This document shows positions 1 through 58,277 of a DNA stretch of 58,277 bases, piece by piece. Below the pieces are notes generated by a model. It was given only the letters and a program-made list of their open reading frames with translations. It searched no databases and was not told the origin of the DNA. A program made the position numbers and the translations under genes. This DNA comes from Schwartzia sp. (in: firmicutes) (lineage in GTDB: Bacteria; Bacillota; Negativicutes; Selenomonadales; Selenomonadaceae), in assembly GCA_017444395.1 (NCBI GenBank), contig JAFSWT010000034.1, positions 1-58,277 on the forward strand, written 5' to 3'. Numbering within the stretch: the first letter of the stretch is position 1; every line of letters begins with the position of its first letter.

Positions 1-526
1 CGGAAAGGATGACCAGCTGGTCGGCGTCCACCAGCGCGGCCACGATGGCGGATAGGTTGTCGTTGTCGCAGATTTTCAGCTCGTCCACCGAGACGGCGTC
101 GTTCTCGTTGACCACCGGCACGACGCCCATGGCCAGCAGCGCCAGCAAAGCGTTGCGGGAGTTCGTGTACTGGTTGTGGCGCACCGAGTTTTCCTTCGTC
201 AGCAGCACCTGTCCCACCGTCTGGCCGTACTCGGAGAACAATGTCTCGTAGATGTGCATGAGGACGCCCTGACCGACGGCCGCCAATGCCTGCCGCTCCG
301 GCACGCCCTTGGGCTTCTCGGTCAGGCCCAGATGGTTGACACCGGTGGCGATGGCGCCGGAGGAGACCAGGATGATTTCCCGGCCCTGATTGCGCAGGTC
401 CGCCAACTCGCGCACCAGCTTTTCCATGCGGCCGAGGTTCATCTTGCCGCCGGGGTAGGTGATGGTGCTGGTGCCGACCTTCACCACGATGCGATGGGCT
501 TCTTTCAGCCGGGCCCGGTGATCCAT
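1..526 (-). CDS. proB: Glutamate 5-kinase, 5' part (gene runs off the left edge)
   Basis: Catalyses ATP-dependent phosphorylation of L-glutamate, the first step of proline synthesis. About 175 N-terminal residues are visible. They open with the amino-acid-kinase phosphate loop KVGTSTIT and continue through VSSGAIATG and NENDAVS, as in ProB. The ATG at 526 is chosen because GGGAG lies 8 nt upstream; a GTG seven codons earlier overlaps the yhbY stop (GTGA) and is less likely. It is the last visible gene of the rplU-prp-rpmA-obg-yhbY operon. The C-terminal part, including any PUA domain, is outside the window. Confidence 0.93.
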   Translation of the reverse strand, partial: MDHRARLKEAHRIVVKVGTSTITYPGGKMNLGRMEKLVRELADLRNQGREIILVSSGAIATGVNHLGLTEKPKGVPERQALAAVGQGVLMHIYETLFSEYGQTVGQVLLTKENSVRHNQYTNSRNALLALLAMGVVPVVNENDAVSVDELKICDNDNLSAIVAALVDADQLVILS

Positions 527-543
527 GCGCTGCGCTCCCTTCG

Positions 544-846
544 TCACGGCAGTTCGATGCGGGGTTTCTCGGTGTTGCGCTTCCAGAGAAGGCCGTTGCG
601 GCCGATGAGTTGCACGAGGTCAGCGTCCAGTCGTTCCGCCAGTTTGCCTATGGCGTCCGCCGGCTCCTCGGGCGCGTTCTTCTGCACCCGGACCTTGATG
701 AGCTCGTGTTTGGTGATGGCATCCCGGGCCGCCTGCGTTACCGTGGGGGTGACGCCTTCGTGGCCGACGCTGACGATGGGGTCTTCTTTGGCGCCCAGGG
801 CCCGCAGGAAACGCTTCTGCTTGCCGGTCAATGTGGTTTGTATCAA
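544..846 (-). CDS. yhbY: YhbY-type CRM-domain RNA-binding protein
   Basis: A 100-residue protein that is essentially one CRM domain, with the opening LTGKQKRFLRALGA and a late GRNGLLW corresponding to the family's conserved G-x-x-G region. Relatives associate with pre-50S ribosomal particles, so a role in large-subunit assembly is likely; this is family knowledge. The start is TTG at 846, with AAAGGAGC seven bases upstream. It sits between obg and proB, which fits a ribosome-assembly operon. The stop codon is 18 nt from the proB ATG, suggesting coupled translation. Confidence 0.9.
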   Translation of the reverse strand: MIQTTLTGKQKRFLRALGAKEDPIVSVGHEGVTPTVTQAARDAITKHELIKVRVQKNAPEEPADAIGKLAERLDADLVQLIGRNGLLWKRNTEKPRIELP

Positions 847-886
847 GATAGTGCTCCTTTTCGCTCTGACAGGGAAGTCTCCCGGT

Positions 887-2176
887 TCAATCCCGGAACT
901 CGAACTCCATTTCGCCGATGTGGACGGTGTCGCCTTCCTTGATGCCGCGTTTCTTCAGCCGGGCGTCGATGCCCTTCATGCGCCAGATGTACTGGAACCG
1001 GCGCAGGGCCTCGTCGTTGCCGAAATTCGTCATGGCCACGAGCTTTTCCAGCGCCTTGCCGTGAACGATGAAGTCGCCGGCGTCGTTGCGGCTGATGGTG
1101 ACGTTGTCCGGGTCCTCGTCCTGGTTGGCGTCATAGACCTTGATGCCGTCGTCCGGTTCTTCCTCCGGCGGCTCGACGTACTCCTCCAGCGCCTGAGCAG
1201 TCCGGGCGACGAGCTCTTTGAGTCCCTCTTTCGTTGCCGCCGAGACGGCGAGAAGGGGGATGCCCTCTTTGGCGGCCAAAGTCTCAAGGCGCGGCAGGTT
1301 CTCCGCCGCTCCCGGCAGGTCCATCTTGTTCGCTACCAGAATCTGCGGCCGGCGGGCGATTTTGGCGCTGTACTTTTCCAGCTCGGCGTTGATGCGGTGA
1401 TAGTCCTCCACCGGGTCCCGCCCCTCGATGCCGGAGGCGTCCACGATGTGCAGGATAACCCGGGTGCGCTCCACATGGCGCAGGAAATCGTAGCCGAGGC
1501 CGGCGCCGTCCGCCGCCCCCTCAATGAGGCCGGGAATGTCGGCCATGACGAAGCTCTTTTCCTCGTCCACCGCCACTACGCCCAGCACTGGCGTCAGCGT
1601 CGTGAAGTGATACTCGGCGATCTCCGGCCGGGCGGCGGAGACGCTGGCGATGATGCTGGACTTGCCGACGCTGGGATAGCCGACGAGGCCGACGTCCGCC
1701 AGCAGTTTCAGCTCCAGCAACAGGCTGCGGCTCTCCCCCGGCTCGCCGAGCTCGGCAAAGGAAGGGGCCCGGTTGCGGCTGGAGGCGAATTTCGCGTTGC
1801 CCCGGCCGCCACGGCCACCGCGGGCAATGACGGCCCGCTGCCCAGCCTCCGTCATGTCCGCCAGTGTCTCCCCGGTCTCGGCGTCCTTGACCAGCGTTCC
1901 CGGCGGGACTTTGACCAGGCAGGGCGGGGCGTTCTTGCCAAACTGGTTCTTGATGTCGCCGTTCTCGCCGTTCTCGCCCTTGAACTTCCGGTGGTAGCGG
2001 AAATCCAGCAGCGTGTTCAGGTTGTTATCGACGACGAAGACGATGTCGGCGCCCCGGCCGCCGTCGCCGCCGGAGGGGCCGCCCATGGGGACGAACTTCT
2101 CCCGGCGAAAGGCCGATTTGCCGTTGCCGCCGTCCCCGGCTTTGACCGTGATGGTCGTGCGGTCGATGAATTGCAT
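887..2176 (-). CDS. obg: Obg-family GTPase (ribosome assembly)
   Basis: A 429-residue Obg/CgtA GTPase involved in late 50S assembly and growth control. An N-terminal glycine-rich Obg fold covers residues 1-158, with GGNGKSAFRREKFVP and repeated GGRGGRGN stretches. The G domain follows: G1 GYPSVGKS at 166-173, the TT of switch I, G3 DIPG and G4 NKMD. A C-terminal OCT-type domain ends the protein, as in Gram-positive Obg. P-loop and switch residues are intact. CCGGAGGT lies upstream of the ATG. Its place after rplU-prp-rpmA is the classical order. Confidence 0.96.
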   Translation of the reverse strand: MQFIDRTTITVKAGDGGNGKSAFRREKFVPMGGPSGGDGGRGADIVFVVDNNLNTLLDFRYHRKFKGENGENGDIKNQFGKNAPPCLVKVPPGTLVKDAETGETLADMTEAGQRAVIARGGRGGRGNAKFASSRNRAPSFAELGEPGESRSLLLELKLLADVGLVGYPSVGKSSIIASVSAARPEIAEYHFTTLTPVLGVVAVDEEKSFVMADIPGLIEGAADGAGLGYDFLRHVERTRVILHIVDASGIEGRDPVEDYHRINAELEKYSAKIARRPQILVANKMDLPGAAENLPRLETLAAKEGIPLLAVSAATKEGLKELVARTAQALEEYVEPPEEEPDDGIKVYDANQDEDPDNVTISRNDAGDFIVHGKALEKLVAMTNFGNDEALRRFQYIWRMKGIDARLKKRGIKEGDTVHIGEMEFEFRD

Positions 2177-2198
2177 GAAATACCTCCGGATACAAGAA

Positions 2199-2222
2199 TA
2201 CCTGCGCCCGAAGGCGCAGGTA
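2199..2222 (-). other. Perfect hairpin with a cUUCGg tetraloop between rpmA and obg
   Basis: On the minus strand a 10-bp perfect stem (TACCTGCGCC/GGCGCAGGTA) is closed by a TTCG loop, the very stable C(UUCG)G tetraloop. No T-run follows, so it is not a standard intrinsic terminator. It may act in RNA processing or protect the 3' end of the upstream mRNA segment; that is inference. Confidence 0.75.
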
Positions 2223-2239
2223 CGTGAGTTGCGTATGGC

Positions 2240-2536
2240 TTACGCTTGGGCTTCCTCCGCCGGATAAACGCTGACCTGGCGGCGGTACTTGCCCCGGCGC
2301 TCAAAGGCGACCTTGCCGGCGACCTTGGCGAACAGCGTATCATCGCTGCCGATGCCGACGTTATGGCCCGGGTGGAAGTGGGTGCCGCGCTGGCGGACCA
2401 GGATGCTGCCCGCGGTGACGACGGTATTGGCCTGCGCTTTGACGCCCAGACGCTGGGAAGCGCTGTCGCGGCCGTTGCGTGTGCTGCTGACGCCCTTCTT
2501 GTGGGCGAATAACTGCAAATCAAAATGGAACATCAT
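2240..2536 (-). CDS. rpmA: 50S ribosomal protein L27 with cleavable N-terminal extension
   Basis: Ribosomal protein L27, 98 residues, located at the peptidyl-transferase centre. After the leader [10 protein letters not shown] comes the mature N-terminus AHKKG, then NGRDS and GSILVRQRG as in the family. In Firmicutes such a leader is cut after the Phe by the cysteine protease Prp, whose gene lies directly upstream. The ATG at 2536 is preferred over the in-frame ATG at 2560 because GGGGGTG lies seven bases before it and the product then begins with the expected leader. It is part of the rplU operon. Confidence 0.96.
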
Positions 2537-2556
2537 TTGTTTCACCCCCGTGAATC

Positions 2557-2871
2557 TCATGATTCGGTGATCTGGACGGCCTTCGGGTACTGCCGCTGAA
2601 TCTCGGTCATTCCCAAAAGCATCGTCTCCAAAATAGCTTCGGTGAGGTCATCAGGTTCGCCCCGGAGCGTCATCCGCAAGTCGCCGCCCGGCTGTATATC
2701 GTAAGAAATCTGCCGGTGCAAATGCTCGCTCAGCCCTAACAGGGCGGTCTGCGCCAACGCGGAAACGCCCGCGCAGACAATATCCTCTCCCCGGGGCGCG
2801 GTGCCGCTGTGGCCATTGACCCGAAATGCGGCTATCCGGTTGCCGGAGCGGATTATCTTAATCCGGATCAT
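2557..2871 (-). CDS. prp: Ribosomal-processing cysteine protease Prp
   Basis: A 104-residue member of the YsxB/Prp family. Family knowledge says it removes the N-terminal extension of L27 so that the mature protein can enter the ribosome. The expected catalytic pair is visible: H21 in NGHSG and C33 in [12 protein letters not shown]. The gene starts six bases after the rplU stop and lies just before rpmA, its substrate gene; its stop region overlaps the first possible rpmA start. No strong Shine-Dalgarno is seen, so translation probably depends on coupling to rplU. Confidence 0.93.
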
Positions 2872-2877
2872 CGGCGG

Positions 2878-3189
2878 TTACGCCTCGATCTTCTCGATGA
2901 CGACCTTCGTGTAAGGCTGGCGATGGCCCTGGCGGCGGCGATAGTTGGACTTCGCCTTGTATTTGAAGACCAGGATCTTCTTTTCCTTGCCCTGCGCCTC
3001 GACCTTGCCGGTGACCTTCGCACCGGAAACCAGCGGCTTGCCGACAGTGACATCGCCGTCCCGCACCACAGTGAGGACTTCCTCGAACGTCACGGCGTCG
3101 CCCTCAGCGGCTTCGAGCTTCTCCACGTAAATCGTGTCGCCTTCGGCCACCTTGTACTGCTTGCCGCCTGTCTGAATGATCGCGTACAT
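2878..3189 (-). CDS. rplU: 50S ribosomal protein L21
   Basis: Ribosomal protein L21, 103 residues, which binds 23S rRNA. It has the typical opening [14 protein letters not shown] and the C-terminal [19 protein letters not shown] signature. The ATG at 3189 has GGGAGGTG seven bases upstream; a longer in-frame start at 3204 would place that Shine-Dalgarno inside the gene and is rejected. It is the first gene of the rplU-prp-rpmA-obg-yhbY-proB operon, behind the promoter at 3296-3324. Confidence 0.97.
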
Positions 3190-3289
3190 GAAAACACCTC
3201 CCATATCGTTTACTCGCCGGCTGCGGTAGCGATGTATCGCGTTTGGGACCTCGCCGCGCGGTTGGGGAAGACGCTAAACGCGCCTAACT
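3190..3289 (-). promoter_or_regulatory. 5' leader of the rplU operon
   Basis: About 100 nt separate the predicted transcription start from the rplU Shine-Dalgarno. Firmicutes often carry an L21 leader RNA here that binds the ribosomal protein for feedback control. A short GCGAT/ATCGC inverted repeat is visible near 3230, but I cannot confirm a match to the known leader model by eye. Confidence 0.35.
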
Positions 3290-3295
3290 TTGGAA

Positions 3296-3324
3296 ATCAT
3301 AGCATACTCTTTGCCCCTTGTCAA
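3296..3324 (-). promoter_or_regulatory. Sigma-70-type promoter of the rplU-obg-proB operon
   Basis: On the minus strand, TTGACA at 3319-3324 and TATGAT at 3296-3301 are separated by exactly 17 bp. This is a near-consensus housekeeping promoter pointing into rplU. Confidence 0.88.
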
Positions 3325-3338
3325 ACAAAACGTTTCTG

Positions 3339-3378
3339 AAAAAACCGGCATCTGAAACGACGCCGCGCCCGTTGCCGG
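3339..3378 (-). terminator. Candidate intrinsic terminator of dnaX
   Basis: Downstream of dnaX on the minus strand, CCGGCA (3373-3378) pairs with TGCCGG (3345-3350), followed by six T. The loop is long (22 nt), so the structure is weaker than a classical terminator. It lies just before the rplU promoter. Confidence 0.5.
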
Positions 3379-3403
3379 AGCCGCGACGTTCCGGGATTTC
3401 CGG

Positions 3404-5362
3404 CTATTCTTCTTCCGGCGGCGGAGCGTCATCATCGTCAGGGAACGGAATACCGCCATCGTCAGGGAAATCGTCGTCCCCGGGGAAGGGGACATCGTCA
3501 GGACCCGGCGGCTTCGCCGGCGCTGCAGTGGCAGGTGCCGGTGTCGGCGGCGTCTTATTTTCCGGCGCCGCGGCCGACTCCTCCGGGACCGGCTCCAGAT
3601 GGCCGCCGAAAAGCCCGGTGAGGATCGCTTCCTCCCGCTTTCCCTCGGCACTCAGGGGCAGCGGTTTCACCGGCGGTTCTTCCGATGCCGGTGCCGGCGG
3701 TGGCTCCGAGGCGGCGGCTTTCTTCCGTCGTGGGAGCGTCGACGCCGTCGCTGTCGTCTCGCAAATGAGCCGCCGCGGACTGCCGGCGAGCCTAGCCAGC
3801 CGCTCCTCAATGGCCTGCCGGGAGTCGTCCCGTTCCACCCGTCCCTGGATGAATTCGCTGTCGAAAAGCACCCGGAACACTTTGTCCGTCATGCCGCCGA
3901 AATGGGCTTTACTTAGAAATTTATGAAAGATATGGTATTCTTCGTCTTGCTGTAATTCGTCCAGCAGTTTTTGCCAGATTGCCGTCCCCTCGGGCGTTAC
4001 AGCCGCATCGGCAACATCCGCCGTCGCGGCTTTGCGGGCCGTCGTCCGCCGGGGTTTTGCCGGCGTCTTGGGAAGCGGACTGGCGGGAGACGCAGCGTGT
4101 CCGGCCGGGGCAGGGGGCGGCGCCGGTTCTGTCGGTGCCGGGGCGGGGGCCGCCGTTGCCACAGGGCGGGCGGCAAGCTCGGCACTGAGCTGGGCGACAC
4201 GGGCCTCCAGTGCTTTGAGGCGGCTCTCGTCCGCCGCGACCGGCGAACCAGCCGCCGAAGCCGTTGGGGCCGCTTCACTCATTGGGGCCCGGCACAATGT
4301 CAGCAGGGCCGTTTCCAGGGCTATCCGGGGCTCGGTGGTCCAGCGCAACTCGGTCAGCACCTCGTGGAGCCGGGCGATCATCGAAGGGATGGCCTCCGGT
4401 GTGACCAGGGCCGTTTCCCGGGCCAAAGCGTCCGCCGGCACATCGAAGGGCGCGTCCGGCAGCGGTCCGGCGGCCTGATAGACCATGACGGCCCGAAGCT
4501 CGGCGATGAGCTCCGCCACCAGCCGGCGGATGTCCTTGCCTTCGTTCAGGATTTCCGCCGTCTGGGTGAGGGCGGTGTGGGCGTCGTGCCCGGCGATGGC
4601 AGCAAAGAGTTTCTCCAGCCCTTCGCGGCCGATGAGCCCCAGCACATCCCGGACCAGTGGCTCGGTGACGCCGTCCTCAGCCAGGGCCGCGCACTGGTCG
4701 AGCGAGGACAGGGCGTCCCGCATCCCGCCGGCGGCCTCCCGGGCGATGAGCGAGAGAGCCGCGTCCTCGGCGGCGATGCCGGAGGCGTCGCAGACATGAC
4801 GGAGGCGCGCCTCGATGTCCCTGGCGGCAATTCGTTTGAAGTCATACCGCTGGCAACGGGACTGGATGGTGGCCGGCACCTTGTGAATCTCGGTGGTGGC
4901 CAAAATGAATACCACCTGGGCCGGCGGCTCCTCCAGGGTTTTCAGGAGGGCGTTGAAGGCTTCGGTGGTCAGCATGTGGACCTCGTCGATGATATAGACT
5001 TTCCAGCGGCCGGCGGCGGGCGCGAATTTCACCGTCTCTCTGAGGCCCCGGATCTCGTCGATGCCGCGGTTGGAGGCGGCGTCAATCTCCAGGACATCCA
5101 TGGAAGTGCCGTCGTTGATGCGGCGGCAGCTCTCGCACTCGTTGCAGGGCTCCGGCGTCGGGCCCCGGTCGCAGTTCAGCGCCTTGGCCAGGATTTTCGC
5201 CGTGCTGGTCTTGCCGGTGCCCCGGGGGCCGGAAAACAGGTAGGCGTGGCCAACCCGCCCGGTGCGGATGGCCTGGGCCAGCGTCCGGCTCACCTGCTCC
5301 TGCCCCACGAGGCTGTCAAACCCCGTGGGCCGCCATTTCCGATACAGCGCTACATACGCCAT
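3404..5362 (-). CDS. dnaX: DNA polymerase III subunit gamma/tau
   Basis: Clamp-loader ATPase, 652 residues. The AAA+ module shows Walker A GPRGTGKT at 45-52, four zinc-binding cysteines (C64, C73, C76, C79) and the sensor-type DAASNRGIDEIR. Domain III is followed by a long Pro/Ala-rich linker from about residue 365, a compact region near 450-540, and a final acidic Pro/Asp-rich tail ending in DDDDAPPPEEE. The length indicates a full tau form. ATG at 5362 follows AAGGAG with a 7-nt gap. It is flanked upstream by a solitary antitoxin gene rather than the recR/ybaB often found next to dnaX; those would normally lie downstream and are absent here too. Confidence 0.96.
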   Translation of the reverse strand: MAYVALYRKWRPTGFDSLVGQEQVSRTLAQAIRTGRVGHAYLFSGPRGTGKTSTAKILAKALNCDRGPTPEPCNECESCRRINDGTSMDVLEIDAASNRGIDEIRGLRETVKFAPAAGRWKVYIIDEVHMLTTEAFNALLKTLEEPPAQVVFILATTEIHKVPATIQSRCQRYDFKRIAARDIEARLRHVCDASGIAAEDAALSLIAREAAGGMRDALSSLDQCAALAEDGVTEPLVRDVLGLIGREGLEKLFAAIAGHDAHTALTQTAEILNEGKDIRRLVAELIAELRAVMVYQAAGPLPDAPFDVPADALARETALVTPEAIPSMIARLHEVLTELRWTTEPRIALETALLTLCRAPMSEAAPTASAAGSPVAADESRLKALEARVAQLSAELAARPVATAAPAPAPTEPAPPPAPAGHAASPASPLPKTPAKPRRTTARKAATADVADAAVTPEGTAIWQKLLDELQQDEEYHIFHKFLSKAHFGGMTDKVFRVLFDSEFIQGRVERDDSRQAIEERLARLAGSPRRLICETTATASTLPRRKKAAASEPPPAPASEEPPVKPLPLSAEGKREEAILTGLFGGHLEPVPEESAAAPENKTPPTPAPATAAPAKPPGPDDVPFPGDDDFPDDGGIPFPDDDDAPPPEEE

Positions 5363-5466
5363 CTTACCGCTCCTTTTCCCGCAGACGTCAATTCCACGGC
5401 TATAATGATACTACGCCCGGATATAATGAGACGAATTCCTAACACATATCAATAATAATATTAGTG

Positions 5467-5757
5467 TCAAGCAAGATTTTCATACTTTGTCAGCCTTTCC
5501 GCTTTATATTCCAGGCGTGTCATACCTTCATCGGGCAATGCGCCCACGAGTGCGTTTATAGCGTCGGCGATTCCCTCACTCTCGGCTCGTTTTGTGAGTT
5601 TTTGCGGTAAATTGATTTTGCCGGATAGTTTGCCTTGCTGCGGTTGCGTTAGTTTCGCTATCACTTTTCCATCCTGCATAATAAAAACATCCTGCTTGGC
5701 TACTAACTGCAAATAATGATTCATGTTCTGCTGAAAATCAGTCACAGTTACAGGCAT
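5467..5757 (-). CDS. Solitary Phd/YefM-family antitoxin
   Basis: A 96-residue protein whose first 40 residues match the Phd/YefM DNA-binding fold (VTDFQQNMNHYLQLV, then FIMQDGKVIAKLTQP). In type II toxin-antitoxin modules this fold dimerises, binds the operon promoter and neutralises a toxin with its C-terminal tail. No toxin gene follows: only 104 AT-rich bases separate it from dnaX. The coding sequence is visibly richer in A+T than its neighbours, which suggests acquisition from elsewhere. It lies 15 bp after the ABC ATPase gene, with AAAGGGGTG before the ATG, so it may be read from the transporter promoter. Confidence 0.75.
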   Translation of the reverse strand: MPVTVTDFQQNMNHYLQLVAKQDVFIMQDGKVIAKLTQPQQGKLSGKINLPQKLTKRAESEGIADAINALVGALPDEGMTRLEYKAERLTKYENLA

Positions 5758-5772
5758 GTTTCTACACCCCTT

Positions 5773-6489
5773 TTACAGAATCTTCGACAGGAACAGCTTT
5801 GTCCGTTCCTCTTTCGGATGGGAAAAGATTTCCTCCGGCGTCCCATGCTCCACGATGACGCCCTGGTCCACGAAGAGCACCCGATCGCCCACTTCGCGGG
5901 CAAAGCCCATTTCGTGAGTGACCACCACCATCGTCATGCCCTCGGTGGCCAGCTCCTGCATGACGTTCAATACTTCCTTGACCATTTCCGGGTCGAGGGC
6001 CGAGGTAGGCTCGTCAAAGAGCATGACCTTCGGCTTCATCGCCCGCGCCCGGGCGATGGCGACGCGCTGCTGCTGGCCGCCGGAGAGCTGCTCCGGGTAG
6101 GCGTCGATGCGATCCGCCAGGCCGACTTTCTGTAGGAGCGCCAAGGCCACTTGGGTGGCTTCCTCCGGACTGGTGTTCCGCACTTTTCGGGGGGCCAGGG
6201 TGATGTTCTCGCCCACCGTCATATGAGGGAAGAGGTTGAACCGCTGGAACACCATGCCCACTTCGGCGCGGATCTCGTTGAGATTTTGCGCGGTGACTTC
6301 ATCGCCGTCGATGGTGATCGTGCCGGCGGTGGGTTCTTCCAGGAAATTGATGCAGCGCAGCAGCGTTGATTTCCCCGAGCCGGAGGGGCCGATGATGACC
6401 ACGACTTCCCGATCGGCGACGGAAAGATCGATGCCTCGCAGCACTTCGGTATCGCCAAAGGATTTACGAAGTCCTTTAATGTCGATCAC
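5773..6489 (-). CDS. Polar amino-acid ABC transporter, ATP-binding protein
   Basis: A 238-residue GlnQ/HisP-type ATPase that powers amino-acid uptake from the cytoplasmic face. Visible motifs are Walker A GPSGSGKS at 34-41, the signature LSGGQQQR, Walker [14 protein letters not shown] and the switch His in VVTHEMGF. The start is taken as GTG at 6489, preceded by AAAGGAGG; this gives the standard opening [14 protein letters not shown] longer in-frame start at 6537 would lie inside the permease gene. The end of the permease gene overlaps this gene by 14 nt, so the two are coupled. The substrate (Gln, His, Arg or another polar amino acid) cannot be read from the ATPase. Confidence 0.93.
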
Positions 6490-7141
6490 TGACCTGGAAC
6501 CTCCTTTCAAGGTAGGCGACCAGCCGGGAAATGGCAATCGTCATGATGAGATAGATGAGGGCGACGGCGGTCCAGATTTCCAGCGAGCCGTAAGTCCGGG
6601 CGATGATGAGCTGACCCCGGCGGGTGAGCTCCTCGAAGCCGATGACCGACACCAGCGAAGAGTCTTTCAGAAGGGCGATGAACTCGTTCCCCAAGGGCGG
6701 GATGACCCGCTTGAACGCCTGGGGCACGATGATATAACGCATGGTCTGAGCCCAGGACAGGCCCAGGGACCGGCCCGCCTCCATCTGCCCGTTATCCACC
6801 GACTGGATGCCGGCCCGGAAGATCTCGGCGATATAAGCGCCGCTGTTGATGCTGCAGGCCGAGATGGCGGCCAGGAACGGGTCCATGTGCTGCCCGGTGA
6901 CCACCGGCAGGGCGAAATAGACGAGGAATATCTGCACCAGGAGTGGCGTCCCCCGCAGGAAGTCCACATAGACCGCCGCCAACAGCCGCAGCAGCCGGAA
7001 CTCCGAGATGCGGGCGATGCCGACGAAGAGGCCGATGATGATGCCGAAACCCACGGAGAGCGCCGTGATCTTGATGGTCACGCCCGCGCCCAAAAAGAGC
7101 AGCGGCAGGGCGCTGACCGCCAGGTCCAAATCGTAATTCAT
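6476..7141 (-). CDS. Polar amino-acid ABC transporter, permease
   Basis: A 221-residue HisM/GlnP-type membrane permease with about five hydrophobic segments. The EAA-like loop reads [22 protein letters not shown], with the invariant Gly. A single permease gene suggests a homodimeric channel. The start at 7141 has AAGGTG upstream, and the promoter at 7211-7239 precedes it. No periplasmic substrate-binding protein is encoded next to the pair, so the binding protein must be elsewhere or shared with another transporter. Confidence 0.93.
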
Positions 7142-7210
7142 TCGCTACACCTTGCTTTTGGAGGATTTCCCCCTCTGGGGACAGGAACAGCCTTCCATTC
7201 CTATCCTATT

Positions 7211-7239
7211 ATCGTACCCGAGAATGGCGGAATATGCAA
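7211..7239 (-). promoter_or_regulatory. Candidate promoter of the amino-acid ABC transporter
   Basis: Minus strand TTGCAT (7234-7239), 17-bp spacer, TACGAT (7211-7216). It points into the permease gene. Confidence 0.55.
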
Positions 7240-7364
7240 CGAAAAATTTACGAAAATGACAAATCATCCCCCGGCATCTTTTCCCGCGGCCGAGACCGGC
7301 AAAAAGGAAGCAAAAAGGAATGGCTGTTCCCTGCGAAAAAATGATAAAAAAAGGCGGAAGACAG

Positions 7365-7393
7365 TTCCCTATCGACGTAAGGTGTGGTAGAAT
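7365..7393 (+). promoter_or_regulatory. Candidate promoter of the mre operon
   Basis: A good -10 TAGAAT at 7388-7393 has only a weak -35 (TTCCCT) 17 bp upstream. It is the best candidate before mreB, with a leader of about 55 nt. Confidence 0.4.
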
Positions 7394-7454
7394 GATATGA
7401 ATTCATTCCAGTGTTTGACACTAGCGAGACAAGAGGAAGGAGCTTACTATAATA

Positions 7455-8492
7455 ATGTGGAGCATTTTTGGCGGTTTTTCCCGCGATATGGGCATAGATC
7501 TGGGCACGGCAAATACGCTGGTGCATGTGAAGGGCCGGGGCATCGTCCTGCGGGAACCCTCGGTGGTGGCTATCAAGAGCGATAACGGCGAAGTCCTGGC
7601 GGTGGGCGAGGAAGCGAAGCGGATGATTGGCCGCACGCCGGGCAACATCGTGGCCATCCGGCCGATGAAGGACGGCGTCATCGCCGACTTTGACGTGACC
7701 CAGGCCATGCTGAAGTATTTCATCCGCAAAGCGATGAACACGAAATCCTTCGTCCGGCCCCGGGTCGTGGTGGGCGTGCCCTCCGGCGTCACCGAGGTGG
7801 AGAAGCGGGCCGTCATCGACGCGGCCCAGCAGGCGGGTGCCCGGGAGGCGTACCTGATTGAGGAGCCGATGGCGGCGGCCATCGGGGCGGGCCTGCCGGT
7901 GGAGGATGCCACCGGCAGCATGGTCGTCGATATCGGCGGCGGCACCACGGAAATCGCGGTCATTTCCCTCGGCGGCATCGTCACCAGCCGTTCCATCCGC
8001 ATCGGTGGCGACGAGATGGACTCCGCCATCGTCCAGTACATCAAGCGCATGTATAACCTGATGATCGGTGAACGGACGGCGGAGGAAGTCAAGATCTCCA
8101 TCGGCTCGGCCATCGTCGCGCCGGAAGCGGACCGCACCATGGACATCCGCGGCCGCGACCTCGTCAGCGGCCTGCCGAAGACGTTGAACATCAAGGCCAG
8201 CGAGGTCCGTGAGGCGCTGGACGATCCGATCTACAAGATCATCGACGCGGTCAAGGGTACCCTGGAAAAGACGCCACCGGAACTGGCGGCGGACGTGATG
8301 GATCACGGCATCATGATGACCGGCGGCGGGGCTCTCCTGACGAACCTCGACAAGCTCCTGAGCAAGGAGACGGGTATGCCGGTACTGGTGTCCGAGGACG
8401 CGCTTTCCTGTGTGGGCGAAGGCACCGGCCGTTCGCTGGAGAACATCGAGCTTTTGCAACGTGTAGTGATGACGACAAAGAAGTTGAAATAA
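7455..8492 (+). CDS. mreB: Rod-shape-determining actin homologue MreB
   Basis: A bacterial actin of 345 residues that forms membrane-bound filaments directing lateral wall synthesis. The phosphate-1 loop [13 protein letters not shown] opens the protein, and the second phosphate motif [15 protein letters not shown] and MTGGGALL are present. The length is normal. The first residues ([13 protein letters not shown]) include a hydrophobic tip suited to membrane contact. GGAAGGAG lies 12 nt before the ATG. It is the first gene of mreB-mreC-mreD-mrdA. Confidence 0.97.
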
Positions 8493-9647
8493 ATGAGCAA
8501 GATCAAACGGGAACAGGCATCCAGCCGCATCATCTGGATCCTGGTCTTCGTGACGGTCAGCGTGTTCTGCATCATCTTCTTCGCGGCGCAGGGCCGTTTT
8601 GTCACGCCTTTCGTCAGCCAAACGGTGATGACGGCGCTGGCGCCGTTCCAGCGGGCGGCCTCCTGGGCCGGCGACCAGGTGAACGGCGTAATGGCGAACG
8701 TCTGGGACATCATGACCGTTCATCAGCAGAACAAGCAGCTCCGCAACGAGGTCGAACAACTCCGGGTCCAGAACGTGAAGGCAGCGGAGTACGCGGCGGA
8801 GAATATCCGCTTGCGGGAGCTTCTGGGTTACAAGGACCAGGCGACCTGGTTCGATCTCGTCATCGCCCGGGTCATCGGCCGGGAGCCGGCAACCTGGACG
8901 CGGATGATCGTCATCGACCGGGGCACGCAGCACGGCGTGCAGAAGAACATGGCCGTGGTGACCTCCCGGGGCCTCGTGGGCGTCGTCCACGAAGCGGGAC
9001 CGGTTTCCTCGAAAGTGCGCATGATCCTCGACCCCCGGGCCTCGGTAGGGGCGCTGGTACAGCGCTCCCGGGTGACCGGCATCGTCGAGGGCAGCCCGGA
9101 GAATTCGAACCAGCCGCGGCTCTGCAATATCCCTCGCAACGAAGACATCGCGGCCGGAGATATCCTCGTCACCTCCGGGCTCGGCGGCATCTATCCCAAA
9201 GGCATCATGATCGGCCGGGTGGAAAAGCTGCGGCATGATTCCACCGGTCTTCTGCATCTGGCGGACGTGGAGACGGCAGTGGACTTCCAGCGTCTGGAAG
9301 ACGTGGCGGTCATCGTGGCCGCCCGGGAGGCGCCGCCGGAGCCCATAAAGCCGCCACCGCAGACGCCAGGTACCGAGACGGACCCGGCAGCGGCCGCCCG
9401 CGCGGCAGCCGCCGCCGCGCAGCCTGCAACGAATCCGGCGCCGGCTACAGCACCGTCATCACCGGCCCCGGCCGCGAATCCGCAAACGCCGGTGCCCGCT
9501 AACGGCGTACAACCGCCCGCAACCGGCACGCAGCCGCCGACGGCCGGGCCGCAGACGCCGGTGGCTCCGGTAGCACCTGCTCCGGCAACGACGACGCCGG
9601 CACCGGCGGGGCAAACCGCCGCCCCGGCAACAGGGGGCCGGCCATGA
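8493..9647 (+). CDS. mreC: Rod-shape-determining protein MreC with a long Pro/Ala tail
   Basis: Bitopic elongasome protein of 384 residues. One membrane segment lies near residues 13-32, followed by a coiled coil (about 68-110) and the MreC beta-barrel core with IVIDRGTQHGVQKNM and VTSGLGGIYPKG. From about residue 285 the chain becomes an extended Pro/Ala/Thr-rich tail of roughly 100 residues, well beyond the usual core. The ATG directly follows the mreB TAA with no clear Shine-Dalgarno, so translation is probably coupled. The last four bases overlap mreD. Confidence 0.95.
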   Translation: MSKIKREQASSRIIWILVFVTVSVFCIIFFAAQGRFVTPFVSQTVMTALAPFQRAASWAGDQVNGVMANVWDIMTVHQQNKQLRNEVEQLRVQNVKAAEYAAENIRLRELLGYKDQATWFDLVIARVIGREPATWTRMIVIDRGTQHGVQKNMAVVTSRGLVGVVHEAGPVSSKVRMILDPRASVGALVQRSRVTGIVEGSPENSNQPRLCNIPRNEDIAAGDILVTSGLGGIYPKGIMIGRVEKLRHDSTGLLHLADVETAVDFQRLEDVAVIVAAREAPPEPIKPPPQTPGTETDPAAAARAAAAAAQPATNPAPATAPSSPAPAANPQTPVPANGVQPPATGTQPPTAGPQTPVAPVAPAPATTTPAPAGQTAAPATGGRP

Positions 9648-10144
9648 AAGTTTTCGGTTGGTGGCTGGCCTTTGTTCTGGGCCTTTATATCCTGCAATCG
9701 GCGTTTTTGCCACTGATGGGCTTCAACGGCGTCAGCGCCGACCTGATGCTCCTTTTGGTGGTGTCCTATTCCTTTCAGCGGGGGCCGCGCCACGGCATCC
9801 TGATGGGATTTCTCACCGGACTCCTCCAGGATCTGGCCACCGGGACATTCTTCGGCGTCGATATCCTGGCGAAAATGGCCGTCGGCTTCGCCTGCGGTTA
9901 TTTCTCCCGGCGTCTCTTCAAGGAGCAGGTCGTCCTGCCCATGGCGGCGGTGGTAGCGGCGACGGCGATGCATTATCTGATCGTGTTGGTGTTCATGCCG
10001 CTGCTGGGCTACCGGGCCAACATCCTCGTCCAGGGGCATCGGCTCCTGTTGCCGATGCTGGCGTACAACCTTGCCTTTGCCCTGCCCGTCAACTGGTGCG
10101 TCCATCAGATGTGCGAGCGGCTGAGCACGAAGAAAAGAAACTGA
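9644..10144 (+). CDS. mreD: Rod-shape-determining membrane protein MreD
   Basis: A hydrophobic protein of 166 residues with about five membrane segments, matching MreD in length and operon position. It starts inside the mreC stop (ATGA overlap), which suggests coupled translation. MreD is thought to connect MreC and the wall synthases; that is family knowledge. A terminator-like hairpin immediately follows the gene. Confidence 0.93.
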   Translation: MKVFGWWLAFVLGLYILQSAFLPLMGFNGVSADLMLLLVVSYSFQRGPRHGILMGFLTGLLQDLATGTFFGVDILAKMAVGFACGYFSRRLFKEQVVLPMAAVVAATAMHYLIVLVFMPLLGYRANILVQGHRLLLPMLAYNLAFALPVNWCVHQMCERLSTKKRN

Positions 10145-10147
10145 CAG

Positions 10148-10178
10148 CGGCGCGCCTTTGGGTTGCGCCGGCTTTTTT
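10148..10178 (+). terminator. Intrinsic-terminator hairpin inside the mre operon, before mrdA
   Basis: CGGCGC (10148-10153) pairs with GCGCCG (10165-10170), followed by GC and six T (10173-10178). It lies between mreD and mrdA, with the mrdA start only 15 nt further on, so it probably lets just part of the transcripts through to mrdA. Confidence 0.75.
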
Positions 10179-10192
10179 AGGGGCGATTCCCA

Positions 10193-12022
10193 GTGGTGAT
10201 CAATGATTTCGAGAACCGGCTCAAGGTCCTGAGCGCGCTCGTCGTCTTCATCATCGTGGTTCTGATAGCCCGGGCGGGCTATATGCAGATCTACCAGGGC
10301 GAATACTACGAGAAGCGGGCCGAGGGCAACCGCATCCGTCTGATTCCGACGATGGCCCCCCGGGGGACATTCTACGACCGGAACGGGGAAAACATCATCA
10401 CGAACCGGCCAGGCTTCACCGTGTCGCTTTTGCCGCTCACCGAACCCATCCGGCCCGAGGTGGTGGCCCGCCTGTCGGAGCTGCTCAAAGTCCCCCAGGA
10501 AGAAATCCAGGGGAAAATCAAGAATCATATCGGATTTGAGCCCATCCGCATCAAATCGGATATCGGCCCGGATATCCTGACCATCATCGAGGAGCAGAAA
10601 GAGCTCTATCCGGGCGTCATCATCGAGGTCCAGGCGGTGCGGGACTATCTCTACAAAGAGGTTGGCGCCCATATCCTGGGCTACGTCAGCGAGATCAGCG
10701 ACGAGGAGCTCGAGACACGCAAAAGCGCCGGCTACAAGTCCGGCGACATCATCGGCAAGTTCGGCCTGGAGCGCATCTACGACGAATCGCTGCGCGGCAC
10801 CAACGGCGGCCGCCAGGTCGAAGTGGACGTCACCGGCCGGCCGATACAGATTCTCGGCGAACGAGACGCCGTGGCCGGCGACGACCTCCACCTGACGCTG
10901 GACTGGAATCTCCAGCTGGCGGCGGAGCAGGCGGTGGACAGCCAGCTCCAGACCATTGGGGCCAAAGCGGCGGCGGCGGTGGTCATGAACCCGCAGACCG
11001 GCGAGGTGCTGGCCATGGTGAGCCGGCCCGCCTTCAACCCGAACCTGTTCGTTCATGGCATTTCCGAGAATGACTGGAAAGCCATCAACGAGAATCCCTA
11101 TTTCCCGCTGGACAACAAAGCCATCACCGGTGAATACCCGCCGGGCTCGACCTTCAAGATCGTCACCGGCACCGCGGCCCTGTCGGACGGTGTGGTGACC
11201 GCCTCGGAGCAGATTTACGACGGCGGCGAGTTCATGGACAAGGGCAACGCCGCCGGCGAAGTCCTGGGATGGCTCGATTTCGTCAGCGGCCTCTCCCACT
11301 CGGACAATGTCTATTTCTATATCCTCGGCTACCGGCTGGGCATCGACCGGCTGGAGCACTACGCCCGGATGTTCGGTCTGGGGGAAAAGACCGGCATCAA
11401 CCTGCCCTACGAGGCGGAAGGATTGGTGGCCAGCCAGGAATACAAACAGAAGGTCTTTGAAGAGGACTGGTACGTTTCGGAGACGCTGGACGCCGCCATC
11501 GGCCAGGGCTTCAACCTGGTCACGCCGCTGCAGGCGGCCATGGTGATGGGGGAAATCGCCGCCGACGGCAAACGATTCCAGCCCTATCTGGTGGACAAGA
11601 TCGTGAATGCGGACGGCCAGGTCGTGAAGACCTATCAGCCGAAACTCCTCTCGACCCTCGATGTACCGGAGGAAGTCATCCGCCTCGTCCAGCAAGGCCT
11701 GCGGGACGTCACCAAGAGCGGCACGGCGGCGGGCGTCTTTGGCCCCGGCTTCCCCGTGGACATCGCCGGCAAGACCGGTACCGCCGAGAACCCCCACGGG
11801 CAGGACCACGGCTGGTTCGTCGCTTACGGCCCCTTTGACAATCCCTCCCTCGTCGTCGCCGTCATCGTCGAGAACGGCGGCTACGGCGCCGTATCCGCCG
11901 TGCCGATCGGCAAGCGGATCATCGAGGCGGCTTTCGGACTGAACCAACCGAAGCCGGTTCCGGCAACTCCGACAACTCCGGCGGCCCCGGCAGCTCCGGC
12001 AGCCCCCGCCACCCGGCCGTGA
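10193..12022 (+). CDS. mrdA: Penicillin-binding protein 2 (elongasome transpeptidase)
   Basis: Class B PBP of 609 residues that crosslinks peptidoglycan during elongation. There is an N-terminal membrane anchor (about 11-33), then the dimerisation domain, then the transpeptidase domain with S319-T-F-K322, the SDN triad in SHSDNVYF and KTGT in AGKTGTAENP. The tail is rich in Pro/Ala/Thr. The start is one of two tandem GTG codons (10193 or 10196) after AGGGGCG. The terminator downstream overlaps the stop codon. RodA is not encoded next to it. Confidence 0.95.
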   Translation: MVINDFENRLKVLSALVVFIIVVLIARAGYMQIYQGEYYEKRAEGNRIRLIPTMAPRGTFYDRNGENIITNRPGFTVSLLPLTEPIRPEVVARLSELLKVPQEEIQGKIKNHIGFEPIRIKSDIGPDILTIIEEQKELYPGVIIEVQAVRDYLYKEVGAHILGYVSEISDEELETRKSAGYKSGDIIGKFGLERIYDESLRGTNGGRQVEVDVTGRPIQILGERDAVAGDDLHLTLDWNLQLAAEQAVDSQLQTIGAKAAAAVVMNPQTGEVLAMVSRPAFNPNLFVHGISENDWKAINENPYFPLDNKAITGEYPPGSTFKIVTGTAALSDGVVTASEQIYDGGEFMDKGNAAGEVLGWLDFVSGLSHSDNVYFYILGYRLGIDRLEHYARMFGLGEKTGINLPYEAEGLVASQEYKQKVFEEDWYVSETLDAAIGQGFNLVTPLQAAMVMGEIAADGKRFQPYLVDKIVNADGQVVKTYQPKLLSTLDVPEEVIRLVQQGLRDVTKSGTAAGVFGPGFPVDIAGKTGTAENPHGQDHGWFVAYGPFDNPSLVVAVIVENGGYGAVSAVPIGKRIIEAAFGLNQPKPVPATPTTPAAPAAPAAPATRP

Positions 12023-12042
12023 CCAGTCCGGCCGGTTTTTTT
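12013..12042 (+). terminator. Intrinsic terminator of mrdA
   Basis: CCGGCC (12013-12018) and GGCCGG (12030-12035) form the stem, followed by seven T. The stem encloses the mrdA stop codon. Confidence 0.8.
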
Positions 12043-12061
12043 CGCCCCGCTAAATTTTTTG

Positions 12062-12090
12062 TTGCAGAATTCTCTCCGACGATATAGAAT
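12062..12090 (+). promoter_or_regulatory. Candidate promoter of minCDE
   Basis: TTGCAG at 12062-12067 and TAGAAT at 12085-12090 with a 17-bp spacer. The leader to minC is about 150 nt, and I see no conserved structure in it. Confidence 0.6.
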
Positions 12091-12248
12091 ATATAGTGTG
12101 TGTGGCGGCAAACAAATGGCATATCTTGTGGGACCCCGCTGCCGACCCCGCCGGCTCTGATTTTTACGCCGGCCGGTATTCTTCGACAAACCGCAGGACG
12201 GACGCTGCGCATCGTCCTGCCGGATTGACGTATGGAGCGAGAACGAAA

Positions 12249-13025
12249 ATGAGACAGGAAATCGTACAGCTGAAAGGCAGCCGTTACGGCTTGCAGCTCG
12301 TCTTTTCGCCGGAAACGGAGTTCAAGACCATCCGGGCGGATATCCAACGCAAACTCGAATCCGGCTCCCGGTTCTTCCGCCGGGGCACGGTGATCCAGCT
12401 CGTACCGGGCGTGCTTTCCTCCGAGGAGGAAGCCTCTCTCCGGAAGCTGTTCAACCAGCATGGCGTCCTGTTCCGGGTGGAAACGATGGAAAAGCCCGCC
12501 ACCCGCCGCCCGATGGCGACGTTGCCGCTGACACCGGCTTCGCCCGCGAAAGCGGCCCCCGCGCCGGCACCGGCCCCCGCCCCTGCGGCACCGCCGGCGG
12601 AAAAGAAGGCGCCTGTCAGCGAGACGGCAACGCCGGCCGTCAAACCGGAGCCCCAGCCCGGGACAAAAGCGGTGGCCAAGCCTGCCCCCGAGGGGGAAAC
12701 GATGCTGGTCATCAACCGCACCCTGCGAAGCGGGCAGGAAATCCGCACGCCGGGCTCGGTGCTGATTTGCGGCAACATCAATGCCGGGGCGCAGGTCATT
12801 GCCGGCGGCAGCATCGACATTCGCGGTACCTGCCGCGGACTGGTCCACGCCGGCGCGGGCGGCGATACGTCGGCCTTCATCATCGCCGACCGGCTGATGC
12901 CGATCCAGATCCGCATCGCCGACCGCATCGCCACGCTGCCCGACGGCGCTGTCAAGACGCCCGCCGTCGCCGCGCGCGCCTTTATGAAAGACGGTAAGAT
13001 CACGATTGAACCGATGGAAAGGTAG
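12249..13025 (+). CDS. minC: Septum-site-determining protein MinC
   Basis: FtsZ-assembly inhibitor of 258 residues. An N-terminal inhibitory domain (about 1-85) is joined by a Pro/Ala/Lys-rich linker (about 90-145) to the C-terminal beta-helix that binds MinD, with RSGQEIRTPGSVLICGNINAGA and repeated Gly turns. The ATG at 12249 is used because MinC homology starts there (MRQEIVQLKGSRYGL); the frame is open further upstream, but that part has no resemblance to MinC. First gene of minC-minD-minE. Confidence 0.94.
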   Translation: MRQEIVQLKGSRYGLQLVFSPETEFKTIRADIQRKLESGSRFFRRGTVIQLVPGVLSSEEEASLRKLFNQHGVLFRVETMEKPATRRPMATLPLTPASPAKAAPAPAPAPAPAAPPAEKKAPVSETATPAVKPEPQPGTKAVAKPAPEGETMLVINRTLRSGQEIRTPGSVLICGNINAGAQVIAGGSIDIRGTCRGLVHAGAGGDTSAFIIADRLMPIQIRIADRIATLPDGAVKTPAVAARAFMKDGKITIEPMER

Positions 13026-13034
13026 GATAAACGG

Positions 13035-13826
13035 ATGAGTGAAGTCATAGTTATTACCTCCGGCAAGGGAGGCGTCGGCAAGACGACGACGACAGCAAAT
13101 CTCGGCGTCGGCCTGGCGATGCAGGGAAAGAAGGTGGCCCTGGTCGACACGGACACCGGCCTCCGGAACCTTGACCTCTTGCTCGGTCTGGAGCGCCGCA
13201 TCGTCTATACCCTGGTTGATGTCGTCCAGAAACGGGTCGGGTATGGGCAGGCACTCGTCCGCCATAAGAAATACGAAAACCTTCTCCTGCTGCCCACCTC
13301 CCAGGTGGCCGACAAAACCGCCATCGAGCCGGAGCAGATGCTTGAGCTCACACAGGTCATGCGCAACGAATTCGACTACATCCTGGTGGATTGCCCGGCG
13401 GGCATCGAGCAGGGCTTCCAGACCGCCATCATCGGCGCCGACCGGGCCATCGTCGTGACTATGCCCGAGGTCGCCGCCGTCCGCGACGCCGACAAGATCA
13501 TCGGCCGGCTTCAGGCGGAGAACAAGGACAGCCACCTCGTGGTCAACCGCATCCGGCCCCAAATGGTCAAGGACGGCACCATGCTGGACATGACTTCCAT
13601 AAACGACATTCTCTCCATTCCCTGCATCGGCCAGGTCCCCGACGACGAAAAAGTCGTGGACTCCGCCAACCGGGGCATCCCGGTGGTCGAGTGGGACGAT
13701 TCGGTGGCAGGCCAGGCCTACCGCAACATCGTCCGGCGCATCTGCGGCGAGGACGTGCCCTTCCAGACCTTCGAGACGGACGGGTGGTTCACCCGGCTCC
13801 GCAAAAAGTTGTTTAGCCATCACTAA
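13035..13826 (+). CDS. minD: Septum-site-determining ATPase MinD
   Basis: Membrane-binding ParA-type ATPase of 263 residues that carries MinC and is released by MinE. The deviant Walker A GKGGVGKTTTTANLG, the D of VDTDTGLRNLDLLLG and DCPAGIEQGF are all visible. The C-terminal amphipathic helix (WFTRLRKKLFSHH) is the membrane-targeting sequence. It starts 9 nt after minC and is followed by minE after 12 nt. Confidence 0.97.
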   Translation: MSEVIVITSGKGGVGKTTTTANLGVGLAMQGKKVALVDTDTGLRNLDLLLGLERRIVYTLVDVVQKRVGYGQALVRHKKYENLLLLPTSQVADKTAIEPEQMLELTQVMRNEFDYILVDCPAGIEQGFQTAIIGADRAIVVTMPEVAAVRDADKIIGRLQAENKDSHLVVNRIRPQMVKDGTMLDMTSINDILSIPCIGQVPDDEKVVDSANRGIPVVEWDDSVAGQAYRNIVRRICGEDVPFQTFETDGWFTRLRKKLFSHH

Positions 13827-13838
13827 GGAGGGACTGAC

Positions 13839-14129
13839 ATGCTCGACGCACTGAAGAAACTGTTTGGCAGCAGCGCCCCCAGCGGCCGTTCCTCTGACGT
13901 GGCGGCACAGCGCCTGAAATTCGTCCTCCTGAACGACCGGGCCAACGTGTCACCGGAAATCATGGAACGCATCAAGAACGATATCATCCACGTCATCGCC
14001 CGCTATATGGACATCGACACCCAGGCCATGGAAATCCGGCTGGAAAACGATGCCAACTCCGTCGCCCTGGTGGCGAATATCCCCGTCAGCAGCATGAAAG
14101 GCCACGGCGTAAAACTGAAAAAACGTTAA
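13839..14129 (+). CDS. minE: Cell-division topological specificity factor MinE
   Basis: A 96-residue MinE that stimulates MinD ATPase and sets up pole-to-pole oscillation. The core RLKFVLLNDRANVSPEIMERIKNDIIHVIARYM... is typical; only its start is quoted here by position (about residues 27-56). The C-terminal dimerisation part with IPV and MKGHGVK follows. AAGGAGG precedes the ATG. MinE in a Firmicutes relative is a feature of diderm lineages such as Negativicutes. Confidence 0.95.
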   Translation: MLDALKKLFGSSAPSGRSSDVAAQRLKFVLLNDRANVSPEIMERIKNDIIHVIARYMDIDTQAMEIRLENDANSVALVANIPVSSMKGHGVKLKKR

Positions 14130-14135
14130 GGAAAC

Positions 14136-14167
14136 GGCTTCGCGTTCGATTACGCGGAGCCATTTTT
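14136..14167 (+). terminator. Intrinsic terminator of minCDE
   Basis: GGCTTCGCG (14136-14144) pairs with CGCGGAGCC (14153-14161) including one G-U pair, followed by ATTTTT. Confidence 0.8.
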
Positions 14168-14201
14168 ATTGCCTTTTTTGCCCGGAGGGCGGAAGAATCC
14201 T

Positions 14202-14231
14202 TTGCTTTCCCCGGGCGCTTTCTGTTATAAT
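14202..14231 (+). promoter_or_regulatory. Candidate promoter of ahcY-mtaD
   Basis: TTGCTT (14202-14207), an 18-bp spacer and a perfect TATAAT (14226-14231). The predicted leader is under 50 nt, too short for an S-adenosylhomocysteine riboswitch. Confidence 0.65.
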
Positions 14232-14284
14232 AAAGGGTATGAATGAACCCATCCGCAAATCGAAACCGTTTAGGAGGAAAAGAC

Positions 14285-15523
14285 ATGGAATCAATGATCC
14301 GCGACATCAAGCTGGCCCCCTCGGGGCATGACAAAATCGCCTGGGTGAAGAACTTCATGCCGGTACTGCGGCAGATTGAAGAGGATTTCTCGAAGAAGAA
14401 GCCCTTCGCCGGGCAGCGTCTCGTCATGACCATCCACCTCGAGGCCAAGACGGCCTATCTCGCCCTGGTGATGAAGAACGCCGGCGCCGAGGTTGCCATC
14501 ACCGGCAGCAATCCGCTTTCCACCCAGGACGACGTGGCGGCGGCTCTGGCCGAGGAAGGCATCAACGTCTTTGCCTGGCACGGCTGCACCGACGAGGAAT
14601 ACAACACCTTCCTGGACAAAGCCCTTGACATCAAGCCCACCATCATCATCGACGACGGCGGCGACCTCGTCTCCATGCTCCACACCACCCGCCGTGAACT
14701 CTTGCCGGGCCTTTTGGGCGGCTCCGAGGAGACGACCACCGGTGTCCACCGTCTGCGTTCGCTGGCGGCGAAAAACGAGCTGGAATTCCCGATGATCGCC
14801 GCCAACGACGCCTACTGCAAATACCTCTTCGACAACCGTTACGGCACCGGCCAGTCCACCTGGGACGGCATCATGCGGACGACAAACCTCGTCATCGCCG
14901 GCAAGACCGTCGTCATCGCCGGCTACGGCTGGTGCGGCAAGGGCGGCGCCATGCGGGCCAAGGGCCTCGGCGCCAACGTCGTCATCACCGAAGTCGATCC
15001 CATCAAGGCCATCGAGGCCGTCTTTGACGGCTTCCGCGTCATGCCCATGGACGAAGCGGCGAAGATCGGCGACATCTTCCTGACGCTGACCGGCGACAAG
15101 GACGTCATCGTGGGCCGCCATTTCGCCGACATGAAGGGCGGCGCCATCCTCGCCAACTCCGGCCACTTTGACGTCGAGATCAACATCCCCGAGCTCGAGG
15201 CGCAGTCCGTTTCCCGCCGCACCGTCCGCAACAACATCGAGGAATTCCGGCAGAAGGACGGCCGGAAAATCTACCTGCTGGCCGAGGGCCGCCTGGTGAA
15301 CCTCGCCGCCGGCGACGGCCACCCGGCGGAAATCATGGACCTCTCCTTCGCCGTGCAGTTCTTCTCCGCCCTGCACATCCTCCAGCACCATAAGGACATG
15401 AAGAAAGACGTCTATCTGATGCCGGATGAGATCAACGAGCGCATCGCCCGCATCAAGCTCGCGTCCGTGGGCGTCGAAATCGACGAGCTGACCGCCGAAC
15501 AGCGGGCCTATCTGGGAATGTAA
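14285..15523 (+). CDS. ahcY: S-adenosylhomocysteine (or S-inosylhomocysteine) hydrolase
   Basis: A 412-residue AhcY that splits S-adenosylhomocysteine to homocysteine and adenosine using bound NAD. The NAD loop [18 protein letters not shown] and ITEVDP are present, and so is the substrate-domain [18 protein letters not shown]. It belongs by length and by its C-terminus (ending [11 protein letters not shown]) to the short archaeal/Thermotoga-like form, without the roughly 40-residue insertion. The ATG at 14285 has AGGAGG seven bases upstream. The next gene is an SAH/MTA deaminase; with that partner, the true substrate could be S-inosylhomocysteine. Confidence 0.93.
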
Positions 15524-15557
15524 TGTGACTGTCCGCGATAAAAGGAGAGGAAAACCT

Positions 15558-16835
15558 ATGAAAACGCTCATCAGGAACGCCGCCATTGTCCGCGGCGGCA
15601 AGACCGAGAACGGCGACATCGCCATCGACGGGGCCGTCATCGCCGCCGTCGGCAAGGCCCCTGAGGGCTGGCAGGCCGATACCGTCATTGACGCCACCGG
15701 CAAGCTGGCCGTGCCGGGCCTCGTCAACGCCCATACCCACGCCTCCATGACATTGCTCCGCAGCTACGCTGACGACATGAACCTCATGGACTGGCTGCAG
15801 AACAAGATCTGGCCCATCGAAGCCAAGATGAAGAAAGACGACATCTATTGGGGCGCCATGCTGGCGGCGCTGGAAATGATCGAGAGCGGCACCACCACCT
15901 TCGCCGATATGTACGGCGACATGGAAAAAGTCGCCGAGGCTGCCATCGAGTCCGGCCTGCGCGCTGTTTTGTCCCGCGGCATCATCGGCGTCGCCCCCAA
16001 CGGTGAGGCCGCCTTCGAGGAAAACAAGACGCTCTTTAGCGATTACCACGGAGCGGCGGACGGGCGCATCACCGTCATGTTCGGCCCCCATGCCCCTTAC
16101 ACCTGCCCGCCGGATTTCCTGCGCCGGGTGGCCGAGGCGGCAAAGGAGCGCCAGGCGGAAATCCACATCCACCTGGCCGAAACGAAGGGCGAAATCGAGA
16201 ACTGCCTGAAGGACTACGGGAAAACCCCCATCGCCCTGATGGAGGAGACCGGCATCCTGCAATGCGGCGTGCTGGGCGCCCATTGCGTCCACCTCTCGGA
16301 CGACGACATCGCTTTGATGAAGAAATACGACGTCCGCGTCGCCCATAACCCCGGCAGCAACATGAAGCTGGCCAGCGGCATCGCCCCGGTGCCGAAGCTC
16401 CAAAAAGCCGGCGTCTGCGTCGCCCTCGGCACCGATGGCGCCAGCAGCAACAACAACCTCGATATGCTGGAGGAAGCCCGTCTGGCAGCGCTCCTGCACA
16501 AGGTCGATACCCTCGATCCGCTGGCCGTCCCCGCCCATGAGGCACTGGCGATGGCCACCGAGAACGGCGCCAAAGCCGTCGGCCTCAAGAACCTCGGCCA
16601 AATCGAGCCGGGCCAGCGCGCCGACATCGTCCTTTACGACATGAGCGGCGCCGCCTGGACGCCGAAATTCGACCTCGTCTCGTTGCTCATCTATTCCGCC
16701 GGCAGCGCCTCCGCCGACACCGTCCTCGTGGACGGCAACGTGCTGATGGAAAAGGGCGAAGTCAAGACCCTCGACAAGGAGCGCATCCTCTTCGAAGCGG
16801 CCAGGCGGGCCCAGGCCCTGGCCGCCAAGATGTAA
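15558..16835 (+). CDS. mtaD: S-adenosylhomocysteine/5'-methylthioadenosine deaminase
   Basis: Amidohydrolase of 425 residues that deaminates adenosine-type nucleosides such as SAH, MTA or 5'-deoxyadenosine to the inosine form. Metal ligands are visible: the HxH in NAHTHAS, the third His in HIHLAET, a fourth in GAHCVHL and the catalytic Asp in LGTDGASSNNNLD. The start at 15558 is chosen over an in-frame upstream start because GGAGAGG precedes it and the family opening (KTLIRNAAIV) begins there. It is 34 bp behind ahcY and is probably co-transcribed. Confidence 0.93.
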   Translation: MKTLIRNAAIVRGGKTENGDIAIDGAVIAAVGKAPEGWQADTVIDATGKLAVPGLVNAHTHASMTLLRSYADDMNLMDWLQNKIWPIEAKMKKDDIYWGAMLAALEMIESGTTTFADMYGDMEKVAEAAIESGLRAVLSRGIIGVAPNGEAAFEENKTLFSDYHGAADGRITVMFGPHAPYTCPPDFLRRVAEAAKERQAEIHIHLAETKGEIENCLKDYGKTPIALMEETGILQCGVLGAHCVHLSDDDIALMKKYDVRVAHNPGSNMKLASGIAPVPKLQKAGVCVALGTDGASSNNNLDMLEEARLAALLHKVDTLDPLAVPAHEALAMATENGAKAVGLKNLGQIEPGQRADIVLYDMSGAAWTPKFDLVSLLIYSAGSASADTVLVDGNVLMEKGEVKTLDKERILFEAARRAQALAAKM

Positions 16836-16866
16836 TGCTACACTTACAGCGATTGGCATAAATACA

Positions 16867-16919
16867 AAAGCCCCGGCTCCTTCCGCTCGTATGGCAGACA
16901 GGAACCGGGGCTTTGTTTT
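16867..16919. terminator. Bidirectional terminator between mtaD and the hybrid kinase gene
   Basis: A perfect 10-bp stem AAAGCCCCGG (16867-16876)/CCGGGGCTTT (16905-16914) with further pairing inside and T-rich sequence on both sides. It serves mtaD on the plus strand and the gene ending at 16982 on the minus strand. Confidence 0.82.
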
Positions 16920-16981
16920 CATGCGTTGCGTGCGTCTCATGCACTTTCCAGCCAATTCAATGATTTTGACCGAAAGCCGTA

Positions 16982-19573
16982 TCAGCCGGCGGGATTGGCT
17001 TCCTTTGCCACTTTTTCGTAGAGCGCCATGACCTCTTCATGGTGCTCTTTTATGTAGGCGAGGCTTTCCTCTTTTTCCGCGCCGGTGGCCTCGGGGGACT
17101 GGACCTTTTTCCCCGCGAGTTCCAGGGCTTTTGCCGCTTCGGAAAGCTCCTGGCAGCCAATCGTCAGGGACGTGGATTTCAGGCCGTGGACCTGTACGGT
17201 GTAGCTTCGCCATTCTTCGGCGTCAAATGCCTTTTGGATCTTTTCCCGTTTTTCCGCCTGGGAGGAAGCGAACAGGGAAAGAACCGCATCGTACATATCC
17301 TCCATGCCGCCGTTGTAGCGAAGCCCCAGGGAGCGGTCGATATACCCGCCGTCTTTCCGCGGGGCGCTTTCCTCCGCCGGGGGAGGCGCCGCGTTTCGGG
17401 CGGCGGTTTCCGGTTCCGTAGAGATGGGCTGCACCAGGTTCTGCGGCAGGTAATGCCTGATGAGCTGCTCCAGCTTTTCGGGCGCAATCGGTTTTGACAT
17501 GTAGTCGGAAAAACCTTCGCCGAGGAACATTTCCCTGGCGTCGGATACGGCGTTGGCGGTGAGGGCGATGAAGGGGGTTTCCCGGCACTTGTTGCCGGGG
17601 AGCGCCCAGGAGGCCTTCAGCGTCTCGATGCCGTCCATGCCGGGCATCATGTGGTCCAGGAGGACGATATCATAATGCGCTTCGGCAATCATCTGAAGGC
17701 ACTCTTCGCCGCTCAGGCAGGTGGTGACGTTGATTTCCGTCGCTTTCAGGAGATTCTTCACCACCAGGAGGTTCGTGTCGTTGTCGTCGACTACCAGGAT
17801 GCGGGCGTCCGGCGCCCGGAAGGATACCCGGTAGACGCCGCTCTCGGCAGCCGGTTCTCCGGCTGCTTTACGCAGCGGGAATTCCCCGATCACCGAATCG
17901 GGATTGGCTACCTTCTGCGGAATCTCGACCCGGAACGTGCTGCCCTCGCCATAAACGCTGTCGACGTGAATCTCGCCGTCCATCATCGACAGGAGGTTCA
18001 TCGTGATGGCAAGCCCGAGCCCCGTTCCTTCGACGCTGCGGTTTTTCACCATGTCGAGCCGCTCGAAGCCCCGGAACAGACGATCTTTGTCCTCCTCCTT
18101 TATGCCGATGCCGGTATCCGCTACCGCGATTTTCAGGATGAGATCGTCTTCGCCGGCGGATTCCCCGGAAACGGAAAAGGTAATGCTGCCCTTCGGGGTG
18201 TATTTCACGGCGTTGGAGAGGAGGTTTATGAGTATCTGGCGGATGCGTACCTCATCGCCGTAAAGCGCATTGGGGAGGGTGCTGCGCACCTCGGTGCGAA
18301 ATTCCAGTCCCTTTTCCGCCGCCCGCGGCGTGATGATGTCCAGCGTCTCGCTGAGCAGGGTGTCCAGCTTGTAGTTCGTCTCCACCAGCTCCATGCGGCC
18401 GGACTCGATCTTCGAGAAATCCAGGATGTCGTTGATGAGCGAAAGGAGTGCGTGCCCGGCCCCGGCGATGTTCCGTGCGTATCCGCGGATATCCGGCTCA
18501 TGGCTTTCCCGGAGGATCATCTCGTTCATGCCGAGCACCGTGTTGATCGGCGTCCGGATCTCGTGGCTCATGCTGGCGAGGAAGTCGCTTTTGGCGCGGT
18601 TGGCCTTGTCGGCGATTTCCTTGGCTTCCCGGAGCGCTTCGCTCTCCGCGGCGCGGCTTTGCATCAGGAAGAGATAGATGCTGGCCACGGCGAAGAGGGC
18701 CAGGAGCAGCGACACCACCATGAGCACCAGGTCATAAATGCGCGAGATTCCGCCGGCGGTGGCTTCCCAGGGGACATAGCCCACCATGGAGCAGTTCGTC
18801 TGCGGCAGGTCGGCGCCAAAGAGGAAGTATTTGCCCATAGGGCCTTCAGAGTAAACGGCAGCGGCCTTCCGGGTCTGGAGTTTCTGCCGGAGCGTGGCGA
18901 AGTCCCTCTTTATCGTTGCGTCCCGGAAAAAATCCTGGCCGCTTTCCCCAAAGTCCGCGTAGGGGACGATGACGCTGCCGCCGCGCTCGCGGAGCAGGAT
19001 GCGGCTGTCGGAGCCGTATTCGGCCAGGCCGAACTTTTCCGGGAGGAGTTTCTCCGTGTAAAGGCGATAGAGGACATAGCGCACGTTTTTCTCGTTTTCC
19101 GGGGAAAAGACGGGGACGGCGAAAATCAGTCCGCGCCCCTCCGAATAGTCCACGATCCGCCGCCCGGCGAACGCATCCCGTAGCAGCCGGAAGTCATGCT
19201 GGTTGATCTCGGCTCCCATGACGCGCCCGTACTCCTTCGAGATCAGCCCGCAGACAATGCCTTCCCGCCGGGCATCCACGGTGGAAAGGGCGGATTCCAG
19301 GCGGTCGGGATTTTTTTCCATGAATTTCGCTGCCTGGGTGAGTTCCGTGAGCTCCCGGTTGAACCGTTCCTCGGCAATCAGGGAGAAGTCGGCCGTCTGC
19401 CGGGCGATGGACTGCTCGGTGAGGGAGTTCAGGAGCGCGTTCATCTTCCCCTGCATCAATACGCCGATGACCACCAGTACCAGCGCCAGCAGGAAAAACT
19501 CCGCCGCCACCCTCGTGGTGAGCCCGTAGTCGGAGGACATGATCTGTTTTTTCCAGCCCCGGACTTCATTCAA
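16982..19573 (-). CDS. Hybrid sensor histidine kinase with REC and HPt domains
   Basis: An 863-residue membrane kinase. Two membrane helices (about 22-41 and 281-304) enclose a sensor domain of about 240 residues on the outer face. HisKA follows, with H337 in SMSHEIRTP, then HATPase with N-, G1- and G2-type boxes (SNAVKYTPKG, VADTGIGI, GTGLGL). A receiver domain has its phospho-Asp in IVLLDHMMPGMDG, and a C-terminal HPt domain has its His in VHGLKSTS. This is a full phosphorelay in one chain, needing only an output regulator, which the HD-GYP gene of the same operon can supply. TTG at 19573 is used: GGGGGT lies 9 nt upstream and the codon overlaps the stop of the preceding gene (TTGAATGA). 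Confidence 0.92.
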   Translation of the reverse strand: MNEVRGWKKQIMSSDYGLTTRVAAEFFLLALVLVVIGVLMQGKMNALLNSLTEQSIARQTADFSLIAEERFNRELTELTQAAKFMEKNPDRLESALSTVDARREGIVCGLISKEYGRVMGAEINQHDFRLLRDAFAGRRIVDYSEGRGLIFAVPVFSPENEKNVRYVLYRLYTEKLLPEKFGLAEYGSDSRILLRERGGSVIVPYADFGESGQDFFRDATIKRDFATLRQKLQTRKAAAVYSEGPMGKYFLFGADLPQTNCSMVGYVPWEATAGGISRIYDLVLMVVSLLLALFAVASIYLFLMQSRAAESEALREAKEIADKANRAKSDFLASMSHEIRTPINTVLGMNEMILRESHEPDIRGYARNIAGAGHALLSLINDILDFSKIESGRMELVETNYKLDTLLSETLDIITPRAAEKGLEFRTEVRSTLPNALYGDEVRIRQILINLLSNAVKYTPKGSITFSVSGESAGEDDLILKIAVADTGIGIKEEDKDRLFRGFERLDMVKNRSVEGTGLGLAITMNLLSMMDGEIHVDSVYGEGSTFRVEIPQKVANPDSVIGEFPLRKAAGEPAAESGVYRVSFRAPDARILVVDDNDTNLLVVKNLLKATEINVTTCLSGEECLQMIAEAHYDIVLLDHMMPGMDGIETLKASWALPGNKCRETPFIALTANAVSDAREMFLGEGFSDYMSKPIAPEKLEQLIRHYLPQNLVQPISTEPETAARNAAPPPAEESAPRKDGGYIDRSLGLRYNGGMEDMYDAVLSLFASSQAEKREKIQKAFDAEEWRSYTVQVHGLKSTSLTIGCQELSEAAKALELAGKKVQSPEATGAEKEESLAYIKEHHEEVMALYEKVAKEANPAG

Positions 19574-20654
19574 GCACTTCGACCCCCTTCGCCAGCCAGT
19601 TCACATGTTCCAGCAGGATATCGTCACTCAATGATTCGCCGCGCCCGCAGCGGAGATTTCCCTGATTGTCGTAAATCTCCCCGGAGAATATCATGAATCC
19701 GTCCTCCAGGTCACGCTGGGCCCGTTCCACATTTTTCCGCATGTATTCCGTCACGTTGCTGGAATAATCGGTCAGATAGACCGCGTCCTTCTCGATTCCC
19801 ACCCAGTGCACCGGTTCGCGGTTCAGTTCCCCTTTCAGGTAGCGGTGCACGATGTCGGTATAATACGCTTCCCAGCGGCAGACCACCGAGGTGAGATAAT
19901 GCGGGGAATAGCCGGAAAGTGCCTCGTGGTAGCCGATGAAATCAACGCCGTTTTCCTCCGCTACATCCGCCACGGCATGCTGGTTCTGATGATAGGTGAG
20001 CACATCCGCGCCGACCGCGATCAGGCGCCTGGCGTTGACCTTCTCCGTCTCGGCGTCCTCCCATCGCCCGGTGAAAGCGACCAGGACTTTCGCCTCCGGG
20101 TTCACCCGCTGCACCCCCAGGGCAAAGGCGTTGATGCCGCGGTTGACCTCGGAGTTCCCCATCGCCGCCACATAGCCGATGAGGTTGGATTGGGTGCGCA
20201 AGCCGGCAATGATGCCGGAAAGGTAGCGCCCCTGATAGAGCCGGACGAAATTGGCGGTCATGTTTCTGGTGATGATTTCCGCGGAAGTAGTGCAAAAAGC
20301 GATGCGCGGGTATTCTTCGGTGTAATAGACCGCTTCTTTGGGATATCCGTAGCTGGTAAGATAGATCAGGCCCGCGCCCGCCTTTGCCAGCTCTTGTATC
20401 ACTTTCGGGCATTCGCCGGTGTTTTCCTGGATGTTTTCCCGCACCAGCAACTTTGCCCCCATTTTATCGGCAACGCTTTTCATCGCCGCGTAATGCTTGC
20501 CGTTCCACCCCGAATCATGCGCCGACCCTGACAGCATGAAGCCGATGATCAGGGGATCCTCCTGGGTTGCGTTGTCGAACATGAAGATCGTCCCGAATAT
20601 GGCAAAAAGCAACAGCGCGCCGATGACGAGCAGGAAATTCCCGTTCTTAATCAA
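19566..20654 (-). CDS. Membrane-anchored BMP/PnrA-like binding protein 2
   Basis: A 362-residue protein of the basic-membrane-protein family (type I periplasmic binding fold), whose characterised members bind purine nucleosides. The N-terminal helix (about 5-25) has no lipobox Cys, so it looks like an uncleaved anchor. Family landmarks include GSAHDSGWNGKHYAAM, RLYQGRYLSGIIAGL, IGYVAAM and NRGINAFALG. It is a clear paralogue of the preceding gene. The start is taken as TTG at 20654, six bases after GGGGGTGG and overlapping the upstream stop (TTGATTAA); a TTG at 20675 is also in frame. No ABC permease or ATPase is nearby, so a sensory rather than transport role is inferred. Confidence 0.82.
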   Translation of the reverse strand: MIKNGNFLLVIGALLLFAIFGTIFMFDNATQEDPLIIGFMLSGSAHDSGWNGKHYAAMKSVADKMGAKLLVRENIQENTGECPKVIQELAKAGAGLIYLTSYGYPKEAVYYTEEYPRIAFCTTSAEIITRNMTANFVRLYQGRYLSGIIAGLRTQSNLIGYVAAMGNSEVNRGINAFALGVQRVNPEAKVLVAFTGRWEDAETEKVNARRLIAVGADVLTYHQNQHAVADVAEENGVDFIGYHEALSGYSPHYLTSVVCRWEAYYTDIVHRYLKGELNREPVHWVGIEKDAVYLTDYSSNVTEYMRKNVERAQRDLEDGFMIFSGEIYDNQGNLRCGRGESLSDDILLEHVNWLAKGVEVLE

Positions 20655-21750
20655 GGGTAACCACCCCCTGTACAAGCCAATCCATATGATTCAGCAGAGC
20701 GTCGTCACTAATGGTCTCTCCCTCCCGGCAGCGCAGGTTTCCTTCCCGGTCGTAGAGGATGCCGGAAAAAATCGGCTCCTGGCCGCTGCCGAGCCGCTGC
20801 CGTACCTGCCGCAGGAAAGACCGCTCCTCGTGCGTGACTTTGCGCGAGTACTCCGCCAGTCCCACAGCGTCCCGGTCCATGCCGATCCAACTGTTGCGGA
20901 GGGAGCTGAGCTCCCCTTTCAGGTACCGGCGCAGGATGTCTTCATAGTATATGTCCCAGTGACAGACGATAGAGGTCAGATTGTGTTCCGAGTAGCCGGT
21001 CAGGACCTCATTGTAGCCGATGAAATCCACGCCAGCCGCTTCCGCCGCGTCAGGCACGGCTTTCTCGTCCTGATGATAGGTGAGGATATCGGCCCCGGCT
21101 TCCTTTATGAGCCGCCGGGCCTTTTCTTTCTCTACCGCCGGATTTGCCCAGTCCCCGGTCCAGGCGACGACCACCCGCACCCCGGGATTCATCTTCCGCG
21201 CACCGATGGTGAAAGCGTTCAGCCCGCGGCAGACTTCATCGTTCGGGATTGCTGCCACATAGCCGATGACGCCGGATTTCGTCTTCATCCCCGCCAGCAC
21301 GCCTGCCAGATAGCGCCCCTGGTACATCCGGACAAAGCAGGAGGTGAGGTTTCGGGCGCGCGTTTCGAAGGAAACCGTGGCAAAGGCGATGTCCTTGTAT
21401 TCTTTCATTACGTCCTTGGCCTCAGCGGCATAAGCGTAGCTGCAAAGGAATATCATGCCCACATTTTCTCCGGCGAGCTCACGGATAGCCTCTGGGCACT
21501 GGCCGCTGTTGTCTTCCACCCGGTCGCGGACCAAAAGGGTGAGTCCCAGTTTCTCGCAGGCGCTCTTTATACCCTGGTAATGGGAAGCGTTCCATCCCGG
21601 TTCCTGGATGTCGCCCAGGATGACGAAGCCGACTTTTTTCGGCGCCTCCTGGGGCAAGAGGTCCGTATCGAAACGGTAGATCATGAAGGTGATAAGGGTA
21701 AGCAGGCACAGTCCTACCCCGAGCAGGACGCTCGTTCTGGCGCTTTTCAT
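20647..21750 (-). CDS. Membrane-anchored BMP/PnrA-like binding protein 1
   Basis: A 367-residue paralogue of the next gene. An N-terminal hydrophobic helix (about 7-27) lacks a lipobox, and the BMP fold follows with DIQEPGWNASHYQGI, RMYQGRYLAGVLAGM, IGYVAAIPNDEVCRGLNAF and DILTYHQDE. BMP/PnrA proteins elsewhere are lipoprotein receptors for nucleoside ABC importers; here the partner gene is a hybrid kinase. ATG at 21750 overlaps the regulator stop (ATGA). The ligand is not known, and purine nucleosides are only the family precedent. Confidence 0.82.
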   Translation of the reverse strand: MKSARTSVLLGVGLCLLTLITFMIYRFDTDLLPQEAPKKVGFVILGDIQEPGWNASHYQGIKSACEKLGLTLLVRDRVEDNSGQCPEAIRELAGENVGMIFLCSYAYAAEAKDVMKEYKDIAFATVSFETRARNLTSCFVRMYQGRYLAGVLAGMKTKSGVIGYVAAIPNDEVCRGLNAFTIGARKMNPGVRVVVAWTGDWANPAVEKEKARRLIKEAGADILTYHQDEKAVPDAAEAAGVDFIGYNEVLTGYSEHNLTSIVCHWDIYYEDILRRYLKGELSSLRNSWIGMDRDAVGLAEYSRKVTHEERSFLRQVRQRLGSGQEPIFSGILYDREGNLRCREGETISDDALLNHMDWLVQGVVTLD

Positions 21751-22802
21751 CCCTTGCCCCCACCGCGGTCACGCATGCGGTACTCTTTGTCCTCGTCAAT
21801 CATTGAGAGCATGATATCGGCAAACGCCGGATCGAACTGGGTGCCCCGGCCGCGTTCAATCTCGGCGCGCACCCGTTCCTGCGCCATCACGTTGCGGTAA
21901 CTCCGGTTGCTCGTCATGGCGTCGTAAGCGTCCGCTACGGCGATGACTCTTGCTTCCATCGGGATATCGTCGCCGCGCAGTCCGTCCGGATAGCCCCTGC
22001 CATCGTAGCGTTCGTGATGGGAGCGGGCACCGATGGAGAGGGCGGGGAAATGGACGATGCTCTTCAGGATATCGGAACCGATGGTGGTATGCGTCTTTAT
22101 GACGCCAAACTCCTCATCGGTCAGCCTGTCGGTCTTGTTGATGATGGATTCCGGCACGCCAATCTTACCGATGTCATGCAAGAGCCCCATGAAATAGATA
22201 TCCCTCACCTCGGCGTCCGCCATGCCGGCACGGCTGGCTATGGTACGGGAATACTCGGCTACGCGCCGTGAGTGGTCCTGGGTGTACCTGTCCTTGGCGT
22301 CGATGGTCTTGGCCAGCGCCAGCACAGTCTCAGCGAACAGCCGCTGGTTTTCTTCCATCTGCTCTCTGACCTGCTCGGTCTGCCGCGCCACTTCCTGTTG
22401 AAGATTGCGCTTCAGGTATTCGTTTTCCAGGACGCGCCGGGTACGCTCCCGAAGAATGTCCGGAACGAAGGGTTTCCGGATGAAGTCGGAGGCCCCGGCG
22501 CGGAACATCTCCGTTTCCAGCTCCACGCTGGTTTCCGCCGTCAGGATGATCACCGGGATGTTTTGCGTTTCCGCTTTCTGCTTCATCGATTTCAGCACCT
22601 CGATGCCGTCGATGTCCGGCAGGTTATAGTCCAGCAACGCCATATCCACGCGCTCGGCGGTCAGGAATCGCAACGCGTCTTCGCCACATTCCGCCGACGC
22701 GACCTCGACGTCGTTCCCCAGGATTTTCCCAATCATGAACAGGTTGATTTCCTCGTCGTCCACAGCAAGGATACGGGGCTTTTTCTCCAGATCGAAAAGC
22801 AT
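21747..22802 (-). CDS. HD-GYP response regulator (probable cyclic-di-GMP phosphodiesterase)
   Basis: A 351-residue regulator. The REC domain (about 10-125) has the acidic pair VDDEE, phospho-Asp D58 in ALLDYNLPDIDG, and the T/K switch in ILTAE and IRKPF. After a coiled linker comes an HD-GYP domain with HDIGKIGVPESI and the diagnostic HHERYDGRGYPDGL; metal ligands look intact. Such proteins hydrolyse cyclic-di-GMP to pGpG or GMP. ATG at 22802 is preferred to ATG 22811 because GAGAGAGG then lies 9 nt upstream. It is the first gene of the four-gene operon and the likely acceptor of phosphate from the hybrid kinase's HPt domain. Confidence 0.92.
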   Translation of the reverse strand: MLFDLEKKPRILAVDDEEINLFMIGKILGNDVEVASAECGEDALRFLTAERVDMALLDYNLPDIDGIEVLKSMKQKAETQNIPVIILTAETSVELETEMFRAGASDFIRKPFVPDILRERTRRVLENEYLKRNLQQEVARQTEQVREQMEENQRLFAETVLALAKTIDAKDRYTQDHSRRVAEYSRTIASRAGMADAEVRDIYFMGLLHDIGKIGVPESIINKTDRLTDEEFGVIKTHTTIGSDILKSIVHFPALSIGARSHHERYDGRGYPDGLRGDDIPMEARVIAVADAYDAMTSNRSYRNVMAQERVRAEIERGRGTQFDPAFADIMLSMIDEDKEYRMRDRGGGKG

Positions 22803-22842
22803 GACCAACATCCTCTCTCATACCATTCTGTTTTCTGGTTCC

Positions 22843-22870
22843 ATTGTATGTTATTTTTTCAGAAAATCAA
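22843..22870 (-). promoter_or_regulatory. Promoter of the HD-GYP/BMP/hybrid-kinase operon
   Basis: Minus strand TTGATT (22865-22870), 16-bp spacer, TACAAT (22843-22848). The leader to the regulator start is about 35 nt. Confidence 0.65.
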
Positions 22871-22880
22871 CCGCCTGGCA

Positions 22881-22911
22881 AAAAAGTGTCGGGATTTTCC
22901 AAAAAGTGTCG
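22881..22911 (+). promoter_or_regulatory. 11-bp direct repeat between two divergent promoters
   Basis: AAAAAGTGTCG occurs at 22881-22891 and again at 22901-22911, an exact repeat with a 20-bp period (two helical turns). It ends 6 bp before the plus-strand -35 and begins 10 bp from the minus-strand -35. Tandem sites in such positions are typical for activators, including LytTR regulators, one of which is encoded in the plus operon. Confidence 0.65.
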
Positions 22912-22917
22912 CATTTT

Positions 22918-22945
22918 TTGACCGGATTTTGTGGTAAGCTATAGT
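22918..22945 (+). promoter_or_regulatory. Promoter of the AgrC-like pair and LytTR operon
   Basis: TTGACC (22918-22923), 16-bp spacer, TATAGT (22940-22945). The leader is about 28 nt. Confidence 0.7.
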
Positions 22946-22979
22946 CGGAGTTTTGTAGATTTGAGATGAGGTGTCGGAA

Positions 22980-24335
22980 ATGAATCATTTCGTGGCGGAT
23001 GTGCTGCCGGGGGTGGCACTCCCTTTCTGCGTGGTTTTGATACAGCTGGCCGATTCGTATTTAAGATACCTGGCTTTCCGGCAACAGATACGCCGGGAGG
23101 AGACGCAACGTCTCCGGGTTGCGTTCGGACTGTGGGCCGTGACCAGTTTCCTGCTATATGCCGCATGGTTCCGGTATGCCGGCATCGCCGCCCAAACGTG
23201 CAAAATCGCATTGATGGCGGGCTGGGTTCCCTGGCTGGTGATCTTCATGGGGACTGTGCGCCGGGACACGCTCAGCCATATCTTCATTCAGGGGATGGTC
23301 GCCGTCTGGAGCCTCATGCTTCACAGCATATCCTCCATCGTTGTGGTCGTTGCCTTCGCCGATTTGGCGGAAGCCAACTTCCTTACGGCGCACACCGCGA
23401 TTTATTTGTTGCTGTTCCTGCTGCTTCTGCCGGGGGAATGCCGGGTATTTCACGATATGCTTCCGCTGCGGCAGTTTTTCGCCTCCCGTCCGGCCGGCTA
23501 CTATGTTGCGGCGATGCCGTTTGTCGTGCTCTTTTCCCATTTTTTCCTGTGGGCGGACAGTTCGCTGTTTCACACCTGGCAGGAACGGCTCTCGCGTCTG
23601 GCGTTGCCCGTGGCGTTTTTCTTCATGTATAAGCACGTACTCTTATCGGCCAGTGAGTTCTACAACCAGCAAAAGGCAGGTCTTGACGCCAAGCGCGCCG
23701 GAGCCCGGATCGCTTTCCTGGAGGAACGCTGCCGGCTGGCGGCAAGGACCCAGAAGCAGACAGCCATCATTCGTCATGACCTCCGCCATAATTTCCGCAT
23801 CCTGTATGAACTGATCTCGAAGGGAAAGACGGAGGCAGCACTGTCCCATATCAATACCCAGACGGTATTGCTCGATACCCTCGGCACCCCGTCATTTGCC
23901 AAAGGCTCTTTTCTGAACGCGGCCATATCCGTGCATCTTTGGCGGGCGGAACAGCTGGGGATAAAAATCCGGCAAAAAGTGAAAATCCCGGCAAAGCCGT
24001 TTCGGGCCGAGCAAGACCTGACACTCCTGATCTCGGAGCTTTTGGATGAGGCCATCCATGCCTCGGCCAGAGAACCGGAGGGCGCACGGGCACTTTCCCT
24101 GGCGCTGGTCTCGGACGGCTGCCAGTGGCTACTGTCCGTCGGGAATCGCGCCGGGGCGCCTTTACCGGTTGGCCGGGACGGATTGCCGCTCCGGGAAGAG
24201 GGATCGGCGCTGTCGCTGTTTTTGGAAAAATACGGTGGGGAATTGGATTTTTCTTACGCAGATGGCTGTAACAAATACGAGATTTTGTGGTATGATGATG
24301 AAAGAGAGAATGGAGAGGAGGCACTTTCATGCTGA
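22980..24335 (+). CDS. AgrC-like sensor protein with phosphoacceptor His but degenerate ATP-binding domain
   Basis: A 451-residue membrane protein: six or so hydrophobic helices in residues 1-225, a coiled region, then a GHKL-kinase-like C-terminus. The H-box is intact (IIRHDLRHNFRIL, H266). The ATP-binding part is damaged: the N-box reads ISELLDEAIHAS, with E357 where the Mg-binding Asn belongs, and the G-box is missing through a 6-residue gap (GLPLREEGSALSLFLEKYG). It should accept a phosphate but not bind ATP well. It is a paralogue of the next gene, which has the opposite defects. ATG at 22980 follows GAGGTG; the overlap with the next gene is 7 nt. Confidence 0.85.
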   Translation: MNHFVADVLPGVALPFCVVLIQLADSYLRYLAFRQQIRREETQRLRVAFGLWAVTSFLLYAAWFRYAGIAAQTCKIALMAGWVPWLVIFMGTVRRDTLSHIFIQGMVAVWSLMLHSISSIVVVVAFADLAEANFLTAHTAIYLLLFLLLLPGECRVFHDMLPLRQFFASRPAGYYVAAMPFVVLFSHFFLWADSSLFHTWQERLSRLALPVAFFFMYKHVLLSASEFYNQQKAGLDAKRAGARIAFLEERCRLAARTQKQTAIIRHDLRHNFRILYELISKGKTEAALSHINTQTVLLDTLGTPSFAKGSFLNAAISVHLWRAEQLGIKIRQKVKIPAKPFRAEQDLTLLISELLDEAIHASAREPEGARALSLALVSDGCQWLLSVGNRAGAPLPVGRDGLPLREEGSALSLFLEKYGGELDFSYADGCNKYEILWYDDERENGEEALSC

Positions 24336-25657
24336 CGCTCCTGCCCCTCTCGTTCTGCCATATGCTGATGCAGCTTGGCGGGGCGTATCTCCGGTATCTG
24401 CCCTTCCGGCAGCACATGGAAAAAGAGGATATCCGGCTGCTTTGGCGGTGGATAGCCCTGTGGAGCACGGTTTCCCTTTTCCTCTGTGCCTTCCTCTTTT
24501 CCTGGTCGTCCCTGGATGTCGCCGTGTACAAGCTCGTGTTATTCTTTGCCCCGGTTCCCTATATCCTGCTCTCCTTCGTGGCCATAAAGCAGCCGTTGGC
24601 CGTACATCTCTTTGTGATGGGGATGCAATTCCTCTGGGCGGTCGCGATTCACACCGCGGTTGCCTTCGGGGAGAATTTCCTGCCGGTTGACATTCCGGAG
24701 ACGTATATCCTGTTCTTGCATCCCCTGTTATACTTGTTGCTGTTCCTCATCGTACTGCCGGTATCAAGGCGGCTTTTCTCGAACCTTTTGCCATCGCTCC
24801 GCCTCATCGAGGACAGGGGCCTGGCCGGGAAGGTTTCTATCTCATTGCTGCCGCTGGTCATATTCATCGGGTTTTCTCTGCCCATCGCCGATGCCGAGGC
24901 GCTCCACAGCGTTCAGGTACAGCTCTCCCGCATCTCGATTCCCGTCTTCTTCTTCCTGATGTACCGCGGTATGAGCCTGGCAACAAAGAAAACCGATGAC
25001 CGGCGGCAGGCTGAGAACGCGGCCCGCATGATGGAGGAGCAGCTCGCCGCGCTGGGGGAATACGAAAGGATGCTCGGCGAGAGCCAAAAGGAGACGATGC
25101 TTCTCGTCGGGAAAATCCGGGAGGACTACGGGCGGCTGAAGGACTATCTCGCATCCGGCGACGCCGCAGGCGCACTGGCGCTGATACGCGACCGGGAAGA
25201 CCGGCTGAACAAAACGACGGTCCAGGCATACAGCCCCTATCCCATATTGAACGCGGCGCTCTCTGTCTATATCGGCCGGGCGGAGGCGCTGGGGATTCCC
25301 GTCGAATGCAGCGTGAGCCTCTCCTCGAAGCTCCGGGTCGATGAACATGAGTTCTCCATCGTATTGTCCAATTTGCTGGAAAACGCGATTGAGGCCGCGA
25401 AGGAGGCGCCGGAGGGAGCGCGCGCCATTTCTGTCGGCATCCGGCACCGCGCCAAAGCCGTTGTGATGGAGATTGTCAATCCATCCGTGAAGCCACTCGT
25501 CCTGGATGAAAAGGGCTTGCCGGTGACCAGCCGGAAAGGGCACGGCCTCGGCATGGCGTCCCTTTCGGCCTTTCTGGAAAAGTACGGGGCTTACGCGGAC
25601 TTCACCCAGGAAAATGACCAGGTACGCTTCGCCATGTATTGGGAGGGAGAGAATTGA
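24329..25657 (+). CDS. AgrC-like sensor protein with intact ATP-binding domain but no phosphoacceptor His
   Basis: A 442-residue membrane protein with the same layout as its upstream paralogue (six or so helices, coiled region, GHKL domain). The N-box LSNLLENAIEAA (N352) and G-box KGHGLGMASL (G404, G406, G408) are intact. The H-box position reads TMLLVGKIREDYGRL: aligned through the shared QK-x-T and R residues, G261 replaces the His and K262 the Asp. It should bind ATP but cannot carry the phosphate itself. GAGGAGG precedes the ATG, which lies inside the end of the upstream gene. The stop overlaps the LytTR start (TTGA). Confidence 0.87.
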   Translation: MLTLLPLSFCHMLMQLGGAYLRYLPFRQHMEKEDIRLLWRWIALWSTVSLFLCAFLFSWSSLDVAVYKLVLFFAPVPYILLSFVAIKQPLAVHLFVMGMQFLWAVAIHTAVAFGENFLPVDIPETYILFLHPLLYLLLFLIVLPVSRRLFSNLLPSLRLIEDRGLAGKVSISLLPLVIFIGFSLPIADAEALHSVQVQLSRISIPVFFFLMYRGMSLATKKTDDRRQAENAARMMEEQLAALGEYERMLGESQKETMLLVGKIREDYGRLKDYLASGDAAGALALIRDREDRLNKTTVQAYSPYPILNAALSVYIGRAEALGIPVECSVSLSSKLRVDEHEFSIVLSNLLENAIEAAKEAPEGARAISVGIRHRAKAVVMEIVNPSVKPLVLDEKGLPVTSRKGHGLGMASLSAFLEKYGAYADFTQENDQVRFAMYWEGEN

Positions 25658-26385
25658 TACAGATCGCGATTGTAGACGATGAGATGATCGATCTGGTCAC
25701 GGCGGAAAACTTCCTGTGGCGTCATATAAAGGAGTGGTATCCGAAGGAATCCGGGGGGATACGGATTGACACTTTTTCCCGGGGCGAGGATATGATTTCA
25801 GCCTTCGAGCCGGGCTCCTACGACCTCGTCATTCTCGATATCTGCATGGAGGGCGTCACCGGGATGCAGGTCGCCGAAGTGATCCGGAGCAAGGACCAGA
25901 ATGTCAGCATCCTCTTCCTGACCGGCAGCGACGACTACATCATGGAGGGCTATCGCGTTTTTGCCGACGGATACTTTATAAAGCCGCTGGCCGATCACGA
26001 GGAGGAATTCGAGAATACCTTCCGCCATATCTTCCCCAGGCTGATGGAGCGATACCGGGAACTTCCGGTACAAAGCGGCGGCATCTCTTTTTCCGTGCCT
26101 TACCGCAACATCCGCTACGTCGATATCGACCACCGCCATCAACTCCGGTTGCACCTCACCGACCGCAATGTGAATGTTACCATGACCTACGACGAATGCC
26201 GGGAAAAGCTGCTGGCCGATGCGCGTTTCCTCGAATGCCACCACCGCATCCTGGTCAATATGGACATGATCAATTCCATGCAGAAGGAGGATTTCGTCCT
26301 GACGGACGGGGAAAAGGTTCCGATAAGTTACCGGCGTCAAAAAGAGGCCAAGGCGAAGTATATGCATTACCTCGTACACCGGTAA
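25654..26385 (+). CDS. LytTR-family response regulator
   Basis: A 243-residue transcription factor. The REC domain (1-125) has VDDE, phospho-Asp D62 in VILDICMEGVTG, Thr in LFLTGS and Lys in FIKPL. The C-terminal LytTR domain begins near residue 140 (ISFSVPYRNIRYVDID) and includes the family's FLECHHRILVNMDMI. LytTR domains bind paired direct repeats. TTG at 25654 is used: GGGAGGGAG lies just upstream and the start overlaps the kinase-like gene's stop. It is the likely target of the upstream sensor pair and possibly binds the repeats at 22881-22911. Confidence 0.92.
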   Translation: MIQIAIVDDEMIDLVTAENFLWRHIKEWYPKESGGIRIDTFSRGEDMISAFEPGSYDLVILDICMEGVTGMQVAEVIRSKDQNVSILFLTGSDDYIMEGYRVFADGYFIKPLADHEEEFENTFRHIFPRLMERYRELPVQSGGISFSVPYRNIRYVDIDHRHQLRLHLTDRNVNVTMTYDECREKLLADARFLECHHRILVNMDMINSMQKEDFVLTDGEKVPISYRRQKEAKAKYMHYLVHR

Positions 26386-26452
26386 ACGAGCGAAATGCCA
26401 CCGGGCGGGTCAATATACCCCAACCACCTGCCATACGGCTTTGATTGAGATA

Positions 26453-26505
26453 AAAAAACCTCCTGTTACCGCTACTTTTGGTAACAGGAGGTTCTTTATT
26501 GTCTT
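26453..26505. terminator. Strong bidirectional terminator between the LytTR gene and sucD
   Basis: A perfect 14-bp stem AACCTCCTGTTACC (26457-26470)/GGTAACAGGAGGTT (26480-26493) with a 9-nt loop. T-rich sequence follows on the plus strand, and seven T follow on the minus strand, so it ends both operons. Confidence 0.9.
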
Positions 26506-26579
26506 TATCCCGGGAATCCGCCGCCGGGAATCGTCAGGGATTCGCCGTAAGGCGCGAATGAATTCGGCGCGGAACCGTA

Positions 26580-27485
<906 letters not shown>

Positions 27486-27498
27486 CGCTCAATCCTCC

Positions 27499-28689
<1,191 letters not shown>

Positions 28690-28825
28690 AGACTAGCCTC
28701 CCTGTCTGGTGTCCCGTACCATTACGGGCTGGAACCGGCGGCAAGGGGCCGCCGGCGAAACACTTATAAGTATATTTTATCTTGTTTTTGGGCTTTCGTC
28801 CACTGAAAAATCCTGTTCATCTTCC

Positions 28826-28862
28826 AAAAAAGCCGGAGGCGTTTTCCTTTTCCGCCCCCGGC
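28826..28862 (-). terminator. Intrinsic terminator of the HD-hydrolase/ddh operon
   Basis: On the minus strand GCCGGGGGCG (28853-28862) pairs with CGCCTCCGGC (28832-28841) through one G-U pair, followed by six T. Confidence 0.88.
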
Positions 28863-28884
28863 CAAAAAATGGATAGAAACAGTA

Positions 28885-29871
28885 TTAAAGCATCGAGGCC
28901 CGGAGATCGGCGCCGCTTTTGGCGGAGAGGTAGGCCGGCGGGATGTCGAGAACGGTGACGCAGCCGGTGCGGCCTTCCCGCGCCAGACGGTACACGGCCC
29001 GGGCATAGGCGGCGAGGACGCCGGTGGTGAATTCGGGATTCGAATCCAGTTTCAGGCGGAACTCGACGATGTGGGCGTGCTCTTTTGCCGCCCCAGTGCG
29101 GCCGGAGCGGATGACGAAACCGCCGTGGGCGAGGCCGGCGTGCTTTTCCTTCATTTCCGCCTCACTGATGAAATGCACCGTCGTGTCATAGTCAGCAAAG
29201 TAGTCGGGCATGGTCTTGATGGCCTGCTCCACCGCCACCGGGTCCGCCCCGTCCTCGAGGACGACGTAGCATTCCCGGGTGTGCTTCTGCCGCGTGGTGA
29301 GGTCAGGGTTCTCGCCGGACCGCACGCGCTCCAGCGCCGCCTCCACCGGCACCGTGTACTGCCGCGCGTCCCGGACGCCGGGCACGCGGCGGATGGCGTC
29401 GGAATGCCCCTGGCTGACGCCCCGGCCCCAGAAGGTGTAGTCGCGACCCTCCGGCAACACGGCGCTGCCATAGACCCGCGCCAGGGAAAAGAGCCCCGGG
29501 TCCCAGCCGACGGAGATGGCCGCCAGTGTCCCCGCCGCCCGCGCCGCCGCGTCCACGGCCGCGAAGTGGTCCGGGATGTGGGCGTGGGTGTCAAAGCTGT
29601 CCACGACGTTGAACCATTTGGCGAAAGCCGGCGTCTGCTTCGGCAGGTCGGTGGCGCTGCCGCCGCAGAGGATCATCACGTCGATGCGGTCCTGCCACGC
29701 CTCGGCTTCGTCAGCGCGCACCACCGGCACCCCCGGCGTCGCGATTTTCAGTGCCGAAGGGTCGCGCCGGGTGAAAACCGCCGCCAGCTCCATATCCTCA
29801 TTCGCCCGGACCGCCAGCTCCACGCCGCGCCCCAGGTTGCCATACCCCAAAATACCGATGCGAATGCTCAT
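28885..29871 (-). CDS. ddh: meso-Diaminopimelate D-dehydrogenase
   Basis: A 328-residue NADPH-dependent enzyme that interconverts meso-diaminopimelate and L-2-amino-6-oxopimelate (tetrahydrodipicolinate), a one-step bypass in lysine and peptidoglycan precursor synthesis. The dinucleotide loop is IGILGYGNLGRG. Family stretches include CGGSATDLPKQTP, SFDTHAHIPDH, SVGWDPGLFSL and WGRGVSQGHSDA. The ATG at 29871 is set by the fold's start and overlaps the HD gene's stop (ATGA); a longer in-frame start lies inside the HD gene. Confidence 0.94.
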   Translation of the reverse strand: MSIRIGILGYGNLGRGVELAVRANEDMELAAVFTRRDPSALKIATPGVPVVRADEAEAWQDRIDVMILCGGSATDLPKQTPAFAKWFNVVDSFDTHAHIPDHFAAVDAAARAAGTLAAISVGWDPGLFSLARVYGSAVLPEGRDYTFWGRGVSQGHSDAIRRVPGVRDARQYTVPVEAALERVRSGENPDLTTRQKHTRECYVVLEDGADPVAVEQAIKTMPDYFADYDTTVHFISEAEMKEKHAGLAHGGFVIRSGRTGAAKEHAHIVEFRLKLDSNPEFTTGVLAAYARAVYRLAREGRTGCVTVLDIPPAYLSAKSGADLRASML

Positions 29872-30446
29872 TTTCCGTCCCCCTGTCCAAATCCCAGTTC
29901 TTCTTTGTGAGCCTGCATACCGGCGATGCAAAGCTCCATGACAGCAGCCGTCTCCATGCCCAGAAGGGCGCAACCCCGGTCGATGATCTCCCGGCTGCAT
30001 CCGGCAGCGAACCGCTTGTCCTTGTATTTCTTCTTCAGGCTCTTCACCGCCATGCCGTCCAGCCCCTCGGGCCGCATGAGACCATAGGCGTGCACGATGC
30101 CCGTGAGCTCGTCCACGGCGAAGAGGCTCTTTTCCAGATCCGTCGTGGGCTCGATCTCTTCGGTGGTGACGCCGTAGCCGTGGGAGATGATGGCGTCGAT
30201 GTCCGCCGCGTCAATCCCCTCCGGCTCCAAGAGTTCCCGCACATGATGGCAGTGCTCCTGCGGGAACTTCTCGTAATCCACATCGTGCAGGTAGCCGATG
30301 GCCTCCCAGTATTCCCGGTCGGCGCCGAAATGCTCCGCCATGGCCCCCATGGCCGCGCTTACCGCCCGGGCGTGGGTGAAGAGGTGTTCCTCTGTGGTAT
30401 GCTTCGCCAGGACCTCCCTGGCCTTGTCCATTGTCAAACGACTCAT
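29868..30446 (-). CDS. HD-domain hydrolase of unknown substrate
   Basis: A 192-residue HD-superfamily protein. A first metal-binding His (THARAV) is followed by HD in IGYLHDVDYEKFP, then HCHHVRELL and IISHGYG, consistent with a single compact HD hydrolase. The C-terminal part has LTGIVHAYGLMRPEG. Related proteins are usually annotated only as HDIG-domain phosphohydrolases, so the substrate is unknown. ATG at 30446 is chosen because the family similarity starts with it and GGGGG lies upstream. It is coupled to ddh by a 4-nt overlap. I see no promoter of its own. Confidence 0.8.
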   Translation of the reverse strand: MSRLTMDKAREVLAKHTTEEHLFTHARAVSAAMGAMAEHFGADREYWEAIGYLHDVDYEKFPQEHCHHVRELLEPEGIDAADIDAIISHGYGVTTEEIEPTTDLEKSLFAVDELTGIVHAYGLMRPEGLDGMAVKSLKKKYKDKRFAAGCSREIIDRGCALLGMETAAVMELCIAGMQAHKEELGFGQGDGK

Positions 30447-30468
30447 GACAAACAATCCCCCGCTTTCT

Positions 30469-30493
30469 CCGGCGCGACGCGATCCCGCGCCGG
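30469..30493 (-). other. GC-rich inverted repeat before the HD-domain gene
   Basis: CCGGCGCG (30469-30476) and CGCGCCGG (30486-30493) form a perfect 8-bp stem with a 9-nt loop, about 23 nt upstream of the HD gene start and just after the rpoC terminator. No T-run follows. The role is unknown. Confidence 0.6.
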
Positions 30494-30505
30494 TATGTGT
30501 TTCCA

Positions 30506-30551
30506 TGAAAAAGGAGGCCATCCGGCATAATGCCCTGCGGATAGCCTCCTT
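30506..30551 (-). terminator. Intrinsic terminator of rpoBC
   Basis: On the minus strand AAGGAGGC (30544-30551) pairs with GCCTCCTT (30511-30518), extended by TATCCG/CGGATG to a stem of about 14 bp, followed by a T-run. Confidence 0.88.
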
Positions 30552-30611
30552 AAACAAAGTATCGTGTATGAAATTCAACCGATCGGAACCCGTGCCTGCC
30601 GGACGATGCGA

Positions 30612-34640
<4,029 letters not shown>

Positions 34641-34685
34641 GGGGTTGACACTCCCTTCTCACTCTAGGCGCGTTTGCGCCTCGTA

Positions 34686-37600
34686 TCAATCATCGTACCC
34701 GTCGTCATCGTCCTCGGGGGCGTCATAGGCGTCGTCCTCCCGGACTTCCTCCAGGCTGCCCAGCTCGGCAATGATATCCTCATCGGAAAGATCGACATCC
34801 AGATCGCTGTCGTCCTCGTTCTCGTCGTAAGAGTCGCCTTCTTCCTCCGTCCCGCCGGCCGGAGCCTCCTCCGGCTTTGGCGCCACCCCGGAAACGTCAA
34901 GGTCAAGCTCTCGCGCCGTCTCGTTGATATCGTCCTCGTCGTCCTGAATCACGATTTCCTGCGCGTCCTCGGAGAGCACCTTGATATCGAGACCGATGCT
35001 TTGAAGCTCCTTGATCAGAACCTTGAAGGACTCCGGCACGCCCGGCTCAGGAATATTCTCGCCCTTGACGATGGCCTCGTAGGTCTTGACGCGGCCCACC
35101 ACGTCATCGGATTTCACCGTCAGGATTTCCTGCAATGTATAGGAGGCGCCGTAGGCTTCGAGGGCCCAGACCTCCATCTCGCCGAAGCGCTGACCGCCGA
35201 ACTGCGCCTTGCCGCCCAACGGCTGCTGCGTGACCAACGAGTACGGGCCGGTGGAACGGGCATGGATCTTGTCGTCCACCAGATGGTGGAGCTTCAGCAT
35301 GTAAACGCAGCCCACCGTAACCCGGTTCTCGAAGGGCTCGCCGGTCCGGCCGTCGTAAAGCACCGTCTTGCCGTCCGCCGAGAGCCCCGCCGCCTCGATG
35401 GTAGCGAAAACCTCATTCTCCTTTGCCCCGTCGAAAACCGGCGTGGCGATGTGGAGTCCGGCAACATCCGGCTTCGGCATCCCGTATGTATCGAAATCGT
35501 AGCCCAGGGCGCGGAGCTTGTCCTCTACGCCGGGGACATTTTCCTTGATCTGCTTGCCGATTTCCCGGACCGCCATGCCCAGATGGGTCTCCAGGATCTG
35601 GCCGATGTTCATGCGGGACGGCACGCCCAAGGGATTCAGCACGATATCCACCGGCGTCCCGTCGGGCAGGAACGGCATATCCTCCTGCCGCATGATGCGG
35701 GAAACGACGCCCTTGTTGCCGTGACGGCCGGACATCTTGTCGCCCACGGAAATCTTGCGCTTCTGGGCGATATAGACCCGCACCAGCTGATTGACGCCGG
35801 GGGAGAGCTCGTCGTTGTTCTCCCGGGTGAATACCTTGACGTCGACGATCTTGCCCGCCACGCCATGGGGCACCCGGAGCGACGTATCCCGGACCTCCCG
35901 GGCCTTCTCGCCGAAAATCGCCCGGAGCAGACGCTCCTCGGCGGTGAGCTCCGTCTCGCCCTTCGGCGTGACCTTGCCCACCAGGATATCGCCGGGACGC
36001 ACCTCGGCTCCGATGCGGATGATGCCGTCCTCGTCGAGGTCGCGCAGGGCTTCCTCAGCCACGTTCGGGATATCGCGGGTAACCTCTTCCGGACCCAGCT
36101 TCGTATCCCGGGCATCGCATTCGTATTCTTCGATGTGAATGGACGTGTAAAGGTCGCGCTTCACCAGGTTCTCACTCAGGAGAACCGCGTCCTCGTAGTT
36201 GTAGCCTTCCCAGGGCATATAGGCGACGATGATGTTGTATCCCAGCGCCAGCTCGCCGTGGTCCGTGGCCGGTCCGTCGGCGATCGGCTGCTTCTCCGTG
36301 ACCTTATCGCCCTTGAAGACAATCGGCACCTGATTGATGCAGGTTCCCTGATTGGAGCGCAGGAATTTCTGCAATTTGTAAGTGTCAATGTCGCCGCCCT
36401 TGGCGCGGATGCGGATCTGGTCCGCCGACACCGACTCCACCGTCCCGGCCCGCTTTGCCAGCACCATGACGCCGGAGTCGCAGGCGGCCTTGTACTCCAT
36501 GCCCGTCCCCACCAGCGGGGCCTGGGTCCTGAGGAGCGGCACCGCCTGACGCTGCATATTGGCGCCCATCAGCGCGCGGTTAGCGTCGTCGTTCTCCAGG
36601 AACGGGATCATCGCCGTAGCGATGGAAACCACCTGCTTTGGCGACACGTCCATATAGTCCACGCGGTCCCGGTGCGCCAGCACCGTCTCCTCGTGATGGC
36701 GGGCCGTAACGCGTTCGTTCACGAACCAACCGTTTTCATCCAGTGGCTCGTTGGCCTGGGCGATGGTGATATTGTCTTCCTCGTCCGCCGTCAGGTAGCG
36801 GACTTCTTCCGTCACTCGCTTGTTAACCTTGTCAACCTTGCGGTACGGCGTCTCCATGAACCCGAACTGGTTGATCCGGGCGTAGTTGGAGAGGGAACCG
36901 ATGAGGCCGATGTTCGGACCTTCCGGCGTCTCGATAGGGCACATGCGGCCGTAGTGAGAGTTGTGGACATCGCGGACCTCGAAACCGGCCCGCTCCCGCG
37001 AGAGGCCGCCCGGGCCCAGGGCCGACAGGCGCCGCTTGTGAGTGAGCTCCGACAGGGGATTGTGCTGATCCATGAACTGGGACAGCTGCGAGGAGCCGAA
37101 GAACTCCTTGATGGCCGCCACCACCGGCCGGATATTGATGAGTGCCTGCGGGGTGATGACATCCACATCCTGAATCGACATGCGCTCCCGGACCACCCGT
37201 TCCATACGGGAAAGGCCGATGCGGAACTGGTTCTGCATCAGCTCACCCACCGAACGCACCCGGCGGTTACCCAGATGGTCGATGTCATCGGTACGTCCCA
37301 CGCCGTCCGACAGATTCAGCAGGTAGCTGATGGAAGCCAGGATATCGTTCCTGGTAATCGTGCGTTCGTGATACGGCAACGTCGGCGAGCAAATGAGCTT
37401 GATCCGCTGCATCTCGCCATCCTCGCGCTTGACCCGGACATAGAGGACAATCGCCTCTCCCTCCGGGAACAGCGCCGCCTCATCCTCCGCCGTGATCTTG
37501 TCCAGCATCGGCTCATCGATTTTCTCGCCCGCCGGCAGGACGATCTCCCCCGTCTCCTTGTTGACCAGGGATTCCTCCAGGATCTGGCCGAGGAGGCGCC

Positions 37601-38441
37601 GCTTCCAGCCGAGTTTCTTCGTCAGTTTATACCGGCCCACCGTGGCGAGATCGTAGCGCTTGGGATCGAAAAACATGTTCTCCAGCATCTGCTGGGCGCT
37701 CTCCTCCACCACCGGTTCTCCGGGGCGCAGACGGTGATAGATCTCCCTCAGGGCCTCGCCCTTCGTATTCGTGTTGTCATGTTCCAGCGTCGACATGATC
37801 AACGGATGATCGTCGAAAATCTCTCGGATGGTCTCATTGGACTCATAGCCCAGCGCCCGGAGCAGGAACGTCACTGGAACCTTGCGGTTGCGGTCAATGC
37901 GCACTGACAGGACATCGTTCGCGTCCGTTTCCAGCTCAATCCACGCCCCCCGGTTCGGGATCAGCGTCGAGTTGTAGAGCTTCTTGCCCGAGGCATCAAT
38001 CGTTTCCATATAATAGGCACCCGGCGAGCGCACCAGCTGGCTGACGATGACACGCTCGGCGCCGTTGATGATGAACGTGCCCGTCTCCGTCATCAGCGGG
38101 AAATCCCCCATGAAGACGTCCTGCTCCTTGATTTCGCCGGTTTCCTTGTTCAGGAGCTGCACCTTGACCCGGAGCGGCGCGTTGTAAGTGACATCCCGTT
38201 CCTTGCATTCGTCCAGCTCGTACTTCGGCTTCCCGAGGGAGAATTCGCCAAAGGAAAGGACCAGATTGCCCGTGAAATCCTGAATGGGCGAGATATCATT
38301 GAAAATCTCCCTGAGCCCTTCCTCCTTGAACCATTGATAGGAATTGAGCTGGATGTCCAGCAAATGCGGCATCTCCATGACTTCTTTGATCTTGGCGTAG
38401 CTATACCTCGTTCTCTTGCCCACCGGCACAGGATTAAACAT
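34686..38441 (-). CDS. rpoB: RNA polymerase subunit beta
   Basis: The beta subunit, 1251 residues. The rifampicin region is clear near the middle of the N-terminal half: [20 protein letters not shown] and [11 protein letters not shown], with sensitive-type residues. Further landmarks are [17 protein letters not shown]-type [11 protein letters not shown] and [19 protein letters not shown]. The C-terminal tail is strongly acidic (Asp/Glu-rich, about 60 residues). ATG at 38441 lies 11 nt after AAGGAG; an in-frame GTG at 38453 is too close to that site. A 300-nt leader precedes it. Confidence 0.98.
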
Positions 38442-38601
38442 CCAACCCGTCACTCCTTAGCCCACAAATGACAACACGGCGTAATGGAGAGGCGCCCGCT
38501 CCTCCATTCGTACCCACGGCGCAAATACCGCCTCATAAGGTAACCGTCACCGGATGACTCCCCCCAACGGCTTCCCGCGCAAACAGCAAAAAACAGAGAG
38601 C

Positions 38602-38640
38602 AAGAAAAGACAAGGCTTACGTCGTTTTTTAAACCTTGTC
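38602..38640 (-). terminator. Attenuator-like hairpin in the rpoB leader
   Basis: In the minus-strand leader transcript GACAAGGTTTA (38630-38640) pairs with TAAGCCTTGTC (38609-38619) over 11 bp with one G-U pair, followed by TTTTCTT. It has the form of an intrinsic terminator about 105 nt after the predicted transcription start and well before rpoB. Confidence 0.7.
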
Positions 38641-38751
38641 CCACATCTGCCCTTATTCCATTAAAGCGCGCGATTGCTCCCGGAAAACCGCACGATCTTC
38701 TTTCGTTTGGCGGCACGGAAAACAACCCATAAGATATTTCTGCAATTTAAT

Positions 38752-38780
38752 ATGATAGCATATACGAAAATCACTGTCAA
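38752..38780 (-). promoter_or_regulatory. Promoter of rpoBC
   Basis: Minus strand TTGACA (38775-38780), 17-bp spacer, TATCAT (38752-38757). A near-consensus sigma-70 promoter; A/T-rich sequence upstream could act as an UP element. Confidence 0.88.
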
Positions 38781-38803
38781 ACATTTTTATCCGGCGGAAC
38801 AAA

Positions 38804-38829
38804 AAATTTTCTAAGCAAATTTTCTAAGC
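38804..38829. repeat. 13-bp tandem duplication upstream of the rpoB promoter
   Basis: AAATTTTCTAAGC occurs twice head to tail (38804-38816 and 38817-38829), 24-49 bp upstream of the rpoB -35 element. Confidence 0.85.
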
Positions 38830-38831
38830 GC

Positions 38832-38865
38832 AAAAAACCGCCGCCCCTCCTTCAGGACGGCGGTT
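38832..38865 (-). terminator. Intrinsic terminator of the GH18 gene
   Basis: On the minus strand AACCGCCG (38858-38865) pairs with CGGCGGTT (38836-38843), followed by a T-run (38832-38837). Confidence 0.85.
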
Positions 38866-38931
38866 CTTCTCCTGCCCGTTCGCTGTACTGCTACCTCCCG
38901 TGGCTACTGCCTCTTTCCCAGTCGCTCACCG

Positions 38932-40074
38932 TCAGTGGGCAGCCGTTGTACCGATTACGGCATCCAGCACCGGCCAGACGTCCGCTGTCTCATGGCCGGC
39001 CCGCCAGAACGCCGCTCCCGCCAGATCATAGCGACTGATCAGCGCCGCCTTGAGGGTGAGGGAGCGCCGGTCCTCCTGCCAGACCCGGTAAAGGCTGCCG
39101 CCCTCCCGGTACTCGAAGTAGTAAAGGCCGAGCTCCGGCTGCCAGTAGCGCACCGGCTTTTTCTCCTTCAGGAGTTGCTCCGCTTTTTCCATGTAGAGCG
39201 TCTTGACGCTCTGGAGCTGACCTCCCTTTTCCTCCCAAATCCGCATGTAGAGCGGCATGCCCAGCAGAAGCTTCTCTGGCGGCACCTCCTCCAGCGTCGC
39301 CTCAAGGCCCCGCTCCACCCAGGGCAGCGACGCCACCGGCCCCGCTTCGCTGGCGCCGGCGCCATGCTCATCGTAAGCCATCAGCGCCAGATAGTCCAGG
39401 GACTCCGCCAACGCCCGGCGGTCGTAACAGAGCGACCAGTTCGGACTGCCTCCGGGAATCGTGACGTCCATGGAGACCGTCAGCCCCTTTTGATGGAACG
39501 CCCTGGCCGCCGCCTTCACAAAAGCGGTGAGCCGGTCCCGGTCCTCCAGGTTGATGTTCTCGAAATCGATATTGAATCCGTCCAGCTTGCACGTTTCCGC
39601 CATCTTCAGCAGATTCTTTATCGCCGTCTCCTGCCCCTGGGGATTTGCCAGAAAACGGCCCGTGACATCGGGGTCGAACCCCCCGTTCCCCACCAGCGCC
39701 CAAACCTTATAGCCCTTAGCGTGAGCCGCGTCGCTGTAACGGCGGTCCGCTTTTCCCTCGTATGCCTTGATGGTCCCTTTCTCGTCGGCGATGACAAACC
39801 AGCAGGGGGAAATCACGTTGACCCCGGACGCCGCCGGCGGTTCCAGCACGTCTTCTTTCCGGCCGAACTCCCGTTGCCAAAGGAGCCGGATGCCGCCCGG
39901 TTCCGTCCGCTCCGGGGGCCGCCGCGTCCGGGCGGCTTCCTCCTCCGCCCGCTTTTCCTTCCACTGGGCGAGGATGTCCCGGATGCCATCCCCCGGCTCC
40001 GCTGCCGCTGCTACGCCTCCCAGCCAGAGACAGAAAACGAAAAACAAGCCCACGCCCAACCATCGCTTCTTCAT
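38932..40074 (-). CDS. Secreted glycoside hydrolase family 18 protein
   Basis: A 380-residue exported protein. A signal peptide covers about residues 1-23 (MKKRWLGVGLFFVFCLWLGG...). After a charged spacer comes a GH18 barrel with the catalytic signature DGFNIDFENIN (DxxDxDxE, complete). Relatives include the YaaH/SleL group that cleaves N-acetylglucosamine bonds in peptidoglycan; LysM repeats are absent. A wall-remodelling role in the periplasm is therefore likely but not proven. ATG at 40074 follows GGAAGGAG. It lies downstream of rpsF-ssb-rpsR on the same strand and may be partly read from that operon. Confidence 0.86.
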   Translation of the reverse strand: MKKRWLGVGLFFVFCLWLGGVAAAAEPGDGIRDILAQWKEKRAEEEAARTRRPPERTEPGGIRLLWQREFGRKEDVLEPPAASGVNVISPCWFVIADEKGTIKAYEGKADRRYSDAAHAKGYKVWALVGNGGFDPDVTGRFLANPQGQETAIKNLLKMAETCKLDGFNIDFENINLEDRDRLTAFVKAAARAFHQKGLTVSMDVTIPGGSPNWSLCYDRRALAESLDYLALMAYDEHGAGASEAGPVASLPWVERGLEATLEEVPPEKLLLGMPLYMRIWEEKGGQLQSVKTLYMEKAEQLLKEKKPVRYWQPELGLYYFEYREGGSLYRVWQEDRRSLTLKAALISRYDLAGAAFWRAGHETADVWPVLDAVIGTTAAH

Positions 40075-40223
40075 GTGCTGTACTCCTTCCCATTCTGCCA
40101 CCGCCCCGCTGCCGGGACGGGAAAACCGGATTCCGCGCATACCGCGGACGATCTGTAACGAGCAGGTTCTTAACACTCGCGGAAAAAAGAAAGAGAGCCC
40201 CCGAAAAGGCTCTCTGGCTTTCA

Positions 40224-40457
40224 TTATTCCGCCGTGAACGGCAAAAGCGCGATATTGCGGGCGCGCTTGATCGCTACCGTTACCTGGCGCTGATGCTTGG
40301 CGCAGTTGCCGGAAATGCGGCGGGGCAGGATCTTCCCCCGCTCCGTGGTGAACCGGCGGAGCTTTGCCGCATCCTTGTAGTCGATATGCTCGACCTTATC
40401 CACGCAGAAGCTGCAAACCTTCTTGCGGGGACGTCTGCTCCTGTCACGTCTGATCAC
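40224..40457 (-). CDS. rpsR: 30S ribosomal protein S18
   Basis: Ribosomal protein S18, 77 residues, which pairs with S6 in the small-subunit platform. The family core is seen in [15 protein letters not shown] and [16 protein letters not shown]. The start codon is GTG at 40457, nine bases after AGGAGG. Last gene of rpsF-ssb-rpsR. Confidence 0.97.
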
Positions 40458-40506
40458 GATCCAAATCCTCCTTTATGGCAAGCCGGTCTCCCGGCCAAAC
40501 CCTCAC

Positions 40507-40974
40507 TTAAAACGGAATGTCGTCGTCGCTTACCGGGCCGCCAAAGGAAGCCGCCGGGCCGCCCAGCGGGGCTGCGCCGGACGCGGGCGCTCCCATCGGC
40601 GCGCCGCCCATTGGGGCCGCACCGCCAAAGGAACCGCCGTCGCTGTGCGACTTCGACTCCGCGAACTCAATGTCGAAGACATTGACCTCGGTCACGTACT
40701 TCTTTTGCCCGTCCGGGCCCTCAAAGCTGCGCGACTGCAACCGGCCCTCCACCAGGATCTTCGAACCCTTGCGGAGATAGTTGCCGGCAAAATCCGCCAG
40801 CCGCTCCCAGGCGACGAGACTCAGAAAATCCGCTGTCTGCTGGCCTTCGGTCATGTTGTTGCGACTGATGCGCCGATCTACAGCGATTGTCATGCGGGCC
40901 ACAGACTTACCCGACTGCGTCGTGCGGACATCCGGGTCGCGGGCCAGCCGGCCCATCAAGATCACCTTGTTCAT
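40507..40974 (-). CDS. ssb: Single-stranded DNA-binding protein
   Basis: A 155-residue SSB. The OB fold spans about residues 1-108 (MNKVILMGRLARDPDVR at the start). A Gly/Ala/Pro/Met-rich flexible linker follows, and the acidic tip DDDIPF at the end binds partner proteins. It lies between rpsF and rpsR, the conserved arrangement in Firmicutes. Confidence 0.97.
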   Translation of the reverse strand: MNKVILMGRLARDPDVRTTQSGKSVARMTIAVDRRISRNNMTEGQQTADFLSLVAWERLADFAGNYLRKGSKILVEGRLQSRSFEGPDGQKKYVTEVNVFDIEFAESKSHSDGGSFGGAAPMGGAPMGAPASGAAPLGGPAASFGGPVSDDDIPF

Positions 40975-40991
40975 GGCGATGCCCTCCTGGA

Positions 40992-41321
40992 TTATTCCTC
41001 ACTGGCCGCCGGAGCAGCCGCTTCCGCCGGAGCTTCATCCTCTTCCGACTTCACGATCATGTGCTTGAGGATATCGTCGGTGATCTTCATCACGCGATCC
41101 ACCTCGTTCACGCAAGCCGCTTCGCAGTTCACGTAAAGCAGGCAATAGTAGCCTTCGGTGCACTTCTTGATCTCGTAGGCAAGACGCTTCTTGCCCCACC
41201 GATCCTCTTTTTCGATCGTGCCGCCGTTGTTCGTGATGAGCTTGGTGAACTTCTCGATGACCGCGTTCGTCGGCTCCTCTTCCATCGGCTTCACGATGAA
41301 TATGACTTCGTACTTTTTCAC
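40992..41321 (-). CDS. rpsF: 30S ribosomal protein S6
   Basis: Ribosomal protein S6, 109 residues, with the family core KYEVIFIVKP and WGKKRLAYEIKK. The C-terminal tail is rich in Ala and Glu. The start codon is GTG at 41321, preceded by the strong AGGAGGTG. First gene of rpsF-ssb-rpsR, behind the promoter at 41411-41439. An 80-nt leader could hold the S6:S18 autoregulatory site known from bacteria, but I cannot verify the structure by eye. Confidence 0.97.
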   Translation of the reverse strand: MKKYEVIFIVKPMEEEPTNAVIEKFTKLITNNGGTIEKEDRWGKKRLAYEIKKCTEGYYCLLYVNCEAACVNEVDRVMKITDDILKHMIVKSEEDEAPAEAAAPAASEE

Positions 41322-41410
41322 GAAATCACCTCCTCTTTGGACTTTGGCCCTCCTCTTCCGAAGGGCAGGGAAGGTTCAAAAGAATTTTTCAAACCTGACT
41401 CGACCGGACA

Positions 41411-41439
41411 ATTATACCACTGAAAAAAACGCTTGGCAA
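41411..41439 (-). promoter_or_regulatory. Promoter of rpsF-ssb-rpsR
   Basis: Minus strand TTGCCA (41434-41439), 17-bp spacer, perfect TATAAT (41411-41416). Confidence 0.85.
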
Positions 41440-41446
41440 GAAAAAG

Positions 41447-41656
41447 TTACGGATTCGGCTGAAAGCCGTTGGAATTGCCGGGCTCTTCCAGACGAGCGCC
41501 GCATTCACCGCAGAACGTGTGCTCCTCCGCATAATGACTGCCGCACTGAGGACAGGTCTTATACTCCGCCACCATCTCTTCGAGAGGGACGCCGCACTCG
41601 CCGCAGAAGCCGTGTTCATCGTCGTACCGGCGGCCGCATTGCGGACAACTTTTCAT
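41447..41656 (-). CDS. Small double zinc-ribbon protein
   Basis: A 69-residue protein made of two near-identical zinc ribbons: CPQCGRRYDDEHGFCGECG and CPQCGSHYAEEHTFCGECG, each with two CxxC knuckles. Its function is not known; such double ribbons often act as protein- or nucleic-acid-binding modules. AGGAGG lies eight bases before the ATG. It is encoded just downstream of a larger zinc-ribbon protein on the same strand, and the two may work together. Confidence 0.85.
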   Translation of the reverse strand: MKSCPQCGRRYDDEHGFCGECGVPLEEMVAEYKTCPQCGSHYAEEHTFCGECGARLEEPGNSNGFQPNP

Positions 41657-41687
41657 CGCTTTCCCCTCCTACTTCATCCGATGCCAA

Positions 41688-41730
41688 CGAGCGCTGGACT
41701 CCCGCCTTTATGACGGGAGATAAGCGCTCG
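41688..41730. other. Long inverted repeat between the two zinc-ribbon genes
   Basis: CGAGCGCT (41688-41695) pairs with AGCGCTCG (41723-41730), with a second stem CTCCCG/CGGGAG inside. No T-run follows on either strand. It may be a processing or partial termination structure. Confidence 0.6.
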
Positions 41731-41759
41731 CAGGCCCTGGGTAAATTCGACTAAATTCC

Positions 41760-41780
41760 GTGGGAGTCAAAAACTCCCAC
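41760..41780. other. Short perfect hairpin after the large zinc-ribbon gene
   Basis: GTGGGAGT (41760-41767) and ACTCCCAC (41773-41780) with a 5-nt loop, 10 bp downstream of the 639-residue gene's stop on the minus strand. It lacks a T-tail. Confidence 0.6.
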
Positions 41781-41790
41781 TGAATAAGTC

Positions 41791-43710
41791 TCATTTCACC
41801 TTGACGCCATCCCGCCACTCGCTGGTCGTACTATGGCCGTCTCCGTATGTGTGCTTGATCCGGCCGTGGAGGCGGCCGTCCTTGAAGCCGCCCTCATCGC
41901 TGCGGGCGAAGGAATTGTCCTTGTTGTACCAGTTGGCGACGCCATCGCCGTTGGCGAACTCCTGGGCGCCCTGGCGGACGGTGTCGCCGTACCAGCGGAC
42001 GGTGGCGCCCTCCACGATCTCATCGGCCCAGACCAGTACGCCCTTGTTGGTATCACGATACCAGTGCGGATCGGCGGGGTCAAAGGCCGATGCCTCGCCC
42101 TTCTTGGCCGAGCCGGAAATCATCCGCTGGACTGCCGCCCCCGGATTGGCCAGGAACTCGCCGACGGTAACGCCCCGTACGATCATCAGCCCGACAAAAA
42201 GGATGAGCAGGAGCATCACGACGCGGAAAATGATGATTTTCGTGTTCTTCTTGCCGCTCTCCCCCGCCGCTGTCGTGATGGGCGGCGGCGCCGGATGCGT
42301 CGCCGGGGTCTGTTTCAGGGCGGCGGCGGTGGCCGCCTCGGCCTCGGCATCGGACTCTGCCTCAGCCTTTTCGGCTTCTCTTGCTTCCTCCGCCTCTTTC
42401 TCCCCAGGGTCCGCCGCTTTGGCGGGCACCTCGGACTCGTTCTCCCGCGCCGGGTCAGCGGCCCCGGATTCCGCGTCCGCATTGTCCGTCGCTGCCTTCG
42501 AATCATCACTTGAGGCCGCTTTTGCCAAAGCCGCCGCCCCAGCCAGGGCCGCCGCTCCGGCTGCCGCTTTAAGCGCGGCCGGCGTCTCCTTCTCCGGCTC
42601 TGCAACAGTCTCTGCCGGTGCCGATGCGCCGGCACGCGGTGCACGGCGGGCCGCGTTGGCCATCGCCGCCTCCAGCGGATTCATGGTACCCTGCCGTGCC
42701 GGGCTGCCGTCCAGGACATCCTCAATCGGCGCCCTCTCCGTCGGCGCCACCGGCTCCGGAGCAGGCGTTTCGACGACCGGCGGCGAAGACGACTCTGCCG
42801 GCGTATCCTCCGCCGGTGCCTCGCTTGCCGGCTTGTCCTTCGCCGTCATGGCCAGGGCTGCAGCCCCCGCGAGAACCGCCGCCCCCGCCGCGGCTTTCCC
42901 CAAGCCGGACGATGTCTTCTCCTCCGCGGCTGTCTTCTCCTGCGCAATGCGCCGGCCGGCATTGGCCAGCGCCGCTTCCAGCGGATTCAGCAACCCGCCG
43001 CCTGCCGGAACCGCCGGTCGCTCCGCCTTCGCCTGCCGTTCTTTTTCCTCGGCTTCTATACGCGCTTTTTCCTCAGCCTCGCGCCGGGCCGCTTCCTCGG
43101 CTTCGGCCTTCGCCGCCGCCTGCTCACGGCGGAGCTTTTCCTCGAACTCCCGCCGGACCTTTTCCTCAATCTCCCGGCGGATTTCCTCCTCTATCCGGGC
43201 CTTTGCCGTCTCAGCGTCTTCTCCCGGCTGGTCGTTCCGGTCCTTCGCCAGCGCCGCCACCGCCGCGCCCCCCGCCAGGGCCGCGCCACCGGCCAGCGCC
43301 GCCGCGCCCGTTTTACTGAACAGGCCGGACTCTCCCTCCATCTCAGGTTCCGTGCCCGGCTCCACCGCGTCCCGGTCGCCGCCGGTTTCGTCGCTGACGG
43401 CGCCACCCGCCAGGAGTCCGCTGTCGCCGCGGGTCCGGGTGGTCCGCAACGCGTCCGCGTCCAGCGGCCGGAACTCCACCTTCTCCGTCGTATCCGTCTC
43501 GATGGGCAGCGTCACTGCCTCGTCCGTATCCACCACTAGAGCATCCGGCTCCGCTACTTTATCAGGCGATTCCGCTGTCTCGCCGGCCGGAACCAACGTC
43601 AGGACCCGCCGGGGATCGATGGGTACCGCCCCCAGCTTAGCGCCGCAATAGGAACAGAATTTCGCCCCTATCTCAATCTTTTTGCCACAGTGCGTACAGA
43701 ACCGCTGCAC
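41791..43710 (-). CDS. Zinc-ribbon membrane protein with Ala-rich repeats and a MORN-like C-terminus
   Basis: A 639-residue protein of unknown function. The N-terminal ribbon is MQRFCTHCGKKIEIGAKFC with a second CxxC. Then come acidic spacers, a strongly charged Glu/Arg/Lys/Ala coiled coil (about 170-235), and three Ala/Gly-rich hydrophobic segments of the type AAAGAAVLAGAAALA. Two of these are preceded by a NPLEAALANAGRR/NPLEAAMANAARR motif. One clear membrane helix (KIIIFRVVMLLLILFVGLMI) lies near residue 505. The outer part resembles MORN or toxin-immunity-like repeats (DGRLHGRIKHTYGDG). GTG at 43710 is chosen: GGAGGAG lies eight bases before it, while ATG 43731 has no ribosome-binding site. 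Confidence 0.72.
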   Translation of the reverse strand: MQRFCTHCGKKIEIGAKFCSYCGAKLGAVPIDPRRVLTLVPAGETAESPDKVAEPDALVVDTDEAVTLPIETDTTEKVEFRPLDADALRTTRTRGDSGLLAGGAVSDETGGDRDAVEPGTEPEMEGESGLFSKTGAAALAGGAALAGGAAVAALAKDRNDQPGEDAETAKARIEEEIRREIEEKVRREFEEKLRREQAAAKAEAEEAARREAEEKARIEAEEKERQAKAERPAVPAGGGLLNPLEAALANAGRRIAQEKTAAEEKTSSGLGKAAAGAAVLAGAAALAMTAKDKPASEAPAEDTPAESSSPPVVETPAPEPVAPTERAPIEDVLDGSPARQGTMNPLEAAMANAARRAPRAGASAPAETVAEPEKETPAALKAAAGAAALAGAAALAKAASSDDSKAATDNADAESGAADPARENESEVPAKAADPGEKEAEEAREAEKAEAESDAEAEAATAAALKQTPATHPAPPPITTAAGESGKKNTKIIIFRVVMLLLILFVGLMIVRGVTVGEFLANPGAAVQRMISGSAKKGEASAFDPADPHWYRDTNKGVLVWADEIVEGATVRWYGDTVRQGAQEFANGDGVANWYNKDNSFARSDEGGFKDGRLHGRIKHTYGDGHSTTSEWRDGVKVK

Positions 43711-43778
43711 AAAACCATCTCCTCCAAGCATTGTGGACCGCGCCGGGTCTTCTTTCGCCGGCGCCTCGCTATCGCTTC

Positions 43779-43807
43779 ATTATACCGCATTTCCCCGGTA
43801 AGCAAAA
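43779..43807 (-). promoter_or_regulatory. Candidate promoter of the zinc-ribbon membrane protein gene
   Basis: Perfect TATAAT on the minus strand (43779-43784); the -35 position 17 bp upstream reads TTTTGC and is weak. Confidence 0.45.
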
Positions 43808-43846
43808 GCCATTTTCCGAAAAAACTCGAAAAACACCGCGCGTTCG

Positions 43847-44506
43847 TCAGCGATTCGGCAGGAAACCACCCGCGGGCACACACGTTCCCGGCGCCACCCG
43901 CAGGAAATCCTCATCGACCCGTTCCTCCGCCACCTTCCGCAGGATACCGCAGGCACCGGGCACCTCGGTGATCTTCCCGTTCAATACCGCCACCAGCGGC
44001 TCGATATAGGCCCGGACCGGCGCCAGGTCATAGCAACCGGTATCGATGAGATAGAACTCGTTGAATGTCTTGTAGAGCGCCCGCAAATATTGCTCGGCTT
44101 CGCTCCGTCCCTTCTTCGCCGTCAGCCGGTCCAGGTCGATTTCTGAAGCTTTCATCTGCTCCATCCAGCTGGCGGTCACGAAAATGCCGCGGATATCGCG
44201 CCGTAGCTCCGACAGCCGCGCCCCCGACAGCAAAAGGTCGAGGCAGTCCCGCGTCCGGGGGACCACCAGCTCCGCCTCCCCCGCCCGCAGGCCCGTCGTT
44301 CCCCCGCCACAGCCCGAGGGCAGCAAATAGACGCGTTCAATATTTGCCAGCCGGTCCAGGGTATCCTGCAGATATCGCTTGAGCTCCGCCGGATCGTTAT
44401 GGAGCGTCCGGGGCAGGAACAGCACCGGCGTCCTGGCCCCGGCTTTCCGGAGCGCCGCCAGCAGCTCGTCCCGGACCGTCGGGCAGGAAAGGATTACACT
44501 TGTCAT
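43847..44506 (-). CDS. DUF1638-like conserved protein
   Basis: A 219-residue protein whose pattern fits the DUF1638 family, a group of unknown function found in anaerobic bacteria and methanogens. Matches include ILSCPTVRDEL, LLPSGCGGGTTGL, VVPRTRDCLDLLLSG, GIFVTASWMEQM and FYLIDTGCYDL. Several conserved Cys (for example in SGCGG, RDCLD and TGCYD) suggest metal binding or redox chemistry, which is inference. ATG at 44506 lies nine bases after AAGGAG. It is transcribed divergently from the next gene; the corrinoid or methyltransferase genes sometimes near this family are not present. Confidence 0.62.
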   Translation of the reverse strand: MTSVILSCPTVRDELLAALRKAGARTPVLFLPRTLHNDPAELKRYLQDTLDRLANIERVYLLPSGCGGGTTGLRAGEAELVVPRTRDCLDLLLSGARLSELRRDIRGIFVTASWMEQMKASEIDLDRLTAKKGRSEAEQYLRALYKTFNEFYLIDTGCYDLAPVRAYIEPLVAVLNGKITEVPGACGILRKVAEERVDEDFLRVAPGTCVPAGGFLPNR

Positions 44507-44574
44507 TATCATCATCTCCTTGGAGAAATCATTCCCGCCACGATTCCCGGCCCGGGAAAAATTTCCGTCGCTGG

Positions 44575-44603
44575 TTGAATGAAATCGGATTTCGTGATAA
44601 GAT
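44575..44603 (+). promoter_or_regulatory. Candidate promoter of the 193-residue hypothetical gene
   Basis: TTGAAT (44575-44580), 17-bp spacer, TAAGAT (44598-44603). Confidence 0.55.
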
Positions 44604-44636
44604 TCCATAGAAAGACAAAGGAAAAGGAGCATCGGA

Positions 44637-45218
44637 ATGAGACGAAAAAAACCGGACATCCCCTCCGGCGCCAAAGGCAACGGGCAAATCCTGGAGTTTC
44701 CCCGCCTGCGGAAGGCCGCCCCGGCCAGGGCCAAGGGAGACTATAAGACGGTCCTGCTGGCCCAGGCCATGGAAATGTATGAGCCCTTTGACGAATACAA
44801 GAGCGGCGACGGCATCCCCGTCTTCCATAAAGTGCTGTTCAACGACGCCACGGAGTTCCTGCTGAATCTCAACGTGAGCCTCAAGGCCTGTCTCTACCTC
44901 GACGCCCAGACAATCCCGAAAAAGCTGGAATTCGTGAAGCCGCCGACGGAAAACGAGCGGGCCACCGGTGCTCTCTACCACGCTGTCTATGAGGACGGCA
45001 GCGACGGTCTGCTTTATGATTACGAAATCGAGGGTTTCTTCCGGGAATACCTGGCCGCCATCATCATCGACATCCACAACCGCTTCGAGGAATACGAGGC
45101 ACGCTACGCCGTAGAGCTGGCTACTGACGGGGATTTCCGCATCGCCCTGGCCATCATCGGCGCCACCCGGACGCCCATGTTCAAATGCACCGAACAGGTC
45201 GATTACCCCGGCTATTGA
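44637..45218 (+). CDS. Hypothetical protein, 193 residues
   Basis: I do not recognise a family. The protein begins with a basic stretch (MRRKKPDIPSGAKGNG), has no signal peptide or membrane helix, and appears globular, with alternating hydrophobic and acidic segments such as FFREYLAAIIIDIHNRFEEYEARYAVELA by position (about 132-160). AAGGAG lies before the ATG, a promoter precedes it and a strong terminator follows, so it is very likely a real single-gene unit. Codon use resembles its neighbours. Confidence 0.7.
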   Translation: MRRKKPDIPSGAKGNGQILEFPRLRKAAPARAKGDYKTVLLAQAMEMYEPFDEYKSGDGIPVFHKVLFNDATEFLLNLNVSLKACLYLDAQTIPKKLEFVKPPTENERATGALYHAVYEDGSDGLLYDYEIEGFFREYLAAIIIDIHNRFEEYEARYAVELATDGDFRIALAIIGATRTPMFKCTEQVDYPGY

Positions 45219-45258
45219 TATGGAAACCGCAAAATCCTCCCGACAAAATCAACCATCA

Positions 45259-45296
45259 AAAAGAACCGCTCCTGTCCCCGGGGGCGGTTCTTTTTT
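45259..45296. terminator. Bidirectional terminator between two convergent genes
   Basis: AAGAACCGC (45261-45269) pairs with GCGGTTCTT (45284-45292), followed by six T on the plus strand (45291-45296) and a T-run on the minus strand. Confidence 0.88.
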
Positions 45297-46419
45297 ATCC
45301 CAGCTGCAGGCTGCCCTTGCCCTGCGGAATCCACTGGTTGTTCCGGTAGGCGAAGAACGCCGGGGCCAGCACGCGAATCCGGGCATAGGTACCGCCCTGG
45401 AAATTGGAATCGAAGAGGTCCTTTAAACCGCCGGCGTTATGGCGGCGGGCTTCATAGTGGATCCCGTGATTCGGCACCACGGCATAATGACCGGCCGACA
45501 ACGGCAGCGCCCAGAGGTCCCCGGACGCCGCGCTTTCCGTATCGGCGAAATACGGTGGCGTATCCGGGTTTCGCACCCGTTCCTCGGTATTGAGGCACCG
45601 CAGTCCCCGCAGCCGGTACTTGCGGATGAACTCCTCCCGGACGGCCCTCCGCTCCGCCGCGTTCATGCCGGGGTGGAACAAGGCGTTGTACTCCTTGATG
45701 AACGGAATGATCATCGCCCCGGAGACGTTGGAAACGCCCTGCCATTCCTCCTCTTCCTGCGGCAGCGCCGGGCGCTTGGTCAGTGCCGAGGGCCAGCGGG
45801 GCGGTTTTGCCGCCGGCCGCGGTGAATCGTTCCCCGACGTTGCGGCCGTTCCCGCCGGAGCGGGCCGGCCCGCGGCAGCGCGAGGCTTTGCTTCCGGCCG
45901 GCGCCGGGTCACGCTCTCCCGCGTCACTGTAGGAAAGGACGGTGAACGCACCGCCGCCCGTGTCAGGGCCGGGGTTGGCACCGCCACCTCTTCGGAGGAA
46001 TATTGCTCCGCCCCCTCCGGCACCGCTTTCGCCAATGCCTCCGCTGTCGCCCGGAGCGGCGCCGGCGCGGAGGTCGCCGCCGACAGATTCGCCGTCGACA
46101 GCACTGTCGGCTGGAAAGGCCGGATACGGTCATTGTTCATCGCCATCGGCCGCTTCATCACCGCCCCGTAGCGCGGTGCCGGCGACGGCCCGGCAAAGGG
46201 CGACGCTGAAAGGCCCGCCTCCGCCGGTGGCCGGGGATAGGCAGCGCTGCTCTGCCGCGGACTCTGGGCTCCGGACCGGCCGGCAAAGCAGGCCCGCTCC
46301 AGCGATTCCACCCGGTGAATCAGGAGCTGATACCGTTCCTGGCTCTCCGCCATCTCCGCCGCCAGTTCTTTCTTCAGTTGTTGGAACTGCGCATACAGCG
46401 CCCGGTCCGCCTCCGTCAT
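45295..46419 (-). CDS. Hypothetical protein with coiled coil, disordered middle and globular C-terminus
   Basis: A 374-residue protein of unknown function. Residues 1-42 form a coiled coil (YAQFQQLKKELAAEMAE...). Residues about 45-225 are a low-complexity Pro/Ala/Ser/Thr/Arg-rich chain. From about 228 a compact domain follows, with AMIIPFIKEYNALFHPGMN, LRCLNTEERVRNPD, GDLWALPLSAGHYAVVP and a final RVLAPAFFAYRNNQW. I see no signal peptide, membrane helix or catalytic motif. Only a weak ribosome-binding site precedes the ATG. The overall shape suggests a scaffold or tethering protein. Confidence 0.65.
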   Translation of the reverse strand: MTEADRALYAQFQQLKKELAAEMAESQERYQLLIHRVESLERACFAGRSGAQSPRQSSAAYPRPPAEAGLSASPFAGPSPAPRYGAVMKRPMAMNNDRIRPFQPTVLSTANLSAATSAPAPLRATAEALAKAVPEGAEQYSSEEVAVPTPALTRAAVRSPSFPTVTRESVTRRRPEAKPRAAAGRPAPAGTAATSGNDSPRPAAKPPRWPSALTKRPALPQEEEEWQGVSNVSGAMIIPFIKEYNALFHPGMNAAERRAVREEFIRKYRLRGLRCLNTEERVRNPDTPPYFADTESAASGDLWALPLSAGHYAVVPNHGIHYEARRHNAGGLKDLFDSNFQGGTYARIRVLAPAFFAYRNNQWIPQGKGSLQLG

Positions 46420-46576
46420 ATCGCACCGCTCTTTTCCGGGGAAACACCCGCCGCGTTTCCGGAAGAAATACCAAAAAATGAATACATTTTATTATATTCG
46501 ACATCCCGGCGGAAATCCCTGCCAGAAACCGTGGAATAAATCAGCCTGCCGCTCAAAAACCGGTCGCGGGCCCCGG

Positions 46577-46753
46577 TCATCCTTCCATACGTCCCTCCCG
46601 GAGTTTCGTCTCCAAAATCGTCTTGCGCTTTTCCGCCTGGGCCAGCGCCTCACGCTCCTCGTCGGTCAGCTCCTTCTTCGCCCGCAGCTTGTCGCAACGC
46701 AGGGAAAGCGTCAAAAGCTCCCCCTCCATTTCCCATTTCACCTTCGGATCCAT
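46577..46753 (-). CDS. Small charged coiled-coil protein, 58 residues
   Basis: A short frame that reads as a highly charged helical protein (LRCDKLRAKKELTDEER, then AEKRKTILETKLREG). ATG at 46753 follows AAAGGGGGA with a good gap, which is the main reason to believe it. Its function is unknown. It lies 146 bp downstream of manA and behind that gene's terminator, and is transcribed in the same direction. Confidence 0.6.
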   Translation of the reverse strand: MDPKVKWEMEGELLTLSLRCDKLRAKKELTDEEREALAQAEKRKTILETKLREGRMEG

Positions 46754-46836
46754 TGCTGTCCCCCTTTCCGTCTCCCGTATGGGTTTTTCCTCCCTTTTAA
46801 TTCGCGCCGGACCGGCCCGAATCCTGCCGCTTTCTC

Positions 46837-46880
46837 AAAAAAAGAACCGCCACGAAGCCTCGACTTCACGGCGGTTCTTT
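46837..46880 (-). terminator. Intrinsic terminator of manA
   Basis: On the minus strand GAACCGCC (46870-46877) pairs with GGCGGTTC (46844-46851), with partial pairing inside (GAAG/CTTC), followed by seven T. Confidence 0.85.
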
Positions 46881-46899
46881 TCATCCGTCTTTCCATGCT

Positions 46900-47865
46900 T
46901 TACGGCACCATCGTCAGCAGGAAACTGCCGTAGCCCCGCAGGGTATAGAGCCCATAGTCCGCCGGGACGAAAACCGTCTCCCCTTTTTCCAGATAGTCCC
47001 GGCCGCTCTTGTACTCGATTTCCAGCAGGCCGTCCAAAATCACCAGCGCGTGGAAGGTAGAACGGTCCGTCTTGAGACGGCAACGGCCCCGCAGCCGGAA
47101 ATGATAGACAGTGAAGTACTCCTCCGCCGCCAGGAGCCGCATATCATACTCCGCAAAAAAGGAAACCGGCGGCGTCTCCGGCAACGGCGTCACCGGACCG
47201 AGATTCAGAACATCCAGCGCTTTCTCAACGTTAAGCGTCCGGGGCTGACCGTTGCGATCCAACCGTCCGTGGTCATAGACCCGGTAAGTGATGTTGGAGT
47301 TCTGCTGCACCTCGGCCAGGGTGACCCCGGCGCCGATGCAGTGGATGGTCCCCGCCGGCAGATAGAAGGTATCCCCGGGCCGGGCCGGTACCCGGTTGCA
47401 GATCTCGAGGAGCGTCTGGTCGGCGATACGGCGGCGCACTTCCTCCTTCGTCACCGGCTGCTTGAACCCGCAGATGAGGCTCGCCCCCGGCTCCGCCTCC
47501 ACCACATACCAGAACTCGGTCTTGCCGTACTGCCCTTCGACGCGCAGCGCGTAGTCATTACCGGGATGCACCTGTACCGAGAGATCCTGCCCCGAGTCGA
47601 TGAGCTTGATCATGATGGGAAAATAGGAATACCGCGCCGCGTGGGCGCCGACAACCCGGTCCCCCTTGACCGCGATGTACTGGGCAAGCTCCATGCCGGC
47701 CGCCGGCCCGTTGGTGATGACGCTGCAGCCGTCCCGGTGGCAGGCCAGCTCCCAGCTCTCGGCCACGGATGCCAGCTCCGTCGCTTTGTTGTATTCCCGT
47801 TTGAGTTTCGTCCCGCCCCAGATGTAGTCCTTGTACGCCGCTCTGAGCTTCATCGGGTACAGCAT
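46900..47865 (-). CDS. manA: Mannose-6-phosphate isomerase (class I)
   Basis: A 321-residue zinc enzyme that interconverts fructose-6-phosphate and mannose-6-phosphate, supplying GDP-mannose-type precursors for glycans. The opening YKDYIWGG, the metal site SVQVHPGNDYAL with GKTEFWYVVEAE, and the later PAGTIHCIGAG are typical of the short Firmicutes form. GGAAGGAGG precedes the ATG. It is the last gene of the glycan cluster, 16 bp after the rhamnosyltransferase-like gene, so the cluster probably makes a mannose-derived sugar. Confidence 0.93.
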   Translation of the reverse strand: MLYPMKLRAAYKDYIWGGTKLKREYNKATELASVAESWELACHRDGCSVITNGPAAGMELAQYIAVKGDRVVGAHAARYSYFPIMIKLIDSGQDLSVQVHPGNDYALRVEGQYGKTEFWYVVEAEPGASLICGFKQPVTKEEVRRRIADQTLLEICNRVPARPGDTFYLPAGTIHCIGAGVTLAEVQQNSNITYRVYDHGRLDRNGQPRTLNVEKALDVLNLGPVTPLPETPPVSFFAEYDMRLLAAEEYFTVYHFRLRGRCRLKTDRSTFHALVILDGLLEIEYKSGRDYLEKGETVFVPADYGLYTLRGYGSFLLTMVP

Positions 47866-47881
47866 CCGCGCCGCCTCCTTC

Positions 47882-48817
47882 CTATCTTTCCTTTGTGTCC
47901 TGTTCCCAAAAGCCCCGGTTCATGCCGAGATGCTGCTTGATGAGCGGATGGAAATGCCGCTCCGCCAGCCCGAGCCGGTACCCGAGGAACTTCATGCCGT
48001 CCCGCAGGACCATCTCCGGCAACCGCCAGGGCGCCTCCCGGAGCAGGAATCCCGCCTCGTCGCGGACGAACCGCAGGCCGGCCCCCTCCGCCGCGCCGAA
48101 TTGTTCCCGGATCCAGCCCTCCCGCGCCTGGAAAGCGCCGATGTCGAAAGACCGCTTGAACTCCTGCCGCAAGCTGTAATCGTGGGAGTGGAACACCCGC
48201 GCCGACGCCCGGTAAGCGACGCGCCAGCCCGCTAAGAGGAGCCGCGCCGCCGCGTACATGTCCTCTCCCATCACCGCCCGCCGCGGAAAACCGCCCGCCG
48301 CCGCGAGGGCCGACGCCCGGTAAGCGCCGAAGGAGTCCGACATGAACGCCGTCTTGAGACCGTGCCGCTGCCGGTCCTCCAGCGAATAAACATGGCTTTC
48401 GGCGCCGTAATTGATGAGCCGGGCATGGCGGCCGAAAGGCCCGGCCCCCGGTACCGGAAGCTGGCGCCCGTAGGCGCAGCCCACCCGGGGATCGTCAAAG
48501 GCGGCCAGCAGTTCCGCCAGTGCGTTCTCGTCCGCCGGCACCGCGTCCTGGGTAAAGAACACGAAGAACTCCGTCCCGGCAAAAACCTCCGTCCCCATCC
48601 GCCGCGTCGCCGCGTGGTCGAAATAATCCCGCCCTACCGGCGCCCAAAACCCGCCCATTGCCTCCAGCGTTTCGCGGTAGCTGCCGTCGGAGCCGGAGTC
48701 GAGGACCATCACCTCGAAATCCTGCCGCGTCTGCCGGGAAAGGGCCGCCAGTAAATCGGCGAGCCGGCTGTCGGGATGATAGACCGGCACGATGACTGCG
48801 GCCTTTATCTCTGCCAT
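47882..48817 (-). CDS. Family 2 glycosyltransferase, rhamnosyltransferase-like
   Basis: A 311-residue inverting GT-A transferase acting in the cytoplasm on lipid-linked sugars. Motifs are IVPVYHPDSRL, VLDSGSDGS and the characteristic FFTQDAVPADENAL seen in rhamnosyltransferases. Further on are GYR-type SFGAYRASAL, GEDMYAAARLLLAG and HSHDYSL. ATG at 48817 is one base after the preceding stop codon; an in-frame start at 48841 lies within the WbaP-like gene. The exact donor and acceptor cannot be determined. Confidence 0.85.
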   Translation of the reverse strand: MAEIKAAVIVPVYHPDSRLADLLAALSRQTRQDFEVMVLDSGSDGSYRETLEAMGGFWAPVGRDYFDHAATRRMGTEVFAGTEFFVFFTQDAVPADENALAELLAAFDDPRVGCAYGRQLPVPGAGPFGRHARLINYGAESHVYSLEDRQRHGLKTAFMSDSFGAYRASALAAAGGFPRRAVMGEDMYAAARLLLAGWRVAYRASARVFHSHDYSLRQEFKRSFDIGAFQAREGWIREQFGAAEGAGLRFVRDEAGFLLREAPWRLPEMVLRDGMKFLGYRLGLAERHFHPLIKQHLGMNRGFWEQDTKER

Positions 48818-48818
48818 A

Positions 48819-50276
48819 TCAGTACGCCCCGCGGCCGTCAAAGACCACTTTGACCGTCTTCAGCAGGTACACCATATCAATCCAGACCGACCAGTTTCGC
48901 ACGTACCATGAATCCATTGCCACCCGTTCCTCGTAGGTCGTGTCGCTGCGGCCGTTCACCTGCCACATGCCGGTGATGCCCGGCGGCACGAGGTAAAAAT
49001 CCTGAATGTAATCGCCGTATTTGGCGATCTCCGCCCGCACGATGGGCCGCGGCCCCACCAGGCTCATCTCGCCCCGGATGACGTTCCAGAGCTGGGGCAG
49101 CTCATCGAGGCTCGTGCGCCGCAAAAAAGCTCCCACCCGTGTGACCCGCGGATCGTTCCGGAGCTTGAAATCCCGCTCCCATTCCGCCCGGGCCGCCGGG
49201 TTCTCCGCCAGATACCGCTCCAGCACCGCCGGCGCGTCCGGCACCATGGAGCGGAACTTGTAGCACGGGAACTCCCGTCCCCCCTGGCCGATGCGCCGGT
49301 GGGCGAAAATGACAGGGCCGGGGCTGTCGAGAAAGATGGCCAGCCCCAGGAAAATCCCCAGCGGCACCACGACCACCATGCCGCAAAGGCTCACCACGAG
49401 GTCGAAAATCCGCTTGATGGCACGGTTCGAGCGGCGGGCCAGATTGTTCTTCACCTTCAGCAGGATGATCTTCTCGTTGAGAAGCGTCTCCACCTCCAGC
49501 GCCGCCAACGGCGTCCCGATGTAATCGGGGATGAAGGTCACGGAGCGCACCAGCGGCTGGATGCGGTTCACGAGCCGCACCTGCCGCTCCGGCGAAAGCC
49601 CCGGCGCCGTGATGATGACCGTCTGCACCCCGGTCTCCCGGATGACCGGCTCGATGTCGTCAAAGCCGCCCAGGATGGGGAACCGCTTTCCCAGCGTCTC
49701 CGAGACCGGATGATCGTCGATGAACCCCACCACCCGGTAGCCGAAGGCCGAGCCATCCCCCAGAGAACGCAGTACCAGCTCCGCCGTGCGCCCCGCCCCG
49801 ACGAAGAGCACCGGCTCCTGAAAAAGCCCGTGCCGGTTGATGTACGTCTTGCCGGCATAGCGCAGGCACAGCAGGAACGGAAACGCGAACAGCCCCGTCA
49901 TGCCCACGAAAAGGCGGGAAAAGACCTCCCCCACCTTGCCGAAATACATCAGCATCGTCAGGATCAGGACGCTGTAACCGGCCGACCGGAACACGCTCTG
50001 GGCCATGCGCCAGAAGGGGGCCCGCCGGATCGGCGCGCCGGTGGCGTAAAGCACGCAGAGGAAAATCGTCGGCACGACGATGTAAAGGTAGAACTCCGGG
50101 ATGAAAAAGGACGGCGCCGCGTTGGGCAGCACATCCCGTCGCAGGACGTAGGCCAAAAGCTCCGCCCCCACGACGCCCAGATAATCGAGGCACAGGAAAA
50201 AAACCGGCAGGATCAGGGACGAATACCGGTCCTGGCACGATATGCGTATTTCCTCCCGGTTCTCTGAATCTCTCAT
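48819..50276 (-). CDS. Polyprenyl-phosphate sugar phosphotransferase, WbaP-like
   Basis: A 485-residue initiating enzyme that moves a sugar-1-phosphate onto undecaprenyl phosphate and so starts glycan repeat assembly at the inner membrane. Four to five N-terminal membrane helices are followed by a nucleotide-binding-like domain ([22 protein letters not shown]), a further helix, and the catalytic bacterial sugar transferase domain: [43 protein letters not shown] and MSLVGPRP. The C-terminal GMWQVNGRS is intact. GGAGG lies close to the ATG at 50276. Galactose or glucose phosphate is the usual substrate, but this is not shown here. Confidence 0.92.
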
Positions 50277-50316
50277 CGGTCCTCCATACCCCTCCCGGGA
50301 TGGTTTTCCTGTTCGT

Positions 50317-52230
50317 TTACGCCGGTTTCACGGTGCTGGGGGCAGCGGCGGCCGCCTCTTTCTGTTTGGCGGCGTATTCCTCCGCTTTCGCCTTGTGTCC
50401 CAGGGCGCGGTGCGCCTCGCTCATCTCCTGATAGAGCAGGCCCAGCTTGTCATGCACCATATTGACTTCCATCGGGTTGTTCTTCTTGAACTCTTTCTCG
50501 AGCTTCTCGCCCTTCTCATAATATTCCAGCGCCTTGGCGTACTTCTTCTCCTCCGAGAGGAGATGCCCCATCTCCATATAGAAGTCGGGCATCTTCGGGA
50601 ACGCCTTGAGCCCTTTCTTTATGACCTCGCGGTAGCCCTTCTCGTCTCCCAGCTCCCGCAGCGAACTGCTCCAGACGCGGTAAATCGCGAAAGCGTCCGC
50701 GTTCGGTTCCTCGCCGATTTCCACCGACTTCTTCGCGTAAGAGGCGCCCTTCTTGAAGTCCTTTGTATGGAAATATAGCGACGCCAGATAGTAGTTGAGA
50801 TACAGCTTGTCGGGATGCGTCCGCTGCTGCTCCTCCAGCATCGAGATGTTGCGCTGGGTTTTCTCCTCCATGCGCTCCGGCGAATAGCCGGTATGATAAA
50901 TCAAAAGATCGTGGTCGTCGATGGCGATGTCGTTCTTGATATGGCCGTCCTTGAACGCCAGATACTCGTGGATGGGATCGACATAGCGCATCTCGGGATC
51001 GATCCGGAAGGCGCGCTCCGACTGGTCGTCCACCATCACGATCTTTTCCCGCTTCGAGTCGATGTTGCGCCGGGTGATCATCACCCCGTCGGTATCCGAG
51101 CCCCAGAAGCGGCTCAGGATCATCTTGACGCGGCCCCGCGTCTCCATGGAGAAGAACACGTCGGAGTCGAGGAACACCGCCCAGTCGCCCGTCGCCTTGT
51201 CGAGGGCGAAATTGCGCGCCGCCGAGAAATCGTCGTTCCAGTCGAAATGATAGACCTGCGGCGTGTACCGCCGGGCGATGGCCACCGAGTCGTCCTTCGA
51301 ACCCGTGTCCACCACGATGATCTCGTCCGCCTGCCCCTTGACACTCTCCAGGCACGACGCGATGTCCGCCGCCGCGTCCCGCATGATGACCAGCGCCGAC
51401 AGCCGCATCTGGACCTCCCGCAGCCAGATATAGTGGATGCCCAGGCCCGTGGGCAAATCGAACTTCGCCCCGCCGGAAATCGTGCTGTACTTCTCCGCCC
51501 GGGCGACCACCGGCAGATAGGGCGCCGCCGGCCCCTCGAAATGGATTTCCCCCGAGTAACCGACCGCCTTGGCCGCTTCGGCGGCCAGATCCTTCAGCGA
51601 GATCGTGCTGTCGCTCTTCAGATAAACGGGCTGGCCGCTGTCGTAGTGCAGCATCAGATGGAGCGCCGCCGAAGCCAGATCATCCACGAACAGGAACTGC
51701 CGCTTCTCCTCCATCGTCCCCGGGATCACCACCCGCGCCTCATGGCGAATCTTACCCTGATGGAGCCGCGAGAGCACCAGCCGGGGATAATCCTCATATC
51801 CGAAAGCATCGTCCCGGCTGCCATAGACGCCGTCAGCGAACAGGGCGAAGAAATGCGCCCCTTCGCTTTGATACTGCATACAAAGCTGGCCGAGGAACGA
51901 ACCCGGCCCCTGATCCTCATTGAGCAGCACGACGAGCTTTTTCACCCCGGCCTTATGCGCCTCGGCCATCACCATCGCCGCCCGGGCCAGCCGCCGGCTC
52001 AGGTTCTCCGCCGGCTCCATCGCCCCCAGCGGCGTCAGGCAGGGCAGGAACACGCCCTCCGGTTTCTCCGCCTGAAAAAAGAGCGACAGTGCCCGCTCGT
52101 CCGAGAGCTCCGCCGCCGTGCCCGGCCAGGCGGCCAGCCCGGTATAGCCGGACTGCGGCCCCACCCGGAGCAGCGCCGTCCCCAGGAAGCCATCCTTTTC
52201 CGCTATGAAAAACTTGCTGGTATTGTCCAT
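50317..52230 (-). CDS. Three-part protein: degenerate sugar epimerase, family 2 glycosyltransferase, TPR tail
   Basis: A 637-residue fusion. Residues about 1-270 resemble NAD-dependent sugar epimerases of the WcaG/GalE type (GVYGSRDDAF, then FLFVDDLASAALHLML). The usual GxxGxxG loop is absent, however, and the catalytic YxxxK region reads SFLGQLCMQY, so this part is probably inactive. Residues about 275-480 form a GT2 domain (LSALVIMRDAAADIASCL, IIVVDTGSKDDS, and a DXD-like FLDSDVFF). Residues about 480-620 are TPR-like helices. The gene lies between the methyltransferase-glycosyltransferase gene and the WbaP-like gene. Confidence 0.78.
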   Translation of the reverse strand: MDNTSKFFIAEKDGFLGTALLRVGPQSGYTGLAAWPGTAAELSDERALSLFFQAEKPEGVFLPCLTPLGAMEPAENLSRRLARAAMVMAEAHKAGVKKLVVLLNEDQGPGSFLGQLCMQYQSEGAHFFALFADGVYGSRDDAFGYEDYPRLVLSRLHQGKIRHEARVVIPGTMEEKRQFLFVDDLASAALHLMLHYDSGQPVYLKSDSTISLKDLAAEAAKAVGYSGEIHFEGPAAPYLPVVARAEKYSTISGGAKFDLPTGLGIHYIWLREVQMRLSALVIMRDAAADIASCLESVKGQADEIIVVDTGSKDDSVAIARRYTPQVYHFDWNDDFSAARNFALDKATGDWAVFLDSDVFFSMETRGRVKMILSRFWGSDTDGVMITRRNIDSKREKIVMVDDQSERAFRIDPEMRYVDPIHEYLAFKDGHIKNDIAIDDHDLLIYHTGYSPERMEEKTQRNISMLEEQQRTHPDKLYLNYYLASLYFHTKDFKKGASYAKKSVEIGEEPNADAFAIYRVWSSSLRELGDEKGYREVIKKGLKAFPKMPDFYMEMGHLLSEEKKYAKALEYYEKGEKLEKEFKKNNPMEVNMVHDKLGLLYQEMSEAHRALGHKAKAEEYAAKQKEAAAAAPSTVKPA

Positions 52231-52273
52231 CGTTCGCCTCTCACCTGTCTATTGTCCTTGCGTCCATCCAGCT

Positions 52274-53944
52274 CTATCCCTGCCGCAGCTTCTCCAGCCG
52301 GGCGTCCAGCGCCCGGTCGAGCTCCGCCCGGCGGGCGAAAAGGTCGCGGTAGGCCGCCAGCCGTTCCTCGTAATGCTGGGAAAGCAGCCGGTTCTCCTTC
52401 ACATAGCGGTAAGCCGCCGCCGCCAGCTTCTGCCGCGTCTGACGGTTCTCCACCAAGAGCGCCAGCCGCTCGGCGAACTCCCGCGGATCGCGGTAGAGGA
52501 AGCCTGTCTCGCCGTCCCGTACCGTATCCCGGTACACCGTGGGCGAGGCCAGCACCGCCGCCCCGTGCCCCGCCGACTCGATGAACTTGAGGTCGGACTT
52601 CGACCGGTTGAACAGCGTATCGGACAACGGCAACAGCGAAATGTCGGCGCTGTGCAGCACATCGCAGTAAAATTCGTAGGACGTGTACCCGTCGGGGAAC
52701 TCCTGCCCCAGCATCTCCTTGTGGGGCGTCTGGATCGCCTGATAAAACTTCGTATCAAACAGCACCTTCACCCGCACCCGGTCGCCGTACTTCTCCAGCG
52801 CCGCGTTCAGCGCCGGCAGGATATACTGCCAGTCCTCCTCCCGGTTCAGCGCCCCGAAGAAGATCGTCACCGGTCCCTCCTTCGGGTAATGGCGCGGTGC
52901 CGGCAGCTCCTTGAGCTGGTTCGGGAACATCAGAACCTCGGGATTGTACTGCCGGAGGTACTCCGCCAGCGCCGGCGTCGAGGTCTGCACCGCGTGGCAG
53001 CCGGCGAAGGTGATGAACTTCGTCTTCTTGTAGGCGTCCTCCCAGCGCAGCGGGATATCGTCGATCTCGTGGAGCAGCAGGAACCCCCGCTCCCGCGCCT
53101 CGTCCACCGTCAGCAGGGCCGCCTTCATATTCACGTCGAAAATTCGCTGGCGGACAAACATCCGATCCGGGATGTGCTCCGGCGGCAGATCAATCGCAAC
53201 CTCGCCGCCGCGGCTCTCCCGTTCCCGGTGCTCAAAGCCCGGCGCCGTCCCAAGGAACATCATCGGATCGTAAATCCGGGGGCGTCCCGTCACCCGGCCC
53301 TCCCCCACAATGGTTTGCACGAAAATCCGGGAGGGCAGATTCCCCTTCACCGCCAAAATGGCGAACTGTTTGGCCCAGGGATACCATGTCCCGCGGGCGC
53401 CGATGGCCTGCCGCAGCGCCTCCATCGCCTCCAGCATCGCCTTGGCCTGCGGCAGTTGAGACAGCGGCTGGATCTCTGCCCCTTGCTGGTGCAGCACCCG
53501 GTCAATGGCAAGGCCGGCCTCTTCCAGCGCCGCTTTCGCCTGCTCGAGGAAAATCCCCGCCGGCGCCGCGGCAACCCCCTGAATGGCGCCCAAAAGCCGC
53601 GGCACATAGCCGGGATTGTCGAAGATGAGAATCACCTGCGCCCCGGCCGGCAGCACTTCCGCCTTTGATTTCAGGGCTTTCTCCCAGCCCTCGCCGAGAA
53701 ACCGCCCGTGCAGCACCAGGCAGTCCGCTTTCTCCGGCTTCGCCGTGCGGAAGCTCGCCCGCACCGTCCCCGACAGCCGCTTTGCCGCCTCTTTCAGCGC
53801 CGCCGCGTCCTCGTCCACGCCGATATAGCGGCAGTCCGGCTGCCGCCGGCGGAACGCCTCGCCGGTCTCCCCGGTGCCGCAGCCATATTCTATGACCCGC
53901 CGCGCCCGCGGCGGGATGAAATCAACCAAGCCTGTTTCCGGCAT
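52274..53944 (-). CDS. Methyltransferase-glycosyltransferase fusion
   Basis: A 556-residue two-part protein. Residues 1 to about 165 form a class I SAM-dependent methyltransferase-like domain (RVIEYGCGTGETGEAF, then YIGVDED). The rest resembles a GT-B glycosyltransferase, with VTIFFGALNREEDW, SADISLLPLSDTLFNRSKSDLKFIESAGHGAAVLASP by position (about 455-495) and a glycosyltransferase-1-type C-terminus. GGGGGAAAGG precedes the ATG. Substrates are unknown; a methylated sugar in the surface glycan is a reasonable guess. Confidence 0.78.
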   Translation of the reverse strand: MPETGLVDFIPPRARRVIEYGCGTGETGEAFRRRQPDCRYIGVDEDAAALKEAAKRLSGTVRASFRTAKPEKADCLVLHGRFLGEGWEKALKSKAEVLPAGAQVILIFDNPGYVPRLLGAIQGVAAAPAGIFLEQAKAALEEAGLAIDRVLHQQGAEIQPLSQLPQAKAMLEAMEALRQAIGARGTWYPWAKQFAILAVKGNLPSRIFVQTIVGEGRVTGRPRIYDPMMFLGTAPGFEHRERESRGGEVAIDLPPEHIPDRMFVRQRIFDVNMKAALLTVDEARERGFLLLHEIDDIPLRWEDAYKKTKFITFAGCHAVQTSTPALAEYLRQYNPEVLMFPNQLKELPAPRHYPKEGPVTIFFGALNREEDWQYILPALNAALEKYGDRVRVKVLFDTKFYQAIQTPHKEMLGQEFPDGYTSYEFYCDVLHSADISLLPLSDTLFNRSKSDLKFIESAGHGAAVLASPTVYRDTVRDGETGFLYRDPREFAERLALLVENRQTRQKLAAAAYRYVKENRLLSQHYEERLAAYRDLFARRAELDRALDARLEKLRQG

Positions 53945-53986
53945 ACCTTTCCCCCGAATCTCTTATCAGCCTAATAGCATAAACCG

Positions 53987-55201
53987 TTATTTCATTGCCC
54001 CGTAAATCATGTTGACCTGCTTGCGCATGCAGTCGTCCATATCGAAGCGCTCCAGGATCGTCTCCCGGGCCGCCTTGCCCAGCCGTGCCCGGAGCTCGGG
54101 ATCGTCCAGCGCCTCCTCGATGCGCAGCGCGATGTGCTCCGGCCGGCGGAAATTCGCCAGCAGGCCGTTCACGCCGTCCTCCACGACCTCCATCACCGGC
54201 GGCGTCTTCGAGCCCACGAGGCAGCAGCCCGCCGACATCGACTCCAGCGACGACCACGACAGCACGAAGGGGCGCGTCAGATAGACGTGTACCGTCGAAG
54301 CCTGCAGCACCGTCAGATACTCGTCCCGGTTCAGATGGCCGGTGAAATGCACCCGGTTCGTATCGTAGCCGCCCTTTTCCTCCTCGATCTTCTTCCAGGT
54401 CGTGTCCTTCGGCGCCGGCCCATAGCAGCTCCTGTCCACGCCCACGATGACCACATGGCACTCCGGCCGCCGCTTCAGCAGGATGCGGATGGTGTCCATG
54501 AACTCGGGGAAACCCCGGTAGGGCTCAAAGCCTCGCGAGACATAGGTGACGATTTCCGGCACCTCGGAGAGGTCGAGCTTGATGCGCGGCAATACCATCT
54601 TGGCGCCCTTCTTCGGCTGGAACAGCTTCGTCTCGATGCCCTCATGGATCACGTGCATCCCTTGCTGGAAATGGTCCGGGAACTGCTTCTTCTGCCATTC
54701 GGTCGGCGTGTAGCGCACATCGCAGGCCTCGAGGTTCAGCAGATGGTGCGCGTTCAGCGTTCGGATGCGGAGCTGGGAATTGATGTCCACCTGCTCGTCC
54801 GGCCAGTAGCCGACATCGGAGCCAAACGGCCAGTAGTACCACTCGAAGTAGCCGACCAGCGGCACCTTGGGATAGACGTCCTTCGTGTAAAGCGTCGAGC
54901 CCCAGCCCGTATGGCCGATGATCACGTCGGGCACGAAATCCGCCTGCCGCTTCAGGGCGTCGAGGCCCCGGGCCACCGCCTGTCCCTCCAGAATAGCCTC
55001 CTCGCAGGGCTTCAGATACGGGTGGACATTCGGCGTCGCCTCCCGGGCCGTCTTATAGGTGGCCACCGTCACCCCCCGGAGCTGGTTGCCGTTCGTCTCC
55101 TTCGTCAGGAAAAAGACCCGGTGCCGCCCCGCCGCCGCGAAATGACGGGCCAGATTCAGGTATTGCCCGGGGAAATTCGGATGCAGGATCAAAATGTTCA
55201 T
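53987..55201 (-). CDS. Family 4 glycosyltransferase
   Basis: A 404-residue GT-B retaining transferase. The N-terminal domain begins MNILILHPNFPGQYLNLARH. The C-terminal nucleotide-sugar site is visible in VTYVSRGFEPYRGFPEF, HFTGHLNRDEYLTVLQAS and SWSSLESMSAGC, with the E(x7)E region GLLANFRRPEHIALRIEEAL. ATG at 55201 is preferred to the TTG three bases earlier. It is the first gene of the downstream glycan operon; its promoter at 55438-55466 is separated from it by a leader carrying a palindromic element. Confidence 0.85.
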   Translation of the reverse strand: MNILILHPNFPGQYLNLARHFAAAGRHRVFFLTKETNGNQLRGVTVATYKTAREATPNVHPYLKPCEEAILEGQAVARGLDALKRQADFVPDVIIGHTGWGSTLYTKDVYPKVPLVGYFEWYYWPFGSDVGYWPDEQVDINSQLRIRTLNAHHLLNLEACDVRYTPTEWQKKQFPDHFQQGMHVIHEGIETKLFQPKKGAKMVLPRIKLDLSEVPEIVTYVSRGFEPYRGFPEFMDTIRILLKRRPECHVVIVGVDRSCYGPAPKDTTWKKIEEEKGGYDTNRVHFTGHLNRDEYLTVLQASTVHVYLTRPFVLSWSSLESMSAGCCLVGSKTPPVMEVVEDGVNGLLANFRRPEHIALRIEEALDDPELRARLGKAARETILERFDMDDCMRKQVNMIYGAMK

Positions 55202-55262
55202 CAATCAATCGTCCTTTGCTGCAAGATGGAATGAAACAACGCGGAAAATCAATACACTAAAG

Positions 55263-55397
55263 CCCTCCCCTCTGGGGAGGGGGGACCGCCGATGGCGGTG
55301 GGTGAGGTTCACCACCTTTCGCTTTGCGTAAACCTTTACGTTAGCGGAACCTCATCCGTCAGCCCTTCGGGCTGCCACCTTCCCCAGAGGGGAAGGC
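55263..55397. repeat. Palindromic intergenic element with roughly 50-bp inverted arms
   Basis: The left arm (55263-55310) and the right arm (55347-55397) are inverted copies of each other, sharing CCCCTCTGGGGA at the outer ends and GAGGTTC at the inner ends. Each arm has its own small hairpin in the same place, but with different bases (ACCGCC/GGCGGT on the left, AGCCC/GGGCT on the right), so structure rather than sequence is kept. It looks like a mobile or REP-like intergenic unit. It lies in the leader of the family 4 glycosyltransferase gene. Confidence 0.82.
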
Positions 55398-55437
55398 AGG
55401 AATTCGCGTACAAAAATGACGGAAATCAATACATTCT

Positions 55438-55466
55438 ATTATTGCACAGAACAGCGCGAAGCGCAA
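55438..55466 (-). promoter_or_regulatory. Promoter of the downstream glycan operon
   Basis: Minus strand TTGCGC (55461-55466), 17-bp spacer, AATAAT (55438-55443). The spacer end and -10 region (TTCTGTGCAATAATA) closely match those of the promoter at 57972-58000. Confidence 0.6.
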
Positions 55467-55471
55467 TCTTT

Positions 55472-56536
55472 TCATTTTTTCCCGGCAACGGATTGGAAAG
55501 GATTGGTATCGAGCGCGGACAGGACTCTCGTTCCGCAGGTATCGGCGTGATCGAGCCAGACGATATTCTCCGGGTATTTCCCGGCGATAAAGTAATCCGC
55601 CGCCCGCAAAAGCGGCTCGCTGAACTGCCCCCAGGTCAGCGCCGCCCCTATGGCCTGAACTGTCTCCTTCCCGCCGCCTTCGGCAATCAGCGCCCCGTAA
55701 CGGGCCGTGAACTTCGCCCGCCGCGCCTCGTCCAGCGAATTGAGCAGGAAGAGCAGCTTCCCTCCCGGGATTCTCGCCCGCTGCCATTCCCGCAGGACAT
55801 GCTCCCAGTCGGGCCAGTCTCCGGTATCATCGGCCAGCATCAGGAAGAGCTTTTCCGCTCCCTGCTGCGCCCGGATGGCCGCCGCCGCCCGCAGCGTCTT
55901 TTCCGCCGGCGGCGCATAGTAAGCCTCCGCGAACGCCGCCGGATCGCGAAACAGCGGCGCCGCCTCCCGGATCTTCTCCTCCGGCCATTCCCACCACTGG
56001 ATGGCATCGAGCTTTTGGCATAGTTCCGGGGCGAAGCGGTACTTGATGACCCGGGCCGGATTGCCGCCAACGATGGCATAAGGCGGCACATCCTTCGTCA
56101 CCACCGCCCGGGCGGCGATGATGGCCCCGTTGCCGACGCGGACGCCGCTGAGGAGCAACGCCCCCCAGCCAATCCAGACATCGCTGCCGAGGATGATCTG
56201 CCGCTTCTGCGGCAGCACCATCGGATCCTCCCGCAGGAAATGCGGGAAAACATCCCCGAACGGCAACCGGTACATCGGGTAATTCGTCACCGAGGCGAAA
56301 TCGTGATCCTCATTGATGGTGAACTCTACTTCCTTGGCCACCGAGGTGAAATTTCCCACCATCAGATTCGCCGGCGGCAGGAACGTCATCTGCGAGATGT
56401 CGAAATACGTCCGCCGCCCATAGGTGAGCACCGGATAGGCCGGATAGTTCCCGCCGCCGAAATGGCGGTAATCCACGTCGAGCACCTTGATGCTCGGTGC
56501 CCTTCGCAGCGCGAAATCCTTCAGGTCAAGTTTCAT
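55472..56536 (-). CDS. Hexapeptide-repeat acetyltransferase with an unrecognised C-terminal domain
   Basis: A 354-residue protein. Residues about 40-205 form a left-handed beta-helix acyltransferase of the Vat/CatB type: [18 protein letters not shown], the long loop with [54 protein letters not shown] by position (about 133-160). Such enzymes O-acetylate sugars or antibiotics; in this cluster a glycan acceptor is likely. The last 140 residues (from about 215) are a separate domain that I cannot assign ([19 protein letters not shown]). ATG at 56536 follows GGAGG and overlaps the upstream gene by 11 nt. Confidence 0.82.
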
Positions 56537-57935
56537 CGGAACCTCCCGGCCGCCGGGCCTCGATGATCCATTGGAGCGCCATGAGTTCCTGCCGCGTGAT
56601 GGCCGCCCCCGGCGTCTTCAGAATATGCTCGATCATCGCCTCTGACGGCGGCTCCTTCGTAATGTAGAACTCGTTATCGTCCACGACCTCCGCCGAAAGC
56701 CCCGCCTCCTCCATCAGCGCCAGTCCCGACTGCCGGGTGAAGAAGCGCAGGTGCGTCCGGTCGAGGACACCGTTGTCCCGGTATGTCCATTCTCCCTGGA
56801 GCATACCCTGCCAGACCGTATAATTGAGCACATTGGGCAGGCTCACCACCAGCCGCCCGGTATCCGGCTTCAGCCAGCGCCCGAGGGTTTTCACCACCGG
56901 CAGCGGATCCGCCAGATGCTCGATGAGATCGCCGCAGAGAATGAGAGAGAACTTCCCCTCCCAGTCCGGCCGGTCCAGCTTCGTGATGTCGCCCGCCGTG
57001 ACATCGCCAAAGGTAGCCGCCACTTTCGCCGCGGCGGCATTGAGCTCGACGCCGTACCGTCCGGCCTTGGGACAAACCTGCGCCAGGCGCATGAGATTCC
57101 CGCCGCCGGCGCAGCCCACGTCCAGCACCGAAATCTCCGGTTCCCGGGCGTCAAGCCGCGTCACCAAAAGGTCGTTCACGTTCAGCGAATAGGTCGGAGA
57201 GAATCCCCATTTCTCCGTGAACCGGCGCTTGTTCTCCTGATACCACTCCTTCGCCCGTTCCTTGTCATTGATTCCCCTTTGTCCCTCGTTGTGGACGACC
57301 AGTTCGGCCGCCGCCGCGCAAATCCAGCCCGCTTGCCAGAGGCGCAGCGATAAATCGTCAGCCGCGAAATACCGCGGCGTGAAACGGATGTCGTACCCGC
57401 GCACCGCCGCGATGGCCGCCCGCCGGACCAGCAGGCAGTAATCATCCAGCACCATTGACCAGCGTACTCGCCAGGTACCAAGCCCTTCCACCCACTCCCG
57501 GGCAACCTCCGACAACTCCCCCAAAGTCTGATAAGGGCGTGTCTCGATTCTCGTATACCCACTCCGGCTTGCCACCGCCATTGGTGATACCGCCCCCAGT
57601 TGAGGCCGGGCGGCCATGATTTCCCGCAGCCGCGCCACCGTGTCCGGCAGCAAGTATGTATCGTTGTGGAGGATCAGGATTTCCTGCCCGGTGCATTCCT
57701 GCAGGCCGCGGTTGATGGCCGCCGGCTGTCCCTGCCGCTGCCGCCGGGCAATGATCTTCACCGCCGGTTCCAATCCTTGAAGCGTCCCGAGGAACTCCGG
57801 CGTCCCGTCCGTCGAAGCGTCGTCCACGATGATGAGCTCATCCCGCGGCCCCAGCTGCGGCAACAGAAGCATCAGGCAGTTCTTCGTGTAATTCAGCCCG
57901 TCCGCCGTCGTCAAGATCACGCTCAAATCCGCCAT
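56526..57935 (-). CDS. Family 2 glycosyltransferase-methyltransferase fusion
   Basis: A 469-residue protein with two catalytic domains. Residues 1 to about 225 are a GT2 transferase ([43 protein letters not shown]). Residues about 265-440 are a class I SAM methyltransferase ([47 protein letters not shown]). ATG at 57935 is used because GGGGAGG lies upstream and GT2 similarity starts there. It is the first gene of its operon, followed by the acetyltransferase. Confidence 0.88.
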
Positions 57936-57971
57936 CGGTTGATTTCCTCCCCTAAAAAAGCAATCTTGTTT

Positions 57972-58000
57972 ATTATCGCACAGAAATCCCCGCAAGGCAA
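57972..58000 (-). promoter_or_regulatory. Promoter of the glycosyltransferase-methyltransferase/acetyltransferase operon
   Basis: Minus strand TTGCCT (57995-58000), 17-bp spacer, GATAAT (57972-57977). Confidence 0.6.
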
Positions 58001-58012
58001 GAAAAAGCCCAT

Positions 58013-58038
58013 AAAAAAAGCCCCCTCACAGAAGGGGG
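58013..58038 (-). terminator. Intrinsic terminator of a gene to the right of the window
   Basis: On the minus strand CCCCCT (58033-58038) pairs with AGGGGG (58021-58026), followed by C and seven T. Confidence 0.8.
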
Positions 58039-58102
58039 AGAACCATAATTGACGCTTTGTATGGAAATTATAGATTTGCACAAAGTGTGAAAAGGGAGCT
58101 CT

Positions 58103-58157
58103 GCTCGCCCCCCTCCGGGAGGGGCGCGACATGCCTGTGGCATGTCGCGGGGGGAGC
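58103..58157. repeat. Palindromic intergenic unit
   Basis: An inner perfect stem CGCGACATGCC (58125-58135)/GGCATGTCGCG (58139-58149) with a 3-nt loop, a second small hairpin (CCCCTCC/GGGAGGGG-type) on its left, and outer ends GCTC/GAGC. The layout resembles a REP-like element and parallels the unit at 55263-55397. Confidence 0.7.
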
Positions 58158-58209
58158 CAGCGGACGTAAGATTTGGCTTTAGACCGAAGTAACTGGCCTG
58201 CGAAAACTT

Positions 58210-58245
58210 ACAGTTTACGTAAAACAAGCCTGACAGTTTGCGTAA
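58210..58245 (+). repeat. 13-bp imperfect direct repeat with a 23-bp period
   Basis: ACAGTTTACGTAA (58210-58222) and ACAGTTTGCGTAA (58233-58245) differ at one base. They begin like AgrA/LytTR half-sites (ACAGTT), but could also belong to the adjacent palindromic element. Confidence 0.6.
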
Positions 58246-58277
58246 CTCGAAGTGCAGTGGTCTCCTTCCGGCTCGCA

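Follow-up and report, generated by a model that had tools for sequence, protein, structure and literature searches.

Adjacent AgrC-like membrane proteins with complementary defects in Schwartzia and other Negativicutes: a probable split histidine kinase

In a 58,277-nt stretch of DNA from Schwartzia sp. (contig JAFSWT010000034.1, referred to here as the window), two adjacent AgrC-like membrane proteins, A and B, very probably act as the subunits of one split AgrC-class kinase, in which phosphate would pass from B to A and then to a LytTR response regulator. Taken as a whole, we regard this as the best explanation of the data. An earlier note on this DNA had put forward a split, heteromeric kinase working by trans-phosphorylation; this is still the best-supported reading, now on comparative evidence that is far stronger than what the window alone provides, with phosphotransfer itself being inferred.

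The genes for A, B and a REC-LytTR response regulator form a three-gene operon (Table 1), in which the TTG start of the regulator gene overlaps the stop codon of B. Recomputing the motifs from the sequence reproduced every defect described in the earlier note: A carries H266 within RHDLRH, has E357 at the N-box Asn position and has lost its G-box through a 6-residue deletion, and B has G261-K262 in place of His-Asp, together with N352 and GHGLGM. The 7-nt overlap between the two frames (ATGCTGA) was likewise as reported. The Pfam GHKL ATPase model (HATPase_c_5 type) scores 45.6 bits in B, exceeding the cut-off, whereas in A it reaches 11.6 bits against a cut-off of 22; this sub-threshold score is consistent with a predicted loss of ATPase function in A. 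The AlphaFold models of A and B (pLDDT 86.5 and 88.1, respectively) are both helical in their N-terminal half and contain a long DHp helix (residues 200-280 in A, 195-276 in B). By profile (E 3.8e-5) and also by fold, the closest solved structure is AgrC of Staphylococcus aureus (PDB 6e52, 6e95 and 4bxi), its kinase module (6e52) being the best PDB fold match for A. The regulator shows both of its domains (REC, E 8e-15; LytTR, E 1e-11) and Asp62 is present. The features of an AgrC-like (HPK10) system are thus found here, namely a GHKL domain of the HATPase_c_5 type (in B), a polytopic membrane region leading into a long DHp helix, and a LytTR regulator, with the exception of a complete kinase on one chain. 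Phosphoacceptor and ATPase lie on different proteins, which is what defines a split kinase.

Table 1. Positions of the A-B-regulator operon and its motifs in the window.
Feature	Position	Strand	Remarks
Direct repeat of 18 nt, spacing 20, AAAAAGTGTCG	22881..22918	+	Putative site of the LytTR regulator (no binding data)
Promoter-like TTGACC-16-TATAGT of the three-gene operon	22918..22945	+	10/12 consensus matches; consensus match only
Protein A, 451 aa	22980..24335	+	Multi-pass membrane region, DHp helix with phosphoacceptor, degenerate GHKL domain
His266 codon (RHDLRH)	23775..23777	+	Predicted phosphoacceptor; motif recomputed
Glu357 codon, N-box Asn position	24048..24050	+	G-box deleted further downstream
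Overlap of reading frames A and B, 7 nt	24329..24335	+	Identical 7-nt overlap in many relative pairs
Protein B, 442 aa	24329..25657	+	Membrane region, DHp helix without His, intact GHKL ATPase
Gly261-Lys262 codons replacing His-Asp	25109..25114	+	Motif recomputed
Asn352 codon, N-box NLLENA	25382..25384	+	Motif recomputed
G-box GHGLGM, residues 404-409	25538..25555	+	Conserved in ATPase-only partners
Response regulator, REC + LytTR, 243 aa	25654..26385	+	TTG start; Asp62
Terminator-like hairpin	26457..26493	+	After the regulator gene

Relatives matched in 123 of 189 Selenomonadaceae genomes, with more in other families of the class; about 120 loci were read, and the His, N-box and G-box were scored on one alignment. 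Among single-gene relatives from Selenomonadaceae and two other Negativicutes families, all 70 carry the His, the N-box and the G-box, four apparent exceptions being either contig-edge halves of pairs or the distant pair in genome G012 described below. The complete tandem pairs number 55, a set from which we excluded three pairs cut by contig ends and one locus (G119:C39) where a single kinase is broken by a stop. The earlier note had suggested looking for the same complementary pair in related genomes, and such pairs are common: 44 of the 55 are strictly complementary, one protein having the His without the ATPase motifs and the other the ATPase motifs without the His, and four more are nearly so, with a weakened G-box (48/55 in total). 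We take this pattern to exceed chance. The counts overstate independence and do not represent 55 separate events, because the pairs are related to each other. The strict pairs cover seven genera of Selenomonadaceae and one genus in each of two other families.

Three architectures were observed. Some pairs, like that of the window, consist of two full-length proteins with point defects; in others the ATPase partner is full-length and the His partner, at about 295 aa, stops behind the DHp helices; in the third type, again with a full-length ATPase partner, the His partner is reduced to about 100 aa, comprising one membrane helix and the His hairpin. The short His partner may be encoded by the first or the second gene, so that both orders exist. 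In many pairs the whole ATPase domain is physically gone from the His partner while the other partner retains it. In G012, a 298-aa His protein (MLRHDLRHYC) adjoins a 465-aa ATPase protein without the His and a LytTR gene; this very distant pair seems to be a case of its own. None of the short or degenerate His-only halves scanned gave a Pfam match above the cut-off.

Complementarity does not hold in seven of the 55 pairs. The His is absent from both proteins in G003:C25 (L063) and G126 (L145), which might reflect decay, a His partner borrowed from elsewhere or a function other than that of a kinase. In G211 (L190), which the tree places closest to the window pair, both partners have the His and both G-boxes are damaged. 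In G162 and G019 (L101 and L066/L067) the first protein lacks the His and the N-box Asn, and the second looks complete (HE, N, GRGVGM). According to the earlier note, homologues in which one partner has both an intact His and intact ATP-binding boxes would refute the split kinase; such partners do occur, in G028, G070:C140, G162 and G061, although most pairs are complementary. As these cases show at the level of sequence, not all members of the group are obligately split. We read the whole-looking partners as intermediates, given the predominance of complementary pairs and a tree (described below) that indicates duplication followed by reciprocal loss. Separately, at two loci from another family (L318 and L320, in G333 and G337), the frame of one partner is broken into pieces.

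The pattern of conservation follows the division of roles. Over 13 H-box positions the mean entropy was 2.55 bits in ATPase partners, whereas singles had 1.08 and His partners 0.81; by this measure the constraint on the H-box is lost in ATPase partners only. In the ATPase-only partners the N-box Asn is conserved in 100% and the G-box Gly residues in 96-100%, and in the His-only partners the R, H, D, R and H of the RHDLRH motif are 100% conserved. For orthologous pairs from two genera, dN/dS was mostly between 0.08 and 0.23 for both partners, truncated ones included. These values come from a simple counting method, with dS near saturation in the wider comparisons, and no relative of the window pair is close enough for its own dN/dS. 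By these estimates both partners of the orthologous pairs are under purifying selection and, as a group, are not pseudogenes.

These data bear on the possibility that A and B represent a duplicate in decay, or a pair of pseudokinases with only a regulatory role, phosphate being delivered by another kinase. The same genome as the window does encode a candidate, an intact single-gene relative with its own divergent LytTR gene (G000:C134; L076, 4769-6145); a few pairs have no His in either partner; and ChrS provides a precedent for a catalytically dead kinase able to act via its paralogue (PMC9491836). Against this, the frames are long and intact, selection on orthologous pairs is purifying as described, conservation is specific to motifs, and complementarity extends to many genera. 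Moreover, in some genomes, of which G022, G112 and G115 are examples, the two pair members are the only relatives above the threshold, and the missing part is therefore not supplied by any single relative there. We thus reject pseudogene decay, on the basis of intact frames, low dN/dS in orthologous pairs and motif-specific conservation, and we also reject rescue by an intact paralogue as a general explanation, given the genomes that have the pair as sole member; what is left of this alternative we consider very improbable. Artefacts of assembly or alignment deserve mention for a window genome that is fragmented (163 contigs, 79% complete), but the same pattern recurs in the isolates Anaerovibrio lipolyticus DSM 3074, Anaerovibrio sp. 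RM50 and JC8, and whole domains are absent; A. lipolyticus DSM 3074 encodes a 297-aa as well as a 106-aa His partner. This recurrence refutes an artefact for the group, and for the reading overall we give it practically no weight.

A phylogenetic tree was built on the membrane and DHp region after removal of the H-box columns. First genes (A) and second genes (B) fall apart on it with support values of 98/97 and 99/96, matching the gene order. Mapped on this tree, the roles switch from one lineage to another. In the window, G210 and genus g13, A carries the His and B the ATPase; Anaerovibrio (g22), G003:C7 and the G112/G115/G149 group show the opposite assignment. In approximately unbiased (AU) tests, uniting every His partner in one clade was rejected (p = 1.7e-4), and so was uniting every ATPase partner (p 4e-82). 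The simplest history would be one tandem duplication followed by reciprocal loss that was resolved in opposite directions, and A and B of the window would derive from such a duplication and complementary loss. The g11 pairs, the g52 pairs and the full-length g33 pairs look like further cases. With moderate confidence, we favour the broader view that an ancestral AgrC-class tandem pair was resolved repeatedly, in opposite directions in sister lineages, with more cases, separate from these, in other families. If this is true, splitting is a recurrent, ratchet-like end point for AgrC-class kinases, and it yields natural heterodimers in which one subunit can be reduced to a single membrane helix and a His hairpin.

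Upstream of the operon, the 18-nt direct repeat abuts the promoter-like sequence, and its core, AAAGTG-N14-AAAGTG, is found upstream of 23 of 52 pair loci against none of 58 single-kinase genes. The core occurs 53 times in 834 kb of locus sequence, compared with about 0.1 expected from simple base counting at equal base frequencies, and some of these occurrences lie near regulator genes of single kinases. In twelve whole genomes it far exceeds a reversed-pattern control, and in the window's genome it occurs once, at the A-B-regulator operon. The conserved repeat is probably the site of the LytTR regulator, with DNA binding inferred. Of 54 pair loci, 37 have a LytTR regulator gene no more than 700 nt away; for the other 17 none was present within that distance in the stretch read, some stretches ending at a contig end.

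Further occurrences of the core (L264-L281) include many in one Anaerovibrio genome (G066, 11 sites), and some of them precede a U32-like peptidase gene; extensions of the core by ATGG or GTCG seem linked to different pair types. The genes behind the sites, recognised by eye, include this peptidase, a cytochrome bd-like protein and nuclease-like proteins. In the genomes looked at no coherent gene set was found behind the sites, and we therefore claim no regulon. As to the surroundings, the operon is bounded by the terminator-like site after the regulator gene and by another system upstream. The latter is divergent (16982-22811, minus strand) and encodes a hybrid kinase (HisKA, HATPase, REC, Hpt), two Bmp/PnrA-like binding proteins and a REC-HD protein. 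At G003:C25, and partly at G019 and G162, the kinase pair lies within a similar cluster, with no nearby LytTR gene.

AgrC autophosphorylates in trans within its dimer, and a split of the type of A and B would therefore be easy. In the mechanism we infer, for which there is no biochemistry, A would pair with B, most likely as a heterodimer held through the membrane and DHp helices; the GHKL domain of B would bind ATP and phosphorylate His266 of A in trans; from A, the phosphate would move on to the co-transcribed LytTR regulator (at Asp62), which would probably bind the 20-nt-spaced direct repeat and control its own operon. The system resembles AgrC in being a multi-pass membrane receptor with a LytTR-type regulator. 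It differs in that AgrC is a single complete protein acting as a homodimer, and neither A nor B has all the motifs. AgrC also has a peptide signal encoded alongside; no peptide gene of the AgrB/AgrD kind was noticed in the A-B-regulator operon, without a dedicated search.

The earlier note knew of no case of such a division in the membrane AgrC class, a statement now outdated by FasB/FasC of Streptococcus pyogenes (PMC12675982, October 2025); A and B are therefore not the first split in the AgrC-like class. FasB and FasC are encoded side by side; both are kinase-like membrane proteins, predicted to have six membrane helices, with a DHp and a HATPase domain, and they act with the ComE-like regulator FasA. 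His246 of FasC is required, a FasC fragment of residues 1-286 without the kinase domain suffices, and FasB provides the kinase domain; the two proteins pair in two-hybrid assays with no self-pairing, and genetic evidence is also available (PMC12675982). As adjacent membrane kinase-like proteins with a regulator, they are a close experimental parallel, with no data on common descent. FasC retains its HATPase domain, whereas many Negativicutes His partners have lost it from the gene, and so the FasC 1-286 truncation has, by predicted domain content, been made repeatedly by nature in these pairs. The present pairs further differ from FasB/FasC in covering three families of another class, in having the roles both ways round and in partners down to about 100 aa. 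As far as tested, four things are new: the entire ATPase domain has been lost naturally, the His partner can be of minimal size, the split is broadly distributed, and its roles occur in reversed form; no paper on the Negativicutes pairs was found in the literature searched, most subscription papers being outside its scope.

Split kinases, CheA3/CheA4 among others, are also described outside the AgrC-like class. In CheA3/CheA4 of Rhodobacter sphaeroides, the phosphoacceptor and the ATPase are on two proteins, neither of which is active alone (PMC3591291), the same division as in A and B; these are soluble chemotaxis CheA proteins with a separate P1 domain, in contrast with the membrane AgrC class of A and B. 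Hik36/Hik43 of Synechocystis, a split CheA termed a split histidine kinase, consists of two interacting proteins (PMC7656254); it differs in being of the CheA type and in having genes far apart, A and B being adjacent. The CheA3/CheA4 contact is transient, between the catalytic domain of one protein and the phosphoacceptor domain of the other (PMC3591291), and raises the alternative that a B homodimer phosphorylates an A homodimer as its substrate, with no obligate heterodimer. This arrangement is indistinguishable from a heterodimer by sequence alone. We nevertheless judge it unlikely: in the His partners the DHp helix is complete and the membrane region often is too, a DHp helix without the His persists in the ATPase partners, and FasB and FasC associated with each other and not with themselves (PMC12675982).

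Membrane sensor kinases are usually treated as homodimers; many of the species studied here appear to need two different subunits. The pairs constitute a natural series that runs from point defects to total domain loss, with the roles swapped between lineages. This series allows tests of heterodimer formation, of signalling with one active site per dimer and of the combination of two membrane inputs, as well as of the switch-like behaviour that theory predicts for split kinases (PMC3591291). His-only halves of such kinases may, at present, be overlooked by annotation.
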